This document shows positions 1 through 64,000 of a stretch of DNA of 64,000 nt, in pieces. A model generated the notes under the pieces. That model was given only the letters and a program-made list of their open reading frames with translations. It had not been told where the DNA came from and did no database searches. The stretch covers positions 1 to 64,000 of the forward strand of contig NZ_CP023777.1 of the NCBI RefSeq assembly GCF_002557795.1, read 5' to 3'. This DNA comes from Chitinophaga caeni. Lineage in GTDB: Bacteria; Bacteroidota; Bacteroidia; Chitinophagales; Chitinophagaceae. The number at the start of each line of letters is the position of its first letter. The stretch's first letter is position 1. A program made the translations under genes and the position numbers.

Positions 1-834
1 AAGGGTTACTCCTGATCTTCACCGTAACACCTGCACCCGGTTGACCGGTGGCCTGCGTTACTTGTACGCCAGCCGCCTTACCTTGCAAAGTTTGCTGAAA
101 GGTAGAAGCAACGCTGGCGTCCAGATCTTTAGCTTCTACTTTGGCAATCGCGCCCGTCACATTTTTTTGGGCCACGGCGCCGTAACCAATCACGACGACA
201 CCGGATAAAGCGCTGTTGGTTTGCTTCATCCGGATATTTAGCTCCACCTGGTCCGCGACGGTAATTTCCTGCGATTCGTAACCGATATAACTGATCATTA
301 AAACATCTCCCTTGTTGACGGGGAGGTTAAACTTCCCATCAACATCTGTTTGCGTACCCTTCGAGGTGTTCTTGATGCGGATGGTTACACCGGGTAAAGG
401 AGTACCATTTACATCCTTAACGGTACCCGGAAGATCTTGTACTGCAACTCCCGCTATGGTAGTGGCATCAGCTTGCTTCCTCTTCAGGATCACAACCTTA
501 TCTTTTATTTCGTAAGTGATCGGTTGACCTTTTACTAATAAATCAAGTACTTCCTTGATCGTGGCGTCCTTCACTTCGAAGGTAACAGGTAAAGTATTTT
601 CGAGATGGGAATTCACATAAAAGAAGTCGTAGCCGCTTTTGGCTTTAATATCTGCTACGGCCTTTCTGAAACGTGCATTTTTTCCGTGATAGTGATATTC
701 TGCGCCCTGCTTTCAGCACTCAATTGAATAAAGAAGAAGAGCAAAATGGCTGTAAGCACATGATTTTTCAAGCGAAGCTTAGACCATGACAAGTTGGTCA
801 TCCTTCGCTTACCGTGGAATGCGTTTAATTTCAT
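1..834 (-). pseudogene. SusC/RagA TonB-dependent receptor, 5' part, frameshifted
   Basis: N-terminal part of an outer-membrane SusC/RagA-type receptor that runs off the left edge. ATG at 834 begins a long basic signal peptide ending near SRAQ. An STN domain follows (motif RFRKAVADIKAKSGYDFFYV), then a carboxypeptidase-like regulatory domain (GTVKDVNGTPLPGVTIRIK) and the start of the plug (VVVIGYGAVAQKNVTGAIA). The signal peptide and the STN domain lie in different frames: a six-T run at 678-683 (six A on the coding strand) is one base short. The downstream frame has a stop shortly upstream and no usable start, so as written the receptor is not made in one piece. The STN domain normally contacts the FecR anti-sigma factor, which is encoded just upstream. 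The shift could be a sequencing error, real decay or slippage; the family call itself is firm. Confidence 0.85.
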
Positions 835-905
835 ACCTTTGATTTCGGTTTAATTGTTAATCCAATAATTAATACCCCGATTTTATTCAACTGGATAAAT
901 CTAGT

Positions 906-940
906 AGCGTGAAGGTGTTGCACCACTTTCACGCTTTTTT
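906..940 (+). terminator. Hairpin with T-run, plus-strand orientation
   Basis: Arms 906-917 and 924-935 pair over 12 bases with one mismatch around a six-base loop, followed by a T-run to 940 on the plus strand. It sits between fecR (stop 1001) and susC (start 834), both on the minus strand, so it would stop antisense rather than sense transcripts. On the minus strand it could instead act as an mRNA processing or stability hairpin between the two genes. Confidence 0.5.
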
Positions 941-1000
941 GTCGGCATAGGTTAGATAGGGATCAATTGATATTGCATGTTGGTTAGTAATTTTGATGAG

Positions 1001-2127
1001 TTAATATTTCATTACGATGATCTTCTTACCTTCTATTTTAAAACGTAGCAATCCTGTACGCTCCACCATATCCAGTACTTTGGATGCATTTTCATATTTA
1101 CGGATCCTGCCGCTCATTTTATCCCCGGGAATCGTTCCTTCGTATATTACTGAAACATCGTACCATCTTGACAATACGCGCATAATCTGGTAAATATCTT
1201 CGTCCGTAAAATCAAAATACCCGTCTTTCCATGCGATGGTTGCCGTTGCATTCACTTTTGATACCGACAGTTCACCATCATTGCTAGAACTAGCCTGTTC
1301 ACCCGGTTTTAAAATTACCTGTTCATTAATCTTTACAGCGCCTTGCAATAACGTGGTTTTACAAAAGGTTCATCCGTATAACTATTGATATTAAAATGTG
1401 TTCCTAAAACACGGACCTCTTGCCCCCTGGTTTTAACGATGAAAGGTTGCTGCACGCGTTCCGCCACTTCGAAATACGCTTCCCCATCCAGTATAACTTC
1501 CCTATTCGCCATTCCTTTAAAACTTACAGGGAATTTCAAAGAGGTAGCCGCATTGACCCATACCTTTGTACCATCAGGCAGCGTCAATTGATATTGTTGT
1601 GCATTAGCGGTAGATAGTATATTATAAGATAATGAAGGCGCGCCATTCGAGCCAATATCAGCCTGATAAACCAACGTACTATCCGTAGTTTTGGAAATCC
1701 TTGCCCCATCTTCATTCAACAGCTCCCCTTCCGAAATATCGGAGAGTTGCACCTGTTTTCCATTGGCGAGGGTTAAGGTACCCGTATGTTTACCGGGGGC
1801 AATATCAGCTAAATGTTGCACCGCATTACCCTGCAAGGCCGGGATGCTCTTATAATGTTTCCAGGCAAATGTGCCCGTAATGACCAAGATTATGATACAA
1901 GCAGCGGCGGCCGGGAACCAAATTTTCCCGGTACGGTTAGGCCTATCTATGGTATGTTGAATACGCTCCCACATATGTTGCTGCTTTTCATCAAAATTTG
2001 ATGGCAGCTCAGCACCGGGAACATCTTGCATAGCATTGCACCAAGCATCGTATTTCCGCAAGTCATCAGCACTGGCCTTATTGGCAGCAATCCTTTCAAT
2101 TATTTCCGAGAGTTCTTGATTCGTCAT
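1001..2127 (-). pseudogene. FecR-type anti-sigma factor, frameshifted
   Basis: Inner-membrane anti-sigma regulator that would relay the state of the SusC receptor to the ECF sigma factor encoded upstream. ATG at 2127. Cytoplasmic N-terminal segment, one membrane segment near residues 75-93 (WFPAAAACIIILVITGTFAW), then the periplasmic FecR domain with the usual VWVNAATSLKFPVSF, GEAYFEV and VLGTHFNI motifs. The first frame ends early near 1333. The expected continuation (LLQGAVKINEQVILKPGEQA and the C-terminal domain ending IIVMKY) is in another frame. Inserting one base at the four-T run 1357-1360 restores a normal FecR of about 375 residues. It lies 27 bp downstream of the sigma gene in the same direction. 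Confidence 0.85.
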
Positions 2128-2153
2128 GATTTGTATAAACCCATTTTATGGCT

Positions 2154-2768
2154 TTATACATTATTAGGGACATTTAACGGGGCTATCCCCCAAGCAGCAG
2201 GGAAAATTTTATAAAAAATTGACCAGAAAGATAATTTGCCTAGATAAACCCTTAATTTTCTTAGGGTTATGGTCATTTGATTTTCTACCGTTTTTTCGGA
2301 GATACCGAGGCGGGCAGCTATTTCCTTATTGGAGAAGAATTGTTCGCGGCTTAACAGGTAAATTTCCTTTGCCCTGGGAGGAAGCGTTTGCACAAAATCG
2401 TTGATAACAGTTCTAAGTTCCTTTACGGCTAGATCATCACTTTGACTCATCACTTCAACCGGTATTTCACGGCAAAAGATAGCCTCCTTCCTTTTACTGG
2501 CAACAATTACACGGGTTAATTTATATTTAACTGCCGCTGTTAAATAAGCCTTCAAATTCGTGATATGAAGTTTTTCACGGTTCTCCCAAAACCAGGTAAA
2601 TACATCCTGTATCGCATCCGTACATTCTTCTTCATCACGGATAATATGGAATGCAAATCGGTATAAATAAGCTATATGCCGGGCATAAATCTCCCCGAAG
2701 GCAGTTCTATCGCCCAACCGGAGCAGTTCGGTCAGTTCCTGGTCATTATATGATTCATAACCGGTCAT
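2154..2768 (-). CDS. ECF RNA polymerase sigma-70 factor
   Basis: Extracytoplasmic-function sigma factor of about 204 residues, expected to switch on the downstream fecR-susC operon when released by FecR. Region 2 is visible as AFGEIYARHIAYLYRFAFHI plus the DAIQDVFTWFWENRE motif. Region 4 is visible as TLPPRAKEIYLLSREQFFSN followed by the helix-turn-helix EIAARLGISEKTVENQM. I chose ATG 2768 over a TTG two codons upstream. A hydrophobic tail follows region 4 (LSFWSIFYKIFPAAW), as in many Bacteroidetes FecI-like proteins. The gene is intact, although its two partners downstream each carry a frameshift. Confidence 0.9.
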   Translation of the reverse strand: MTGYESYNDQELTELLRLGDRTAFGEIYARHIAYLYRFAFHIIRDEEECTDAIQDVFTWFWENREKLHITNLKAYLTAAVKYKLTRVIVASKRKEAIFCREIPVEVMSQSDDLAVKELRTVINDFVQTLPPRAKEIYLLSREQFFSNKEIAARLGISEKTVENQMTITLRKLRVYLGKLSFWSIFYKIFPAAWGIAPLNVPNNV

Positions 2769-3067
2769 TAGCAAATACGTGGTCCTTAGTTATTATACTT
2801 TATCCCAATCCTCGCTGGATTGTTTATTGCATATAAAAGATGGTTGACAAGAATTTTATAGCGTAAATTAGAATATTTAATTGTTCACTTACTACAAGTT
2901 TAAAACATTTTCTTTAATGATTTGCTGAAACATTTTCATATAAATAAAAATATTTAATTGTCAGCAGTTTAATTTCGTAGGATAATTGCTAGCCGGAATC
3001 CTGCGATACAAAGGACTTTAAAATCATGATTGGCATAAGCCTTGTAGAATTTTCGTAAATTTCGAAC
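2769..3067. other. AT-rich divergent intergenic region
   Basis: Spacer between the divergent sigma gene and the AraC-type gene. No reading frame is supported. The 13-mer AATATTTAATTGT occurs twice in the same orientation, at 2872-2884 and 2949-2961, and could be a regulator-binding repeat. No perfect TAnnTTTG box was found close to either start. Confidence 0.4.
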
Positions 3068-3915
3068 ATGAAAAAGCAGGATTCATTTCCCATTTTAGGT
3101 ATACAGGAATTTCAAGCTGGAATTTCTTCGAACCAACACCTGCTTTTCCACGAGTTAAGCGGCGAACATCTTATAGAAAAAGCGCATAAACATGATTTCT
3201 TTATGATGTTCCTGGTCAAGGAAGGTACCGGTATCCATACGATAGATTTTCAAGAATACCCGGTACAAAAGTTACAATTACATATATTATTCCCTGGACA
3301 AGTGCATAAATGGTCATTAAACAAAGATATCATCGCACATCAATTGATGATTAGCAGGGCCGTTTTCGAGAATATACAAACCGTTTTTCAATTTACTTAT
3401 AGCTTATATCAACAACACCCGGTTATCGAACTGGGAAAAGATGTCTTCGATCAATTATGGTACGAATTTGTAACCATCCGTCAAGAGTTACAGCAAGAAA
3501 ACATCTTATGGTCGATCATAAACCTGAGAAGCCATTTAATATTACAGCTTATCAGCCGGGAAGTAGAACAGCATTTCGAAGATTTGCAAGTTTATAAATC
3601 CAAACCGGTCTTGATCAAGTATCATGACCTGGTGGATAAAACTATAAAGAGCATAAATCCGTTTCGTTTTATGCCGAACAGTTACATATTACGGCCAACT
3701 ACTTAAACATTCTATGCAAACGACACCTGAACGTTCCGGCAACCCACATGATACAAAATAGGATATTATTAGAAGCCAAACGCTTGCTGCAAGCTTCTGA
3801 ATGCAGCATCAAGGAAATTGCTTATGAACTTGGCTTTAACGATCTTGCCTATTTTTCAAACTTCTTTAAAACCCAAACTGGATATTCTCCCAGGCAATTC
3901 AAAGAACGGTTATAA
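3068..3915 (+). pseudogene. AraC family transcriptional regulator, frameshifted
   Basis: N-terminal cupin-like sensing domain (LSGEHLIEKAHKHDFFMMFL, LFPGQVHKW) followed by a C-terminal AraC DNA-binding domain. The first frame stops at 3706. The two helix-turn-helix units (SVSFYAEQLHITANYLNILC; CSIKEIAYELGFNDLAYFSN, FFKTQTGYSPRQFKERL) continue in another frame to a TAA at 3913-3915. Adding one A in the stretch 3644-3649 joins the two parts into a normal protein of about 283 residues. It is followed in the same direction by an amidohydrolase gene that is also frameshifted, so it may be that gene's local activator. Without the C-terminal half it could not bind DNA. Confidence 0.85.
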
Positions 3916-3966
3916 ATTTTACAAGTATTGATATAAATATTACATTTTAATCAAACTTCCGGCGGC

Positions 3967-3974
3967 TACATTTG
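3967..3974 (+). promoter_or_regulatory. Bacteroidetes -7 box (TACATTTG)
   Basis: Perfect match to the TAnnTTTG -7 consensus of Bacteroidetes primary-sigma promoters, 17 bp before the amidohydrolase ATG at 3991. The implied leader would be only about 10 nt. No clear TTG -33 element is visible. Confidence 0.45.
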
Positions 3975-3990
3975 CGTAAAGCAATATTGT

Positions 3991-5315
3991 ATGCCATCAA
4001 ATCAATTATCCAGGAAAGATTTTATAAGGAATTCGTCATTATTATTAGCGAGTAGCAGCATGTTCCCAGGCAGGTCATTCATACAGGCTAAGGATGAACG
4101 CCAAAAGGAAAGATCCACGTACACTTTGAAAAATGTACGACTCGAAACTGGTTTTATTTATGACGATGACAATAACATTACGGCTACTAAAACGGCGTTG
4201 TTTTCCTTGAAGATTGAAGATGGTAAAATTGCTGCAATTCATGAAAACAGGAACATCCCCGGCGCGATCGATGCTAAGGGATACCTCATGCTCCCTGCCT
4301 TCAAAGACATGCACATTCATCTTGATAAAACCTTTTACGGCGGACCTTGGCGAGCAAAGTCACCCAAAAACAGATCCGTTAAGGACATGATCGCTTTCGA
4401 GCAACAAAACTTACCGGAGATGCTGAAGACTTCCACTGAGAAAGCGGAGCGAATCATAGAATTGCTGCAATCCAAAGGGTCATATTTTGCCAGGAGCCAC
4501 GTAAATATCGAACCAACATCCAAATTGCAATCCCTAAAAAATTTACAGGAAGCATTAGAAAACAAGAAAAATTCTTTCGGTGCAGAGCTGGTCGCGTTTC
4601 CTCAACATGGAATTTATTATACGGAGTCTGCTCCCATTATGAAAGATGCCGCGCAAATGGGGATCGATTATATAGGGGGCTAGATCCAAATGCTATTGAC
4701 GGTTCTGTTGAGAAAAGTTTAGATTTTATCGTGCAGCTGGCTGTAGATTATAACAAGGGAATCGATATTCATTTGCATGAAGGCGGTCAAGGTGGTTTGA
4801 GAGCCGTGGAATACTTGATCGAAAAAGTATTGGAAAACCCGGTACTGAAAGATAAAACTTACTTGAGCCACTGCTTCGTTTTAGCCAGCCTGGAAAAAAC
4901 ACAACAGGAAGCAATTGCTGAGCAACTAGCGGCAGCCGGTATTGGCATTGTTTCTACGATTCCCTTCGGTCGTACGATAATGCCGATTCCCACTTTATAT
5001 AAACACGGCGTAAAAGTCTCAACAGGGAATGACAGCATCATCGATCATTGGAACACTTTCGGTACGGGAAGCGTTCTGCAAAAGGCCAACTTGATGGCGC
5101 AACTGTACGGTTATTCGAGCGAGCTGAATTTATCCCGCGCCCTTAGAATTGCAACAGGCGATATTTTACCCTTGGATCAAAACGGTCAACAACAATGGCC
5201 CAAGGTTCATGATGCAGCCAATGTTGTTTTACTGGACGCCAGTTGCTCCGCTGAAGCCGTTGCAAGAGTCCCTGGAATAAAAAGCTTGATACATCAAGGC
5301 CGGGTAATATATTAA
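3991..5315 (+). pseudogene. Amidohydrolase (cytosine deaminase-like), frameshifted
   Basis: Metal-dependent hydrolase of the cytosine deaminase / AtzC-like amidohydrolase group. The N-terminus carries a Tat-like leader (SRKDFIRNSSLLLASSS). The first frame holds the metal-binding HIHLDK motif and ends at 4683. The second frame supplies the remaining sites: DIHLHEGG, SHCFVLASL and STGNDSI, with an unbroken barrel to 5315. Adding one base to the G5 run at 4675-4679 gives the continuous reading YIGGLDPNAIDGSVEKSLDF and a protein of about 441 residues. The substrate cannot be told from sequence. It follows the AraC-type gene in the same direction. Confidence 0.83.
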
Positions 5316-5334
5316 TTTTTTCATCCAGGCAACC

Positions 5335-5997
5335 ATGATACAATACGTTCTTTTACTTGGCATGTTGATAAGTTCTTGTCAAACAGGTAAAACCATGAAA
5401 GATTCAATTTATATAAAAGAGCATATTATAGAAGCAGTCAGCAATAACCGGATCAAAACAGTTGAAGAAGCATTAAAATCAGGGGCGGATGTAAATACAA
5501 AAGATGCATCCGGGCAATCCTTGTTATTGATAGCAACTAAATCGGGTTATATCCCGATGGCAGAATTACTGGTAGCATATGGCGCAGATGTGAACCAACA
5601 AGACCGCCAGCTCGATAGTCCTTTCCTGTATGCCGGGGCTACCGGGCAGGCCGTGTTGATCCGGTTATTTTTAAAACATGGCGCCCGGTTTGATATCTTC
5701 AACCGGTATAATGGAAGCGCCCTAATCCCCGCTTGCGAGAGAGGACATATAGAAGTTGTAAAAATCCTAACATCGACGGAAGGTTTCCCGATCGATCATA
5801 TCAATAGACTTGGATGGACGGCATTATTGGAAGCCGTTATACTCGGTGATGGCAGTAAAAAATATGAAAAGATCGTGCAGATACTTGTTGATGCGGGTTG
5901 CAACACGGCCATTGCAGATAAAGACGGCGTTACCGCGTTGCAACACGCCCGTTCCAGGGGATTTCAAAATATCGTAAGCATCCTGGAAAGGTCATAG
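5335..5997 (+). CDS. Ankyrin-repeat lipoprotein
   Basis: Small exported protein of 220 residues with a short signal peptide and lipobox (LISSC, Cys about residue 15), so probably membrane-anchored. The rest is ankyrin repeats. Typical helix-turn signatures include TVEEALKSGADVNTKDASGQ, GYIPMAELLVAYGADVNQQD and KIVQILVDAGCNTAIADKDG. Ankyrin repeats bind protein partners; no enzymatic motif is present. It starts 19 bp after the amidohydrolase stop, in the same direction, so the two may be co-transcribed. Its stop overlaps the stop of the convergent gene by 6 bp. Confidence 0.85.
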   Translation: MIQYVLLLGMLISSCQTGKTMKDSIYIKEHIIEAVSNNRIKTVEEALKSGADVNTKDASGQSLLLIATKSGYIPMAELLVAYGADVNQQDRQLDSPFLYAGATGQAVLIRLFLKHGARFDIFNRYNGSALIPACERGHIEVVKILTSTEGFPIDHINRLGWTALLEAVILGDGSKKYEKIVQILVDAGCNTAIADKDGVTALQHARSRGFQNIVSILERS

Positions 5998-7248
5998 CGT
6001 ATCTTTGATCCATATACCGTTTTTCATAACTTGTTGCGGGGTAAAAATAGCAGAAATATCTTCGAGCGGATCCTTGTCCAGGATAAGGATATCTGCCTTC
6101 ATACCTTTTTTGATCAGACCGCGATCTTCTAATCCGGTTACCCTAGCGCTATTCCAAGTTGTTGCTTGAATAGCCTCCAAGTTAGAGAATCCGCATTTAT
6201 GGATCAACTCCTTCAATTCGTCTTCCAAAGGAACCTTTCCCGGCCCTTCGGGATAAATCCAATCCGTTCCCGTAACTACCGCAACACCAACGCTATGCGC
6301 AATTTTGGCAATAGCAGCAGCATGTGTTAATTTGTTATTTGCAGCATGATATAAAGTGGGATCTAAATAAATATGATACTGCTTCATCATTTTCATTAAA
6401 GAAACCTGTAAAGCCGTATCCAATACAAAGCCTTTATAATAAGAATCCCAAGCCTCACTAATATCCAACGTATCTCCCGGGAACTGTTGAAACCCGATAT
6501 CCGCAGCATGCGACATTGAATTTGGATGTGCACGGATAGCATCCAATGGCTTTGCAGGATAAATAGTACCGTGGCACCATACTTGTAAACCTTGACGATG
6601 GGCTTCCTTCGAGATTTTTTTCACTAAATCGGCGCTGAGATCAGCATACACTTTTATCCCGCTCACCCCGGCAGCTTTCGCCTCCGCGATGACTTGTTTC
6701 ATATCAGTAGATGCTGTTATGGAGCGGTACCAGGGACTATTTCCCAGGGTACTATCTTCCCGGCCGGAAGATTGTATCATCTTAAAATAATCCGGGCCGG
6801 CAAATTGAGCAGCGTAATAAATATCCGGGCCGGCAAATTTACCCGTATTAATTTGCCGGGCAACCTTCCCCAGGTATTCTGCATTTCCGGCCATATCGCG
6901 CACCGTGGTGATACCGTGTGCTATCATATTTTTCAACAATGCCCGGGTTTTTAATAACTCCGATGCTTCGTTTTCTGACCGTTGCGTAGCAAGATGAACA
7001 TGTGCATCCATTACACCCGGCATAATAAACTTGCCTGTACAATCGATCACTGTATAACCGGGTTTATCATTTCGCTGTTGATAATCAACTTTCACAATTT
7101 TGTCTTCCCTTACGTAAACATTCCCGGTACGCGGTTGAAGCCTGGCATTCCCGGTAATGATAGTCGCATTTTTCAGTAAATACTGGGCAAAAGTTTCCTG
7201 TTTGTTGATGCCGGTCAGCAACAACAACACTATCAAAATTCTTTTCAT
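5992..7248 (-). CDS. Exported amidohydrolase, imidazolonepropionase/prolidase-like
   Basis: Metallo-dependent hydrolase of 418 residues with an N-terminal signal peptide (ILIVLLLLTGINKQETFAQ). Metal-site motifs appear in the usual order: DAHVHLA, GIKVYAD (likely the carbamylated-lysine strand), CHGTIYPAKP, SHAADIG and TGTDW. The C-terminal strand GLIKKGMKADILILDKDPLE is typical of the family. Members include exported Xaa-Pro dipeptidase-like and other amidohydrolases; the substrate is not evident. It begins 5 bp downstream of the TlpA-like gene and is the last gene of a SusCD operon, so it probably processes the imported ligand or is co-regulated with its uptake. Confidence 0.85.
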   Translation of the reverse strand: MKRILIVLLLLTGINKQETFAQYLLKNATIITGNARLQPRTGNVYVREDKIVKVDYQQRNDKPGYTVIDCTGKFIMPGVMDAHVHLATQRSENEASELLKTRALLKNMIAHGITTVRDMAGNAEYLGKVARQINTGKFAGPDIYYAAQFAGPDYFKMIQSSGREDSTLGNSPWYRSITASTDMKQVIAEAKAAGVSGIKVYADLSADLVKKISKEAHRQGLQVWCHGTIYPAKPLDAIRAHPNSMSHAADIGFQQFPGDTLDISEAWDSYYKGFVLDTALQVSLMKMMKQYHIYLDPTLYHAANNKLTHAAAIAKIAHSVGVAVVTGTDWIYPEGPGKVPLEDELKELIHKCGFSNLEAIQATTWNSARVTGLEDRGLIKKGMKADILILDKDPLEDISAIFTPQQVMKNGIWIKDTL

Positions 7249-7253
7249 AAAAA

Positions 7254-8309
7254 TTAAAGTTGAAGCAATTCTTCTAATTCAACATGTTGCTGAATGACCT
7301 TCCCGGATTGATCTAATAGGAAAGTAGATGGTAATGAAGTTACTTTATAGTCGACCACGCATTGAGATTTCATCCCTTCCCTGGAGATCAACTGAAGCCA
7401 AGGAATTTTATCTGAAGCAACGGCCTTTCTCCAAGCCTCATCCTTTTCATCTACGGAAATAGACACCAAGGCGATGCCACGCCGCTGTAAGTCCTTGTAA
7501 TGCGGCGCAAGTTTCCTGTTCGTTGCCCTGCAAGGTGTACACCAGGAAGCCCAGAAATCAACCAGTACGTATTTATGTCCCTTGAGAATCTCTTGCAAAT
7601 CATATTTTTTGCCATCAATGCTTTCCAAGTTAAAGGTAGGCGCCATTTTCCCTACGAGCTTCGTATTTTCAAAGAAGGTCCATTTGGCCGACAACTTATC
7701 ATATACTGGCTTGTACCGATCGATATTTTTAAAGGCAGGTAACAGTTGCTTCAAGTCCCCGGGCTGCCAAGCGAAGGAATAATAATCGGCCATATAAGCC
7801 CCGGCAAGATCATCAGCATGATGCAAGGCGAATTGAAGCCTTGACCTTTGTACGATGCCCGCGTAATAATTACTCTTATTATTCGCTTCCAGTTTTACCT
7901 CCAGATCTTTTGATTCGCTATAAATATTGCCCCATTTATTCCATTCAGCTTGAACAGGAGCCAAGCTATCCTCAATACGATCCCATTCTCTTTGCAAAGG
8001 GCCTCCGTTTACCTTTACCGAGCTATCCTTCATCACGGCTACCGCAACAGGCTTTGAGCCGGGGAAGATGGTACTACTCATCCAAGGTTTACGGCTTTGT
8101 ATTGCATACACTGCCAAGGTATCCGGTAAATTCATCGTGACAGGTTTTCCTTGGAAAATCAATGTATCGATCAACTCATGCTCCGGCCATTCCTTGTACA
8201 AGTACAATTTTGTTCCGGAGGGATGGATCATGCTTGAAAAGCGAAGGCTTTGAGCATTGACAAGCATTCCCGTCAAACATAATATCACGATCAGTAGTAT
8301 CCTTTTCAT
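7254..8309 (-). CDS. TlpA-like thioredoxin-fold protein
   Basis: Exported thiol-disulfide protein of about 351 residues. ATG 8309 opens a clear signal peptide (ILLIVILCLTGMLVNAQ); an upstream in-frame start would add 14 residues before it. The N-terminal half resembles the DUF4369-like region of Bacteroidetes TlpA proteins. The C-terminal AhpC/TSA-TlpA domain has LVDFWASWCTPCRATNRKL with a WCTPC redox centre and a cis-Pro loop near SLPSTFLLD. It sits between susD and the amidohydrolase within the same operon and probably works in the periplasm. Its exact partner is unknown. Confidence 0.85.
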   Translation of the reverse strand: MKRILLIVILCLTGMLVNAQSLRFSSMIHPSGTKLYLYKEWPEHELIDTLIFQGKPVTMNLPDTLAVYAIQSRKPWMSSTIFPGSKPVAVAVMKDSSVKVNGGPLQREWDRIEDSLAPVQAEWNKWGNIYSESKDLEVKLEANNKSNYYAGIVQRSRLQFALHHADDLAGAYMADYYSFAWQPGDLKQLLPAFKNIDRYKPVYDKLSAKWTFFENTKLVGKMAPTFNLESIDGKKYDLQEILKGHKYVLVDFWASWCTPCRATNRKLAPHYKDLQRRGIALVSISVDEKDEAWRKAVASDKIPWLQLISREGMKSQCVVDYKVTSLPSTFLLDQSGKVIQQHVELEELLQL

Positions 8310-8365
8310 AAGATCAATTTTAAGCATGGGTATATATTTCAATACACCCATGCTATAACACGTTT

Positions 8366-9751
8366 TTAGCGTGGATTTGGAATAATGGCCGGGTTTATTT
8401 GTACGATTTTGGGAGCGATTTGCAATAAATACTTGGGGTCTTGCGGCGCCAACGTATATACTGTACCATCGTATTCCCTCGTTAATGTCTTTTTAAAACG
8501 TTCGTCCCGGTTGAGCCTTTTAAGATCGAACCATCTCAAACCGTGGTACATTAATTCTCTTCTCCTTTCTTCAATCACTAAACCCAGGGCTTCATCCGCG
8601 GTAGCGGCTGATACATCACTATAATCTCCAGGTTTGAACCGTTTTTTTCTCAGTTCATTTAAAATCTTAACGGCTTCACCGGTCTCCTGATCCCTGGCCA
8701 AACACTCCGCTTTTATTAACATCATTTCCGGCACACCGATACTGTAATTTACAGTATTAGCAAAATAATCCGGGTAAGGATTTGTACTTACCGCGCCGGT
8801 TCTCGTTAGGCGGGTAAAAGTATAAACGTATCTTAAATCGGTTTCCCCGAGAATTTGCAACAGGTCGGGATGAACCATAAACCTGGTAATAACACCATTA
8901 TTACTATTGGTTTTGGTGTAAATATTCTCAGGATTTTTATCTACCGTTGGCCTGCCGTTTACCCCGCTATAAGGACGGGCAGGGTTTACGAAACTGAAAG
9001 TATTATAATCCAGCAAGGTATTGTGTAGTACAAGTGCATCTGTGGCTGCTTTCATGGCCTTGGAATAATCTCCCATATAAAGATACACCCTTGCCTGCAA
9101 CGCGAGTGCGGCAGCTTTTCCCGGGTGAACGTAATTGCTGCCCATATCCGGCAATCCATTTAAGGCGATGGCATCAGACAGATCCTTTAACACTTGTTCA
9201 TACACCTCCTTTACCGTTGCCCTGCTAGTTTTGGCTTCCAAATCCGGCACTAGTAACAACGGTACAGCCAAGTCTTTTGCTGCCGTGGCTTCCTGGTAAT
9301 CATTACCGAAAAGATTCGCTAAATGAAAATAATAATAAGCACGGTGAATTTTAGCTTCGGCAATAATACGTTCCTTATCGGCAGGCGTCCCCCCGGTTGC
9401 ATCACCAATATTTTTCAACACCAGGTTACAATTATAAATATTGCGATACATATTATTCCATTCCCCGTCATCTTCCGTTACTTTGAACAAATCGGCCTGC
9501 CATAAATAACTACGGCCGTTACGGTAATTCAATTGGCTCACCAAGATATCATCGGTATATGCAATATCATCCGTCATAAATTCTTCGTAGCCATAGGCCG
9601 CATCGGCTATTAAAACATCATTCATAAACAGCTCATAATCGGCCACAGTCTTGGGAAGGAACAATCCCTTCGGCGTAACGTCCATAAATTTTTTACAGCC
9701 GCTCCCCGCAAACATCAACACGCAAAAACTATATATAAATATTTTCTTCAT
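8366..9751 (-). CDS. SusD/RagB outer-membrane lipoprotein
   Basis: Surface ligand-binding lid of a SusCD import complex, about 461 residues. ATG 9751 gives a lipoprotein signal peptide with lipobox AGSGC. The mature region has the family's TPR-like helices (AKIHRAYYYFHLANLFGNDY, ALALQARVYLYMGDYSKAMK) and the C-terminal SusD signature EERRRELMYHGLRWFDLKRL. It starts 10 bp after the susC stop. TlpA-like and amidohydrolase genes follow in the same operon, which points to a nitrogenous ligand more than a glycan, but that is inference only. Confidence 0.92.
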   Translation of the reverse strand: MKKIFIYSFCVLMFAGSGCKKFMDVTPKGLFLPKTVADYELFMNDVLIADAAYGYEEFMTDDIAYTDDILVSQLNYRNGRSYLWQADLFKVTEDDGEWNNMYRNIYNCNLVLKNIGDATGGTPADKERIIAEAKIHRAYYYFHLANLFGNDYQEATAAKDLAVPLLLVPDLEAKTSRATVKEVYEQVLKDLSDAIALNGLPDMGSNYVHPGKAAALALQARVYLYMGDYSKAMKAATDALVLHNTLLDYNTFSFVNPARPYSGVNGRPTVDKNPENIYTKTNSNNGVITRFMVHPDLLQILGETDLRYVYTFTRLTRTGAVSTNPYPDYFANTVNYSIGVPEMMLIKAECLARDQETGEAVKILNELRKKRFKPGDYSDVSAATADEALGLVIEERRRELMYHGLRWFDLKRLNRDERFKKTLTREYDGTVYTLAPQDPKYLLQIAPKIVQINPAIIPNPR

Positions 9752-9761
9752 GATCCTTGGT

Positions 9762-12700
9762 TTAAAGTTCAACACGTACAGTTAAAGTGGTTATCCTCGG
9801 CAAAGGCAAATAATAGGCGCCGGACAGCGGATCTATCGCTTCGGGATCAATCCCGTACTTATTCTTCTTCCACAAGGCAACATTATTCATCTGGGCAATG
9901 AAGTTGACATTTTTAAAAGGGGTATTCCTGATCAACTTCTGAGGCAGATTGTAGCCGATTTGCATTTCTCTTAAGCGTATATAATCGCCGGGGATAATGC
10001 TATTCGAGGAGTACATCATCACCCTTTCGCGCCCGTCGTAAAAATCTTCCGGATCGAAAGAAGGTGTAATGGCTGCAATATCGGTATGTAATTCATCGCC
10101 GGGTTTACGCCAACGGTCCTTAACCTGGTAATTTAAAGCGTCGGAGAAGGAATAACCATACATATCCGGCATTTCCCTTCTTAATACATTCCCGAAATTG
10201 AAGGTGGTGAATACGCTAAAGAATAATTGCTTGTATGTAAATATGTTTGTAAAACCACCTGAGAAGGGTGCGCGGTAGGTACCGCTATGGATCAACGAAG
10301 CTAATACCGGCACCTTGATCACCTCATCCTTCTCGCCGTAAATAGTTGGGTTACCCCTATTATCCAATCCTGCCCAACGGTAGCTCCAAATAGATTCGCG
10401 GTTATAGCCTTCCACGTATTGGGAGGTTCCCGTTACCCTGTTAATCTCAGGGTTCCCGTCAGCGATCCTGTTTTCGGTAATTTTATTCCGGTTATACCCT
10501 GCATTCAAACGGGTGTCCCATTTAAAATCTCCTAATTGCAGGACTTTCGCTTGCACGGCGATTTCCACCCCCCTGTTCGTCATTTTGGCGGCGTTAATCT
10601 TCATACTGGTAAAACCAACAGTTGGGTCAAGGGTTTGCGAACCGTATAAATCGTAACCATATTTATTATATGCATCCAGTGAAACCTGTATTCGGCCATT
10701 ATCAAGGCTGATATCAGTCCCGACGTTTACGGTGCGGGTTCTTTCCCATCTTAATTTAGGGTTGTAACTGGAAACCCTTGCAGCGAAATCGTTCAGCGCT
10801 GCCTGGTATCTTTTCGAAGCGACCAGCAAAGGCGTAGTAGTTGCATCAAAATTACCCGTCAAACCAACCGTAGCGCGAATTTTCAATAAGTCAATCAAAT
10901 CTGAACGGAAAAAATCTTCCTGGGAAATATCCCATGCCAGGCCGGCAGACCACAAAGGATTATTCCTATACTTTGGATCTACTCCAAATAAATTAGATTG
11001 ATCTACGCGGTAACTACCGGTAACGGTATACCGATCATCATAAGTGTAAGTAGCAGTAGCATAATAAGATTTTTCCCTTACATCGTTAAAAGAAACCTGT
11101 CATAGCTACTAGCATCAAAAATGGGTACCCTGGAGCCATCCCACCAAGTAAGGCCGCCAGCCAAGAGCGTTTTCTGGTCTACCGGTTGCCAAGAAAGCAA
11201 ATCATCATTATAACCGAACTTAGAAGTGGTGTAGCCTTCTGTTACGTACTTTTTAAGTTCAAATCCACCTACGACACTTACAAAATGTACAGCGTCGAAC
11301 ATGTTAGTATAATTTAGTTGAGAACGCCATGCCCAGTTGTTATTGGTAGTTTCACCGCGATCTAAACGTTGACCTTGCGGGAGATTATAAACAGCTTTAT
11401 TATCGGCATCCAGGGTTGTATAACGGTTGGTGAAAGACCTATTGCTGTAAGCATCCTGGGGAATTAGATAACGCTTGCTCGATTTCAGGCGATCGTACAG
11501 GAAAGATGACCTCAAGGACAAGCCTTTCGCGATTTTCCATTCACTCGTAACATTGGACCTGATGGCAAAGCTTTTATCATTATTATCAGCGATCCGCGCT
11601 TCCTGCAATAAATTTTTGCCATTATCGGCATAGCCCAGGCCTATTAAACGATCATTTTCTACTTTATTAAATTGAGTATAATCGTACAAGTAATTCCCTT
11701 GCGGATCAACCAATAACTGGTAAGGCGGCAATTGCTGCAAATCAGAACTTAAGCCTGAAACGGATTCCGCATCCTGGAACACGGCATTCATATCTACGCT
11801 TAAGCGCAGGCTGCGTGTTAATTCGAAATCGCTCCTCGTATTCAACTGGACAGATTGCGATTCATTACCCAGGTAAACGGATTTCCCTTTATCGAAAGAA
11901 CCGGAAACCATGAAGCGATACCCTTTACCACCGCCGGATAGGGAGAGATAATGATTTTGACGAATCCCCGTTCTCAACAATAAATCGTGTACTTGTTGCG
12001 AATTTGACAAGCTACCTAATGAATCTTGTTTTTGTTGGAACTCGGCATCTGTCAACAAACCCCGGTTTAACTTGAATAGTAAATCAAATGAAGGCGAATA
12101 CCCTGAATAGCTGCCTTCGAAAATTTCCGGGATGATAAATCCTTTATCATATAATTCCTTATCATAATCTACTAAGTCAGCAGCGCCGGCTCTTCTTAAC
12201 TGCGAATAATCCGGTCTTGAAGTGAAATATACATTGCTGGCATACTGGATATTAATTTTACCTTCCTTACCACGGCGTGTTGTTATAACAATTACGCCGT
12301 TCGATGCCCTAGCGCCCCAGATGGCAGCCGCAGCCGCATCTTTCAACACGTCGATCTTCGCGACATCATTCAAGTTATCGGGTAATTTATTTACCGGGAA
12401 TCCGTCCACGATAATCAGGGGTCCGTTCCTGTTGGATTGCACGGCGCTACCACCGCGGATCTGGATATCCATACCACCTTGGCTCCTGCTGCTGGAAGGC
12501 CCGGAATAACTTGTTGCAATCGTTAAGCCAGGGATGGCGCCTTCCAATACTTGCTCGATCGATTGGCTACTTCTTCTTTCTAAAGTTTTCTCATTGATCG
12601 AAGCATAGGCGCCCGTAGTATTTTTCTTGGCAAGATTTTGATACCCGGTAGCTATGACCACTTCCGGGATTTTATTGATGGCCTGCTGTAATGTAACATT

Positions 12701-13273
12701 CACTTGCGATTGGCCGGAAGGTTTAATACTGGCAGTTTCATAACCGATGCAACTAATCAGCAAGTTGGGATCGGTCGATTTGAGCTTGATGCTGAAATAC
12801 CCTTTATCATCCGTAATGGCAGCGTTTTGCGTACCTTCCTCCCGGATAACGATCCCGGCATTATATATAATCCCATCCCCTTCAAACAAGCCTACACGGC
12901 CCTTCACAATTTTTTCCTGCGAAGCCGATTGAAGGCTGACGCTGATCATGTTGTTGGTTCTCTTGAATACGAATTTGTATTCATTCGATAAATATTGTAA
13001 TATTTCCTCCAGCGATTTCTCCCCGGCAGGTACCTGGATATTTTGCTGTTGAGTCAATGTAGAACCGGTATAAAAAAACCGGACCTTGTACAATTGAGCA
13101 ATCTTATCAAAAGCTTTCTCGGTAGGCATATTTTCTATGCTGACATTCTTTTTCACCTGGGCAATCACCGTGGTATTGAAATACGGTGAAAGAAACAAGA
13201 TCAATACCCAGCAGGCATAAGTGAGCCGTTTCGTTACCCGGTGGCCGGATAATCGACAAACATGTAATTGCAT
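9762..13273 (-). pseudogene. SusC/RagA TonB-dependent receptor with STN domain, frameshifted
   Basis: TonB-dependent outer-membrane transporter of about 1170 residues. From the N-terminus: signal region; STN domain (KKNVSIENMPTEKAFDKIAQ); carboxypeptidase-like domain; plug with VVIATGYQNLAKKNTTGAYA and IQIRGGSAVQSNRNGPLIIV; then the barrel. The first frame stops at 11078 (DASSYDRFLLTM). The barrel resumes in another frame as VSFNDVREKSYYATATYTYD and runs to the stop at 9762. A single missing base near 11096-11103 explains the break. The STN domain matches regulation by the FecR and sigma genes just upstream. If the shift is real, only a plug and partial barrel would be made. Confidence 0.87.
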
Positions 13274-13298
13274 AAATTTGATTTGGTTGATTGGTTGA

Positions 13299-14306
13299 TT
13301 ACTTGATTTCTATATTATTTGCATCCTTGAAACTGTATTGCTTTTTTAATGTAAAACATAATACATCCATTACATCCTTCAATTCATCATGTTTAAACCT
13401 TCCGGTAAATGTTTCATTTAGTAAAGTGCTATCTTGAATATCGATTTCAATATTATAACAGGCTTCCAGTTGTTCGATCACATCCGATACCGGGCTTTGA
13501 TCGAAAATCAGCTCTTCCGCTTTCCAGGTATTTAAACTTTGCGGCGAGAAAGTTTGTTGAACACCTTTAGCATTGCTGCCGCCGGTAAGATTTACCATAT
13601 AACTTTGCCCGGGTTCCAATAATGCCATTAATTTCCCCGTGGCAGCGTGTTCCACCTTCACCTTACCGGATTCGAGCAATACCCTAAATTCCTGCTGATC
13701 GGTTTGTACTTTAAAAGCAGTTCCCAGGGCGGTTACCAGGTAATCTCCGGCATGTACGGCAAAGGGTAAATGTTCATCAGCGCTGGCTTTGAAATAGGCG
13801 ATACCACTCAAGTTCATATCCCGGTTCCATTTCCCGAATGCGCTATCAAGTTGCAATTCCGAGCCTTTCTCCAACAGCACGAAACTATTATCAGGCAGTA
13901 CAAATCCTTGTCGATTTTCAGTAGCCTTATAATATAAAGGAAACTGCCGTTGTACTTCCTGCTTTGCAAGGGGATTGATATCCCGTTCCCCTTGCAGGTA
14001 TAAGCCAACAAAGACCAATATCAGAACGGCCGCTGCCGCATACCAGGCATATTTCCAATAGCTTTTCCTTGCCGGTTGCAAAAGATATTGATCCAATCTT
14101 TCCATCGCGGCCGCTTTCTCTTTCTCAGCTATCAACAACCATGCTGCCCCTTGAATCCTTGCTTTTGCTTCTTCAAATATTTCAGCGTGTAAGGGGTTGC
14201 TTTCCAACCAGTCTTCCCAATATTGAATATCCGCATCACCATGCGCGAGGCAATAATTAACGAATGATGCATTATTAATAAAATATTCAATGGATATCCC
14301 TTGCAT
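13299..14306 (-). CDS. FecR-type anti-sigma factor
   Basis: Inner-membrane anti-sigma protein of 335 residues. The cytoplasmic N-terminal domain holds WEDWLESNPLHAEIFEEAKA. One membrane segment lies near residues 85-105 (YAWYAAAAVLILVFVGLYLQ). The periplasmic FecR domain carries FVLLEKGSELQLD, VTALGTAFKVQ and LLEPGQSYMVNL, and the DUF4974-like C-terminal domain ends near YSFKDANNIEIK. It lies 39 bp downstream of its sigma gene and 25 bp upstream of susC, whose STN domain it is expected to sense. Confidence 0.9.
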   Translation of the reverse strand: MQGISIEYFINNASFVNYCLAHGDADIQYWEDWLESNPLHAEIFEEAKARIQGAAWLLIAEKEKAAAMERLDQYLLQPARKSYWKYAWYAAAAVLILVFVGLYLQGERDINPLAKQEVQRQFPLYYKATENRQGFVLPDNSFVLLEKGSELQLDSAFGKWNRDMNLSGIAYFKASADEHLPFAVHAGDYLVTALGTAFKVQTDQQEFRVLLESGKVKVEHAATGKLMALLEPGQSYMVNLTGGSNAKGVQQTFSPQSLNTWKAEELIFDQSPVSDVIEQLEACYNIEIDIQDSTLLNETFTGRFKHDELKDVMDVLCFTLKKQYSFKDANNIEIK

Positions 14307-14345
14307 GGCAAGCTTTTATAATACAGAGTGAATAGATGGCAGGAT

Positions 14346-14891
14346 TTACCACAGGAAAAAAATATTTTTTTTGCCCAAGCTTTCCCTTAATTGCTGAATT
14401 GCCCTATGGGTAAGGTTATAAACTGTTCTTAGACTTGCATTTTTTCTTAATGCAATCTCTTGTAATGATAAGTTTTGCAGGAACCTAAGCTCGATTACCT
14501 CCCTTTGAGCCGGGGTGAGTTTGGTTAATGCTTCCTGTATCAATTGAAATTGATTCAAATAACGATCAGTTTCATCCGCTTCTTCGGTTGATACATGAAC
14601 CAAATCTTCTATATTTTGCAGGTTCTTGGTTTTAGCCCATTGGCTGAGCAGCCTTCTTTTGAATGAAGTGAGTAAGTAAGCGTCCGGGTTGATGTCGCGG
14701 GACAAGTTTCCCCTTTTTTCCCAGAGATATATAAAAAAATCATGTAATTGATCCTTCACAAATGCCGTATCGCCATCCAACCATTTACATCCCCAAACGA
14801 ATAACCGTGAATAATAAATATCATATAATTCACGGAATGCCGATTGATCCCCCTCGCAGAAATTGATCCATATTTGTAATCCAATAGACAT
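14346..14891 (-). CDS. ECF RNA polymerase sigma-70 factor
   Basis: ECF sigma factor of 181 residues in the Bacteroidetes FecI-like family. Region 2 appears as AFRELYDIYYSRLFVWGCKW and KDQLHDFFIYLWEKRGNLSR. Region 4 appears as LTKLTPAQREVIELRFLQNL followed by LQEIALRKNASLRTVYNLTH. ATG 14891 is a clean start. It heads the sigma-fecR-susC-susD-tlpA-amidohydrolase series on the minus strand. A 295-bp inverted-repeat element lies about 60 bp upstream and may have displaced or supplied its promoter. Confidence 0.9.
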   Translation of the reverse strand: MSIGLQIWINFCEGDQSAFRELYDIYYSRLFVWGCKWLDGDTAFVKDQLHDFFIYLWEKRGNLSRDINPDAYLLTSFKRRLLSQWAKTKNLQNIEDLVHVSTEEADETDRYLNQFQLIQEALTKLTPAQREVIELRFLQNLSLQEIALRKNASLRTVYNLTHRAIQQLRESLGKKNIFFLW

Positions 14892-14950
14892 AAAGAAATT
14901 GTAGCATACTTAGATGCAGGATGCCATCAAAGATATTAATATTCATTATT

Positions 14951-15245
14951 GTCCGACTAAATTTTCAATGAAAAAATTATCATCGCCCTAAAAAGTTCGA
15001 TGCAATGTCTACCTACTCATTTCTTGTACTTTTTTGCTTGCCCAAAAAAGTACTAAAAAAGGCACAAATTGGCCATCACGGCCTGCAATTTGATCGCTCG
15101 ATCTAGCTTTTCTACTACTGTATGGCTTCGCTATCAACGGTGCGAAGTTCCACGGTTCTATTGGTAAGGCTGAATAGATCATCCTTCGCTTATATCCAGG
15201 GCTAGGAAAGGAATTCAAGTACATCTAAAGCAATTTTAGTCGGAC
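14951..15245. repeat. 295-bp element with terminal inverted repeats (MITE-like)
   Basis: Left end GTCCGACTAAATTTT at 14951 and right end AATTTTAGTCGGAC at 15232-15245 are inverted copies. Imperfect inverted similarity extends about 20 bp further out on both sides (ATTAATATTCATTATT against the reverse of AATGATTAATATTC). Inside is a perfect 10-bp hairpin at 15026-15035/15044-15053. A 71-codon minus-strand frame at 15009-15224 has no recognisable family and is probably not a gene. No transposase is encoded. It fills most of the gap between 14891 and 15366, next to a sigma-factor gene. Confidence 0.55.
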
Positions 15246-15294
15246 CACAATGATTAATATTCTAAATATTACCCAGGATTCTCATTTTTTAATT

Positions 15295-15324
15295 AAAAAA
15301 CCGGGTGTCCTGGTGAACACCCGG
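15295..15324 (-). terminator. Rho-independent terminator
   Basis: Arms CCGGGTGT (15301-15308) and ACACCCGG (15317-15324), followed on the minus strand by six T (15300-15295). It lies 42 bp past the stop of the phosphodiesterase/phosphatase fusion gene. Confidence 0.85.
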
Positions 15325-15365
15325 TATATAAGAAGAAATGATATAAGTCTTTAAGTAAATACCTA

Positions 15366-17219
15366 TTATTTACTTGCTTGAAATGCTTGTAATATTTTAT
15401 CGAAGATTGCCGTGTTTTCATACACCCCGCGAAACAGCAGGGAACCCGGTCCATAAGCAAAAACAGGCACCATGATCGCCGTATGATCGTTCGTGCTGAA
15501 GTTGCCATCTAATTCACCTTTATCGATACTGCCGTCCAACAGGCTCAATCCTCCCGTTTCATGATCCGCGGTTACAATTACCAGTGTATGACCATCTTTA
15601 TCGGCAAATTCCATCGCCGCACCGATAGCTTTATCAAAATCCAACATTTCCGTCGTAACATATGCCATATTATTAGCATGACCGCCGTAATCGATCTGTG
15701 CCGCTTCGGCCATAATAAAGAACCCGTCCTTATTTGCGGATAAACTTTCCATGGATTTCACCAAAGCTTTCCTCAATATGTCACCCCTACCTTTTTGGAT
15801 TGATTTGCCAACGGCTTCATCTATTAATACAAATTTGTCTGATGAAAAACTTGCCAAATGATCTGTATCCGTTGCTACTTCATAACCATTTTGCTGCATG
15901 TGTTCCAAGAGGGTTTTACCGTCAACCTTGCGGTTAAAATGCTTGATACCGGAACCGATCAGGATGTTAACAGGGCTTTGCAAAAAATCTTTAGCTATCT
16001 TATCCTGCTCCGATCGATCCTTACAATGCGCATAAAATGCGGCAGGGGTAGCATCCGTGATATCACCGACGCTGATCAAAGCGGATTTTATATTTTTTGA
16101 TGCTATGATTCCAGGGATTGGTATTAATTTATTTACGCCGGTAGCGTCCACGCTGATATGCCTGTTATTAGTTTTATGCCCGGTTGCCATGGCGGTGCCT
16201 CCAGCGGCAGAATCGGTGATATAACTATCTTCGGAGTAGGTTTTAGAAAAACCGATATTTATCATCTGCAACAGGTTTAACTTTCCTTTATTGGCTGTTA
16301 AACCGGCATATACCTGCGCTAAGCCCATTCCATCACCAATCAACAAAATAACATTCTTGATACCGGATAAGGAATCATTATTCACGAAACGCGCCGGGTA
16401 AACCGGGTGGGTATTATTCTCAACTTTATAAATAGCCGCGTCCCTGTTTTTAAGATAAGCGCCCAGTTGTACCGGTTTATCCGTCCCGATCAGGTCCACG
16501 CCCATATTCATCAATGTTTGCCAGGTGTTAACATTATCCGGTGCGCCGTAAAAACGCACTTCTTTGCCAGCCTGGTGAACACTATCGATCCAAGCCTGCA
16601 AAGGCTCCCTTTCTTCCTGGATGATAATTCCTTTTCCATTCCAATTGGTAAACCTCTTAATATCACAACTTACCAAGGAAATTTTGCCAGACTGCTGCTG
16701 ATCGTACTTCCATCCCTTTTTGCCGTCAAACTCTATAAAACCCGGGTACTGACTCCATTTGTTCAACGGAGGTTGGTTTCCGGAAACAATCCATTTTAAA
16801 TGCGGGTGATCCCTTAGCTGCGGGTATTTGTTCAATACCCGGATCAAAGCATCCAAAGTAGGTTCGGCAGCAGTTTTCAGATCAATTAATAAGATAAGGG
16901 ATTGATCCGAGTTAGCATACACTTTGCCATCGTGGTTTTGAATCATCCTTTGTAATGGCTGCAAATAAAGGGCTTCCAAAGTATTTCCCTGCTTGATATA
17001 TTGCTGTTCATGGGCTACGTATAAAACACCGTTCTTCACGAATACATCGGCTTCGATCGAACCGAAGCCTTGCTGATATGCTGTATAGAACGGCACTTCT
17101 TGTTCGTAATCATTATGCGAATGTGCATTGGCGGTGGTATACACCTTCTCTCCCGGCCGGGAAGCTACCGCGTATAAACATTGTAATAAGAGGCAGCATT
17201 GTATCATCCATTTTCTCAT
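15366..17219 (-). CDS. Glycerophosphodiester phosphodiesterase-like / alkaline phosphatase fusion
   Basis: Exported two-domain enzyme of 617 residues with a signal peptide (QCCLLLQCLYAVAS). Residues about 28-265 form a PI-PLC/GDPD-like TIM-barrel region: HSHNDYEQEVPFYTAYQQGF, SIEADVFVKNG, and later LIDLKTAAEP and LIGTDKPVQLGAYL. From about residue 288 a PhoA-type alkaline phosphatase follows. It has NVILLIGDGMGLAQVYAG, the nucleophile loop TDSAAGGTAMATG, QIDYGGHANN and VTADHETGG, which supply the two-metal site. The pair could release a phosphate monoester from a phosphodiester and then free phosphate in one protein. It follows susD of the third module, with a terminator between, suggesting joint use in phosphodiester scavenging. 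Confidence 0.88.
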   Translation of the reverse strand: MRKWMIQCCLLLQCLYAVASRPGEKVYTTANAHSHNDYEQEVPFYTAYQQGFGSIEADVFVKNGVLYVAHEQQYIKQGNTLEALYLQPLQRMIQNHDGKVYANSDQSLILLIDLKTAAEPTLDALIRVLNKYPQLRDHPHLKWIVSGNQPPLNKWSQYPGFIEFDGKKGWKYDQQQSGKISLVSCDIKRFTNWNGKGIIIQEEREPLQAWIDSVHQAGKEVRFYGAPDNVNTWQTLMNMGVDLIGTDKPVQLGAYLKNRDAAIYKVENNTHPVYPARFVNNDSLSGIKNVILLIGDGMGLAQVYAGLTANKGKLNLLQMINIGFSKTYSEDSYITDSAAGGTAMATGHKTNNRHISVDATGVNKLIPIPGIIASKNIKSALISVGDITDATPAAFYAHCKDRSEQDKIAKDFLQSPVNILIGSGIKHFNRKVDGKTLLEHMQQNGYEVATDTDHLASFSSDKFVLIDEAVGKSIQKGRGDILRKALVKSMESLSANKDGFFIMAEAAQIDYGGHANNMAYVTTEMLDFDKAIGAAMEFADKDGHTLVIVTADHETGGLSLLDGSIDKGELDGNFSTNDHTAIMVPVFAYGPGSLLFRGVYENTAIFDKILQAFQASK

Positions 17220-17236
17220 GGCACCATTTATTGATT

Positions 17237-17270
17237 GAAAAAAAGAAAGGTCAAACTAATGTGACCTTTC
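17237..17270 (-). terminator. Rho-independent terminator after susD
   Basis: Arms GAAAGGTCA (17245-17253) and TGACCTTTC (17262-17270), with a T-run on the minus strand (17244-17237). It lies between the susD stop at 17303 and the fusion phosphatase start at 17219. Confidence 0.8.
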
Positions 17271-17302
17271 GAATTTAATAAAAACATTATTACTAATCTT
17301 CC

Positions 17303-18817
17303 TTACCAACCTTCATTTTGTTTTACAACACCTGCACTATTTTCTACTTCACTGATCGGCACGGGCCAAACATGGTTTACAGCGGGATCGAAATTTCTTG
17401 CCGGCCATGCCACTGAACCATCGTAATGATGTAATGGTTGTGCATAAGCGGCTTTAGCATCTCCCCAGCGTACCAAGTCAGCATGACGGTTAGCCCACTC
17501 CCCCGCCAATTCGCAACGGCGTTCGTGCTTCAAATCTTCCATGGTGGCATTCTCAATAGGATCGAGTTTAGCTCTTTCCCTGATCATGTTGATCTCGGCA
17601 TCGGCATTTTTACCTTGCATCAATTTTGCTTCGGCCTTGATCAATATCACTTCTGCATAACGGATTAAAGGCAAAGCCAAATCCGTTGTAGGGTGATCCG
17701 GGTTCGTACTTGCATGGATACCGCCGGCATAAGAAAACGGCTCCATGTATTTACGGAATTGGTAACCGGATAAACTATTGCTCGATTCATATACCTTTTC
17801 TTCACCGAAATACGTAAACGCATCTCCCGGCTTCAAGATAGTCGCCTCCCGGCGGATATCCTTCGCTTCATATTCATCATACAGCTCTTTCGTGGGCATA
17901 TAATAGCCCCAACCATTGTACAAACCCCAACCTTTGTTTTCGAGCATTACACCGGGCAAAATGCTGCCGAAGCCATTACCGTTGCCCTTGGCAAATGATG
18001 CTACCGACCACACATATTCCTTGCTGTAATTATTAGCAATCGTGAAAACATCCGCGAAGTTATCCAGCAATTTATGCTGGCCGCTCAGGATTACAGAATC
18101 TGCAAATTGTTCTGCTTTAGCATAATCTTTCTTATATAAAAACATTTTACTCAACCAAGCATATGCTGCTGTTTTATGCGGGCGACCGTATTCATCCGGT
18201 GTATATTCAGAAAAATAGGGTAAATGCGCTGCTGCTTGTAATAGTTCTGCTTCAACATAATCATACACAACATTGACATTCGCAGATCTCGGGATCGGTT
18301 TATCGGCAACTACGCTGTCGCGGTTGATAATCGGAACACCGGCACGGGCATCACCGTAAGTTGAACCCAATTCGAAATACATCAAACCGCTGAAAAAATA
18401 TGCTTCTCCCAAGATGCGGTTCTTCAACTTTTCATCCATCTTGATACCGGGAACATTCTTAATGATATCATTGGCCCGCTTGATAACGATATAGCGCATC
18501 TTCCATTGACCTTCGGTATAATCTTTCCCCATGAAATCACGGTTAAAGTTCTTGATATTATCGCCTTCAGCTTTTACCCTACCGGTAACCATATCATCAC
18601 TGGCGTTGATAAACCACCAGAAACCGCGCCCGTAGAAATTCTCATCATCGAACCTTTCATAAAGGGCATTTACGGCGGTCACGGCATCATTTTCATTTTT
18701 CCAGAAGTTTCCGCTTCCGGGCGCTCCTTCCGGAACGATATCTAGTTGGTTGCTACAAGCGCTAAGCATTCCGACAGAAGCGATAGCAACGAAAATATTT
18801 TTGAAATTCAGTTTCAT
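17303..18817 (-). CDS. SusD/RagB outer-membrane lipoprotein
   Basis: Ligand-binding lipoprotein of 504 residues. Signal peptide with lipobox LSAC (Cys near residue 21). TPR-like repeats include RILGEAYFFSGLMYFELGST and TAAYAWLSKMFLYKKDYAKA. The C-terminal signature LKHERRCELAGEWANRHADL and the WPVPISEVE tail are typical of the RagB/SusD family. It begins 17 bp after the susC stop and completes the third sigma/FecR/SusCD unit. A phosphodiesterase/phosphatase fusion follows. Confidence 0.92.
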   Translation of the reverse strand: MKLNFKNIFVAIASVGMLSACSNQLDIVPEGAPGSGNFWKNENDAVTAVNALYERFDDENFYGRGFWWFINASDDMVTGRVKAEGDNIKNFNRDFMGKDYTEGQWKMRYIVIKRANDIIKNVPGIKMDEKLKNRILGEAYFFSGLMYFELGSTYGDARAGVPIINRDSVVADKPIPRSANVNVVYDYVEAELLQAAAHLPYFSEYTPDEYGRPHKTAAYAWLSKMFLYKKDYAKAEQFADSVILSGQHKLLDNFADVFTIANNYSKEYVWSVASFAKGNGNGFGSILPGVMLENKGWGLYNGWGYYMPTKELYDEYEAKDIRREATILKPGDAFTYFGEEKVYESSNSLSGYQFRKYMEPFSYAGGIHASTNPDHPTTDLALPLIRYAEVILIKAEAKLMQGKNADAEINMIRERAKLDPIENATMEDLKHERRCELAGEWANRHADLVRWGDAKAAYAQPLHHYDGSVAWPARNFDPAVNHVWPVPISEVENSAGVVKQNEGW

Positions 18818-18834
18818 ACAATCAATTTTTCAGA

Positions 18835-21800
18835 TTAGAAATTCACGTTCAGTCCCACTAATACGGTGCGCGCCAAAGGATAACGGCCCTTATCAATTCC
18901 CACTTGATCCATACCGATCTCCGGATCAAATCCGTCGTACTTGGTAAAAGTGAACAGGTTACTACCCGTTGCATATACCCTCAAGTTGTTTAAACCCGCC
19001 TTGCTGAGGAAAGTACGTGGGAAAGTGTATCCTAGGGTCACGTTCTTAATACGGAAATAGCCGCCATCTTCGAGGTACCAGTCGGAAACGGTTCCGTAGT
19101 TACCATTGGGATCCTTGGTATTCAACCTCGGAATATCGGTATTGGTATTTTCCGGTGTCCATGCATCCAAGATGCCGGTCAGCATATTGTAGTTAGTACC
19201 GATGCTGGGGTTGATGTTGGTGTATTTCAGGGCATTAAAAAGTTTCACCCCCGCTACGCCTTGCGCGAATATATTCAGGTCAAAACCCTTATAGCCCGCG
19301 TTGAAGCTCAAGCCATAATTCACTTTAGGGAACGGTGTACCTGCAAAATATTTATCTTCATCATTGATCTGTCCATCATCATTCCTATCCACAAATTTGC
19401 GATCGCCCGCTTTGGCATTCGGCTGAATTACCGTACCATCAGAGCTTTTATAATCCTGTGCTTCTTTATCGGATTGGAATAATCCTGCCGATTCTACCAC
19501 CCAATAGCTATACAAGGGATGCCCCGTTTCGATCCTGACAGGGGTTAATGAACTGCGGATATTGATACCGGATGTAGAGATAGAAGTACGATCGCCCAAG
19601 CTGATTAACCGGTTATCCAGGGTAGACATTGAACCGGTTACTTCCCAGGTAAAGTCTTTATCTTGCTCGCTCCTATAGGTTAAGCCAATTTCCCAGCCTT
19701 TATCTTTTACTTTACCCACGTTCTGATACATCTGGTTGGAAACACCGGAAGTACTCGGTAAATCGACCGCCAAAATCATATCTTCGATCGTTTTATCGAA
19801 ATAATCCACTACCAATGATAAGCGGTTATTCATGAAACCGAGGTCTAAACCGAAGTCGAGCTGCTTGCTACGCGCCCAGGTAAGGTCGGGGTTAGAGATA
19901 GTGTTTTCAGCGTAACCGGATTGTTGTTTCCCATCTTGGCCGATGTAAATATTATAGGTTGACAAGGTGGCGTTATAAGCGTTACCCGGCAAGCTTGCCA
20001 AGTTACCGATCAAGCCGTAACTACCCCTTACTTTTAAGAAATTCAACCACTCCACGTTATCCTTCAGGAAACTTTCCTCGGAAGCGATCCATCCACCCGT
20101 GATCGCGTAATATTTTTGATAACGGTTCTTACGGGGCACTTTCGAGGTACCATCGATACGGCCTAATAAACCGAGCAGGTATTTACTTTTATACTCGTAA
20201 TTCAAGCGACCGATATATGATTCTAAAGCAAACTTATCCTTTCCGCTGTTAGGTTTGAGATAATCGGCTCCATTTACGAAATAGCGGTATATTTCACTTT
20301 CATCATTAAAATTCTGAGCTTCGGCAGACATGTATTCACTTTCATTTTTCTGGAAAGAATAACCTGCCGTTGCGGTAAGATGATGGATACCGTTAAACAT
20401 ATGATTATAAGTCAATGTTTGTTCAGACAAGATATCGGTATGATTACTCATCATCTGGTAAAGGTTATTGCTATTATTGATCTTACCGATCTCCGGAACC
20501 TTCGGCGTAAAGACTTTGTTATTACGCATTCCCTTTGTAACCGCCAAGCTTGATAAAAACTTCAAATCCTTCGTGAAGCGGATCTCTGCATAAGGATTTA
20601 CGGAGATATTGAAATACGGATTCTTATTATCTAGACGTTTCAAGATAGCAACAGGGTTGGCCAAGTCGCCGTAAGAAGCCGCATAATCTTCTGGCATTCC
20701 TGAAAAAGCGCCATCTTCAGTATAAGGCGTGATATTGCGCGGATAACCCAATGCCGTATAGATTACGCCGGAGTAAGGGCTCGTCGTGTTGGCGCCGTTA
20801 CCATCTTGGAAGGTAAAAGAAAGGTTCTCGCCCACTTTCAACCAGGGTTTCATCTGCATATCGGTATTCAACCGGAATCCATATCTCTCGTTATATGTAT
20901 TTAACAAGATACCCTCTTGTTTACGGTAACCGAAACTCATGTAATAATGAGATTTTTCACTACCGCCTTTCACTTCAACATTATAATCCTGGATTTTGGC
21001 AGTACGGAATATTTCATCTTGCCAATCCGTTAAAGTTAATTGTCCTTCCGGGTAAACACTGGCATCGAAAGCAGGGGAGCGCGGGATACCGGCGGCATCG
21101 TAAGCCGCGTTTTCTACATCTGCAAATTGCTTGGCAGTTAAAGTATTCAAGGTTTTGGCAACCGTTTGCCAACCATTCTTTGCATCGAGGTTAATGCTCA
21201 TCGACCCCATCTTACCTTTCTTGGTAGTGATCAGGATCACACCTCCGGAAGCTTGCGCACCGTAAATGGCGGCGGAAGCATCTTTCAAAACACTGATCGA
21301 CTCGATATCGTTCGGGTTAATCGGGCCGCCCTTATAAATCATCCCGTCTACAACGTATAAAACAGATTCCCCGTTGATACCACCCATACCGCGGATAAAT
21401 ACTTTAGAAGCGCTGGTAGGATCGCCGCCTTGGTTTTCAATCAATACGCCCGGTACTTTACCTTGGATAGCGTCCTGTACATTATTTAATGAGCGGGAGT
21501 TTAATTTATCCAACGGAACATCCGCGATTGCCCCGGAAATCAAGGCTTTTCTTTGAGATCCGTAACCGACTACCACGAGTTGGTTCAGGCCGATAGCAAC
21601 TTCTTCCATCTGGAAGCTGAAAGTCCTTTCATCCCCGATCATTTTCTCGATCGTTTTGAAACCAATCATGCTCACTACCAGGACGGCATCATCTTGTAGC
21701 TTCGCCGACAATTTAAAGTGCCCGTTAGCGTCTGTACCTACACCGTTGGATGTACCTTTGATAACAACCGTAGCCCCGATCAATGGATTGCCATTGAAAG

Positions 21801-22218
21801 TAACGGTACCTGAAATCGTAGCTTCTTTTTCTTGCTCCAACATTTTCAGGCTCGGCGTATTTTCTTTACCGGGTTCAAAAATCAACACCGTGTTAAATTT
21901 TTCCTGGTAAGAAAGCTTGGAGTGAGATAATAAATCTTTTAAAATCACTTCCACCATTTGATCTTCAAAGCTGGCTTTATCAACCTTAATATTTTTTATA
22001 ACGGTTTCATCATAAGCGATATTGATATCTGCCGATTTTTCCAATTTCTTGAGCGCATTGGATAAAGAGCCCTTCGGCGCCTCGAATTTTTTAATCATTT
22101 TTTTTAATACCTGGGCTACCGATGGTTTTGCCAGGCTCGTTACCGATGCCAGCAACAAGCAGCCCAAGAGCAATTTGAACCGAAGCCCTGTAGCGTGAAA
22201 TACTTTACTGATTTTCAT
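18835..22218 (-). CDS. SusC/RagA TonB-dependent receptor with STN domain
   Basis: Intact outer-membrane transporter of 1127 residues. Signal region ending SVAQ; STN domain (GSLSNALKKLEKSADINIAY) near residues 45-120; carboxypeptidase-like domain (GTVTFNGNPLIGATVVIKGT); plug motifs LVVVGYGSQRKALISGAIAD, VFIRGMGGI and YVVDGMIYKGG; and a full barrel ending in the aromatic C-terminus ARTVLVGLNVNF. The STN domain indicates control through the FecR and sigma genes upstream. The ligand is unknown; the neighbouring phosphatase fusion hints at a phosphorylated compound. Confidence 0.94.
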   Translation of the reverse strand: MKISKVFHATGLRFKLLLGCLLLASVTSLAKPSVAQVLKKMIKKFEAPKGSLSNALKKLEKSADINIAYDETVIKNIKVDKASFEDQMVEVILKDLLSHSKLSYQEKFNTVLIFEPGKENTPSLKMLEQEKEATISGTVTFNGNPLIGATVVIKGTSNGVGTDANGHFKLSAKLQDDAVLVVSMIGFKTIEKMIGDERTFSFQMEEVAIGLNQLVVVGYGSQRKALISGAIADVPLDKLNSRSLNNVQDAIQGKVPGVLIENQGGDPTSASKVFIRGMGGINGESVLYVVDGMIYKGGPINPNDIESISVLKDASAAIYGAQASGGVILITTKKGKMGSMSINLDAKNGWQTVAKTLNTLTAKQFADVENAAYDAAGIPRSPAFDASVYPEGQLTLTDWQDEIFRTAKIQDYNVEVKGGSEKSHYYMSFGYRKQEGILLNTYNERYGFRLNTDMQMKPWLKVGENLSFTFQDGNGANTTSPYSGVIYTALGYPRNITPYTEDGAFSGMPEDYAASYGDLANPVAILKRLDNKNPYFNISVNPYAEIRFTKDLKFLSSLAVTKGMRNNKVFTPKVPEIGKINNSNNLYQMMSNHTDILSEQTLTYNHMFNGIHHLTATAGYSFQKNESEYMSAEAQNFNDESEIYRYFVNGADYLKPNSGKDKFALESYIGRLNYEYKSKYLLGLLGRIDGTSKVPRKNRYQKYYAITGGWIASEESFLKDNVEWLNFLKVRGSYGLIGNLASLPGNAYNATLSTYNIYIGQDGKQQSGYAENTISNPDLTWARSKQLDFGLDLGFMNNRLSLVVDYFDKTIEDMILAVDLPSTSGVSNQMYQNVGKVKDKGWEIGLTYRSEQDKDFTWEVTGSMSTLDNRLISLGDRTSISTSGINIRSSLTPVRIETGHPLYSYWVVESAGLFQSDKEAQDYKSSDGTVIQPNAKAGDRKFVDRNDDGQINDEDKYFAGTPFPKVNYGLSFNAGYKGFDLNIFAQGVAGVKLFNALKYTNINPSIGTNYNMLTGILDAWTPENTNTDIPRLNTKDPNGNYGTVSDWYLEDGGYFRIKNVTLGYTFPRTFLSKAGLNNLRVYATGSNLFTFTKYDGFDPEIGMDQVGIDKGRYPLARTVLVGLNVNF

Positions 22219-22314
22219 ATAAATATTAATTAAAGTACATGCATAGCAATCCCATTAAGCCATTTGCTTTTTACGCGATTGCCTTTCATTACGATGTTTT
22301 ATGAATTGAACTGG

Positions 22315-23256
22315 TTAAAAGACGACGAGTTGATCTCCCGTTATTTTAAAATGTATTTTCGGTTTATAGCTTACTTTTTCCAACACCTCTAAAAACTGTT
22401 CCAGGCTTAGTGCAGTAGATACATTGCAAGTAAAATTCCCTTCCGATGTATCCAGATTCGTTACCACTTTTACCTGGTATTGTAATTGCAACAATTGTAT
22501 TAATTCGGATAAACTTGCGTTCCGGAGTATTAACTCGTTACTTGTAAAGGAAAGAATATCGCCGGGTGATACAGTATCTTCCGATACATGGTCATCTCGC
22601 AGGCATATCCGCTCACCGGGGTTTAATATAAACCGCTCTTTTACACCGGCTACCCTCACCTTACCCGTGGCAACGGATACCCTGTGTAAATTCAGTACAG
22701 GATTATATTCCAGCAGGAAAGATGTACCCAGTACTTCCGTTTGCAGCGCTCCCGTTTTAACGGTAAAAGGATGCGAGGCATCTTGCTTGATATCAAAAAA
22801 AGCACGTCCCTGTTCCACTTTAACAATCCTGTTTAACTGAAAAGATGATGCGTAGTATAATTTGGTGCGTGCTGCCATCAATATCTTGGAATGGTCCGGT
22901 AATTCTACTTTCTTCATACCGGCTTTATCATTTACAACCAGTTGCCATTGTATGGTTTCTTCACGATTCATCCCCTTCCACATCCATACAGATGCAGCGA
23001 TCAGCATAAATATCACCGCCGCAACTGCATATTTAATACTTCTACGAATATTGAAGCGAGGCTTTACAGCAGCATTTACATGAAACCAGGCAGCATGTTT
23101 AATATTGTCCAGCTCATCTTTGGATAACTGGATATCTTCGATATCTTTTTCCAACCCAACTTTAGACAACCACTGCTCCAATGCCATGCGTTCCCCTTCA
23201 CTGCATTCACCCGACTTAAACTTCTCCAGCAGGAGCATTAATTTATTTCGATCCAA
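22315..23256 (-). CDS. FecR-type anti-sigma factor
   Basis: Anti-sigma factor of about 313 residues. N-terminal segment KSGECSEGERMALEQWLSKV; membrane helix near residues 72-90 (YAVAAVIFMLIAASVWMW); periplasmic FecR domain with LPDHSKILMAARTKLYY, GRAFFDIKQDASHPFTVKTG and EVLGTSFLLEYN; then the C-terminal domain ending KITGDQLVVF. The frame opens with a TTG at 23256; an in-frame ATG lies six codons downstream at 23238. The TTG start keeps the usual family N-terminus, so I prefer it. Sigma gene 85 bp upstream, susC 96 bp downstream. Confidence 0.9.
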   Translation of the reverse strand: MDRNKLMLLLEKFKSGECSEGERMALEQWLSKVGLEKDIEDIQLSKDELDNIKHAAWFHVNAAVKPRFNIRRSIKYAVAAVIFMLIAASVWMWKGMNREETIQWQLVVNDKAGMKKVELPDHSKILMAARTKLYYASSFQLNRIVKVEQGRAFFDIKQDASHPFTVKTGALQTEVLGTSFLLEYNPVLNLHRVSVATGKVRVAGVKERFILNPGERICLRDDHVSEDTVSPGDILSFTSNELILRNASLSELIQLLQLQYQVKVVTNLDTSEGNFTCNVSTALSLEQFLEVLEKVSYKPKIHFKITGDQLVVF

Positions 23257-23341
23257 AATGTATTTACTTTAAGACAAGACACGTATGATAAAAAGAATAA
23301 CCATCTGCAAAAGCCAATTAATAATTTGGTAACATTGGCGC

Positions 23342-23923
23342 TTATAAGAACATATAAGACATCCACAATACCATTATAGTTTCAGCAATGGTCCATTTTA
23401 GCCTGATTTTTTTGAGCGCGATGTTCACTTGGTTGCGGATGGTTTGCGGGGAAGTTCCTTGTAAATGGGCAATCTCGGCAATAGAAAGATGTTCTACCCT
23501 ATGCAGGTAAAAAGCTTGCTTCATGGCATCCGGCAAGCTTTCTATGGCGTTTAATAATTGTTGTTCAGACTCCTTCACTTGCAGTACATCATGGGAAGAA
23601 CAAACGGATTCCTCCAGTACCTGTTGAAACAGGTTGACATGTTTCTGGTAAATATTTTCCTGCCGGATAGAATTTAACAAACGGTGTTTCAATGCACGCT
23701 TTAAATAAGCATCCACCGCATTAACGGGCGGCAACTCGGCATGCTGCTCCCACAGATAAATAAAAAGCGACTGCACCACATCCTGGGCCATCGACTTGTC
23801 CCTGAGCACCTTGTAAGCAAATGCAAACAATTGATCCCAGTACAAATCGAACAGCTCCTTGAAAGCGGTTTGGTTTCCCCTTCTTACGGCAGTCCAAATT
23901 TGAAACGGATGTTGCTGTTCCAT
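23342..23923 (-). CDS. ECF RNA polymerase sigma-70 factor
   Basis: ECF sigma factor of 193 residues. Region 2: AFKELFDLYWDQLFAFAYKV and AQDVVQSLFIYLWEQHAELP. Region 4: SLPDAMKQAFYLHRVEHLSI followed by EIAHLQGTSPQTIRNQVNIA. ATG 23923 is well placed, with a TAnnTTTG box 17-24 bp upstream. It heads the third and fully intact sigma-fecR-susC-susD operon. Confidence 0.92.
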   Translation of the reverse strand: MEQQHPFQIWTAVRRGNQTAFKELFDLYWDQLFAFAYKVLRDKSMAQDVVQSLFIYLWEQHAELPPVNAVDAYLKRALKHRLLNSIRQENIYQKHVNLFQQVLEESVCSSHDVLQVKESEQQLLNAIESLPDAMKQAFYLHRVEHLSIAEIAHLQGTSPQTIRNQVNIALKKIRLKWTIAETIMVLWMSYMFL

Positions 23924-23939
23924 AGGCTTTAGATAAAGC

Positions 23940-23947
23940 CAAAGTTA
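23940..23947 (-). promoter_or_regulatory. Bacteroidetes -7 box (TAACTTTG)
   Basis: Minus-strand TAACTTTG fits TAnnTTTG exactly and lies just upstream of the sigma gene start at 23923. The implied leader is short, about 10 nt. No convincing -33 TTG was identified. Confidence 0.45.
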
Positions 23948-24174
23948 GAAATCATACCCGAGTAAATGGAAAGCCCGGATTTATGAAATTGTTAAGACTC
24001 CTTACCCCCAAAAAACCTCATCCCCGCTCCCCCAAATTCCTTAAAAATGGGTGCCCCGGATTGGCTACCGCGATTAAATTAATCCTAAGTATCTTTACCG
24101 GGAGCATAACATAGAGCAGTTTAGTTAAATTCCGGGGTTCATCCTCCCGGCAGCATATTAAAACATTCGTACTT

Positions 24175-25413
24175 ATGGAACTTTATTATTCATTTTCAGT
24201 ATTAATTGTATTAGCATCCTTATTTGCTTATATCAACCACCGTTTCCTGAAATTGCCCTCCACGATAGGCATCATGTTGATGGCCATCATAGCGTCCATT
24301 ATTATCCGCTTTGCCGGTAACCGGATCTTCCCGCATGTAACCGAGGATTTAATGGAGCTGATTTCAGGATTTGATTTCACGGCGGTACTGATGGGTGCGA
24401 TGTTAAACTTCCTGCTCTTTGCCGGTGCTATACATGTCAATTTTAATGACCTCAAGCAGCAAAGATTGCCGGTATTAACATTTTCTACACTAAGTGTTAT
24501 TATATCAACATTCATCATAGGGTATATTTTATATTACCTCTTGCCCCTGTTTAGTTTCGAAGTACCATTTATATATTGCTTATTATTCGGTTCATTGATT
24601 TCCCCGACGGACCCCATCGCGGTGCTAGGAATTTTAAAAACGGCGAATGTTCCCAAATCCTTGGAAACAAAAATTGCCGGGGAGTCCCTCTTCAATGACG
24701 GTGTTGCCGTGGTATTGTTTGCCGTTATATTACAACTGGCCAGTTCTGCCGATATGGATTTAAGTTTTCAATCCATATCGTGGTTATTAGCGAAAGAAGC
24801 CCTGGGCGGACTACTGCTAGGCATCGTGTTAGGCTACATTGCTTCCAGGGCCATTAAAAGCATCGATGAATATACGGTGGAAGTACTGATTACGATCTCG
24901 GTTGTAATGGGCGGTTACCTGGTCGCTCACGCGATGCATATTTCCGGTCCGTTGACAATGGTAGCTGCCGGGTTAATCATCGGGAACTACGGAAAAACGA
25001 AAGGTATGTCGGACAGGACCAAGGACTACGTGAGCAAATTCTGGGAGTTAATCGATGAGATACTGAACGCGATATTATTCCTGTTCATGGGATTTGAATT
25101 GTTGCTGATCCAAGATCTGCAACAATATTGGATTATTTCGGTGATAGCGATCGCGTTGGTACTATTGGCGAGGTTCCTTTCAATATGGATACCCGCACTT
25201 ATTGTTCCATTCAAGCCTAAGCTAAGCCGGGGCGCCATAAATATGCTGGTATGGGGCGGATTGCGCGGCGGTATTTCCATTGCGCTGGTCCTCTCCTTGG
25301 GTCCCGGTCCTTATAAAGAACTATTATTAGAGATGACTTATTTCGTGGTCGTATTTTCCATTTTAGTACAGGGTTTAACGATCGGGAAAGTGGCAAGGAA
25401 AGTAACGATTTAA
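24175..25413 (+). CDS. Na+/H+ antiporter, CPA1 family (NhaP-like)
   Basis: Integral membrane cation/proton antiporter of 412 residues with about 12 hydrophobic segments. Family motifs are clear: SLISPTDPIAVLGILKTANV and AGESLFNDGVAVVLFAVILQ (ion-binding aspartates), MHISGPLTMVAAGLIIGNYG and INMLVWGGLRGGISIALVLS. It lacks the long cytoplasmic C-terminal extension of some relatives, ending at KVARKVTI. Likely role is sodium/pH homeostasis in the inner membrane. It stands alone on the plus strand, followed by the satellite repeat region. Confidence 0.93.
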   Translation: MELYYSFSVLIVLASLFAYINHRFLKLPSTIGIMLMAIIASIIIRFAGNRIFPHVTEDLMELISGFDFTAVLMGAMLNFLLFAGAIHVNFNDLKQQRLPVLTFSTLSVIISTFIIGYILYYLLPLFSFEVPFIYCLLFGSLISPTDPIAVLGILKTANVPKSLETKIAGESLFNDGVAVVLFAVILQLASSADMDLSFQSISWLLAKEALGGLLLGIVLGYIASRAIKSIDEYTVEVLITISVVMGGYLVAHAMHISGPLTMVAAGLIIGNYGKTKGMSDRTKDYVSKFWELIDEILNAILFLFMGFELLLIQDLQQYWIISVIAIALVLLARFLSIWIPALIVPFKPKLSRGAINMLVWGGLRGGISIALVLSLGPGPYKELLLEMTYFVVVFSILVQGLTIGKVARKVTI

Positions 25414-25453
25414 TAATTGGTTCGATAGCTTTGAAAGTGGGCTGTAGCATATC

Positions 25454-26297
25454 GGAAACGAAATGGTACTAACTCCTTGCAACATGGCCAACTTATTGCG
25501 GGATTCCTACTGCTGCCGAAAACGAAATCCTATCAGTAAAACGTTGTACCTGACGGAAGTCCGAGCTTGGGAGCTCGAACTAGCGAGACGTTCTGGTTAT
25601 TTCAAGATAAAGTCCTAAAGGCATTTCAAGTAAATTTACTGGTTCGAAATTCAAAGCTATTGTTAGGTTGCTGGCATTGGCCTGCATGCCCAAAACATTT
25701 CCAAAACATTTGCTGGTTCGAAATTCAAAGCTAAGCTGGTTCGAGCTTCCAAGCTCGGACCCACGCTCAATTGAGGACATTTACAATAGTACCAGAAACG
25801 AAATGGCACTTACTCTTCCAACATGGCCAACTTATTGCGGCATCCCTACTGCTGCCGAAAAAGAAATCCTATCAGTAAAACGTTGTACCTGACGGAAGTC
25901 CGAGCTTGGGAGCTCGAACTAGCGAGACGTTCTGGTTATTTCAAGATAAAGTTCAAAAGTCATTTCAAGTAAATTTGCTGGTTCGAGCTTCAAAGCTATT
26001 GTTAGGTTGCTGGCATTGGCCTGCATGCCCAAAACATTTCCAAAACATTTGCTGGTTCGAATTCAAAGCTTGGCTGGTTCGAGCTTCCAAGCTCGGACCC
26101 ACGCTCAATTGAGGACATTTACAATAGTACCGGAAACGAAATGGCACTTACTCTTGCACCATGGCCAACTTATTGCGGGATTCCTACTGCTGCCGAAAAT
26201 GAAATCCTACCAGTAAAACATTGTTCCAGCCGGGAATCCGAGCTTGGAAGCTTAAACTAGCGAGAGGTTCAGGTTATTTCAAGATAAAGTCCTAAAT
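25454..26297. repeat. Tandem satellite, 340-bp unit, about 2.5 copies
   Basis: Unit 1 is 25454-25793 (340 bp), unit 2 is 25794-26131 (338 bp), unit 3 is partial, 26132-26297. Each unit begins GAAACGAAATGG and includes CATGGCCAACTTATTGCGG, TACTGCTGCCGAAAA and GCATTGGCCTGCATGCCC. Units 1 and 2 end with CAATTGAGGACATTTACAAT. Within the units a GAGCTTCCAAGCTC-type palindrome and CTGGTTCGAAATTCAAAGCT-type words recur. Short frames in this stretch are poor and differ between copies, so I see no gene. The 1-kb gap between 25413 and 26412 is almost wholly this array plus one more palindrome near 26331-26345. Confidence 0.9.
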
Positions 26298-26411
26298 CAA
26301 TACAAGAAGATCAGGTTTCGGGTACCCATATCTTGGAAGCTCGAACCGGCAAATCCAAATATATTTCGAATAACTAGGGTTAGAAGAAATTGGCGGAGCA
26401 GCAACCGGTAA

Positions 26412-26783
26412 TTATATTTTATCTAAAGAGGACCTTGTTTTTTCATTGACCTGGTCCCCGGTATTTAAAGTTGTGTTAGGCTCAAATAACATTACCGACA
26501 CTTCTTCAGTGGCAACCGGCTTATGCTCAACGCCCCTGGGCACGATGATAAACTCATTTTCCCGGAGGGTTTCTACACGATCTCTAAATTCTATATTCAA
26601 GACGCCGCTAAGCACATAAAACATTTCATCCTCCCCCTCGTGCTTATGCCATACAAACTCTCCTTTGAACTTGGCCAACTTCACGAGTTGACCGTTCAGT
26701 TCACCGACAATTTTAGGCGACCAAAACTCCGAGAAAAGGGATAGTTTTTGAGCAATATTTACTTTTTCCATTTTAAATGACAT
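26412..26783 (-). CDS. Cupin-domain protein
   Basis: Single-domain cupin of 123 residues. The metal-binding motif is visible as GEFVWHKHEGEDEMFYVLSG, followed by the second cupin motif region FIIVPRGVEHKPVATEEVSV. Small cupins of this type may be isomerases, dioxygenase-like or sensor proteins; the substrate cannot be told. It stands alone between the satellite array and an MscS-type channel on the same strand, 40 bp downstream of that gene's start region. Confidence 0.88.
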   Translation of the reverse strand: MSFKMEKVNIAQKLSLFSEFWSPKIVGELNGQLVKLAKFKGEFVWHKHEGEDEMFYVLSGVLNIEFRDRVETLRENEFIIVPRGVEHKPVATEEVSVMLFEPNTTLNTGDQVNEKTRSSLDKI

Positions 26784-26823
26784 TGAATGACTATCAATTT
26801 ACGATAAAAACCACTTCGAAAAA

Positions 26824-28107
26824 TTACATCTCCAAAGCTTCGACTTGCCGCCTGTTTTGTGTGAAATCTCCCGAGGTTGGAAATTCAAATATTTGTAGAT
26901 CAAAATATTTAACAGCCGCTAATAAATGATCGAAAATATCGGCCATGATATGCTCATAATTCACCCAACGAACATCATTCGTAAAAGCATAAATCTCTAT
27001 CGGCATTCCCTTTTCGTTTGGCGCTAATTGCCGCACCATCATGGTTAATTCTTTATGTATTTTCGGGTGATGACTTAGATACTCCTCGGTATACTTCCTG
27101 AATAAGCCGGCATTCGTTAAATTCCTCCCGTTTATCAGCAAACTTTTATCGATCCCGGCAGATTCATTATATTGCTCAATTTCGACAGAAGCCTTATCCA
27201 GGTAAGGTTTCAACAATTGAATCCTACCGATATTTTGCAGTTCCTCATCTGTCATATAACGAATAGATGATAACTTGATAAAAATGGAACGCTTGATCCT
27301 ACGTCCACCGCCCTTCTCCATCCCCCTCCAGTTTCTAAAGGAATCGGATATCAGGTAATAAGTTGGTATCGTTGTAATCGTTTTATCAAAGTTCTGCACC
27401 TTCACGGTTGTAAGGTTGATTTCAATCACATCACCATCCGCACCGTATTTATCTAACGTGATCCAATCCCCGATCCGCACCATATCATTTGCGGAAACTT
27501 GGATACTGGCTACGAAACCCAACAAGGTGTCTTTAAAGATTAATAGCAAGATGGCAGAAGCTGCCCCCATGGCGGTTAAAAATGCTATTACGGACTTTCC
27601 CGTAAGCGAAGAAAATATTAAAAGCGCCCCGGTAAAATATAAAGCAATCATGATCACCTGTACGAAACTTTCAACAGGTTTATCTTTGAATGCTTCTTTC
27701 GTCTTTAAATAATCTTTCCCTGCATTCAAAAATGCCTTGGCGATCCAGATACATAAAATAATCAGGTATACATCCGCCAACGATGACGCGAAAGCGGCAT
27801 AATCGGGGAAATCGATAAAAACCCATGGTATTGCCCGCATCACGATCACTAAACCCGGCAATTGCGAGATATAAAATAACGCCTTATAGCGCACCAGGTG
27901 GTCGTCGAAAGGGGTAGAAGTATTCTCCGCGATCCTGCCCACCGTAACTTTCAATAGCTTATGCGCTACTTTATGAATCGTATAACAGATAATAGAAAAT
28001 GCTATGATGAGCATCAAGACATTTAACCAAGCCGCTATTTGGTTCGATACGCCCGCTTCTTTCAAAATGTCATACATCCAATGATTTAACTGATCTACCT
28101 TCTTCAT
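26824..28107 (-). CDS. Mechanosensitive ion channel, MscS family (YbdG-type)
   Basis: Inner-membrane channel of 427 residues with five N-terminal membrane segments (residues about 22-190). The pore-lining helix and beta domain read AFLTAMGAASAILLLIFKDT and VRIGDWITLDKYGADGDVIE, then TTIPTYYLISDSFRNWRGME, then GGGRRIKRSIFIKLSSIRYM. The long insertion after the beta domain and overall size match YbdG/MscM-like miniconductance channels rather than short MscS. Such channels release solutes on hypo-osmotic shock. A gene pair for a compatible solute lies 13 kb away (GpsA and the GT20 fusion). Confidence 0.9.
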   Translation of the reverse strand: MKKVDQLNHWMYDILKEAGVSNQIAAWLNVLMLIIAFSIICYTIHKVAHKLLKVTVGRIAENTSTPFDDHLVRYKALFYISQLPGLVIVMRAIPWVFIDFPDYAAFASSLADVYLIILCIWIAKAFLNAGKDYLKTKEAFKDKPVESFVQVIMIALYFTGALLIFSSLTGKSVIAFLTAMGAASAILLLIFKDTLLGFVASIQVSANDMVRIGDWITLDKYGADGDVIEINLTTVKVQNFDKTITTIPTYYLISDSFRNWRGMEKGGGRRIKRSIFIKLSSIRYMTDEELQNIGRIQLLKPYLDKASVEIEQYNESAGIDKSLLINGRNLTNAGLFRKYTEEYLSHHPKIHKELTMMVRQLAPNEKGMPIEIYAFTNDVRWVNYEHIMADIFDHLLAAVKYFDLQIFEFPTSGDFTQNRRQVEALEM

Positions 28108-28359
28108 ACGATGCTCTATTTTATTAGCAACTTAACCGCGTAAAAATGATGATAAGTGAGTGCAGCCTCCATCCATGTTCACCGGAATAAAGTTGATAAC
28201 TTGTTCAATAATCTTTTAATGGGACTTTAATCAATGCTAATTGAGAAACGCGAAGGTACTAAATTTCGCTTGCATAGATTCCTTGAAAATTGTTAAAAAG
28301 ACTTCCCGGTATTTAAAAATCATCTAATAAAAAATGGGCATCAGCAAGGCTTCAAGCAG

Positions 28360-29961
28360 TTATACAAATGAATTCAAGTCAATTGTTCTACCGATCTTAA
28401 CCTCCTCCAAAAATGATTGATCATGCGAAACAATTAGTAAAGTTCCTATATAATCTTTGATGGCTGCTGTAAGTATTTCGATATTTTGTATATCTAAATT
28501 ATTCGTAGGCTCATCCAATACGATCATTCCAGGGGCCTCGGCACGCATTCCCAAGCAACAAAGCGCTAGGCGCAGGCGCTCACCGCCGCTTAATACCCTG
28601 CAAGGTTTATCCCATGCATCCTGCGTAAATAAAAATCTCGCCAAGCGGATCTTGATTTCGTGTTCCTGTAGTTTAGCCTGGTTAAATGCCTGAGCTTGTT
28701 GGTATACCGTTAGATGATTTTGTATGAGGGAGTAATCCTGGTCAATATATACCGGCTGGAAGTCAGCTCTATAAACGGTTCCGGCTGTAGGTTCCAGGCT
28801 TCCCAATACCATCTTGATGAGGCTGGTTTTACCGGAACCATTTTTACCGACCAATGCAATTCTTTCTCCACTGTTAATATCAAATACAAGGTTTTTTGAC
28901 CATAAATTTTCCCGGTTATCATATGAAAAGTTAACAGCCTTAGCAGAGAACAGCAATTTCCCTTTATGTAATTTTGAGCTGTCAAAATCAAATTTCATGC
29001 TATCGTTTCCCGCCAAAGACTCCCGGCTATCCTTCAATTCTTGCATGATCGATTGCACCTTTTCTTCGTGGATACCTTTCAATTTGGACGTGCTTTTTTC
29101 CGCGTTATTTCTCAAGGTATTCATCATAATTTTGGCAACCCCGGCTTTCTCACTTTTCTTTTTCCCGCGGGCATCCAAGCGTTGCTGTCTTTCAGCCGTT
29201 TCCCGTTCCACGGCCTTAGCTTTCCTCAGCGCCTTTTCCTTGTTTTTAACGTCTTGCTGCATAGCGTTGTAAGCAATATTCTTCTGCTCTATATAATGAT
29301 CGTAATTTCCGCCGTAGGTAACAATCTCGCCTTCATGCAATTCATATATCTCTTCAACAAGGTTCAATAGTTTCCGATCGTGACTTACCAGCAAAATTGT
29401 CATTTTTGCATTTTGTATAAAATCATACAAGATCGTCCTTGCATCAAGATCCAGGTGATTACTAGGTTCGTCCAATAGCACGATACCTGGCTCATGGATC
29501 ATAATACCAGCCAAGAATACACGGGTCTTTTGACCACCGCTTAAATCTGACATGGCTGTTTCCAAGCTAAAATCATCCAGCTTCCAATGATGCATGGCCT
29601 CACGGCACCTTTCTTCAATGCCCCAATCGTCTTCCAAGGCTGCAAATTGCTCTTCCTCGGTGTTGCCCGAAAGAATTTCTTTAAGCGCCTTTAACCTGGC
29701 ATCGACACCCAGCGCTTCAGCAATAGATTGATGGTCGTATTGCCCGAAAATCTGCGGTATATAATACAGTTTAGCGTCAATTTTTACAGTCCCGCCAGAA
29801 GCTTGTAATTCGCCCGCGATAATCTTTAACAAGGTAGACTTTCCCGAACCATTATTCCCGATAAGCGCGGCTTTTCCGTATTGATTTACAGAGAGATATA
29901 AATTTTCAAAAAGAAGATCCTTATTCGGATGGATATAGCTTAGGTTTTGTAATAAGATCAT
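28360..29961 (-). CDS. ABC-F family ATP-binding protein
   Basis: Soluble tandem ABC ATPase of about 533 residues without membrane segments. First domain: Walker A GNNGSGKSTL, signature LSGGQKTRV, Walker B GIVLLDEPSNHLDL. A charged coiled linker rich in Lys/Glu/Arg spans about residues 235-330. Second domain: GKNGSGKTSL, LSGGERLRLA, MIVLDEPTNNLDI. ABC-F proteins act on the ribosome, in translation control or antibiotic protection. ATG 29961 is preceded by AAAGGAATT and is preferred over an in-frame GTG at 30003. A leader frame with a hairpin precedes it, as in some inducible resistance ABC-F genes, but its drug range is unknown. Confidence 0.92.
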   Translation of the reverse strand: MILLQNLSYIHPNKDLLFENLYLSVNQYGKAALIGNNGSGKSTLLKIIAGELQASGGTVKIDAKLYYIPQIFGQYDHQSIAEALGVDARLKALKEILSGNTEEEQFAALEDDWGIEERCREAMHHWKLDDFSLETAMSDLSGGQKTRVFLAGIMIHEPGIVLLDEPSNHLDLDARTILYDFIQNAKMTILLVSHDRKLLNLVEEIYELHEGEIVTYGGNYDHYIEQKNIAYNAMQQDVKNKEKALRKAKAVERETAERQQRLDARGKKKSEKAGVAKIMMNTLRNNAEKSTSKLKGIHEEKVQSIMQELKDSRESLAGNDSMKFDFDSSKLHKGKLLFSAKAVNFSYDNRENLWSKNLVFDINSGERIALVGKNGSGKTSLIKMVLGSLEPTAGTVYRADFQPVYIDQDYSLIQNHLTVYQQAQAFNQAKLQEHEIKIRLARFLFTQDAWDKPCRVLSGGERLRLALCCLGMRAEAPGMIVLDEPTNNLDIQNIEILTAAIKDYIGTLLIVSHDQSFLEEVKIGRTIDLNSFV

Positions 29962-29995
29962 AATTCCTTTCCATTGAACGGTTATAAATTGATGT

Positions 29996-30019
29996 TTAGC
30001 CACCCTTGTGGCTTACCAT
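29996..30019 (-). promoter_or_regulatory. Short leader frame with hairpin upstream of ABC-F
   Basis: Minus-strand ATG at 30019 opens a seven-codon frame (MVSHKGG, stop 29996-29998). It overlaps a perfect 6-bp hairpin, AGCCAC-AAGG-GTGGCT on the minus strand. This sits between the TACCTTTG promoter and the ABC-F start and could be a translation-coupled attenuator. This is inference from layout only. Confidence 0.3.
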
Positions 30020-30074
30020 TGAATGTTTTGAAAGAAATTATATCCTACATGTTGGGTTTTATTGAAGATTTGTG

Positions 30075-30082
30075 CAAAGGTA
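30075..30082 (-). promoter_or_regulatory. Bacteroidetes -7 box (TACCTTTG) for ABC-F gene
   Basis: Exact TAnnTTTG match on the minus strand. Start of transcription would be near 30068, giving a leader of about 107 nt before the ABC-F ATG at 29961. Confidence 0.5.
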
Positions 30083-30084
30083 TG

Positions 30085-30124
30085 AAAAAAAAATGTAGAG
30101 ACAAGGGCATGCCTTGTCTCTACA
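30085..30124 (-). terminator. Rho-independent terminator of SusCD operon
   Basis: Arms 30094-30106 and 30112-30124 form a perfect 13-bp stem (TGTAGAGACAAGG with its complement) around a five-base loop. On the minus strand it is followed by at least eight T (30093-30085). It lies 39 bp after the susD stop at 30163. Confidence 0.9.
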
Positions 30125-30162
30125 AATGCACCGTGTTTCCACGATAAAAAGGTAATAAATAA

Positions 30163-31722
30163 TCAATTCTTCAAAATCCACATAACACCGTTGGTATTAT
30201 CACCTTCGGGGTATTGTCTTTTAATAGCAACATCCAAGTTAGAATTATTGTTACTCAACTCATCACTTGGATACAACCAACGGAGCGGGAATTGACTGCT
30301 CGGCGTATTCAAGTTGGTATTACTGTTTAACTTGAATACCGGGTAACCCGTCCTACGATTTTCGAACCAGCTATTATAGTTAGGCCCATGGAGGAAGTTA
30401 GCTAGATATTTTTGCAAGATGATTTGCGAAATTTGATGCTCCGCGGTACCTGTTAAAGCTACACTGGCAACATAAGTTTGAATATAATTATCATCAATTT
30501 TCATGTTATGATGATAATCGCTCACATCGGGAGTATAACTGGCCGTAAACTTCATCGCGTTCGTAATCCCATTGGCATAATATGTTTGCGCCGTTGTGCC
30601 GCTGATCCAACCGCGAACGGTTGCTTCTGCCAATACAAATTGTAATTCCTGGTAACTGAACACGCTTACAGGTTCAGCATCTACCAATTGCACGTAACGG
30701 TTATTCAGATCTGAATAATCTTTAGACAACCTCATATCCTGCAAAGCCGGGAATGCGTCACTAGGTTCTGCGCCAACATAAGCGTTGTAATCTGTTTCTA
30801 ATAAACCGCCTTCAATTTTTACCGGGGAAGGTTTAGCGTAATAGAACAAGCGCCTGTCCTGCAATTCTTTTAACGGGTCAATTAAGGTGGCGCTCAGCAT
30901 CGTGTAATTCGATTTCACGAAAGAGTTACCAGAGCCGGCAGGCACGTCTGACCAAGGGTAATTTTGGCCGGCTTTACTATTATAGGCTAATGCGAAATTA
31001 TCTTCATAAGATCTCATCAAGGGCCTGTTAGCAACGATATCCTTGAATCGATCGATAACTTTAAGATCGGCATCAGATGTTTTGCGGAACAGGTTCATCA
31101 ACACGTGCAGTTCGAAACTATTTGTAAGGCGGCGCCATTGATCAACATCTCCGTCATAAATGGGATCACCATCAAAATCAACACCCTGGCTAAATAAAAC
31201 ATTAGCGCTATCCAGTTCATTTAATATGCCGATAAATACGTCCTTCTGTGAATCGTAAACCGGTTTGAGGATATTAGCGGATTCACCTTGTATAGCCTGG
31301 CTATAAGGCACATCCCCCGTTCTCATCGTGCACTGGAAGAACTGCCAAGCGCGGATAAAATGCGCCAAGGCTTTATATGATTTACGGGAATCCTCGTCAA
31401 CGGCATTAGCGATCATCGGGTCGATATTTCTCAAAACGGTCAACTCACCGAATCCCGTTCTTCCCAATTTATTATACTGATTATTCTCTTGTCCCTCTCC
31501 CCAGGTGAGGTATTTACCTAGTAAGAAGGGTTGCATAAAGCCCTTGGTAGAGCTAATAGCGCTACGGGTAATGCTTAAAATCATGCCGGTTGCCAGCATC
31601 GAGGAACTAACCTCGGTGGTACGGTTCGGGTTCGTATTGATTTCATCAAACTTGGAACAGCTTGCTATCATACCGATGCCGACCGCTACCAGGAGTATAT
31701 ATTTTATGAATCTAATTTTCAT
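30163..31722 (-). CDS. SusD/RagB-like lipoprotein (SusD-like_2 type)
   Basis: Outer-membrane lipoprotein of 519 residues. Signal peptide with lipobox ASC (MIASCSKF). It resembles the SusD/RagB branch often annotated as nutrient-binding outer-membrane lipoprotein: FDEINTNPNRTTEVSSSMLA near the N-terminus, HFIRAWQFFQCTMRTGDVPY in the middle, and QIILQKYLANFLHGPNYNSW plus the RWLYPSDELSNN region near the end. It begins 29 bp after the susC stop and is closed by a strong terminator. Ligand unknown. Confidence 0.91.
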   Translation of the reverse strand: MKIRFIKYILLVAVGIGMIASCSKFDEINTNPNRTTEVSSSMLATGMILSITRSAISSTKGFMQPFLLGKYLTWGEGQENNQYNKLGRTGFGELTVLRNIDPMIANAVDEDSRKSYKALAHFIRAWQFFQCTMRTGDVPYSQAIQGESANILKPVYDSQKDVFIGILNELDSANVLFSQGVDFDGDPIYDGDVDQWRRLTNSFELHVLMNLFRKTSDADLKVIDRFKDIVANRPLMRSYEDNFALAYNSKAGQNYPWSDVPAGSGNSFVKSNYTMLSATLIDPLKELQDRRLFYYAKPSPVKIEGGLLETDYNAYVGAEPSDAFPALQDMRLSKDYSDLNNRYVQLVDAEPVSVFSYQELQFVLAEATVRGWISGTTAQTYYANGITNAMKFTASYTPDVSDYHHNMKIDDNYIQTYVASVALTGTAEHQISQIILQKYLANFLHGPNYNSWFENRRTGYPVFKLNSNTNLNTPSSQFPLRWLYPSDELSNNNSNLDVAIKRQYPEGDNTNGVMWILKN

Positions 31723-31751
31723 ACTATTGCTGTTTAAAATTTCGTTACAGA

Positions 31752-34700
31752 TTAGAATCCCACTTTAAAGTTCAAACCAATCATCCTTTGTGATGGGGAG
31801 TTCAGGTTTTCATCATCCACATCTGGATCAGAATATTTAAACTTGGTGAACAAGAACAAGTTTTGCGCGGTGAATGCTACGGAAGCATTTTTTATACCGG
31901 ATTTAGCCAGCATCTTTGCAGGGAAACTATACCCGATAGAAAATTCACGAACTTTCACAAATGATTTCTTCATAGCGCCATAATCGCCACCACGGAACTT
32001 CTGCGTGTAATCCTGGTAAGAAACTTCTACATCGTTGTCGGCGTATTTTCGGGTATCGGAAACAATATTTCCGAAATTATCGAAAGTAACGCTACCGGAA
32101 ACCACTTTCACACCTTTACCTACGTAGTTGGTTAAACCGTTTACAACCTCATCGTAACGGAACTCGTTATCCGTATCCGGATGTGAACCGGTATCATACA
32201 TCTTATCATTGATATAATTGTACATCAACCCGCCGATACGACCATCGATGTTCAGGCCGATCGTGAAATTGTACACCTTGAATGTATTAATGAAACCAAA
32301 ACTGAATTTAGGATCGGTATAACCATACACTTTAGCATAATCGCTTCTAACCGGCATACCGTTGTTATGGATCACGTTTCCATCCGGATCACGCAACCAG
32401 TAATTGTCAGTATAAACATCTTTCCTGGCATTACGTTTGATCCAGGGTCTTTCAGGCGTATAGGTAGAATCCAAGTCAACGTAATAACGGTGTTGGTTAG
32501 ACCAGTTTACCATCGTATTCCATTCAAAATGCCTATTCTGAATTACCTTGGCGCCAACCGTCAACTCGATCCCCTTGCGAACGTAGGTCTCATCCGTGTT
32601 AACGATCGTAGAACTGAAGCCCGATGAACTCGGAATACTTGGGCTTGCTTTCTGGTTGTAGTAGTATTTATTGAAATATGCGAAGTCAACGGAGAAACGT
32701 TTTTGCAACAGGTATAAAGCGGTTCCTATTTCCCATGTTCTTTGAGAACTAGGAGCCAATATTCCCCCTAACAGATTCGAAGGGTAATACGCTGCATTCA
32801 AGCTGTTCCAAGCCGCTGTTGTAGTAGAATATAAACGGTTGGTTTCATACACTCCTGCCGGGGTTTTAAAGGTTGCCCAAGAGCCGCGTAATTTCCACAT
32901 ATCAATTGCCCTAGGCATCTTGAAGAACTCGGACATAATTACTGAAGAACCGATAGATGGGTAGAAAAATGCCCTTTCCTCTTTCGGTTGTGCAGAGTTC
33001 CAGTCGTTTCTTCCCGTTGCATCGATGAAGACCGTATTTTTCCAACTCAAAGCTACCCTTCCGTACAAGCTGTTCACCTGGCGGGAATAATTACTTGGAG
33101 AAATGGTCGGGGCTTCAACCGAACCATTTAAGGAATAGAAAGTTGGCGAAGTTAAACCGTTGCGGGTACTGGCAGATAAAGCTTCATCGACCCAATAATA
33201 GATCGTACCACCGGCCATAGCTTCAACGGTCCAATCTTTCAACTTCTTTTTATAATTCAACATCACGTCATCATTAGTGCTCCAGCCCCAGGTCTTGTTG
33301 ATACTGTAACGGCCTTTAGCGTTCCATCCCCCGCGTGTTGAATAGATATTAGCCGCAGGATTCGTCCATTCTTCCTGGTTAGTATATACATCGTAACCCA
33401 AACGGACCAACAAGTTCAGATCCTCCGTGAAATTGTAATTGGCAGTCATGCTGGCATTCACCGTGTTCTGCTTGATACCGTCCAATTTCTCGTAGGCGAT
33501 CAGGTAAGGGTTATCGTACCAGTTCGTGTACATCCAGTTTTGTGTTTTGTACGGCACTTTCCAATAATTTTTATACTGGCGGATATCGTATTCCGGGCCG
33601 GTCCACATCGTCAACTGGTAAATATACCCCTGGTTACCGTAACCGGAACCCCAGATTTGCGGGGAATACCTTTTGCTAATACCAACATGGCTTTCCAGCG
33701 AAAATTTATCGCTCGCCTTGATCGTTCCACTCGCTGTAAAGTTGAACATGTTCGCTTTCGCATTCGGGAATTGACCTTTATTATAAATGTGGTTCAAACC
33801 TACACGGAAACTACCTTTATCCGTAGCTTGCGATACGCTGATATTATTGTTCGTAACTAAACCCAGCTCCATGAAATTTTTCAGGTTATTAGCGCCTAAT
33901 GACTTCAACGGGCGGTCGTCCTCGAACTGCATCGTTTCAGGATTCCAGTCCCTGGCTGTTAAGCCGATATCCAATTTCGGTCCCCAAACATAATCGTTAT
34001 CGATCTGGCCATTTTGACCGCGACCATAAGAATGCTGTGTTTCCGGGATCGCGAGAAAACCGGTTTGAAGCATGGTATTGCTGTTGATATTAACAGCCAA
34101 ACCACCACTGCTACCTTTCTTCGTGGTAACTAAAATTACCCCACCCGAAGCCCTGGAACCGTATAACGCGGAAGCGGTCGGGCCTTTCAGCACATCGATA
34201 CTTTCAATATCATCAGTGGGTACATCTCTTAAAGTCATATTACCATAAGGAACACCATCAATAACTAGCAGGGCGCTTTCACCGCGGAGTTCGATCGTAG
34301 GTTTCGCAAAAAACTCAGTCGAGTTTTTAATCACCAAACCGGATACTTGGCCGGTCATAGAAGTAGCAATATCCACGCCCTTTACAGTTTGAACTTGCTC
34401 TCCCCCCACGCGCTGCACGGCATAACCTAATGCCTTTTCCTGGCGTTTAATACCAAGCGCCGTTACTACCACCTGGTCTAGCGAAACCGTGGATTCCTTT
34501 AATACGATGTTTAAATTAGTTTGCCCCTTGATGGCAACTTCGATCGTAGCATAACCGATCAAGCTGAAAATCAGCACATCCCCATCCTTAACTTGATCCA
34601 ATGAAAAGGCGCCGGAAGCATCCGTAGTGGTTCCCCTGGAAGTACCTTTCAGTTTCACGATCACACCGGGTAAAGGGTTACCGAGGGAATCTTTGACTAC

Positions 34701-35102
34701 ACCTTTAATAATCGCTGCGGGAAGATTCAGCTCTGTTTGTAATTGCATCATCTTCTCCGTAGCCTTGCGATCGTACTTGATGATGTACAGCTTGTTATTA
34801 ATTCTTTTACACATCAAGCCTAAGGGCATGATCGCTTCATTCAGCTTATCATCGACATTGGAAAGGGTAAAATCATTTAGTTTGGGAGCAATAAACTCCT
34901 TTCCTTTTACCAGGTTTGTATTATAACTGAAACGGATATCGAACTTCGATTCCAGCGCAGATATAAATGAAACAAGGGAAACGGTATTAGGTTGCTCGCT
35001 GTGCCCCGAGGCTTGCGCCCGGGAAATGAAATACTTCGGTAGACAGCATGACATAGCCAGCACCATTACCAGCTTCGTGCTGATTGATTTAATTCTTTTC
35101 AT
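31752..35102 (-). CDS. SusC/RagA TonB-dependent receptor with STN domain
   Basis: Intact TonB-dependent transporter of 1116 residues. N-terminal export signal; STN domain (FISALESKFDIRFSYNTNLV); carboxypeptidase-like domain (GVVKDSLGNPLPGVIVKLKG); plug motifs LDQVVVTALGIKRQEKALGY, IELRGESALLVIDGVPYGNM and SGGVILVTTKKG; barrel ending SPSQRMIGLNFKVGF. STN presence fits control by the FecR and sigma genes upstream. There are no accessory enzymes beyond susD in this operon, so the substrate is open. Confidence 0.94.
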   Translation of the reverse strand: MKRIKSISTKLVMVLAMSCCLPKYFISRAQASGHSEQPNTVSLVSFISALESKFDIRFSYNTNLVKGKEFIAPKLNDFTLSNVDDKLNEAIMPLGLMCKRINNKLYIIKYDRKATEKMMQLQTELNLPAAIIKGVVKDSLGNPLPGVIVKLKGTSRGTTTDASGAFSLDQVKDGDVLIFSLIGYATIEVAIKGQTNLNIVLKESTVSLDQVVVTALGIKRQEKALGYAVQRVGGEQVQTVKGVDIATSMTGQVSGLVIKNSTEFFAKPTIELRGESALLVIDGVPYGNMTLRDVPTDDIESIDVLKGPTASALYGSRASGGVILVTTKKGSSGGLAVNINSNTMLQTGFLAIPETQHSYGRGQNGQIDNDYVWGPKLDIGLTARDWNPETMQFEDDRPLKSLGANNLKNFMELGLVTNNNISVSQATDKGSFRVGLNHIYNKGQFPNAKANMFNFTASGTIKASDKFSLESHVGISKRYSPQIWGSGYGNQGYIYQLTMWTGPEYDIRQYKNYWKVPYKTQNWMYTNWYDNPYLIAYEKLDGIKQNTVNASMTANYNFTEDLNLLVRLGYDVYTNQEEWTNPAANIYSTRGGWNAKGRYSINKTWGWSTNDDVMLNYKKKLKDWTVEAMAGGTIYYWVDEALSASTRNGLTSPTFYSLNGSVEAPTISPSNYSRQVNSLYGRVALSWKNTVFIDATGRNDWNSAQPKEERAFFYPSIGSSVIMSEFFKMPRAIDMWKLRGSWATFKTPAGVYETNRLYSTTTAAWNSLNAAYYPSNLLGGILAPSSQRTWEIGTALYLLQKRFSVDFAYFNKYYYNQKASPSIPSSSGFSSTIVNTDETYVRKGIELTVGAKVIQNRHFEWNTMVNWSNQHRYYVDLDSTYTPERPWIKRNARKDVYTDNYWLRDPDGNVIHNNGMPVRSDYAKVYGYTDPKFSFGFINTFKVYNFTIGLNIDGRIGGLMYNYINDKMYDTGSHPDTDNEFRYDEVVNGLTNYVGKGVKVVSGSVTFDNFGNIVSDTRKYADNDVEVSYQDYTQKFRGGDYGAMKKSFVKVREFSIGYSFPAKMLAKSGIKNASVAFTAQNLFLFTKFKYSDPDVDDENLNSPSQRMIGLNFKVGF

Positions 35103-35131
35103 AATTAAATTTTGCTTGTTAGCTAAAGGGA

Positions 35132-36106
35132 CTAGTAAGTTTTGATCAGAATTTGATTGTCTCGGAACGTGATTTTTAAATTAAAAGTTTGCTCTAATGT
35201 CGCGATGGCATCACCCAGGTTGTTGGTAGGTAAATAGCCTGTAAACAATTGTTGACCTATCAATTCGTCATCCAAAGCATAGGTCAACCCGTACTTGCTG
35301 GCCAAGGTATCCAATACCAACTGAAGTTTAGCAGCCTGGAATGATGCCAGGTTGTGCTTCCAGGAAGTGTAATACAAGGTATCGACATTCCTGTTCTTCA
35401 ATTGACCACGATCATCGAGGTAAGCCATTTCTCCCGGTAGCAGGGTTACTTTTTCATGACCTGCATGAACATTCACCGCCCCGGAATTTAGGACTACGGT
35501 GGGGCGGGTACCACGGGCATCGACATTAAAGGTGGTGCCTAATACTTCTACCTGCCAATCCTTACCGGTATGTACTAAAAACGGCTTATCCACCCGGTGT
35601 AATACCTCGAAGAAGACCTCTCCTTCCATCCATACTTCCCTTTTTGGCGCCTCGTTGAACCCATGTAATACCTTTACCGAACTGTTCTGGTTAAGGTGGA
35701 GCATCGTTCCATCGTTTAATGAAATGGTTTTTACTGTTGTAGTTTTGTTTTCATAAATTTCATATCGAGGTTTTTGGTTTAAAAAAATCCATCCTAAGCT
35801 CCCTAATATTATGATAGGAAGTATGATAGCTGCAATTCTCAAACCCTTACTATACCAAGGCCTGGTTACGGATCCAGGGATCGGCACTTCCCAGAGTACC
35901 CGGTTAAAAATACTTTCAGCTTCCCCGCTTTCCATCCTGAGCAAATCGGCCTGGCCAACAATTTCTTCCACTTCCGGCATCATGTCCAAATCTGCCCCCG
36001 ATGATGTGGAAAGAAAATGTAGCAACGCTTCTTTTTCCTCGGGACTAGCGGTTCCTTTCGAGTATTTTAATAATAATTGCTTGATATAATCCCGGTAATG
36101 CTCCAT
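35132..36106 (-). CDS. FecR-type anti-sigma factor
   Basis: Anti-sigma factor of 324 residues. Cytoplasmic N-terminal region with SKGTASPEEKEALLHFLSTS; membrane helix near residues 87-107 (IAAIILPIIILGSLGWIFL); FecR domain with TISLNDGTMLHLNQNSSVKV, WMEGEVFFEVLHRVDKPFLV and EVLGTTFNVDARG; C-terminal domain with QQLFTGYLPTNNLGDAIATL and ending RDNQILIKTY. Sigma gene 69 bp upstream; susC 29 bp downstream. Confidence 0.92.
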   Translation of the reverse strand: MEHYRDYIKQLLLKYSKGTASPEEKEALLHFLSTSSGADLDMMPEVEEIVGQADLLRMESGEAESIFNRVLWEVPIPGSVTRPWYSKGLRIAAIILPIIILGSLGWIFLNQKPRYEIYENKTTTVKTISLNDGTMLHLNQNSSVKVLHGFNEAPKREVWMEGEVFFEVLHRVDKPFLVHTGKDWQVEVLGTTFNVDARGTRPTVVLNSGAVNVHAGHEKVTLLPGEMAYLDDRGQLKNRNVDTLYYTSWKHNLASFQAAKLQLVLDTLASKYGLTYALDDELIGQQLFTGYLPTNNLGDAIATLEQTFNLKITFRDNQILIKTY

Positions 36107-36175
36107 GAAATTCTTTGCGCTATAATAGTATTACGATCGGGAAGGCCGATCGTACGATCCTGGTTGGAAATTTTT

Positions 36176-36769
36176 TTAACTTTTTTTTATGATGGTAGAT
36201 ATGGCAATAATTATAATGGCAGTATCGACATGCTGGTATAGGTATTGGCGGATGAAACGGGATGCTTTTGAAAGTTGATCTTTGACAGTGTTAGAAGATA
36301 ATCCCAAGAGGCAGGCGATTTCCTGGTTGGTAAGCCCATCCAATTTGCTCAATTTATATATCTGGCGGCGTTGCACCGGCAGGTTGTTGATGGCATTCAT
36401 GCGGATTTCTTCCAATTGCTTGGAATGGATATGTTCGTTTACCTGGTCCGTCGCTTCTTCGTAATGCGCCAGGAAATGATGGCGGAATTTCTCATCGTGG
36501 ACCGACTTCCTGAGCGCATCAAATACTTGGTTCCTTGCTACTTTATATAAGAAAGCCTTGATAGAATAGGCAGGGTTTAAAGTTTGTTGATGAATCCATA
36601 CCTTCATAAATACGTCTTGCACCACATCTAATGCGAGCTCCCTAGAACCCGATAACTTCATCGCGTAGGTAAATATTTGGTTACTGTACCTTTCGTAAAG
36701 TTCCTTAAAAGCCGCCTGATCGTTACCTATGATTCTTTTACATAATTCTTCATCCGTCGTTAGCATCAT
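36176..36769 (-). CDS. ECF RNA polymerase sigma-70 factor
   Basis: ECF sigma factor of about 197 residues. Region 2: AFKELYERYSNQIFTYAMKL and ALDVVQDVFMKVWIHQQTLN. Region 4: INNLPVQRRQIYKLSKLDGL and NQEIACLLGLSSNTVKDQLS. The hydrophobic C-terminal tail ends IIIAISTIIKKS. ATG codons at 36769 and 36766 are both possible; a GTG two codons further upstream is less likely. A TAnnTTTG box lies about 62 bp upstream. It heads the fourth sigma/FecR/SusCD operon. Confidence 0.92.
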   Translation of the reverse strand: MMLTTDEELCKRIIGNDQAAFKELYERYSNQIFTYAMKLSGSRELALDVVQDVFMKVWIHQQTLNPAYSIKAFLYKVARNQVFDALRKSVHDEKFRHHFLAHYEEATDQVNEHIHSKQLEEIRMNAINNLPVQRRQIYKLSKLDGLTNQEIACLLGLSSNTVKDQLSKASRFIRQYLYQHVDTAIIIIAISTIIKKS

Positions 36770-37066
36770 GAACACAATGATTTTGGTGAATATAAGATCA
36801 CTTTAACCCAGAAAGTATCTTGGCTGTGCACAAAGATAGAACACAGTTAGCCGGTCTAAAATCCAAACGGTTGAATTAAAATAAATATAACACGTAGCCC
36901 ACCCATTTCTACTATAAATATATTCAAAGAAGCGAATATTCTAATTTTTTAGGGTTATTATTTACAGTTATTAATAAAAAATGGGGGCAAACGCTTTAAA
37001 AAAGCAAAAGATGTTGCAACTTACATCAACAGGTATTATAATATTTAAAATTGAATCATGTATTTA
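36770..37066. other. Intergenic region with sigma-gene promoter
   Basis: Spacer of about 297 bp. It holds the minus-strand TATCTTTG box at 36831-36838 and AT-rich sequence. The rest, 36840-37066, shows no supported gene and no clear terminator for the minus-strand gene ending at 37067. Confidence 0.4.
36831..36838 (-). promoter_or_regulatory. Bacteroidetes -7 box (TATCTTTG) for sigma gene
   Basis: Exact minus-strand TAnnTTTG match; transcription would start near 36824, giving a leader of about 55 nt. A TTG lies about 25 bp upstream, somewhat farther than the usual -33 spacing. Confidence 0.5.
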
Positions 37067-37756
37067 CTAGATCTTGGTCATTTCCCAGGCCAAGGTTTTT
37101 GATAAGCTCGTGATATCCTTTCCATTAATAACCCGCTTGGGAAATCCCAGCCCGGTTAAAGCGATCATCGCGGTCGCCAATTCTTCCATCGTGCAAAAGC
37201 CGTTAGGAAAAAGAGCGCGGCCCAGGGGGAATGTCCAATTTATATAACGGTAAAATTTGTGCGTATGTTTCAAACCCTTTATAGGCCTAATAAATCCGGG
37301 ACGCATTCCAAAAGCTTGCCTGAAAGGCAACTTAAACAAATCATTTTCCGTTTTGCCCTTGATCCTCGCCCAGGCAAGTTTACCATTTTCGCTGCTATCC
37401 GTTCCTTGCCCCGATACATAACAGAAGGTCATGGCCGGGTTTAGTTCGCATAATACTTTGGCAAGCGCCATCGTCATCGTGTAAGTAATCTTATAATAAC
37501 TTGCCGCATCTATACCCACAGAAGATATCCCCATGCAATGAAAACAAGCATCATAACCGCTCAAGCGGTTCTTAAGGCCGGAGAAATCATAAAAGTCCTG
37601 GTGAATAATTTCCTGCAATTTTGGATGGTTGATCCCGCTTGGCTTCCTGTTAATTATTAACACTTCCTTCACCAAGGGATGTTGCAGGCATACATGCACC
37701 ACACCTTCCCCCACCATGCCCGTTGCCCCAGTAATGATAACTTTGATTTCATTCAT
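37067..37756 (-). CDS. NAD(P)-binding Rossmann-fold epimerase-like protein
   Basis: Short-chain epimerase/dehydratase-like protein of about 229 residues. The start at ATG 37756 puts the nucleotide-binding motif at the very N-terminus (VIITGATGMVGEGVVHVCLQ); upstream codons in frame are unlikely to be coding. Other features are YDACFHCMGISSVGIDAASY and TFCYVSGQGTDSSENGKLAW, the latter replacing the standard YxxxK catalytic core. It resembles the NmrA/HIM-like atypical SDRs. Substrate unknown; monocistronic. Confidence 0.85.
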   Translation of the reverse strand: MNEIKVIITGATGMVGEGVVHVCLQHPLVKEVLIINRKPSGINHPKLQEIIHQDFYDFSGLKNRLSGYDACFHCMGISSVGIDAASYYKITYTMTMALAKVLCELNPAMTFCYVSGQGTDSSENGKLAWARIKGKTENDLFKLPFRQAFGMRPGFIRPIKGLKHTHKFYRYINWTFPLGRALFPNGFCTMEELATAMIALTGLGFPKRVINGKDITSLSKTLAWEMTKI

Positions 37757-38025
37757 ATAAAATAACATTACGTCCTTCGATTGGTTAAATATACATCGTT
37801 GAAATATAAAAACGTCCGTTACATGACATAAAGGCAATATAAAGTCACCAGGTTGCAGCACATGTTAACATTTCGCTAAAAATAGTCATGGCTTTACCAG
37901 TTCTGTCGATATCACCGAATATTCTTTCAGAATTATTGAAATCTTCTTTAATTTGTAGGCAACCATCGATGAATAAATTAATAACCGTGCAAAGACGATG
38001 GGAGTGTTGTTTTTAATGTGAACAT

Positions 38026-39315
38026 ATGACCTTTAGTATCTTATTGACGATTTTTTTGGTTTTGTTGAATGGTTTTTTCGTGGCCGCGGAATTTGCGATC
38101 GTTAAAGTTCGGGCTTCCCAGGTGGGTAGCGCCAAGAATGTTCCGGGCAAGATCGTAAATAATGCCAAGCAGATTGTTGATAACCTGGATGGCTATCTGG
38201 CGGCAACGCAGCTAGGTATTACTTTGGCCTCCCTCGGTCTAGGTTGGGTGGGTGAGTCGGTAACGACACAGATCATCCTCAATGTCATGGATTTCTTTCA
38301 CTTTTCAATGGATCCGGCTACAGCGCATAAGATTGCCGTTCCCGTTGCATTTCTATTCATCACGATCTTACATATCGTATTTGGCGAATTGGCGCCAAAG
38401 TCGTTCGCGATACGCAAACCGTTGCCTACTACATTAGTGGTGGCCGTTCCCCTCAGGATTTTCTACTTCGTGTTCAAACCCTTTATCTGGCTATTAAACG
38501 GTATGGCCAACTTGTTATTAAGGGTGATCGGCATCGAGCCGATGAGCGAGCACGAGATACATTCCGAAGATGAATTAAAGTTGATCATCTCCGAAAGCCA
38601 GGAAGGCGGTGCTATCGAAGCCAGTGAGCGCGAGCTGATTCAAAATGTTTTCGATTTTGACGACAGGAGAGTGAAGGATATCATGGTACACAGGAAGAAC
38701 GTTGTCGGCTTGAACATTGACCTGCCTTTTGATGCATTCGTGAACGAGGCGCTCAATGAAGGATATTCACGTTACCCCGTGTTCAAGGGCTCGATCGATG
38801 ATTTGGAAGGGATTATCAATACAAAAGATCTGTACGCCGGTGTTCATAATAAAACGATCAAATCCCCGATGGATATCATGCGTCCAACATTCTACGTTCC
38901 GGACAGTATGAAGATCAAAGATTTGTTACGCACCTTCCAGCAAAAACACCAACAATTAGCCGTAGTTACCAACGAGTTCGGTGATACGAGCGGCATTGTT
39001 ACCATGGAAGATATCCTTGAAGAATTGGTGGGAGAAATACAGGATGAGCACGATCATGAACCTCCCGTGGTACAACAAACAGAGCATAATGTATTCGTTG
39101 TGGATGCAGATGAAAACATCGAGGAACTGAATAAACATTTGCCGGCCTTATTACCCACCAGCAGTCATTACAACACTTTGGCAGGGCTGATAGCTTACCG
39201 TTTGGAAGAAATTCCGCATGAAGGGCAGCAATTGCAAGTCGGCAACTATAATATTACGGTGACGAAAATGTCTAAAAGTGCCGTGGAAACGGTACGCATG
39301 TCTTACAAGAAATAA
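38026..39315 (+). CDS. CNNM/CorC-type protein (DUF21, CBS pair, CorC_HlyC)
   Basis: Inner-membrane protein of 429 residues, often annotated as hemolysin family or magnesium/cobalt efflux. DUF21 membrane domain spans residues about 1-190 with FSILLTIFLVLLNGFFVAAE, LGITLASLGLGWVGE and HIVFGELAPKSFAIRKPLPT. Two CBS motifs follow (VKDIMVHRKNVVGLNIDLPF; MDIMRPTFYVPDSMK). The C-terminal CorC_HlyC domain has FGDTSGIVTMEDILEELVGE and YNTLAGLIAYRLEEIPHEGQ. Family members are linked to Mg2+ export or homeostasis; nucleotide sensing by CBS is likely. Convergent with the GT20 fusion gene, sharing a terminator zone. Confidence 0.92.
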   Translation: MTFSILLTIFLVLLNGFFVAAEFAIVKVRASQVGSAKNVPGKIVNNAKQIVDNLDGYLAATQLGITLASLGLGWVGESVTTQIILNVMDFFHFSMDPATAHKIAVPVAFLFITILHIVFGELAPKSFAIRKPLPTTLVVAVPLRIFYFVFKPFIWLLNGMANLLLRVIGIEPMSEHEIHSEDELKLIISESQEGGAIEASERELIQNVFDFDDRRVKDIMVHRKNVVGLNIDLPFDAFVNEALNEGYSRYPVFKGSIDDLEGIINTKDLYAGVHNKTIKSPMDIMRPTFYVPDSMKIKDLLRTFQQKHQQLAVVTNEFGDTSGIVTMEDILEELVGEIQDEHDHEPPVVQQTEHNVFVVDADENIEELNKHLPALLPTSSHYNTLAGLIAYRLEEIPHEGQQLQVGNYNITVTKMSKSAVETVRMSYKK

Positions 39316-39349
39316 AAAACCCGACCAACTGTAAGAACAGTTAGCCGGG
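39314..39349 (-). terminator. Terminator between convergent genes
   Basis: Arms 39320-39332 and 39337-39349 pair at 11 of 13 positions around a four-base loop, followed on the minus strand by six T (39319-39314). It ends the HAD-GT20 fusion transcript and may also act on the plus-strand gene ending at 39315. Confidence 0.85.
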
Positions 39350-39371
39350 CATTATGTACAGCTATTACCTC

Positions 39372-41654
39372 CTAATGAACTTGTTCACCGACAGCTTCCG
39401 CTACTTCGTTTAATGAAATCCCGGATTTATCCATTTCTTCCATAAACTCTTTAGCCCAGTAATCGATCGTGTAATGGCTCACCGATTCGTACAAACGTTT
39501 CATACGGATCTGGCGTTCCTGCGGATCCATAACGAGCGCTTTCAACAAGCTTTCCTTCATGGACTTCCGATCGTAAGGATTGGTGAACACGGCATGCGGC
39601 ATCTCGACTGCGGCGCCGGCAAATTCCGACAGCACCAGGACACCATCTGCATTTTTATTAACACCCTGGGCGGCCACATATTCTTTCGCCACCAGGTTCA
39701 AGCCATCTCTCAGCGGGGTGATCCAAGCCACATCGGACATCGCGTAATACGCCACGATATCTTCGAAAGGCATCGCCCTGAAGAAGAAATGTATCGGTGT
39801 CCAATCCATACGGGAGTACTTCCCGTTGATCTTTCCAACCGCCTGTTCCAATTCTACCTGGATGCGTTCATAGATCTTCATCCCGCTTGAAGGCGGGGTG
39901 CAGATATTTATCAGCTCCACTTTTCCGCGGAATTCAGGGTATTCATCCAAAAATTGTCCGAAAGCCTTAATTTTTTCGAGCGGTCCTTTCACATAATCCA
40001 ACCTTTCTACGCTCAGGATAATTTTCTTACCCTCGGTTTGAGATCTTAACCGCTTGATAAGATCACGGGTATCATCTTTTTCCACCACTTCCTTGATATA
40101 CTTGGCATGAATCCCTACAGGATTGGCTCCTAACCTTACAATACGCCGCCCCGTATCAATTTCCGTGGTCATTTTATTGATACCCATAGCGCAGCTATAG
40201 GTCAGGTAGCGGGGAGCGCAATTTACCTGTTCGCGGATGGCAACATTCATCATGCTGCGCACCACGTCTACGAAGTTTTCAACATACCTTGGGATATGGA
40301 AAGAGATATAATCGCATTGCAATAAGCTGCTGATGATCTCCGTGCGCCAAGGAATCACGTTAAAAGTGTTGGCAGCAGGGAAAGCGGTATGATGGAAAAA
40401 ACCGATTTTGAGATCGGGTCTTAATTGCCTTAAATAGCCGGGCACCATCCACAAATTGTAATCATGCACCCAAACGGTAGCGTTCGGCTCCGCTTCTTCG
40501 GCAGCTTTTTCAGCGAATAATTTATTTATTTTAAGATAATGTTCCCAATGTTGATGGTTGAACTGCACCTTATCTATAAAAGAAAAGATAGCTGGCCAGA
40601 AAGCTTCCTTGGAGAATAATTTATAGAAGACCTCCACATCGCGTTGATTCAATAGCACCGGACTTCCTACCAGGTTTGGATATTCCTCTTCATCAATTTT
40701 AAAGTTCGGCGCTTTCGCCTTTTTATCCTTCGTTTCTTGCCAGGCCACCCAAACACCGGAACGACCACCTTTAAAAAAGTTTGTTAAAGTAGGTAGTATG
40801 CCATTAGGACTTTTCGGGGGCACTTTCATCATTTGCCCGTTCACTTCTTTCATTTCGAAAGGGAAACGGTGATAGAGCATCATCAACTGGTCGGAGGGAG
40901 TTTCATCATCCAGGTGGTATTTATCTTTTTTATCTTTCTTAAGGAAAGGATCGAATTCTTTGAAATGCTGCATCGCTTCCAAGATACCGCCTGCGCCGGC
41001 ATCCTCAGCTTGGTAAACATGGTCGAAATCCGCCGTAGCCTCTGCTAAGGCAGGTTCGGGATTTCCAACAACCACGCCTTTAAAGCCGGCATTATATAAT
41101 GACAGGTCATTGAGCGTATCCCCGGCCACCAGCACCCTTTCCGCGGGTTCTTGCAGCAGGTTGATCAACTGTTGCAAGGTGCTGCCTTTATTCACATCTT
41201 GCGGCAATACATCGAGGTATCTACCCGCAGAAACGATGATATCACAATGTAACTTTTCTTCTATGAATGCAACTTTTTTCTGGATATCAGGATCATCGAA
41301 AAAGTAAGAGCAACGGCGTTGTTGCGGTACCGGCTGAACCACGAGATCATTCACTCCCTTCATCATTTCAGACACCACTCTCCTACCGGGCCATTTCAGC
41401 TCGATATTGTTTTGAATAGGCTGCACCGGTTCCAATGTAAAACCATTGAGAACGGTAGCACCCACATCGCAAATTATATAATCAGGTTTAGGGATTACCG
41501 GGTCACTTAACAGCGGTAAAACACTTTCTACACCACGACCCGTAACAAAAATCAATCTAAAATCCTTGTTCTTTCGAATCAGGCTATACAAGCGCTCTTT
41601 ACTTCTTTCGCTGCCGCCTAAAAAAGTTCCATCGAGGTCTGTAGCTAGTATCAT
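39372..41654 (-). CDS. ggpS: HAD phosphatase / GT20 fusion, likely glucosylglycerol-phosphate phosphatase-synthase
   Basis: Cytosolic bifunctional enzyme of 760 residues. Residues 1-240 are a HAD-IIB phosphatase: DLDGTFLGG nucleophile motif, FVTGRGVESVLPLL, VLVAGDTLNDLSLY. From about residue 280 a GT20 glycosyltransferase follows. The linker-start SPNGILPTLTNFFKGGRSGV, VWVHDYNLWMVPGYLRQLRP, FFHHTAFPAANTFNVIPWR, DYISFHIPRYVENFV and DVAWITPLRDGLNLVAKEYV closely follow cyanobacterial glucosylglycerol-phosphate synthase as I recall it, more than OtsA. Fused GgpPS proteins with an N-terminal HAD domain are known in other bacteria. The reaction would be ADP-glucose plus glycerol 3-phosphate to glucosylglycerol. 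gpsA lies immediately upstream, supplying that acceptor. A trehalose-6-phosphate synthase is the alternative. Confidence 0.85.
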   Translation of the reverse strand: MILATDLDGTFLGGSERSKERLYSLIRKNKDFRLIFVTGRGVESVLPLLSDPVIPKPDYIICDVGATVLNGFTLEPVQPIQNNIELKWPGRRVVSEMMKGVNDLVVQPVPQQRRCSYFFDDPDIQKKVAFIEEKLHCDIIVSAGRYLDVLPQDVNKGSTLQQLINLLQEPAERVLVAGDTLNDLSLYNAGFKGVVVGNPEPALAEATADFDHVYQAEDAGAGGILEAMQHFKEFDPFLKKDKKDKYHLDDETPSDQLMMLYHRFPFEMKEVNGQMMKVPPKSPNGILPTLTNFFKGGRSGVWVAWQETKDKKAKAPNFKIDEEEYPNLVGSPVLLNQRDVEVFYKLFSKEAFWPAIFSFIDKVQFNHQHWEHYLKINKLFAEKAAEEAEPNATVWVHDYNLWMVPGYLRQLRPDLKIGFFHHTAFPAANTFNVIPWRTEIISSLLQCDYISFHIPRYVENFVDVVRSMMNVAIREQVNCAPRYLTYSCAMGINKMTTEIDTGRRIVRLGANPVGIHAKYIKEVVEKDDTRDLIKRLRSQTEGKKIILSVERLDYVKGPLEKIKAFGQFLDEYPEFRGKVELINICTPPSSGMKIYERIQVELEQAVGKINGKYSRMDWTPIHFFFRAMPFEDIVAYYAMSDVAWITPLRDGLNLVAKEYVAAQGVNKNADGVLVLSEFAGAAVEMPHAVFTNPYDRKSMKESLLKALVMDPQERQIRMKRLYESVSHYTIDYWAKEFMEEMDKSGISLNEVAEAVGEQVH

Positions 41655-41730
41655 AATTTTAATTTAAAGGTTAACGAAACCGCGAAAGTTCCGCATAAAA
41701 GAATGTTAGTAGTATTACCAACATTTATAT

Positions 41731-42729
41731 TTATAGGAGCGAATGCTCCAATAGCTGAAATTCTAAATAAGGGGATGCGTGATTGTAGAGTACGCGGTAC
41801 ATCGCGGCAACGATGGGCATATGCACATCGAGCTTTGTCGCGATCTGGTATATTCCCTTCACGGCGTAATACCCTTCGGCTACCATGTTCATATGAGCCT
41901 GGGCCTCGGGGACGGGGTAACCACGGCCGATCATTTTACCGAACGTCCTGTTACGGCTAAATTCGGAATATGCGGTTACAAATAAATCGCCAAAATAGGC
42001 AGATTGCGTAAGATCACGGGGTATATCATCAACGGCTTGCAGGAATTGCTTTACTTCACGCAGCGCGTTACTGACGAGAACGGCGATAAAGTTATCCCCG
42101 TAATTCATTCCCGTAGCGACGCCCACGGCGATTCCTACCACGTTTTTCAATATGGCTGCGTATTCGACCCCAATCGGATCATAATTCGCAATGGCCTTGA
42201 TATGGTGTGACTGTACCCAACCGGTTAGTTGTTGTACAATTTCTCGATCCTTTCCGGCGATCGTCATGTATGTTTTCCGATCGAGCGCGATTTCTTCCGC
42301 GTGGCAAGGACCACCGATCACGAACACATCTGATGTTGGAATATTAAAGAACTGCTGCAAGAAAGTTGACGGCACGAGATTCTCGGCACCTACAACCCCC
42401 TTGATAGATACAATAACTTTTTTCCCCTCGAAATTAAATTCCTTCCAGTCGGCAATGGTAGCTGCTAAATAGGCCGAAGGCACAGCAAATAATATGTAAT
42501 CTGAAGCGTCAATAGCCTCTTGTGCATGGTGGGTAGGATAAATATTATCGCGATTGAGCTCCAGGAAACTAAGATAGTTGCGATTCCGCTTGTGCTGTTT
42601 AAAGTATGAAACGTTCTCCTCCGATCGGAGTAACCAGGTGATTTGGAGCCCACCCTCTGCAAATATTTTCACTAATGCCGTTGCCCAACTACCACCGCCT
42701 ACAATCGTAAGCCGTGTCGAATTGGTCAA
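41731..42729 (-). CDS. gpsA: NAD(P)H-dependent glycerol-3-phosphate dehydrogenase
   Basis: Reduces dihydroxyacetone phosphate to glycerol 3-phosphate. Rossmann motif VGGGSWATALVKIFAEGG at the N-terminus; FAVPSAYLAATI; VSIKGVVGAENLVPSTFLQQ; FVIGGPCHAEEIALDRKTYM; catalytic-lysine region YAAILKNVVGIAVGVATGMN; and the C-terminal MNMVAEGYYAVKGIYQIATK region. I prefer a TTG start at 42729. The frame stays open upstream to a TTG at 42843, but a TATCTTTG promoter box inside that extension would place the transcript start near 42760. The GT20 fusion gene follows 76 bp downstream, so G3P may feed glucosylglycerol as well as lipids. Confidence 0.9.
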   Translation of the reverse strand: MTNSTRLTIVGGGSWATALVKIFAEGGLQITWLLRSEENVSYFKQHKRNRNYLSFLELNRDNIYPTHHAQEAIDASDYILFAVPSAYLAATIADWKEFNFEGKKVIVSIKGVVGAENLVPSTFLQQFFNIPTSDVFVIGGPCHAEEIALDRKTYMTIAGKDREIVQQLTGWVQSHHIKAIANYDPIGVEYAAILKNVVGIAVGVATGMNYGDNFIAVLVSNALREVKQFLQAVDDIPRDLTQSAYFGDLFVTAYSEFSRNRTFGKMIGRGYPVPEAQAHMNMVAEGYYAVKGIYQIATKLDVHMPIVAAMYRVLYNHASPYLEFQLLEHSLL

Positions 42730-42766
42730 TGTTGTCCGTTTTAATGAATTAATATATTGAGCGATG

Positions 42767-42774
42767 CAAAGATA
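42767..42774 (-). promoter_or_regulatory. Bacteroidetes -7 box (TATCTTTG) for gpsA operon
   Basis: Exact minus-strand TAnnTTTG. The predicted start near 42760 leaves about 30 nt before the TTG at 42729. It lies inside the longest open frame of gpsA, which argues for the shorter protein. Confidence 0.55.
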
Positions 42775-42996
42775 CGAATAAATACCGGGGTAACGAACGG
42801 ATTCGGGTGACAACTTGTCCCAAATCGCGCCAATTAGACGCAATTAATTATAATATAAAAACAAATTATTATTTATTATCTAATATAAACAAACTAATAA
42901 TATTGATATATAAATATTTGTCCTATTTCTCGCGGGTAAAATTAACATCATCCAACTTCATTGAATTTGTAGCTAGCTGATGGCTTGCGCAGCCAC

Positions 42997-43896
42997 TCAA
43001 TTGCCTTTAACATTGATGACCCTTGAATGCACTCTACCGTAACCATTCAGCACCATTTTACCCGGGTATAGCTCCACGGTAGCATAGGCGTTCTGACCAG
43101 CCGTTTCCACCATACCTTCTATAACAATGCATGGTATCCCGGCGATGAGACAGTAGGCCCCTTCGTGGTGGTGACCGGCAATCAAAGCCTTTACACAACT
43201 GAACTTTGAGACCGTCGCCACGATTTCTTTTTTATTCAAAGCCGTTAACCCATCTGCGCAACCCATCGGGTGATGGGAGAAAATAAGCACGTACTCCCCC
43301 TTCTCCTGCGAGGCTTCCAATTCTTCTTTCAACCATTGCACCTGTTTACTACTGATACCGCCGTTGTAAGCGGCCGCATTATGCCCTCCTTCCTTCTTAA
43401 TTTTTTCGAACATACTTTTAAGTTCGGGTTCTTTCCAAGTACCTTCCACGTTAGAATAACTGGCAACCTCGTTGGTATTCAGTAGAACAAATTTCCAGTT
43501 CCCCCTTTTAAATGAATAATATTCACCTGGCATTTTAAGTTTTTCATACAATAAGCGGTTATCCTTCAAACCGCTATAATCGTGGTTTCCCGGGGTATTA
43601 TACAGCGGTTGCTCCAGTTTATCCAGGATATGTAGCACCGTATCTAGATCTTTTTGATCCCGATCGATCACATCTCCCATATTAATTGTAAACTCTACAT
43701 CTTTTGAATTAATGTCCCCCACGCAGCTTTCCAGCTTAGAGAGTGAGTTCCTGTAAAAGCGGCTTCCTTTCGTATCACTATCAGCATACTGTATATCACT
43801 TAATAAACCGAAACGGATCAATGGTTTTCCTTGCTGCGCGGTGCAATCCAAAAGCAAAACCATTCCCAACAAGCTACAAATAAGAAATTTTTTCAT
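42997..43896 (-). CDS. Exported metallophosphoesterase (ADP-ribose/CDP-alcohol pyrophosphatase-like)
   Basis: Calcineurin-like phosphoesterase of 299 residues with a signal peptide and a Cys near residue 18 that may be lipidated, although LLDC is a poor lipobox. Metal motifs: FGLLSDIQYADSDTKGSRFY, INMGDVIDRD, NTPGNHDYSG, LIFSHHPMG and ALIAGHHHEGAY. SDIQYAD with RFYRNSL resembles the Mn-dependent ADP-ribose/CDP-alcohol diphosphatase group. It is separated from the JetC gene by a terminator and faces the same way, so it is probably not part of that operon. Confidence 0.87.
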   Translation of the reverse strand: MKKFLICSLLGMVLLLDCTAQQGKPLIRFGLLSDIQYADSDTKGSRFYRNSLSKLESCVGDINSKDVEFTINMGDVIDRDQKDLDTVLHILDKLEQPLYNTPGNHDYSGLKDNRLLYEKLKMPGEYYSFKRGNWKFVLLNTNEVASYSNVEGTWKEPELKSMFEKIKKEGGHNAAAYNGGISSKQVQWLKEELEASQEKGEYVLIFSHHPMGCADGLTALNKKEIVATVSKFSCVKALIAGHHHEGAYCLIAGIPCIVIEGMVETAGQNAYATVELYPGKMVLNGYGRVHSRVINVKGN

Positions 43897-44069
43897 GAGA
43901 TGTTCCCCGGGGTATTCCCTGTTTTTAAGTTATTCTCTATATAAATCTTCCTTTCCAATAACTGTGCAAGATTCCCATGTTGTTTTCATCGAATTAATAA
44001 TGAAAGCCCGGAATAATAGTAATATAAACATAATTGTAACGCTTTACAACACTATACCTATCCCGGTTC

Positions 44070-44108
44070 CAAAAAATGGTAGGCAACCTTAAAATAGTTG
44101 CCTGCCAT
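44070..44108 (-). terminator. Terminator of the jetABC operon
   Basis: Arms 44076-44087 and 44097-44108 pair over 12 bases with one G-T wobble, followed on the minus strand by a run of T to 44070. It lies 28 bp past the jetC stop, closing the operon before any jetD-like gene. Confidence 0.85.
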
Positions 44109-44135
44109 TACCCGATATTCTTATTATTACCCAAG

Positions 44136-47100
44136 TTACATTACTACTTCCCCGTTACCCGCCAACACATTCTCCTGTAGCTCCTTGATCGTCATATTAT
44201 ATAATACGCTGTGCCTATTATTAACCCTTTGAACGAGGTGTACATGGGCGATGAAGTTTTGTACGACCTGGATTTTATCGCTCGGCGTTACAACGAGTAA
44301 TTGTAAATGCAATTGTTTACATAATTCCATGAGGTAGGTCGCCTTCTCCTCATCCTGGTTGCTAAAACTTTCATCTACAGCGATAAACCTCAGGCTGCGC
44401 GCGTTCTTACCTTCCCTGGTAATGCCAAACTGGTAAGCAATAGCGCTACATAAGATCGTATAAGTCAACTGTGCTTTTTCTCCCCCGGAGAGCTGCCCCA
44501 TTTGGCGGTAGGTCTTCTTCACTTCGCCGGTGTCGCGGTAACGTTCGTCAGCCCAAAATTCGAACCAATTTCGAACATCCATCACGCGGCTACGGTAAGC
44601 TTCGTTTTCATCGAGCAAAGAAATGAGCGGCGCCACTTTCTCTTGGAAATGCATCGCTTTATTTTCAAAAGACTCCTGTTGCCAATTGGTGGTTTGGGGT
44701 AAAGCATCGAGCAACCTGTTTTTAAATTCCTTGATCTCCGTACCGGAGGGAACCGGGCGTTTGCCAAGTTCGATATACGTTTCCGGGTGCCTGTTAAAGT
44801 TGATACCTTTTAATGATTCGTTCAACTTCTTGATATTATTATTGATATCGCGTTCCCATTTCTCGATTTCTTCGTTTAAACCACCAATTTTATAGGTGAT
44901 GGTAATATTAATATAGTTTTCAAAATCCTTTTTATACCGGGGTAAGTTTTCTGTTACCAGGCGATCCAACCATTCTAAATATTCACCCGCATGCTGCGCA
45001 TCATCGGAGAGAGGCTGCACATCCGCTAGCCAGCCCGGGAATTGCTGCAACAACTCGGGCGAAGGATTTTTTAGTTTGCCGATAGCCCTGTCCAACAACA
45101 CTTTTTCCTTGTACTCATCTTCCGCGCTGCGCTTCAAGGACTGTTCCTTGTCCTGTTTTAACTGCTGGTAGACCCGGTCGATATTCTGCAAATTCAATTC
45201 ACCTAAATCCGCACCATGCTGCTGTTGGAACTGCAACAAAGCATCTTTATCCCCATCAGTAACATGTTGCAACAATGCGGACAACATTTCCTGTTGTGAC
45301 AGCATCGCTTGGATTTCCTGCTGAACGAGCGCTTCATCACGGATCAGTTGCGTATGCTTTTCGTTGGTGGCATCTTTTTGCGACTTCAATTCTTGCAATT
45401 GCAATTTCAACGCATCCAGTTCCTTATTTTCTTTCCGTAAAGACGCTACCTGCTCATGTAACTTATGGATTTGCTTTTGAATTTTGGCAACATCCAATGC
45501 ATCGTAACCCGGCAGCTCCTGCAAACGGCTCAAGGCATAAAATTGCTTTTGTAAACGTTGGGAACGGTGTTTACAAGTTTGCAACATATCATTAGCGCTT
45601 TGCAGGTCATCCCCTAACTTGTTCCTTTTCAGTATAAGCGCTTCTTTCTTTTTCTCGTTATTCCATCCCATCACGTAGCGGGAAGGATCATTTTTTTCTT
45701 GGCGATCGTCTTTTTCATGCCGATCATAATTCTTTATCAAGCCATTGATCGTGATCGCTTTATCGTATTTTCCCAGGAGTTTTTCATTCTCAACACAAAC
45801 GTGATCAAACTGTTGGATGACCTGGTGTTTTACCCATTCAGCCAACTTATTACTAGGATGAAATTCCAGTTTATGATACACCGTATCTTCACCCGGAACC
45901 AGCATGATTACATCATCATGAATACGGTTAAAGACGAGGCGTGTACGGAGGTTATTATTGTTTACGTAATGCGTTACCTTTTTGTAATATTTATCCGGGA
46001 CCAGTAATCGCAAGGCAAATGAATGCAGCAACTTTTCCAATGCAGGCTGCCAGTCTAACTCTTCCGGCGCCACTTGCATCAGCTCTCCCGCGAAAAGAAT
46101 TTCGTTCGGATCAACTTTCAGCGATTGGCAAATCTCTTTCCTAAGATTTACCAAGTGGGGTGGAATATTATTCTTCGATTGATGCAATAATTCGATCTCC
46201 TTTTCCAACTCTTCCTTACCGGACAGGGCCTTTTCCTTCGTTCTTTTCGCATCGTATTCATCTTCATCGTTAAGGCGTTGTTCGTGTTCCAGTATTTTCG
46301 ATACCCTACCCGCATCTTTTATAATCCTGTTGAATGCAGCTTCACTATTAACCTCCTTCTCCTTTAAAGGCAATGCTTGGCACCAGTCATGAACAATTTG
46401 CAATTGTTGCATGGCAGCTTCCCTGGATTTCTCAAGGTCGATGATATCCTTTTCTAACTGCTGCACCACTTGCCCCGCCTTATTTTTCTCCACCAGGTTT
46501 TGTGCGGATCTTTCCTTTTCGAGCAATACATCTATCTCATCGCGGGTTCCGGCCAAGCGCTTGGAGATCAATTTCAACTCTTTGGCATTCGCTTCCAACC
46601 CTTCAGCCAACAGGGCATTCTTGGTATAGCTATTCCAGATTACCGCGGTATCCAGTTGCTGCTGAAGTTGTTTAGATTTATCGCGGTGGTGGCTGTAAGC
46701 ATGATAATGATCCTTGATCTTTTCAAGCATTTCTATTTGCACCGCCGTTTTATCGATATTTCTCTGGGCATCGAGCAAGGTGGTAAGATGACCTTTCAGC
46801 TCCTGGAATTGATCTTCCATATTACGCGGTTCCAACATGTGGGTACGGATAAATTCATCCAAGTTCCCCAGCACCTTGATACCCACGGTTTGGTTGAATA
46901 ATTGCAGCGCCTGCGCACTTTGCATTCCCATTACATCCACCATCCGGGCAGCGTATTTGCTGGCGGCATCAAACCATTCCACCAGTTTACGGTTGCCTTT
47001 ATTGTACCTTTGCTCTAGGCGCTTTTTCCAGGCATTATTGAAATCGAAAGGCGTAAAATCATCCCCGATGTGCAGTTCACGGTGCGAAATACCGAAGACC

Positions 47101-47543
47101 CGCTTCATATCTCCATTTGAAAAATAACGTACCTGGAACAAGGTTACATCCTGTTCGGCTTCATTTGCAAAGTTGGCTAACAGGATACTGTAAGTCTCCT
47201 CCTTCTTTTCCCTTAAATAAAGTGATTTCGTGGTACCGTTGGCTTCGTTATTGACCGTACCGTAACCACCCATTACGTAAGACTCTTCCGTACGATCCCC
47301 TTTTTTCTCGCTGCCGCTGCTTTGGTTATAAAAGCGGTAACGTTTCTCTGGCACCACCAGGGTTAGCAGGGCATCTATAAAAGTTGTTTTACCGCTACCA
47401 TTGCTACCTGTGAGCAAGCTCGTATCGCCGGCAGGGTTAATTGTATGTATTTGTTCATCAAAGGTTCCCCAGTTATAGACTTCCATGAACTGTAAGCGGA
47501 AACCATTCTTTTCACTATCGGTACTAAATACGTTCAGTTGCAT
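44136..47543 (-). CDS. jetC: Wadjet/Mks-type SMC-like ATPase JetC
   Basis: Condensin-like ATPase of about 1135 residues. N-terminal head: GTFDEQIHTINPAGDTSLLT, Walker A GSNGSGKTTFIDALL. Two long heptad-rich arms (residues about 270-480 and 640-930) flank a central hinge-like region with ALRLLVPDKYYKKVTHYV. C-terminal head: signature QLSGGEKAQLTYTI, Walker B LRFIAVDESFSNQDEEKATY. ATG 47543 has AAAAAAGGAATT before it. An in-frame TTG at 47570 overlaps the jetB stop and is an alternative. In Wadjet, JetABC is a loop-extruding complex that senses circular DNA. The usual partner JetD nuclease gene is missing downstream. Confidence 0.93.
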   Translation of the reverse strand: MQLNVFSTDSEKNGFRLQFMEVYNWGTFDEQIHTINPAGDTSLLTGSNGSGKTTFIDALLTLVVPEKRYRFYNQSSGSEKKGDRTEESYVMGGYGTVNNEANGTTKSLYLREKKEETYSILLANFANEAEQDVTLFQVRYFSNGDMKRVFGISHRELHIGDDFTPFDFNNAWKKRLEQRYNKGNRKLVEWFDAASKYAARMVDVMGMQSAQALQLFNQTVGIKVLGNLDEFIRTHMLEPRNMEDQFQELKGHLTTLLDAQRNIDKTAVQIEMLEKIKDHYHAYSHHRDKSKQLQQQLDTAVIWNSYTKNALLAEGLEANAKELKLISKRLAGTRDEIDVLLEKERSAQNLVEKNKAGQVVQQLEKDIIDLEKSREAAMQQLQIVHDWCQALPLKEKEVNSEAAFNRIIKDAGRVSKILEHEQRLNDEDEYDAKRTKEKALSGKEELEKEIELLHQSKNNIPPHLVNLRKEICQSLKVDPNEILFAGELMQVAPEELDWQPALEKLLHSFALRLLVPDKYYKKVTHYVNNNNLRTRLVFNRIHDDVIMLVPGEDTVYHKLEFHPSNKLAEWVKHQVIQQFDHVCVENEKLLGKYDKAITINGLIKNYDRHEKDDRQEKNDPSRYVMGWNNEKKKEALILKRNKLGDDLQSANDMLQTCKHRSQRLQKQFYALSRLQELPGYDALDVAKIQKQIHKLHEQVASLRKENKELDALKLQLQELKSQKDATNEKHTQLIRDEALVQQEIQAMLSQQEMLSALLQHVTDGDKDALLQFQQQHGADLGELNLQNIDRVYQQLKQDKEQSLKRSAEDEYKEKVLLDRAIGKLKNPSPELLQQFPGWLADVQPLSDDAQHAGEYLEWLDRLVTENLPRYKKDFENYINITITYKIGGLNEEIEKWERDINNNIKKLNESLKGINFNRHPETYIELGKRPVPSGTEIKEFKNRLLDALPQTTNWQQESFENKAMHFQEKVAPLISLLDENEAYRSRVMDVRNWFEFWADERYRDTGEVKKTYRQMGQLSGGEKAQLTYTILCSAIAYQFGITREGKNARSLRFIAVDESFSNQDEEKATYLMELCKQLHLQLLVVTPSDKIQVVQNFIAHVHLVQRVNNRHSVLYNMTIKELQENVLAGNGEVVM

Positions 47544-47566
47544 AATTCCTTTTTTGAATCCGGCTA

Positions 47567-48166
47567 TCAATTTTGTGCTGCCGCTGCTTGTTCTTTCCTT
47601 TCTTGAAGTTGTTGCTGAAATTGATCCAGCACATCGCCGTCAACTTTTGCTTTAATCATCTTCCGGATACGGAACTTCTGTTCATCGGGGTGCTCCAGGT
47701 GTTCTACTAATTGCAAGAAACCATGTTCTTCCATCTTGTCGATCAGTCGATCGATCTCTTTGAGGAATTTAATCCTACTGGCTTGCTCTTTAAAAAACAG
47801 TTCCGCGTATTCCTTGATCTCGATACGCTTCTTGATCAATTCCCTCGTGGTAGCTTCGCTCAATTCAAATTCTGCGAGCATTTCCCTCAGTAATACCAGC
47901 ATTACACTTTCTTCGTATGTAAATGTTCTGCGTTGCATCCAAGTCACTTCAGCCGCATCTTCTCCGTTAACTAAATGCTTCAGGTACGCGTAACCGTCTT
48001 GTTCATCCACGACTAAAATTAAGCCGAGTTGTTGTAAGAAGCTAGCAAGTTCATGTTGGAATTGCAGCAACTTTTCCCAGTTGCTTTTATCAAGATACTC
48101 TAATGGCCCTTTCAGCAATTTCACGATAATGCCGGCATAGGGTAATATTTTCTGGTTCGAATTCAT
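47567..48166 (-). CDS. jetB: Wadjet/Mks subunit JetB (DUF4194, MukE-like)
   Basis: Small soluble protein of 199 residues with the DUF4194 pattern: IVKLLKGPLEYLDKSNWEKL, LKHLVNGEDAAEVTWMQRRT, TFTYEESVMLVLLREMLAEF, then KEIDRLIDKMEEHGFLQLVE and RKMIKAKVDGDVLDQFQQQL. By family it is the winged-helix MksE/MukE counterpart binding the SMC-like ATPase. It starts 12 bp after the jetA stop, and its stop overlaps the possible TTG start of jetC, indicating translational coupling. Confidence 0.92.
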   Translation of the reverse strand: MNSNQKILPYAGIIVKLLKGPLEYLDKSNWEKLLQFQHELASFLQQLGLILVVDEQDGYAYLKHLVNGEDAAEVTWMQRRTFTYEESVMLVLLREMLAEFELSEATTRELIKKRIEIKEYAELFFKEQASRIKFLKEIDRLIDKMEEHGFLQLVEHLEHPDEQKFRIRKMIKAKVDGDVLDQFQQQLQERKEQAAAAQN

Positions 48167-48178
48167 CTTTTCTGGCTC

Positions 48179-49645
48179 TTATTTTCCGAACAACAGGTAT
48201 GGCACCTCGATAAACTTGGTAGCTTCGCTATTGAGCGGTATATGTTCAGTAGTGTTATTAACGATATATGCATGTGCGGCTTTATCTTTCAGGAAGCTGA
48301 AGTAAGCGATTATATCAGCTAATCCATTTTCAAGCGGGTGAACTTCCAGCACTTCTTTCAGGGTAGCTGTTTGTTTGGAGATCAATACTTCCTGGACCCT
48401 GCCCCACAATATTTTCTTATCAACATGCCGGGTGTTCAACATCTTGCCCAACCTTTCGAAATCAGCAACTGCCTTGTGGGCATCCGCCGGCTGGCGGGCT
48501 TCTTGAACGGTATTTTTCTGTTCCAGCGATATTTTCCGGTCCAATGTCATCTTAATTTCCACGGCATCTTCCCATTCCATCCCGCAATTCACATCATCTT
48601 CTTCCATCAGTTCAAACACCAGTTCCTTAATTTGTCCAATCTGCTTGCGGAGTCTCCGGTGCCGCGCAATCTCCCGTTCCGTAACGATGCGGCTCAACTT
48701 TTCTGCCATCTTATCATTCGATTCGTAAACTGCCTTCCCTTGTTCCAACAGCATCGACTTGATATCTGACAAGAAATGTTCATCGCAATCTATCTGGCGA
48801 TCCCGTAAAATTTCGAGTAATTTCCCCGTTAGTTCGCGCCATTCTTCTTGTCCTGCCCTGGAAACCAAAAAATCCCAGAAGGCATAAAAACTTTTGCCTT
48901 GGTTGCTACTTCTCAAGGCATCGTATGCTTCGAAGGCGAAGCCCAAGATATCCCCTTTATGGTAAGATTCCTTGGTATGTTGTTCTACGATGGCACGGTG
49001 GATCTGTTTAAAATTATCCTCTACTTCCCTAAAATCGCTGATCAACGTGTAACAGAGTTGCGTAAAAAGTTCCAGGCGTTCCGAAACCTGCGCATTATTA
49101 TACCGGTCGGGGACCACGCCTAGTTCCAAAGCCTTGATTTCCTTATCAAGTTCAGCCCTTTTCTGCTTAAGGGTTTCGAGGCGCTTGGCACGGTCATCCT
49201 CCGTATTTTCAACGATATCGCGAAGGGAATTGAACAGGAGTTTGAAACGGCTTTCCGTACCGACATGCTGGCGCAATTGTAATGTTTGTACCCATTGAAA
49301 TACTTTCTCCGTATGGGCAGAAAGTTGGTAAATCGTGCTTCCATCGCTGGCGGGCAGGTCTTGCAAGAGACGGCGCTGCACCCATAACTGTATATATTTC
49401 CGGCTACGGGAAGCATCATCCTCCCCGAAAGCAAAGATAACATCTTCCGCATCTTCCAAGCCGCCGTCCTGGTTGGCTAAAAGATCTGCCAATACCTGTA
49501 CCAATTCATTTCCCGGGATTGAAAACCTATTTTCCTCCTTGAACACGCCGAATAAAAAGGGTAAAACCCAGTGAGCATTGCGCATGCGGAGCATTTGCAA
49601 TGCCGGGGAAGCGTTGTACAAGGATGAAAACTCTTCTTTTGTCAT
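48179..49645 (-). CDS. jetA: Wadjet/Mks subunit JetA (DUF3375, MukF-like)
   Basis: Kleisin-like subunit of 488 residues with the DUF3375 pattern: ALQMLRMRNAHWVLPFLFGV at the N-terminus, helical middle section (RDIVENTEDDRAKRLETLKQ), HKGDILGFAFEAYDALRSSN, and a C-terminal region with WGRVQEVLISKQTATLKEVL and ADIIAYFSFL. ATG 49645 has an AGGAGATAGGAA-type ribosome binding site. It is the first gene of the jetA-jetB-jetC operon, as in Wadjet type I; jetD is not found on either side. Confidence 0.92.
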   Translation of the reverse strand: MTKEEFSSLYNASPALQMLRMRNAHWVLPFLFGVFKEENRFSIPGNELVQVLADLLANQDGGLEDAEDVIFAFGEDDASRSRKYIQLWVQRRLLQDLPASDGSTIYQLSAHTEKVFQWVQTLQLRQHVGTESRFKLLFNSLRDIVENTEDDRAKRLETLKQKRAELDKEIKALELGVVPDRYNNAQVSERLELFTQLCYTLISDFREVEDNFKQIHRAIVEQHTKESYHKGDILGFAFEAYDALRSSNQGKSFYAFWDFLVSRAGQEEWRELTGKLLEILRDRQIDCDEHFLSDIKSMLLEQGKAVYESNDKMAEKLSRIVTEREIARHRRLRKQIGQIKELVFELMEEDDVNCGMEWEDAVEIKMTLDRKISLEQKNTVQEARQPADAHKAVADFERLGKMLNTRHVDKKILWGRVQEVLISKQTATLKEVLEVHPLENGLADIIAYFSFLKDKAAHAYIVNNTTEHIPLNSEATKFIEVPYLLFGK

Positions 49646-49753
49646 AAAATTCCTATCTCCTATTTTGGGTGTAAACTAGGAAAAAAAAGACGTTTCTATC
49701 CTCCCCCGGCAACCTTGTGGAAAACTTGTGAAATTCGGGGAAAAGACTGCTGA

Positions 49754-50515
49754 CTATTCATCATTGTACTGTAAATTCGGTAAGGGCTTGATCTTATCGC
49801 GGTTACCTGAGAAGGAGTAATACCAAAACCAGCGCAAGGTATGATTCATATCGTATTGATAGCCGGAAGACTTTTGCTGATAAACAAGCATATATCCCAG
49901 GTCATACGACCAGCCCCTGCCCAAGCTTTGCCGGATGCCTGCAAAGGCGCGGAATTGATCGAATACATTGTACACGATCGCTTTCCCGAATTGCACGGCT
50001 ACTTCGTTGGCCAATGAGATTTGTGGTACCAGGGGCTTTTTCGATACCGGGATCGTGGCGCTAATCAAGTAACGGAAGCGGTTGCTGAAGTTAAAATCAC
50101 CGGTCGATTTATCATCCTGCAATGCTTCCCGCCAACGCTGTTCGCTCCGGAAACGGTTAAGTATCGAAACGCTGCCCACCTTGGAAGAATAGGCTATTTG
50201 CTCGTACCAGCGATTTTCATCGGCAAATGTTTTATAACCCGGTGTTGTAGGCGCCAACCACAGGTGTGCATAGCCCATGATAAAAGAAAGTTGATCATTG
50301 ACCCAATAGCCTGCCCCGGCCCTGGCGAAGTAGAAACTGGGCCTCTCCAGGAAATCCGTCCGCCGGACGTGGATATCTCCAACAGCCCCGAAATGCTTGG
50401 AAATCCGGAAAGTGGAGTTTATGCTGAACCAAGTTTGTTGTTGATGGTTTATGACCTTTTGTTGTTGCGCGTAAACATGGATGGGTAATGATAGTAACAG
50501 TAACAATTTTCTCAT
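49754..50515 (-). CDS. DUF2490 outer-membrane-like protein
   Basis: Exported beta-rich protein of 253 residues. Signal peptide LLLLLSLPIHVYAQ; DUF2490 pattern with QTWFSINSTFRISKHFGAVG, FYFARAGAGYWVNDQLSFIM, RFRSEQRWRE, FRYLISATIPV and a C-terminal aromatic strand WFWYYSFSG. Alternating hydrophobic strands suggest a small outer-membrane barrel. Function of the family is unknown. It follows the SQR gene after a terminator. A second DUF2490 gene lies 3 kb away. Confidence 0.87.
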   Translation of the reverse strand: MRKLLLLLSLPIHVYAQQQKVINHQQQTWFSINSTFRISKHFGAVGDIHVRRTDFLERPSFYFARAGAGYWVNDQLSFIMGYAHLWLAPTTPGYKTFADENRWYEQIAYSSKVGSVSILNRFRSEQRWREALQDDKSTGDFNFSNRFRYLISATIPVSKKPLVPQISLANEVAVQFGKAIVYNVFDQFRAFAGIRQSLGRGWSYDLGYMLVYQQKSSGYQYDMNHTLRWFWYYSFSGNRDKIKPLPNLQYNDE

Positions 50516-50584
50516 ACCAAGATATTTTCCAATTGGATTACAATCCTACCGGGCAGAATGTTCAGTTTTGGAATGGCGGAAAAT

Positions 50585-50613
50585 AAAAAAGCTACCGATA
50601 GAAATCGGCAGCT
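50585..50613 (-). terminator. Terminator after SQR gene
   Basis: Arms AGCTaCCGAT (50590-50599) and ATCGGcAGCT (50604-50613), one mismatch, followed on the minus strand by six T (50590-50585). It ends the transcript of the gene stopping at 50694. Confidence 0.8.
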
Positions 50614-50693
50614 ATATGCTGTTACGAATCATTTTCATAACAAAAACCAACCATGTAATACTATGTCGCGTACTGTTTCAATCAATAAAATCT

Positions 50694-51902
50694 TTACGCC
50701 GTACCTTTCAAAATCTTATTCCAATACAACCATGGCAGCACCTTCGTTTTGAGCAACCACATGCTGTAACGTTCCTTGGCCTGGTTAAAAGGAAAAGTTT
50801 CCACCGGCTTATTATTATAATCAAATTCAGCCAAAACCAACTTTCTATAACCTGTAACCAGTGGACAAGAACCGTAACCGTTGTACTTTTCCGTGGCGGT
50901 ACCCCCATCTATTGCTTGTAGTAAATTTCCTACCAATACCGGTACTTGTTTCCTGACCGCAGCCCCAGTCTTGGCATTGGGGGTGCTAGTCACATCTCCA
51001 CAACCGAAAATATTTTTAAATACCCGGTGTTGCAATGTTTCCTTGTTCACATCCAACCAACCCAATTCATTACCAGGAACAGCCAAGGGACTGTTCTTTA
51101 TAAAATCGGGCGCCGATTGCGGCGGGGTAATATGTAGCATATCAAACGGTTGCTCAACCTGGTGAAGTAGGCCGTTATTATCTTTATATTCAAAAACAGC
51201 TACTTGTTGACTTCCTTTAACTTCCACGAGGTTATATCCAAAATGCGGTTTGATGCCGTACCGATCAATTACTTTGTTCAATACTTCGGCATATTTCTTT
51301 ACACCAAAAATCATGGAGCCACCGGAATAAAAATGCACTTCGGCGCTTTTGAGCAAACCATGTTTCCTAAGGTAATCCGCCGCCAAATACATAATTTTCT
51401 GCGGGGCGCCACCACATTTTACGGGAGTGCTGGGGCTGGTAAAAATAGCCTTGGAAAAAGGTTTCAGTGATTTCAAGACCTTCCAGGTGTAAGGCGCCGT
51501 ATCAAAGGAATAATTACTACAAACACCATGCTTCCCAAGGCTTTCCTTCAACCCTTTTATTTTGTGCCAATCTAATTGGATTCCCGGCACCACGACCAAG
51601 TAATCATATTTTATGGACCGGCTTCCTTCTATATGTACAAGATTATTACCAGGATCAAAGCCTTGGGCTTTAGCCTTGATCCAAGCAACGCCACTAGGCA
51701 TGACAGCCGCTTCCTCCCTCACGGTTTTATTGATATCAAAAACACCGCCGCCAACCAATGTCCAAGCAGGTTGGTAATAATGCTTAGAGGAAGGTTCTAT
51801 TATCGCGATATCTAATTGCTTCCGTTTACGAAGCAATTGCGCCGCGATAGAGATCCCGGCATTTCCACCTCCCACGATGACAATTTGATAATGTGATTTC
51901 AT
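50694..51902 (-). CDS. sqr: Sulfide:quinone oxidoreductase-like FAD flavoprotein
   Basis: Peripheral membrane flavoenzyme of about 402 residues, passing electrons from sulfide to the quinone pool. FAD motif IVIVGGGNAGISIAAQLLRK at the N-terminus; YYQPAWTLVGGGV; redox cysteines in GKHGVCSNYS and PVKCGGAPQKIMYLAADYL; and the second FAD motif NIFGCGDVTSTPNAKTGAAV followed by RKQVPVLVGNLL. The third cysteine near the start (type I SQR) is absent, fitting a type II SQR as in Bacteroidetes. ATG 51902 puts MKSHYQ before the FAD motif. A Crp/Fnr-like dyad lies 71 bp upstream. Confidence 0.9.
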   Translation of the reverse strand: MKSHYQIVIVGGGNAGISIAAQLLRKRKQLDIAIIEPSSKHYYQPAWTLVGGGVFDINKTVREEAAVMPSGVAWIKAKAQGFDPGNNLVHIEGSRSIKYDYLVVVPGIQLDWHKIKGLKESLGKHGVCSNYSFDTAPYTWKVLKSLKPFSKAIFTSPSTPVKCGGAPQKIMYLAADYLRKHGLLKSAEVHFYSGGSMIFGVKKYAEVLNKVIDRYGIKPHFGYNLVEVKGSQQVAVFEYKDNNGLLHQVEQPFDMLHITPPQSAPDFIKNSPLAVPGNELGWLDVNKETLQHRVFKNIFGCGDVTSTPNAKTGAAVRKQVPVLVGNLLQAIDGGTATEKYNGYGSCPLVTGYRKLVLAEFDYNNKPVETFPFNQAKERYSMWLLKTKVLPWLYWNKILKGTA

Positions 51903-51972
51903 AATGGATGATTTTATGAATACTAACAATCAGCATTCAAATCAAAAATAGATATCTAGCGGGACTGGGAAT

Positions 51973-51986
51973 GTGACTAAAGTCAC
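51973..51986 (-). promoter_or_regulatory. Crp/Fnr-like dyad upstream of SQR
   Basis: Perfect GTGACT-AA-AGTCAC palindrome; read on the minus strand GTGACTTTAGTCAC. It fits GTGA-N6-TCAC, the Crp/Fnr family site shape, at a spacing suitable for activation of the SQR gene. A similar dyad lies upstream of the DUF2490 gene at 53901. Confidence 0.5.
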
Positions 51987-52151
51987 GGGACAGGACCAGC
52001 GGGTTAAAACCATTCATTATTTAAAGGGAAAACATCTATTATTTCAACAATTGCCAGGTCATATAAATTTCATTATCTTTACTCGCAGCAGAGTTTTCCA
52101 TTGTTGATTCGTTTTTCTAAACCAATCGTTTTACCCTTAAAATACTTTTAC

Positions 52152-52511
52152 ATGCCTACCAAGTTTGAAATCCGTCCGAAGGGGCGTATTACGCTAGTTG
52201 GTATCGAAATTATCCTTACAAGTATATTATCTGCTATAGCCCTAGATAAAAACTACGGATGGGATACCTTTACAACTGTTATCGTTTCAATAATAAGTGC
52301 CTTATTTATTACGGCATTATTCTTCAACTGGAGAATTTTCCGGTACTTTTTTTCGGTAATATTCTCATTGGCATGGGGATTTATAGCATATATGATAGCA
52401 GAAAATTTCGGGGCGCCCAGTATTACATGCTGGATCACGGTGGTATTGGCCGCAGTTATTGCTTTGAGTCTACATATCGATTATTTTAGGTTCGAGAAAA
52501 ACCCCGATTAG
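52152..52511 (+). CDS. Small membrane protein, four helices
   Basis: Unrecognised protein of 119 residues. The ATG at 52152 is preferred over a TTG at 52101. Four hydrophobic segments: ITLVGIEIILTSILSAIAL, TVIVSIISALFITALFF, FFSVIFSLAWGFIAYMIA and WITVVLAAVIALSLHI, with a basic N-terminus (KFEIRPKGR). No family motif was recognised. It is followed in the same direction by an SRPBCC gene 34 bp downstream. Confidence 0.7.
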   Translation: MPTKFEIRPKGRITLVGIEIILTSILSAIALDKNYGWDTFTTVIVSIISALFITALFFNWRIFRYFFSVIFSLAWGFIAYMIAENFGAPSITCWITVVLAAVIALSLHIDYFRFEKNPD

Positions 52512-52545
52512 TACATCATGTGGCAGAAATTGTTATATTTAAAAC

Positions 52546-53010
52546 ATGCCCGGTAACCAGTACACATATTCGAGGTTCATCTATGCAGATGCAGATAAAA
52601 TCTACCGCGCATTAACCGAACCCGGTGCTTTGAAAACCTGGAGGGTACCCGGCGAAATGACGGCAGCCATCCACTCTTTCCAATTAAAAGTAGGCGGTGG
52701 GTATGAAATGTCGTTATTTTACCCGGGTAACGATACTTTAAATACCGGTAAAACACGTGGAAAAGAAGATCGTTTCATAGCGCGGTACCTGTCTCTCGAA
52801 GTAAATAGAAAAGTTACGGAAGCTATCAGGTTCGTTACTGATCAACCGGGGTTTGAAAAGGAAATGATCATGGAAATTGAATTGTCGCCAAGGGCAAACG
52901 GGACAATGGTCAGCATTACTTACAAGAACCTTCCAGAAGTAATCAACCCCGAGGACAATGAAATAGGCACCCTTTCGTCATTAAAAAAACTGGCTGCATA
53001 TGTTGCGTAA
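52546..53010 (+). CDS. SRPBCC / AHSA1-like protein
   Basis: Small soluble protein of 154 residues of the START/AHSA1-like fold. Signature: FIYADADKIYRALTEPGALK and TWRVPGEMTAAIHSFQLKVG, then GGGYEMSLFY, then FVTDQPGFEKEMIMEIELSP and NGTMVSITYKNLP. The family binds hydrophobic ligands or modulates Hsp90-like partners; the specific role is unknown. It lies in the same direction as the small membrane protein upstream. Confidence 0.87.
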   Translation: MPGNQYTYSRFIYADADKIYRALTEPGALKTWRVPGEMTAAIHSFQLKVGGGYEMSLFYPGNDTLNTGKTRGKEDRFIARYLSLEVNRKVTEAIRFVTDQPGFEKEMIMEIELSPRANGTMVSITYKNLPEVINPEDNEIGTLSSLKKLAAYVA

Positions 53011-53184
53011 TAAATATCATTTAAGACCATCAAACTACCTTTCTAAAGTGATACTGATCAATTTATTGACAAAATTTCATTTGCACGATAAGCTTTAACG
53101 TACAGCTATTTACACATGAAAACCATGGCGCATTACGCAAGCGTCATTTTCAATTAAAATTTTAGAAAAAGTAACCACGGAAAA

Positions 53185-53901
53185 CTAATTGAAATGCAGC
53201 ACCGTATTGAAAACCAGGTTATGTTCATGATGCGCAGCCGCTTGCTGGAGCGGTAATTTCCTTACAAATAGATATCCAAGCTCAATAGCAACATGTTGCC
53301 CAAATCCTTTCTGTACAGAGAAACTTGAGCGCGCCTGATCAAAAAAATAAGCCCGGTTTACGCCATGGATATTCCATAAATACTCCTGCTGGAGAAAGAA
53401 CCTCAACTTATCATTATATAAATATTTCAGGCCGATACCCTCCCTTGCCCTTATGGTATTACGCGATTCATCAAAAATACGGTATTCAAATAATGATCGA
53501 TGCGTCAACCTCAAACGGTTGATAATAGGAATTTTAAATAAAAATCCTGCACTAGTTCTATATTCAGTAATAGGTAATTTAGCAAACGCCGCCTCCTTGT
53601 TAATAGCGGGAAAGGATCTATAATAAGCAAACGGTGACAAGTTGATATCAAGGAATGATTTCCAATGATAATAAATCCATGGTCGAATAGAAAGCAGTTG
53701 TTTACTATACAATGGGTTATCGCTTCCGGATGTTGATTGACGGCGATGCTGAAACTCCAGGTCGGACTGCCATTTATTGGAAATATTATAAGAAGCAGTG
53801 GCCCTGAACCAAGTATTCCATTTTTGTTGTGCGGAGAGATCTGTAAGGAATTGAATCAGCAATAAAATTGTAATGGATATAATCATGGTAAACCTTGCCA
53901 T
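53185..53901 (-). CDS. DUF2490 outer-membrane-like protein
   Basis: Exported protein of 238 residues. Hydrophobic signal peptide IISITILLLIQFLTDLSAQQ; DUF2490 features WNTWFRATASYNISNKWQSD, YHWKSFLDINLSPFAYYRSF, FLFKIPIINRLRLTHRSLFE, AREGIGLKYLYNDKLRFFLQ and QHVAIELGYLFVRKLP. Probably a small outer-membrane barrel. Its promoter region has a GTGA-N6-TCAC dyad like the SQR gene, so both may be under one redox or nitrosative-stress regulator. Confidence 0.87.
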   Translation of the reverse strand: MARFTMIISITILLLIQFLTDLSAQQKWNTWFRATASYNISNKWQSDLEFQHRRQSTSGSDNPLYSKQLLSIRPWIYYHWKSFLDINLSPFAYYRSFPAINKEAAFAKLPITEYRTSAGFLFKIPIINRLRLTHRSLFEYRIFDESRNTIRAREGIGLKYLYNDKLRFFLQQEYLWNIHGVNRAYFFDQARSSFSVQKGFGQHVAIELGYLFVRKLPLQQAAAHHEHNLVFNTVLHFN

Positions 53902-53950
53902 CCAGATATATTTTTGAAGGCAAAATTGATGAAGATGAACGAATTAGGCC

Positions 53951-53964
53951 GTGATCATGGTCAC
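53951..53964 (-). promoter_or_regulatory. Crp/Fnr-like dyad upstream of DUF2490 gene
   Basis: GTGATCATGGTCAC, flanked by CAG, fits GTGA-N6-TCAC. It is 50 bp upstream of the ATG at 53901. It matches the SQR site in its outer arms, GTGAC-N4-RTCAC when read on the minus strand. Confidence 0.5.
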
Positions 53965-54034
53965 AGTAAAAAAGTTTCCTGGCATCATATTTTTCGATTA
54001 TCTTTAAAGGAATTAATCCCTAATACCTTTAACC

Positions 54035-54769
54035 TTGAATAACGATTTCCATAAATTATACCGGGGATACAGCAATGCAGCATTAATTAATATCCTGCAA
54101 AATCCCGAGCAGTACCCGGTAGCGGCAGTAGATGCCGCCAATGAAATTCTTGAAGAAAGAAACATCCCTTCCGATGAGCATCTGGATCTTTTTTTAGAAT
54201 CCGAAATTAGCAAGGGTGAGCGCCCTTCGTCAATAAGCTTTCAAGAGCTTTTCCAAGGAAATATTTTAAAATATTTCAAAAAATTACTGGCACCGGTAAC
54301 GGACAAAAATGATAGAATTTTAATAATTATTTTCCTCTCTATCTTCACCATAAATTTTTTATACCTTTTATTTATTTATATAAGATCAATATACACTTTC
54401 ATCGCATTACCAGTAAGTAATAATGCAATAGGCTCTAATAGCACCATACTATTAATAACCTCGATAACCCAATTATCATTGGCAATCCTGTTAATACTTT
54501 TGATTTATACGAGGAGGCGCTGGGGTTGGATATTAATGTTTGCAGGCGCGCTTTATAGTTGTATTATATCCGGAACAACGGTAAATGAAAGCCATTTATA
54601 TTCCAGAAATGCCGGCGTCATGATATTCGCGCTATTGTTAAATGGCGTAATAGCCTTCTTGCTATCAAGGAAAGCACTGTTAAGATTTTACGGTATAAGC
54701 AGAACTACGCAGTTCATTACAATTATGGGTTGCATTGCGCTAGCAGTTTTAAGAATTATATTTCTATAA
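54035..54769 (+). CDS. Hypothetical membrane protein
   Basis: Protein of 244 residues with no recognised family. The only in-frame start is a TTG at 54035. Soluble N-terminal part (residues 1-85: YRGYSNAALINILQNPEQYP, AVDAANEILEERNIPSDEHL), then five membrane helices: ILIIIFLSIFTINFLYLLFI, LITSITQLSLAILLILLI, WILMFAGALYSCIISG, GVMIFALLLNGVIAFLLS and FITIMGCIALAVLRIIFL. The N-terminal segment may be a small protein-interaction domain; this is inference. AT-rich. Confidence 0.65.
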   Translation: MNNDFHKLYRGYSNAALINILQNPEQYPVAAVDAANEILEERNIPSDEHLDLFLESEISKGERPSSISFQELFQGNILKYFKKLLAPVTDKNDRILIIIFLSIFTINFLYLLFIYIRSIYTFIALPVSNNAIGSNSTILLITSITQLSLAILLILLIYTRRRWGWILMFAGALYSCIISGTTVNESHLYSRNAGVMIFALLLNGVIAFLLSRKALLRFYGISRTTQFITIMGCIALAVLRIIFL

Positions 54770-55319
54770 TAACGGGCATACTAATATTCATTCTATTAAT
54801 CGCGTGTCTTTTCAATATTCATGTATGGATACTAGAAAAACACCCTTCAGCACGAATTTGAAAGAAGGTGATATTTAAAAGAACTTGATTTCGCATAACG
54901 GGGAGAACCCGGAAGGTATTTCTCCCGCGTGCAGCCGGATATTACCTTTTACAACTTTTTCATGGATTTAGAGCATGGTTATTTTTGCACTGCCGGCAAT
55001 TATATTCATTTAAATGCCGAATCCTTTAGGCGGACTGTTGTATACGAGCAATCCGGATATCAAATAGCTAATTAACAATTTGGTGAGTGAAATGGTATCG
55101 AAAAATACGGAGAATAAATATTATTGAACCCTTTTGAAGCCGTGAATGCCGATTGCTTGGAATTATGTACTTCTAACCTGCGATGAAAGAGTAGCCTACC
55201 AGTATTTAATAATCTTCATGATACTGCTATACAACAGCACAAGACAAATCCCCTGATGGCCATACCTCGATTTTGTAATAATCATCACCATCTTCACCTT
55301 CAACTGTGTCCAATTTATA
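54770..55319. other. Intergenic region with gene remnant
   Basis: A 550-bp stretch without an intact gene. It holds the remnant described at 54899-55186; otherwise no reading frame, terminator or promoter is clear. GC and codon-like pattern change here as the accessory island begins. Confidence 0.5.
54899..55186 (+). pseudogene. Remnant of a small protein gene (DUF7003-like?)
   Basis: Open reading from 54899 after an in-frame stop gives GRYFSRVQPDITFYNFFMDL then EHGYFCTAGNYIHLNAESFR and VVYEQSGYQIAN, ending at 55075; an internal ATG lies at 54962. A shifted frame then gives NPFEAVNADCLELCTSNLR up to 55186. The pattern FYNFFMDLEHGYF with TAGNYIH recalls a small Bacteroidetes family I know as DUF7003, but this is from memory. 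It looks like a decayed gene. Confidence 0.4.
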
Positions 55320-55664
55320 CTAACTGACGCGCACACGATAAAGACCATTTGGCAATTGCATTGCAAGTTCAACATTACTATCAGGACAATCCAGGATTAC
55401 AATTTCACCTTTCATAATGGATATTCCTGCTTCGACAATATAGTCTGCGCTATCATCTAATGATTCCGGAATAGATGAAAGTATAGATATTGTACCTCTT
55501 ATATCTCCGTAACTCCCAGTGGAAATACCTAGGATACCTTCGGCCATTGCTAGACGTGCATCGAAAGCTGTTTGTAACAAAAAGCTGGGGACACCTGTAT
55601 CACCAGGCGCATCTGTATCTGCAAGGTAATACTGGTTATGCGATGTATTAAAATTAAACGCCAT
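55320..55664 (-). CDS. Hypothetical protein, possible immunity or toxin-associated
   Basis: Unrecognised protein of 114 residues from ATG 55664. Features: NTSHNQYYLADTDAPGDTGV, FDARLAMAEGILGISTGSYG, DSADYIVEAGISIMKGEIVI, then DCPDSNVELAMQLPNGLYRV at the C-terminus. The frame stays open upstream to about 55949, but there the only start is TTG and composition is AT-rich, so the longer form is doubtful. It lies downstream of a toxin tip and its immunity gene on the same strand, in a position typical of orphan immunity genes. Confidence 0.5.
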   Translation of the reverse strand: MAFNFNTSHNQYYLADTDAPGDTGVPSFLLQTAFDARLAMAEGILGISTGSYGDIRGTISILSSIPESLDDSADYIVEAGISIMKGEIVILDCPDSNVELAMQLPNGLYRVRVS

Positions 55665-56018
55665 CTTCAGAAAAGGCTCTTTTTGAATTGTAATTGGTAT
55701 TCTGGAGTATATACTATTTATAATATACTTAGGGGATAATATACTTAGGGGAGCTAAACAAAAAATAGTAAAATTGCGATGGTTTTTAGCATATATAAAT
55801 ACATTCTTATTGGATATTAGTTGCTCCGTTTTCTTAAATGCAATATTTACTGAAGTCGCATTATTTGTGTAAACATCGGAAAGCCGGTTGTTTGGTGGAT
55901 ATTTGGGTAAAACAATTTTTTCACCAATAATATTGAATAATGATGGCAATTTGACAGGTACAGTATGAGATAATATTTTTAGTGGCCGCGCGATCCGCGC
56001 GGGTTGTCTGTTGTCTGT

Positions 56019-56372
56019 TTATAACTTAACAACTATTGTATCTGGTGGCCTTTTAAAGTAGCCAGTATCTTTTACGACCAAATGCAATAAACTATCTCCT
56101 ATAAGGTAGGAACTAACCAGAACGTTATATCCTTCAATGTTTTTAACAACATCAATCTCCCGATTGGCATATTTCTTTCTTACCTGCACTACATCTCTAG
56201 TGGTTGCACCTGCAGCGAGATACCTTATCTCCAAGATATAGCCTCTTGTTCGGATTGGATAACTTGATAACTCGATCTCCTCTACTTCAAATATCTCAAA
56301 AGTTGCTAACTTCCAAATCACAACTGCTACTATTACCAATGAAATAGAAATTAATATCGTCCACTTTTTCAT
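56019..56372 (-). CDS. Membrane-anchored candidate immunity protein
   Basis: Protein of 117 residues from ATG 56372 with an N-terminal membrane helix (WTILISISLVIVAVVIWKLA) and a soluble C-terminal part (VEEIELSSYPIRTRGYILEI, EIDVVKNIEGYNVLVSSYLI, LVVKDTGYFKRPPDTIVVKL). The same frame is open upstream to an ATG at 56444, but those 24 codons look like the tail of the preceding toxin rather than part of this protein. Position immediately after a decayed toxin tip suggests immunity; no family was recognised. Confidence 0.6.
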   Translation of the reverse strand: MKKWTILISISLVIVAVVIWKLATFEIFEVEEIELSSYPIRTRGYILEIRYLAAGATTRDVVQVRKKYANREIDVVKNIEGYNVLVSSYLIGDSLLHLVVKDTGYFKRPPDTIVVKL

Positions 56373-57008
56373 ATTTTTTTTTAAGTCTTCTTCCTCTAAA
56401 TTACCCTTATTTGCATTATAATACTTAAATCCTTGCCTAATCATTTACTGATCTACCGGATCATCTCCATAAGGAGGAAGCATACTGCCTCTTACCTCTC
56501 TTTGCTCTCCTCGACCAGCACTTATATATGGATTCATACTTCTGCCATTCTGGTCCCGAAGTCCCTGCTGCCATTTGTGCGTTACCTACCTGCCTTGATA
56601 AAAGTTCCTGATGAAACAACCAAACAGCTTTGCCTGTTGCGCCGTAGTTAAAATTATCTAAATAAGGAGCTGTATAACTACTTCCCTGAATGGAAAATTG
56701 CGTCAGGACTTCCTGCCTTTTATCAAACTTATTTGCTAAGCCATATATAGTTTGATGTTATTCTCAATATCCCATTCCCCTTTATTCTTAACGAGATTAC
56801 GAAAGCTACGAGGATTAATAATTCCCTTAGCTATCTTGATATTTGCATTAATGAAATTTTTGAAAATCTTATTTACATTAATGGTTTTCCAAGTTCATCT
56901 ATGGATTTTAACTTCCTTCCTATTTGTAAAAAAACTAAATTATCATTGCCATACTGTTTTACCACATATCCTTTTCTATCAACAATAATTGTATACAGTA
57001 AAAAATCT
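56373..57008 (-). pseudogene. Decayed polymorphic toxin tip (type 44-like)
   Basis: Fragments in three frames of the minus strand line up as one protein end. They are YTIIVDRKGYVVKQYGNDNL; then NPRSFRNLVKNKGEWDIENN; then YGLANKFDKRQEVLTQFSIQ and FNYGATGKAVWLFHQELLSR; then GLRDQNGRSMNPYISAGRGE and MLPPYGDDPVDQ. A TAA follows at 56445-56447, and the tail MIRQGFKYYNANKGN continues in frame. YGATGKA with PPYGDDP and KFKYY-type tail resembles polymorphic toxin type 44 tips as I remember them. At least two frameshifts and one stop make it inactive. It lies between a LytTR fragment and a candidate immunity gene. Confidence 0.55.
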
Positions 57009-57022
57009 GATCGGCAGCTTCC

Positions 57023-57316
57023 ACGTTGTCATCGAGAATATCCTATTTCTACCGGGATGGTAACAACGTGTTCATCCGCCTCATTACCGGTGACGATTAC
57101 ATATTAAACCAAAGCCTGGATGCTATCGAGACCCGGTTAGACAACCGGTATTTTTTCAGGGTTACCCGTTACATGATCGCTAACCACGACGCGATCATAG
57201 CCTATCACCCGTTGAAACACGGGAAACTGGGCTTAACCTTGCGGCCGGAATACCGGGAACCCGTCTACGTGAGTAAACCGACGGCAAGGAAATTTAAACA
57301 ATGGTTCGAGGTATGA
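57023..57316 (+). pseudogene. LytTR response-regulator fragment, copy 1
   Basis: C-terminal DNA-binding piece of a LytTR-type response regulator: [60 protein letters not shown], ending KPTARKFKQWFEV at the stop 57316. The receiver domain is missing. Two bases are absent near 57041 relative to the second copy at the right edge, so the first residues (VVIENI) are out of frame. Flanked by toxin debris to the left and a primase remnant to the right. Likely non-functional. Confidence 0.75.
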
Positions 57317-57378
57317 AAATAACGCTACAGCTCCCTTTTTGGAATTTACACAGTTTATGAATAGTGTCAAAAGCATAT

Positions 57379-58086
57379 TCATGATAACATAGCTGCGGGA
57401 TAACCGGGATACAGCCCCGTCCTGCCTGTCATTTAAAAATGCCGCTGATCGCTGTTGTTCGTAATGCTGCGACCTTACAGGCTCACGATCCGGCCGGTGG
57501 CGTCTTCCAGCGGGAAGATCACGCAGTCCTTTGCCCATACGCTGTAACCGCCTGCGGGGTAGGGTTTGAGCAACCCATATTTGACCATGCTCGCCACAAG
57601 GTAATGGTTCCTGCTATCCCAATGCAGCCCGCCGCTATTGTAACCACACGCATGCTGCCGGTAGTCCAGCCCGCGCCCTTGCAGGTAATCAACTGCTTTG
57701 CGTGAGGCCGGCAAGGCTTTCTTAAAAGAGCCGAACACTTTTGCCAGCACCGCTTCCCGTTCTATGGGATCGGTGGAGGGGTTGACGGGAGCCGCTGGAA
57801 CGGCCGGTAATAAAGGCGTTCCGCCGATCAGGGATTTGGCTTTCATGATCGCTTCGTGCATGCTGCATGTATCCATCAGCTCAATGAACCGGATCACGTC
57901 ACCCGTACCCGCGTTGCAGTTCGTGGAAAAGCAGCAAAACGTACCCGTCTTGGGGTACAGTTGCAGGGAAGGAGTTTTATCATCGTGGAACGGGCATAAC
58001 AAACGCCCGTGCTTGTCTGGCAGCAGGCCATAATAGGCGATCACTTCCGATAACCGCAGCCGCTGCTTAAGCTCTTTGATCTCCAT
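57379..58086 (-). pseudogene. DNA primase-like CHC2 zinc-finger protein with in-frame stops
   Basis: N-terminal part of a primase from a mobile element. CHC2 zinc site: LLCPFHDDKTPSLQLYPKTG and FCCFSTNCNAGTGDVIRFIE; then AVDYLQGRGLDYRQHACGYN and NHYLVASMVKYGLLKPYPAG. The frame meets TAA at 57475-57477 and again at 57433-57435, yet the reading on both sides of the stops (VSL-GRSITNNSDQRHF-MTGRTGLYPGYP) keeps family-like sequence to 57379. This fits two nonsense changes from tyrosine codons rather than a natural end. ATG 58086 overlaps the symE stop by 20 bp. Downstream toprim sequence is absent. Confidence 0.7.
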
Positions 58087-58279
58087 CGGTCGTGAGGTTT
58101 TTGATCTCCAGGTAACCATCGCTCACAGTGATCTCCAGCTGGTCGCCGATAGCAAAACCCGCCCGTTTCAACCAAACCCCGCTCAGGTTCAGCCACGGTA
58201 AATATTTATCGCCCCTGTCGCGCGGATGCGCTTTTGCACCTACCTTTACCAGGCGCAGTTTGTTAACCTTGAGTGCCAT
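58067..58279 (-). CDS. symE: SymE-family type I toxin-like protein
   Basis: Small protein of 70 residues with the SymE pattern: RLVKVGAKAHPRDRGDKYLP, WLNLSGVWLKRAGFAIGDQL, EITVSDGYLEIKNL. It has an AbrB-like swapped-hairpin fold by family. SymE in E. coli is a nucleoid-condensing or RNA-cleaving toxin kept off by the antisense RNA SymR; whether this relative is toxic is unknown. A nested inverted repeat lies right before its start, and it overlaps the primase remnant downstream. Divergent from an XRE regulator. Confidence 0.85.
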   Translation of the reverse strand: MALKVNKLRLVKVGAKAHPRDRGDKYLPWLNLSGVWLKRAGFAIGDQLEITVSDGYLEIKNLTTDGDQRA

Positions 58280-58292
58280 GTGGAAAAAACAT

Positions 58293-58340
58293 TTGATTAG
58301 AATTTATCCGTTCCAAAAATAACGGATGCTTTCTAATCAA
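58293..58340. promoter_or_regulatory. Nested inverted repeat upstream of symE
   Basis: Outer arms TTGATTAGAA (58293-58302) and TTCTAATCAA (58331-58340) enclose inner arms ATCCGTT (58306-58312) and AACGGAT (58321-58327). It starts 14 bp upstream of the symE ATG and could be a leader hairpin, an antisense-RNA site or an operator shared with the divergent XRE gene. Confidence 0.6.
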
Positions 58341-58366
58341 CAAAATTACTCCGTTTTGTTAACAAC

Positions 58367-58383
58367 AATTATGTTCCATAATT
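58367..58383. promoter_or_regulatory. Candidate XRE operator
   Basis: Perfect dyad AATTATG-TTC-CATAATT, 39 bp before the XRE regulator ATG at 58422. It suits an autoregulated helix-turn-helix repressor in the shared promoter region with symE. Confidence 0.45.
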
Positions 58384-58421
58384 TCGGCTTATGCCCGGTT
58401 GGGCCGTTTTAATCAGTACGT

Positions 58422-58751
58422 ATGAGTTTTGGTAAACGTTTATTGGAAGCCCGCAAAAAGAAAGGTATCAGCCAGGAAGAGATGGCCTCTCATCTCGGCA
58501 CCAAAGGGCCTGCTATCGGAAGATATGAGCGTGATGAGATGAAGCCGTCCATTGATGCGGCAACAAAGATGGCGAAGGTGTTGGGCGTATCGCTCGACTG
58601 GCTTGTCGGCATCACGGATATGGAACTGGATGCCGCTACGCTCGGCAGGATACAGGATATCAATAAACTTTCTCAAAAAGACAAAGAACTCGTGTTCGAG
58701 TTCCTTGATTCTTTTATCGCTAATAGGAAAATTAAAAATGTACTCCAATAG
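58422..58751 (+). CDS. XRE-family HTH transcriptional regulator
   Basis: Repressor-like protein of 109 residues. Helix-turn-helix at residues about 6-60: LLEARKKKGISQEEMASHLG, TKGPAIGRYERDEMKPSIDA, TKMAKVLGVSLDWLVGITDM. The C-terminal helix RIQDINKLSQKDKELVFEFL may dimerise. It is divergent from symE with two dyads between them, so it may control symE and itself. A related but truncated XRE gene lies at 61716-61994. Confidence 0.88.
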   Translation: MSFGKRLLEARKKKGISQEEMASHLGTKGPAIGRYERDEMKPSIDAATKMAKVLGVSLDWLVGITDMELDAATLGRIQDINKLSQKDKELVFEFLDSFIANRKIKNVLQ

Positions 58752-58786
58752 CAAAGAGCCCGCGCGGATCGCGCGGGCTCTTTGCT
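58750..58786. terminator. Strong GC-rich hairpin after XRE gene
   Basis: Perfect 17-bp stem, arms 58750-58766 and 58770-58786, three-base loop. It overlaps the XRE stop region and is convergent with the immunity gene ending at 58804. Its core CCCGCGCGGATCGCGCGG recurs in reverse orientation at 55986-56003. Confidence 0.75.
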
Positions 58787-58803
58787 GAATAAAATCGAAA
58801 GAG

Positions 58804-59163
58804 TTAAATTATTATTCTATCTTCTCCTATATTCAATGTATATGATTCATACCCCTCTTCACCTAGTAACTTTAGCACAAAGCCATTTTCAAAACTAATA
58901 ATAAGGTCACTCCGTGTCTCATTTGTGTTTAGTTCTTCTATTCTTTGTTCAAGCAATTTTAATAACCCAAAATCTTTATTAACAGGATAGGTCTCATATA
59001 TGCAGAGGTTTCCATGTTCATCTGACAATGTAAATCGCCCTTCCATTTTTATAGATCCTTTTCTTTCAAGAAAAAGAACAATGTTATTTATGCTAAAACA
59101 TATCTGCTGTATATAATCTCCTTTAAGCTGGGAAAAATCAAACTCTTTAGGTATAAAGTACAT
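58804..59163 (-). CDS. Candidate immunity protein for RHS toxin
   Basis: Small soluble protein of 119 residues starting 17 bp after the RHS stop, the usual place of the cognate immunity gene. Pattern: FIPKEFDFSQLKGDYIQQIC, SINNIVLFLERKGSIKMEGR, FENGFVLKLLGEEGYESYTL and NIGEDRIII at the C-terminus. It resembles a family I know as DUF6188 from memory. Low GC relative to the RHS gene supports cassette origin. Confidence 0.7.
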   Translation of the reverse strand: MYFIPKEFDFSQLKGDYIQQICFSINNIVLFLERKGSIKMEGRFTLSDEHGNLCIYETYPVNKDFGLLKLLEQRIEELNTNETRSDLIISFENGFVLKLLGEEGYESYTLNIGEDRIII

Positions 59164-59180
59164 AACACTGTTTTAAAAAA

Positions 59181-61727
59181 TTACCAATAACCTTCTGGTA
59201 GCGGAACGTGAGTATCGGGATTAGGCCCGGGTTTCATCGTAGCAGGATTGACTTTCTGGAAGCCTCCTTGAGGCATTGCCTTTTCCAGCACCCAATAACC
59301 ATTAGGATATTGTTGAGTAGGTGGCATCACCCTTAGATTATATCCCGGAGGAACTTGTGCAGGAGGTGACTGCGGTGGGTTAGTAGGCAGCTTAAACTTA
59401 GGTGATGGCTTAGGTGCACCCCTTCCTCCTAAATTCGCAGCAGGACTAGCATTTCCTCCATTAGACGGCGAGACAACCCGCTCACCAAACTGCGTTATAG
59501 TCGGCTGCTCGATTTCAACTACCGGTGTTTTCCCTCCGCTAGTTTTACTAAATACCTTTGAAAGCCACGGTGCCAGCTTGGCACCAGCATAGCCTAATCC
59601 GCCACCAATGCCGGCCGATATACCCAACTGTCCCCAACTAAACTTGTCCTGCGTACCGTCCAGTATATTCAATCCTTGATCCACTGCGTTCCCCGCCGCA
59701 CCGGACAAGGCACCTGCCGCAACCAGCGCTACCGTGCCTGTTCCCGCGGTAGCAACTGTCAGATCTACAACTGCGCCTGCAATCGCTCCGGATATCGCTC
59801 CTTTTCCAACACCTTTCAGGATATTCTCGCCTCTTATAGCCGCGCGAACACCGCCAACGAGTGCTCCAACACCAGCCCCGATAAGCGTTCCCAAAAAGCG
59901 GCCATCTTCATCGTAATAGTAAACAGGGTTATTAGTAGCAAAGTTGTAAGGTGAATGCTGTATATACTCCTCGCTTAATGGATCAAGAGCATGCCATCTT
60001 CCGATCTGTGGATCATACATCCTAGCTCCATAGTCATACCATTCCAATCCACTACCACCATTCCCCGCAAACTCCTTATTCTGCAACTCCTTCCCATTAA
60101 ACTGGATGCGGTTTTGCGGATTGTAAATCGCCTTTTCGCTGATCCCCTGCATGGTCAACCCAAAAGGATAATAATGCGTCTCCTCCACCAAAGCCCCCTT
60201 CTCATGCGTCACCTGCAAATTATCAAAGAACACGTCGATATTAGGAGTAACGTTACTCACATATACGTAAAGATAACCATTCTTTGGAACCACCATTCCA
60301 GGTTTTACATGCGTGGTGAAAGTATTCGAGGCCCCGACCTGCTCTGCACCGCTACCACTAGACACGAGCTTGAATTGCTCGTCCAGCAGCATCCAGTTCA
60401 GGTACGCCTTGGGCTTGCCGGAAGTACCGCCGTTGTTCGTCGCGAGGAATGATGTAACCGATGGCCCCAGTAACGCTCCCGTTAATTCACTACCTGCAAC
60501 TTTTCCACCGCTGGCACCGGGTACACCCGATACCAGGGCGCTTAAAATATCGTTGAGCGGGCTCACGTCCGTACCGGGGCTGCTGGCACTGTTCCACCAA
60601 CTGCTCACCCGGATATTGTACTTATCACCCGCCATTACCTTCAGGATGATACCCGGCCCGATCTTGTTGCCGCTGCCGTTCACCTTTGCCACGTAATTGT
60701 TCGGGTCCGTGTACGTGTCGTTGGGGTAGCCACTGGGTTTCGCGCTGCGGGTGGCATCGACCCGGTCGTAGTACTGATTCTCCACCGTTGCCTGCGCCGT
60801 TTCCATGCTTGCGGGCGGGTAGAACGACGTATCTTTCTCTTCCGTGATTACGGTGCGGACGTTGCCGAGGTGATCCTTGAGGAAGTAATCGTATTCGAAA
60901 CCTATAGGCCGCAACCGGATTGCGGGCCGTAGGCGGATACGTCCTTCCTCGTGCGCAATGAACTGTAACTGGTCGTTCTCGAACACGCTACCGCCTAGGT
61001 ATAGGGTCGTGGTAACGGTACTACCCTCGGTCACGGTCTTCTTCAACTTGTTACCCGCCGCATCGTACAGAAATTGCACGGTCCCCTTCCCGGTGACAGT
61101 CACCATGTTAGGAAGATTGAGGATATTGTAAGTAATAGATGAAATATCCTTGTTCTTATCATAGACCAGGTTACCGTTACCATCGTAATTATAATCCTGC
61201 GCCGAGGATGTCTTGTTGCCGCCTAGTGCCGCCATATAGGCCGGGCTGCTGCGGAAGTCACCTAGCTTGGTGGCCGGGTCGTTCTGCGAATCAATCACGT
61301 TGTACAGCTTGTTCGTATTGGTATAGTAGCGGTATTGTAGCGCATCGATCGTCTTGCTTGAACCTATGACGGCTCCCTTACGGGTAACACCCATGATATT
61401 CCCGTCCGCATCGTAGGACAACCCCGAGACCGAGAAATCGATCCCGGCACTCTTGTTGAACACGGCGCCCGTGCCGCTACCGGAAACGTACTGGTTGAAA
61501 TCAGCCCCGGTCAGGCGGTTAAACGCGTCGTAGGTAAAATCGTACTTGCGCAGCGTGGCATCACCGGCGCTTTTCCACAGCGTTCCCCCGATGTTACCGT
61601 TGTACTGCGGTGAAAAGGTCGAATACGCACCGTTCCTGTCGTAACCGAGCTGCATCGCGAAGTACCGGTCGTCATTGCTGGAACCGGTGAGGTACCCCTT
61701 GTTGATGGATGAAAAGTGCAGATACAC
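59181..61727 (-). CDS. RHS repeat protein, N-terminally truncated, with variable toxin tip
   Basis: C-terminal 848 residues of an RHS/YD-repeat toxin carrier. YD repeats: [70 protein letters not shown]. The RHS core-end signature is [20 protein letters not shown] and then [20 protein letters not shown] and [20 protein letters not shown]. After it comes a glycine-zipper helical stretch ([20 protein letters not shown]) and a Pro-rich tail ending HVPLPEGYW, an unrecognised tip. The frame opens at a GTG inside the joint with an XRE gene fragment near 61715, so thousands of bases of N-terminus, including any secretion signal, are missing. Probably not secreted as it stands. Confidence 0.85.
60154..60637. 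repeat. 484-bp RHS segment, copy 1
   Basis: Almost identical to 63387-63870 in the same orientation with only scattered base changes. It encodes the stretch from [20 protein letters not shown] to [11 protein letters not shown] of the RHS protein. It is the shared part upstream of the variable tips and could act as a recombination site. Confidence 0.9.
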
Positions 61728-61994
61728 TTTACACAGGTATCCAGGTATGAACGTGGGGAGACTAAACCTAACGCTGCCGCAATGGCGAAGCTGGCTAAGG
61801 TTTTAGATACTACGGTAGATTTTTTAATGCACGGTTCTGTGGATGATGTTACCGCCGATGCCGGACTGGATAAAGAGATTATCAGCCGCTTTAAACAAGT
61901 GCAGGAACTTAATAAGGAAGATAAAAAAACTGTTCTCTCTTTGCTGGATGCTTACATCGCTAAAGGTAAAATTCAATCTATTCTGCAGCATTAA
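61716..61994 (+). pseudogene. Truncated XRE-family HTH gene
   Basis: C-terminal 92 residues of an XRE-type regulator: [40 protein letters not shown], then FKQVQELNKEDKKTVLSLLD. The N-terminal helices of the HTH are gone; the frame starts at a GTG in the joint with the RHS gene on the opposite strand. The C-terminus resembles the intact XRE gene at 58422. Probably inactive. Confidence 0.8.
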
Positions 61995-61999
61995 AATAC

Positions 62000-62021
62000 A
62001 AAAGCCCCCGAAGGGGCTTTT
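62000..62021. terminator. Bidirectional terminator
   Basis: Perfect 9-bp stem AAAAGCCCC (62000-62008), loop CGAA, GGGGCTTTT (62013-62021), with A and T rich flanks on each side. It lies between the XRE fragment ending at 61994 and the convergent immunity gene ending at 62032. Confidence 0.9.
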
Positions 62022-62031
62022 ACTTTTAATA

Positions 62032-62493
62032 TCACTTTTGTTTTTTCTTATAATGAGGTATAAACTCTTGTGTATAACAAGCCTTATCAGTTTTAAATAT
62101 ACCTTTCACAAATGCTTCTTTATGTAATGCTGGCAGCTTCTTAAATTTTTTCTTTCGAAGTCTATCTACCTTTTTAAGAGTTTTAAAATCATAAGTACCG
62201 CTTAACATCATTACAACCTCTACTTCATTACATGTATCTACAAGCTCTATAATCGCTGGTTCAAGTCCAACAGACCTAAATAATATTTTTTTCTCTGAAG
62301 CAGGGATGTCTATTTGGAAAAAACCATTTAAATCTGTTCTGCCAATTTCAACTGTATCATTAATCATAATTGATGCTAATGGCACAATTTCCAAATCATC
62401 AGTAATTACCTTTCCTTTAATAGTTTTATTCTGAGAATAAAGACTACAGTTTGAAACACAGAGTACAATAAAAATGATTACTAATTTCTTCAT
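62032..62493 (-). CDS. Exported carboxypeptidase-regulatory-like candidate immunity protein
   Basis: Protein of about 153 residues from ATG 62493, with a signal peptide (LVIIFIVLCVSNCSLYSQ; the Cys could be lipidated). A carboxypeptidase-D regulatory-like beta domain follows (GKVITDDLEIVPLASIMIND, GRTDLNGFFQIDIPASEKKI) and a basic tail (RLRKKKFKKLPALHKEAFVK). It starts 7 bp after the RHS-JAB stop, so it is coupled to that toxin and is the obvious immunity candidate. An extracytoplasmic immunity protein implies a toxin acting outside the cytosol. Confidence 0.7.
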   Translation of the reverse strand: MKKLVIIFIVLCVSNCSLYSQNKTIKGKVITDDLEIVPLASIMINDTVEIGRTDLNGFFQIDIPASEKKILFRSVGLEPAIIELVDTCNEVEVVMMLSGTYDFKTLKKVDRLRKKKFKKLPALHKEAFVKGIFKTDKACYTQEFIPHYKKKQK

Positions 62494-62500
62494 GTAATTA

Positions 62501-63868
62501 TTATTTTTTTGGGGGGATATATTCATTAGTATAATCGTATTCTGCTGGCTGTACCTGTCCTGCAATTCTATACAGTATAATAAAACTTGCGTTGGGGATT
62601 AATGGCTTTTGCCCCTGAAGGCTTCTAACGTCTTGTGAAAGTGCTGGGTCGGATTGAGTTGCTCCTAACTTGCCTTCGGGATGAGTATGAAATTCCTGTA
62701 AAATATTATTATTAGAAAAATTATCTCCGTATTTTTTTACTAATTCGGTAGGTGTACCATATGATTTATCAAATTCGTTATTTGCATATTTACCTAATAC
62801 CATATCAGTAACATTTTTGGAACCATCAGACGAATACGAATAGCCTTTGATTTCTTTTCCAATATGCTCTGAAAGCTGTAATGTAAAAGATTTAACTCCA
62901 TCAGCCGATGGTTGCCCTTTTCCGCCAACGGCAATAACGTTATCATTTTTCTGAAAATTTATCCCATCTTTTAAAATTCCTTTTTCTATCCCACCTATTG
63001 ACACCTTAGCTTCACCATTCCTTTTATACTTAACTTCTCCTTTCCGGTTTGTTTTAAGAATCCTATCAGGGTCATCGTTCTTTTCACCCACTTGTTTTAT
63101 GTCTCCTGTTTTCTTATCCAAAGTATAATCTGTCAAACCATTCGGGTCAATTCTATTCAATGGATTGTTCTGAACGTAGTTGTATGGTGTCGCCCAATAA
63201 CGTTTTTGTGCAAAAGGGTCTATCGTTGTCCATCTTCCTATTTGAGGGTCATGTTGTCTTGCTCCAAAATCATAGAGTTCCAAACCAGAGCCGTCTGTAA
63301 ATCCTTTTGACTGAAGTTCTTTTCCGTTGTATTTGTATCTGTTTTCGGGTGCTCCATTTAAAGCCTTCGAACTTATCCCCGCCATTGTCAACCCAAAAGG
63401 ATAATAATGCGTCTCCTCCACCAAAGCCCCCTTCTCATGCGTCACCTGCAAATTATCAAAGAACACGTCGATATTAGGAGTAACGTTACTCACATATACA
63501 TAAAGATAACCATTCTTTGGAACTATCATCCCAGGTTTTACATGCGTGGTGAAAGTATTCGAGGCCCCGACCTGCTCTGCACCGCTACCGCTAGACACGA
63601 GCTTGAATTGCTCGTCCAGCAGCATCCAGTTCAGGTACGCCTTGGGCTTGCCGGAAGTACCGCCGTTGTTCGTCGCGAGGAATGATGTAACCGATGGGCC
63701 CAGTAACGCTCCCGTTAATTCACTACCGGCAACTTTCCCACCGCTGGCACCGGGTACACCCGATACCAGGACGCTTAAAATATCGTTGAGCGGGCTCACG
63801 TCCGTACCGGGGCTACTGGCACTGTTCCACCAACTGCTCACCCGGATATTGTACTTATCACCCGTCAT
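62501..63868 (-). CDS. RHS C-terminal fragment with JAB-like metalloprotease toxin tip
   Basis: 455 residues from ATG 63868. The first 190 repeat the core end of the RHS gene at 59181 (same 484-bp segment), then the core signature [20 protein letters not shown] and [20 protein letters not shown], then [20 protein letters not shown]. The tip (residues about 330-455) has [27 protein letters not shown] and [20 protein letters not shown], the HxH with Ser/Asp of a JAB/JAMM-like metalloprotease toxin (JAB-like toxin 1). Glu and zinc-site fit is by eye. The N-terminus is cut at 63870 against a LytTR fragment, so this is an orphan tip cassette rather than a complete effector. Confidence 0.83.
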
Positions 63869-63870
63869 TA
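63387..63870. repeat. 484-bp RHS segment, copy 2
   Basis: Near-identical copy of 60154-60637 in the same orientation. The left boundary is where the core proteins diverge (TMQGISEKA versus TMAGISSKA). The right boundary at 63870 joins the LytTR fragment. Confidence 0.9.
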
Positions 63871-64000
63871 CTACGTTGTCATTGAGAATATTGCCTATTT
63901 CTACCGGGATGGTAACAACGTGTTCATCCGCCTCATTACCAGTGAAGATTACATATTAAACCAAAGCCTGAATGCTATCGAGCCCCGGTTAGACAAGCGG
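63871..64000 (+). pseudogene. LytTR response-regulator fragment, copy 2 (runs off the edge)
   Basis: Reading frame [20 protein letters not shown] then [20 protein letters not shown] continuing past the window. It is homologous to copy 1 at 57023 and begins at the same breakpoint, the sequence ACGTTGTCAT. No receiver domain is present upstream; instead the RHS fragment begins on the other strand. Whether the C-terminal part is complete cannot be seen. Confidence 0.75.

Follow-up and report, generated by a model that had tools for sequence, protein, structure and literature searches.

Does the gene for a two-domain GT20 protein in Chitinophaga caeni direct the synthesis of glucosylglycerol (GG) or of trehalose, and what is the role of the glycerol-3-phosphate dehydrogenase gene gpsA directly in front of it? 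The locus lies on contig NZ_CP023777.1 of assembly GCF_002557795.1, of which positions 1 to 64,000 of the forward strand were analysed; "the window" denotes this whole stretch of 64,000 nucleotides. The window genome belongs to the Chitinophagaceae and is near Chitinophaga skermanii. We consider it about 85% probable that the two genes form a glucosylglycerol unit, gpsA-ggpPS, in which a dedicated GpsA paralogue supplies glycerol 3-phosphate; the reactions, the glucose donor, the co-transcription and the induction by stress are what we infer from the sequence. The locus comprises the following features:

39319..39350, (-) strand: terminator-like hairpin of 14 pairs with a T-rich tail, after ggpPS (7 such sites in the region, 3.9 expected)
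39372..41654, (-) strand: ggpPS, predicted bifunctional glucosylglycerol-phosphate phosphatase/synthase, 760 amino acids (TIGR02398 with 653.4 bits, PF05116 and PF00982, tree)
39420..40892, (-) strand: C-terminal GT20 glucosylglycerol-phosphate synthase domain of ggpPS, about residues 255-745
40946..41654, (-) strand: N-terminal SPP-type HAD phosphatase domain of ggpPS, residues 1-236 (catalytic D6, D8, T38, K156, D179, D183)
41731..42729, (-) strand: gpsA, the dedicated second gene for glycerol-3-phosphate dehydrogenase, probably starting with TTG at 42729 (PF01210, PF07479, PF20618)
42767..42774, (-) strand: TATCTTTG, which fits the -7 element of Bacteroidetes (TAnnTTTG) and lies some 40 bp upstream of gpsA (motif search)

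The fused gene and its surroundings

The HAD phosphatase domain is located N-terminally of the GgpS domain in a single open frame of 760 amino acids, which is the arrangement of a GgpPS fusion. An alignment revealed that all six residues to which we assign the catalytic motif roles (D6, D8, T38, K156, D179 and D183) are present in the window protein, and D6, D8, K156, D179 and D183 do not vary across the 123 loci compared, duplicate loci included. The HAD part resembles the sucrose-phosphatase family (PF05116; one among the 50 matches listed), which leaves room for other phosphatase families. The initial annotation proposed that this domain could dephosphorylate the product of the synthase, and the retained catalytic residues support this role. 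The window protein is a bifunctional GgpPS, for which both phosphatase and synthase activities are predicted. Flavihumibacter sp. ZG627 encodes an additional stand-alone HAD phosphatase directly 3' of its fused ggpPS (L014, 8384-9103), which is 51% identical to the HAD domain of the window protein.

The element upstream of gpsA matches TAnnTTTG, the Bacteroidetes -7 consensus. This motif precedes five of 11 linked gpsA genes, compared to 0.77 expected, and is lacking in the other six; across the whole window it is found 55 times with 66 expected and is thus in no excess over chance. Likewise, sigma70-type promoters show no excess in the search (7 found, 9.2 expected). From this layout, we infer a two-gene transcription unit gpsA-ggpPS.

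A mechanosensitive channel gene of the MscS family and a Na+/H+ antiporter gene, which the initial annotation noted in the wider neighbourhood, are about 11 and 14 kb away, and their membership in the unit is not supported. MscS-family genes are present within the fetched stretch in four of 18 Bacteroidota loci (two members Pfam-checked), and an MscS-family cluster occurs in seven of 20 chosen fused loci (one member Pfam-checked). Examples near ggpPS are found in some Chitinophagaceae (L101, 4224-5312; L095, 4503-5609) and in a cluster of the Pseudoduganella/Massilia type (L025, 8239-9504, a member of the latter cluster). It is plausible that such a channel serves as a release valve for the solute. 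Upstream of the unit, the window carries JetA1-JetB1-JetC1 (44136-49645, (-) strand), a Wadjet-type or MksBEF-like SMC complex with strong PADLOC matches. The next gene downstream of these three encodes a metallophosphoesterase (43000-43896), so no JetD follows in order.

Pairing of ggpPS with a second gpsA

The linked GpsA matches PF01210 and PF07479 above the cut-offs and retains the GpsA-invariant residues K111, K196, N197, D249 and R260; its start is the same in C. skermanii. The other gpsA copy of the window genome is located at 1514389. With the NCBIfam GpsA models, the linked copy scores at best 251 against a cut-off of 257 and reaches none of the 14 models listed, and its housekeeping counterpart in the window genome scores 249.4 against 257. 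Among other linked copies, that of C. skermanii passes (258.6 against 257) and those of loci L093 (237.4) and L014 (229.5) are below.

Two gpsA genes are also found in C. skermanii and in Flavihumibacter. At least two gpsA (PF07479) matches are present in nine of the 15 family genomes with ggpPS but in only one of the 132 without it (Fisher p 7e-10 over 147 family genomes, kinship ignored), and the two matches of this sole exception, G128, are weak (best E 1.7e-22). In the phylum sample, the window genome alone of 61 has two gpsA genes. Moreover, gpsA is the most recurrent neighbour in the Bacteroidota, present in 12 of 18 ggpPS neighbourhoods, one of the 12 being internally deleted, and the next cluster of real neighbours reaches four of 18. 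Ten of the 11 intact linked genes lie upstream of ggpPS on the same strand at a distance of 12-146 bp, the gap in the window being 76 bp; at the eleventh locus (L095), some 2 kb separate gpsA from ggpPS and the two genes are on different strands. The sequence of locus L098 stops about 320 bases upstream of ggpPS, before any neighbour. The internally deleted copy, in genome G030 (L104, 9410-10171), appears to be a decaying remnant of the pair. Both the recurrence in neighbourhoods and the counts of two-copy genomes with and without ggpPS argue against gpsA as a chance neighbour, a reading that was rejected; the early observation that gpsA lies just upstream in the same direction is confirmed and extends beyond the window. 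In the window genome, the gpsA in front of ggpPS is an additional, dedicated copy. The paralogue is not essential, as ggpPS is accompanied by just one full gpsA in six of the 15 family genomes (from three genera) and in G256, which belongs to a different family.

Sequence identity of the linked GpsA is 78% with its linked counterpart in C. skermanii and 39% with the other GpsA encoded by the window genome. C. skermanii DSM 23857 has the same two genes, and its GT20 domain is 83% identical to that of the window. The linked proteins form a single clade within the Bacteroidia-type GpsA, with support of 99/98 in a first tree and of 100/100 in a class-level tree, for which 19 rows of the first tree were dropped (12 housekeeping, seven alphaproteobacterial) and eight of 30 phylum loci were used. 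Over 11 loci, the GpsA and GgpPS trees have six of eight splits in common; the splits found only with GpsA are weak (66/76 and 64/77), and those found only with GgpPS are stronger (92/89 and 89/89). The linked GpsA thus appears to be largely co-inherited with GgpPS.

A long stem branch leads to the linked clade (0.82 in the first tree, 1.01 in the class-level tree), and 14 positions separate the two kinds of GpsA, with one residue in 10 or more of 11 linked rows and a different one in 28 or more of 32 housekeeping rows. Such divergence would be expected if the enzyme is a GgpPS but the linked GpsA has been neofunctionalised, acting on another substrate or as a regulatory partner of GgpPS instead of simply supplying glycerol 3-phosphate. 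However, the residues invariant in all rows are kept, including K111, K196, N197, D249, R260 and N261, the linked residue at six of the 14 positions is the commonest one in proteobacterial or cyanobacterial rows, and alphaproteobacteria and some cyanobacteria also join GG genes with glycerol-3-phosphate dehydrogenase genes. We therefore regard neofunctionalisation as improbable and retain the dedicated supply of glycerol 3-phosphate as the role of the paralogue.

A scan for relatives with one genome per species yielded 430 candidate stretches, 424 of which encode a relative. The best 80 of these 424 loci, which were analysed, belong to Bacteroidota (3), proteobacteria, Myxococcota, Gemmatimonadota and one cyanobacterial MAG. 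In nine of 19 translated loci the protein is fused (three Bacteroidota, three gammaproteobacterial or unclassified proteobacterial, one alphaproteobacterial MAG, one Myxococcales and one Gemmatimonadetes), and in the other ten a stop separates HAD and GT20 (seven Rhodobacterales, Tistrella, Simplicispira and the cyanobacterial MAG). The GgpS cut-off is passed by 15 of 147 sampled genomes of the family and by two of 395 genomes of the phylum, the window genome counted. A gpsA match was found in 47 of the best 80 of 424 loci; two of these are Bacteroidota, and in the 45 others, from Rhodobacterales and other alphaproteobacteria, gpsA lies just upstream. The GpsA of the alphaproteobacterial gpsA-ggpP-ggpS loci groups with proteobacterial GpsA, and forcing it into one clade with the linked GpsA of the Bacteroidota costs 152.7 log-likelihood units (p 5.7e-7). 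A single inherited unit was rejected on these grounds, and the pairing arose at least twice, since the linked GpsA proteins of the two groups do not form one clade. In cyanobacterial neighbourhoods, a glpD-like gene, recognised by eye from the start of its protein, follows ggpS in seven of 10 cases, three of which also contain gpsA; the legend of a review figure names glpD, glpK and gpsA together with ggpS (PMC6753628). Based on the Bacteroidota, alphaproteobacterial and cyanobacterial neighbourhoods, GG genes lie beside glycerol-3-phosphate dehydrogenase genes in three phyla. Three actinomycete plasmids (NZ_CP108290.1, NZ_CP081497.1 and NZ_CP108785.1) carry relatives in which a single tblastn piece spans both domains, HAD and GT20, with 34-35% identity; these are annotated as HAD-IIB hydrolase at most.

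Assignment of the GT20 domain

The initial annotation placed the GT20 part closer to GgpS than to OtsA and asked for a phylogeny with references of both kinds. The window GT20 domain passes the NCBI curated GgpS equivalog model TIGR02398 with 653.4 bits against a cut-off of 569, but stays below the threshold of the OtsA model TIGR02400 (426.5 bits, cut-off 564.85). In a tree of 64 rows, which sampled 10 of 30 listed TPS loci, 25 of 77 non-Bacteroidota loci and eight of 11 cyanobacterial loci, the domain falls within a GgpS clade that includes eight cyanobacterial rows and is separated from OtsA/TPS with support of 100/99 (52 versus 12 rows); the tree program warned that two long OtsA branches join the remainder at the root. 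All 19 Bacteroidota rows cluster together (100/100). The alignment further shows that the position of Arg301 in E. coli OtsA (counting Met), a residue with a role in binding glucose 6-phosphate, holds Arg in all 12 TPS/OtsA rows and one of Ala, Asn and Ser in each of the 52 rows of the GgpS clade. The window protein carries Ser589 there, and the Arg of the acceptor site is absent. At the level of sequence, the original assignment is supported, with no placement with OtsA.

The GT20 fold is common to OtsA, all 50 Foldseek matches listed are trehalose-phosphate synthases or GT20 kin, and the window protein is about 30% identical to E. coli OtsA. Other GT20 genes are also more frequent in the family, with a GT20 above the cut-off in 43 of the 132 genomes that lack ggpPS. 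These points would suit a trehalose-6-phosphate synthase/phosphatase fusion that makes trehalose next to an incidental gpsA. This explanation is nonetheless very unlikely, as the protein fails the OtsA models and passes the GgpS model, groups with GgpS in the tree, has lost the Arg301 position, carries a HAD part that matches the sucrose-phosphatase family and is associated with gpsA; an identity as OtsA/TPS was rejected. Even less credible is a product such as glucosylglycerate, made by glucosylation of another, related three-carbon acceptor: sequence by itself does not fix the acceptor range of a GT20 enzyme, but the known synthases of glucosylglycerate are members of other GT families, gpsA supplies glycerol 3-phosphate and cyanobacterial GgpS rows sit in the same clade. 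A second GT20 is absent from the window genome and from all 15 family genomes with ggpPS, compared to the 43 of 132 others with a GT20 (Fisher p 0.006, kinship ignored). This mutual exclusion is at most a family-level pattern, because Tistrella (G148) and Pseudoxanthomonas (G152), both outside the family, carry both; these are two of the six named-locus genomes, drawn from inside and outside the family.

Proposed pathway and known systems

In the proposed glucosylglycerol pathway, the dedicated GpsA paralogue would reduce dihydroxyacetone phosphate to glycerol 3-phosphate, onto which the GT20 domain of GgpPS would transfer glucose to give GG-phosphate. The fused HAD domain would then strip the phosphate, and the resulting GG may, as a compatible solute, protect the cell from salt or drying. 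With a second gpsA, the cell could raise the supply of acceptor on demand and leave the housekeeping copy for lipids untouched. The glucose donor is most likely ADP-glucose made by GlgC; the window genome encodes a glgC above the cut-off, elsewhere in the genome, which adjoins a glgA of the starch-synthase type and can, by prediction, supply ADP-glucose. The GgpS of Synechocystis is reported to require ADP-glucose and not to use UDP-glucose (PMC6004087). A galU-like nucleotidyltransferase gene (e.g., L062, 3563-4600; one member Pfam-checked) lies near gpsA-ggpP-ggpS in 20 of 33 alphaproteobacterial loci, which were picked from those with a gpsA match, so that this number is not a rate; such a neighbour may fit UDP-glucose as the donor in alphaproteobacteria. 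A gene of the GG-phosphorylase type (TIGR03852) was not found in the window genome and is above the cut-off in one of 19 genomes searched, which counts against the GG route.

In Synechococcus, co-expression of glycerol-3-phosphate dehydrogenases with ggpPS is reported to increase GG by 26-42%, and by 26% with the GpsA used (PMC8168540), which makes a gpsA beside GG genes plausible; a benefit of glycerol 3-phosphate supply for GG production is thus already on record there. We tentatively propose, with more doubt than confidence, that such paralogues were recruited for GG independently at least twice, as Bacteroidia-type GpsA in Chitinophagaceae and as proteobacterial-type GpsA in alphaproteobacteria, that this marks in Chitinophagaceae a switch of the GT20 solute from trehalose to GG, and that regulation of the paralogue was altered, e.g., by release from feedback inhibition. 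Should the paralogous GpsA prove resistant to feedback, GG production could use it as a ready-made part. Among the literature matches listed, no report of GG synthesis in this Bacteroidetes group was found, and the locus would extend GG synthesis to the Chitinophagaceae. What is seen here is probably known GG enzymology in a little-noticed host group. The more interesting part would be the duplicated, dedicated precursor gene, a natural experiment in which such a gene was duplicated, diverged and was passed on together with the pathway that uses up its product, a pairing reached separately in alphaproteobacteria.

The initial annotation regarded a complete GG route in two adjacent genes as notable. 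The two-gene unit stands; two genes do not suffice, as ADP-glucose is also needed and glgC lies elsewhere, and the HAD-GgpS fusion itself is not new, because GgpPS is already known in proteobacteria. Fused proteins are described for Stenotrophomonas rhizophila, Pseudomonas mendocina, Azotobacter vinelandii and Marinobacter adhaerens (PMC10873239). The Fig. 1 legend of the same paper also names a fused ggpPS for the cyanobacterium Nostoc ellipsosporum NOK, which contrasts with the unfused ggpS in all 11 cyanobacterial genomes above the cut-off; contamination of the NOK assembly is a possibility.

Proteobacterial GgpPS has the same domain order as the window protein, with an N-terminal GG-phosphate phosphatase and a C-terminal GG-phosphate synthase, and the one-frame proteobacterial loci compared, which do not include the four published proteins, are 46-53% identical to it over nearly the full length; the Bacteroidota proteins, however, form a separate clade. 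In cyanobacteria, GgpS and a separate GgpP are found; the GT20 domain falls in the same clade as that of the window, but ggpS is unfused in the 11 of 98 genomes above the cut-off (open frames of 495-590 amino acids), and gpsA, nearer to the gammaproteobacterial type, lies downstream of ggpS instead of upstream. The alphaproteobacterial gpsA-ggpP-ggpS loci (e.g., Salipiger, Jannaschia, Rhodovulum) resemble the window in that gpsA lies directly upstream, followed by HAD and GT20, whereas a stop codon divides the two in the eight loci checked, the fused MAG locus L033 excepted, and their GpsA is of the proteobacterial type and not in one clade with the linked GpsA of the Bacteroidota. Finally, the window ggpPS is paired with a dedicated gpsA, whereas that of Marinobacter is reported with a downstream GG phosphorylase gene (PMC10873239).
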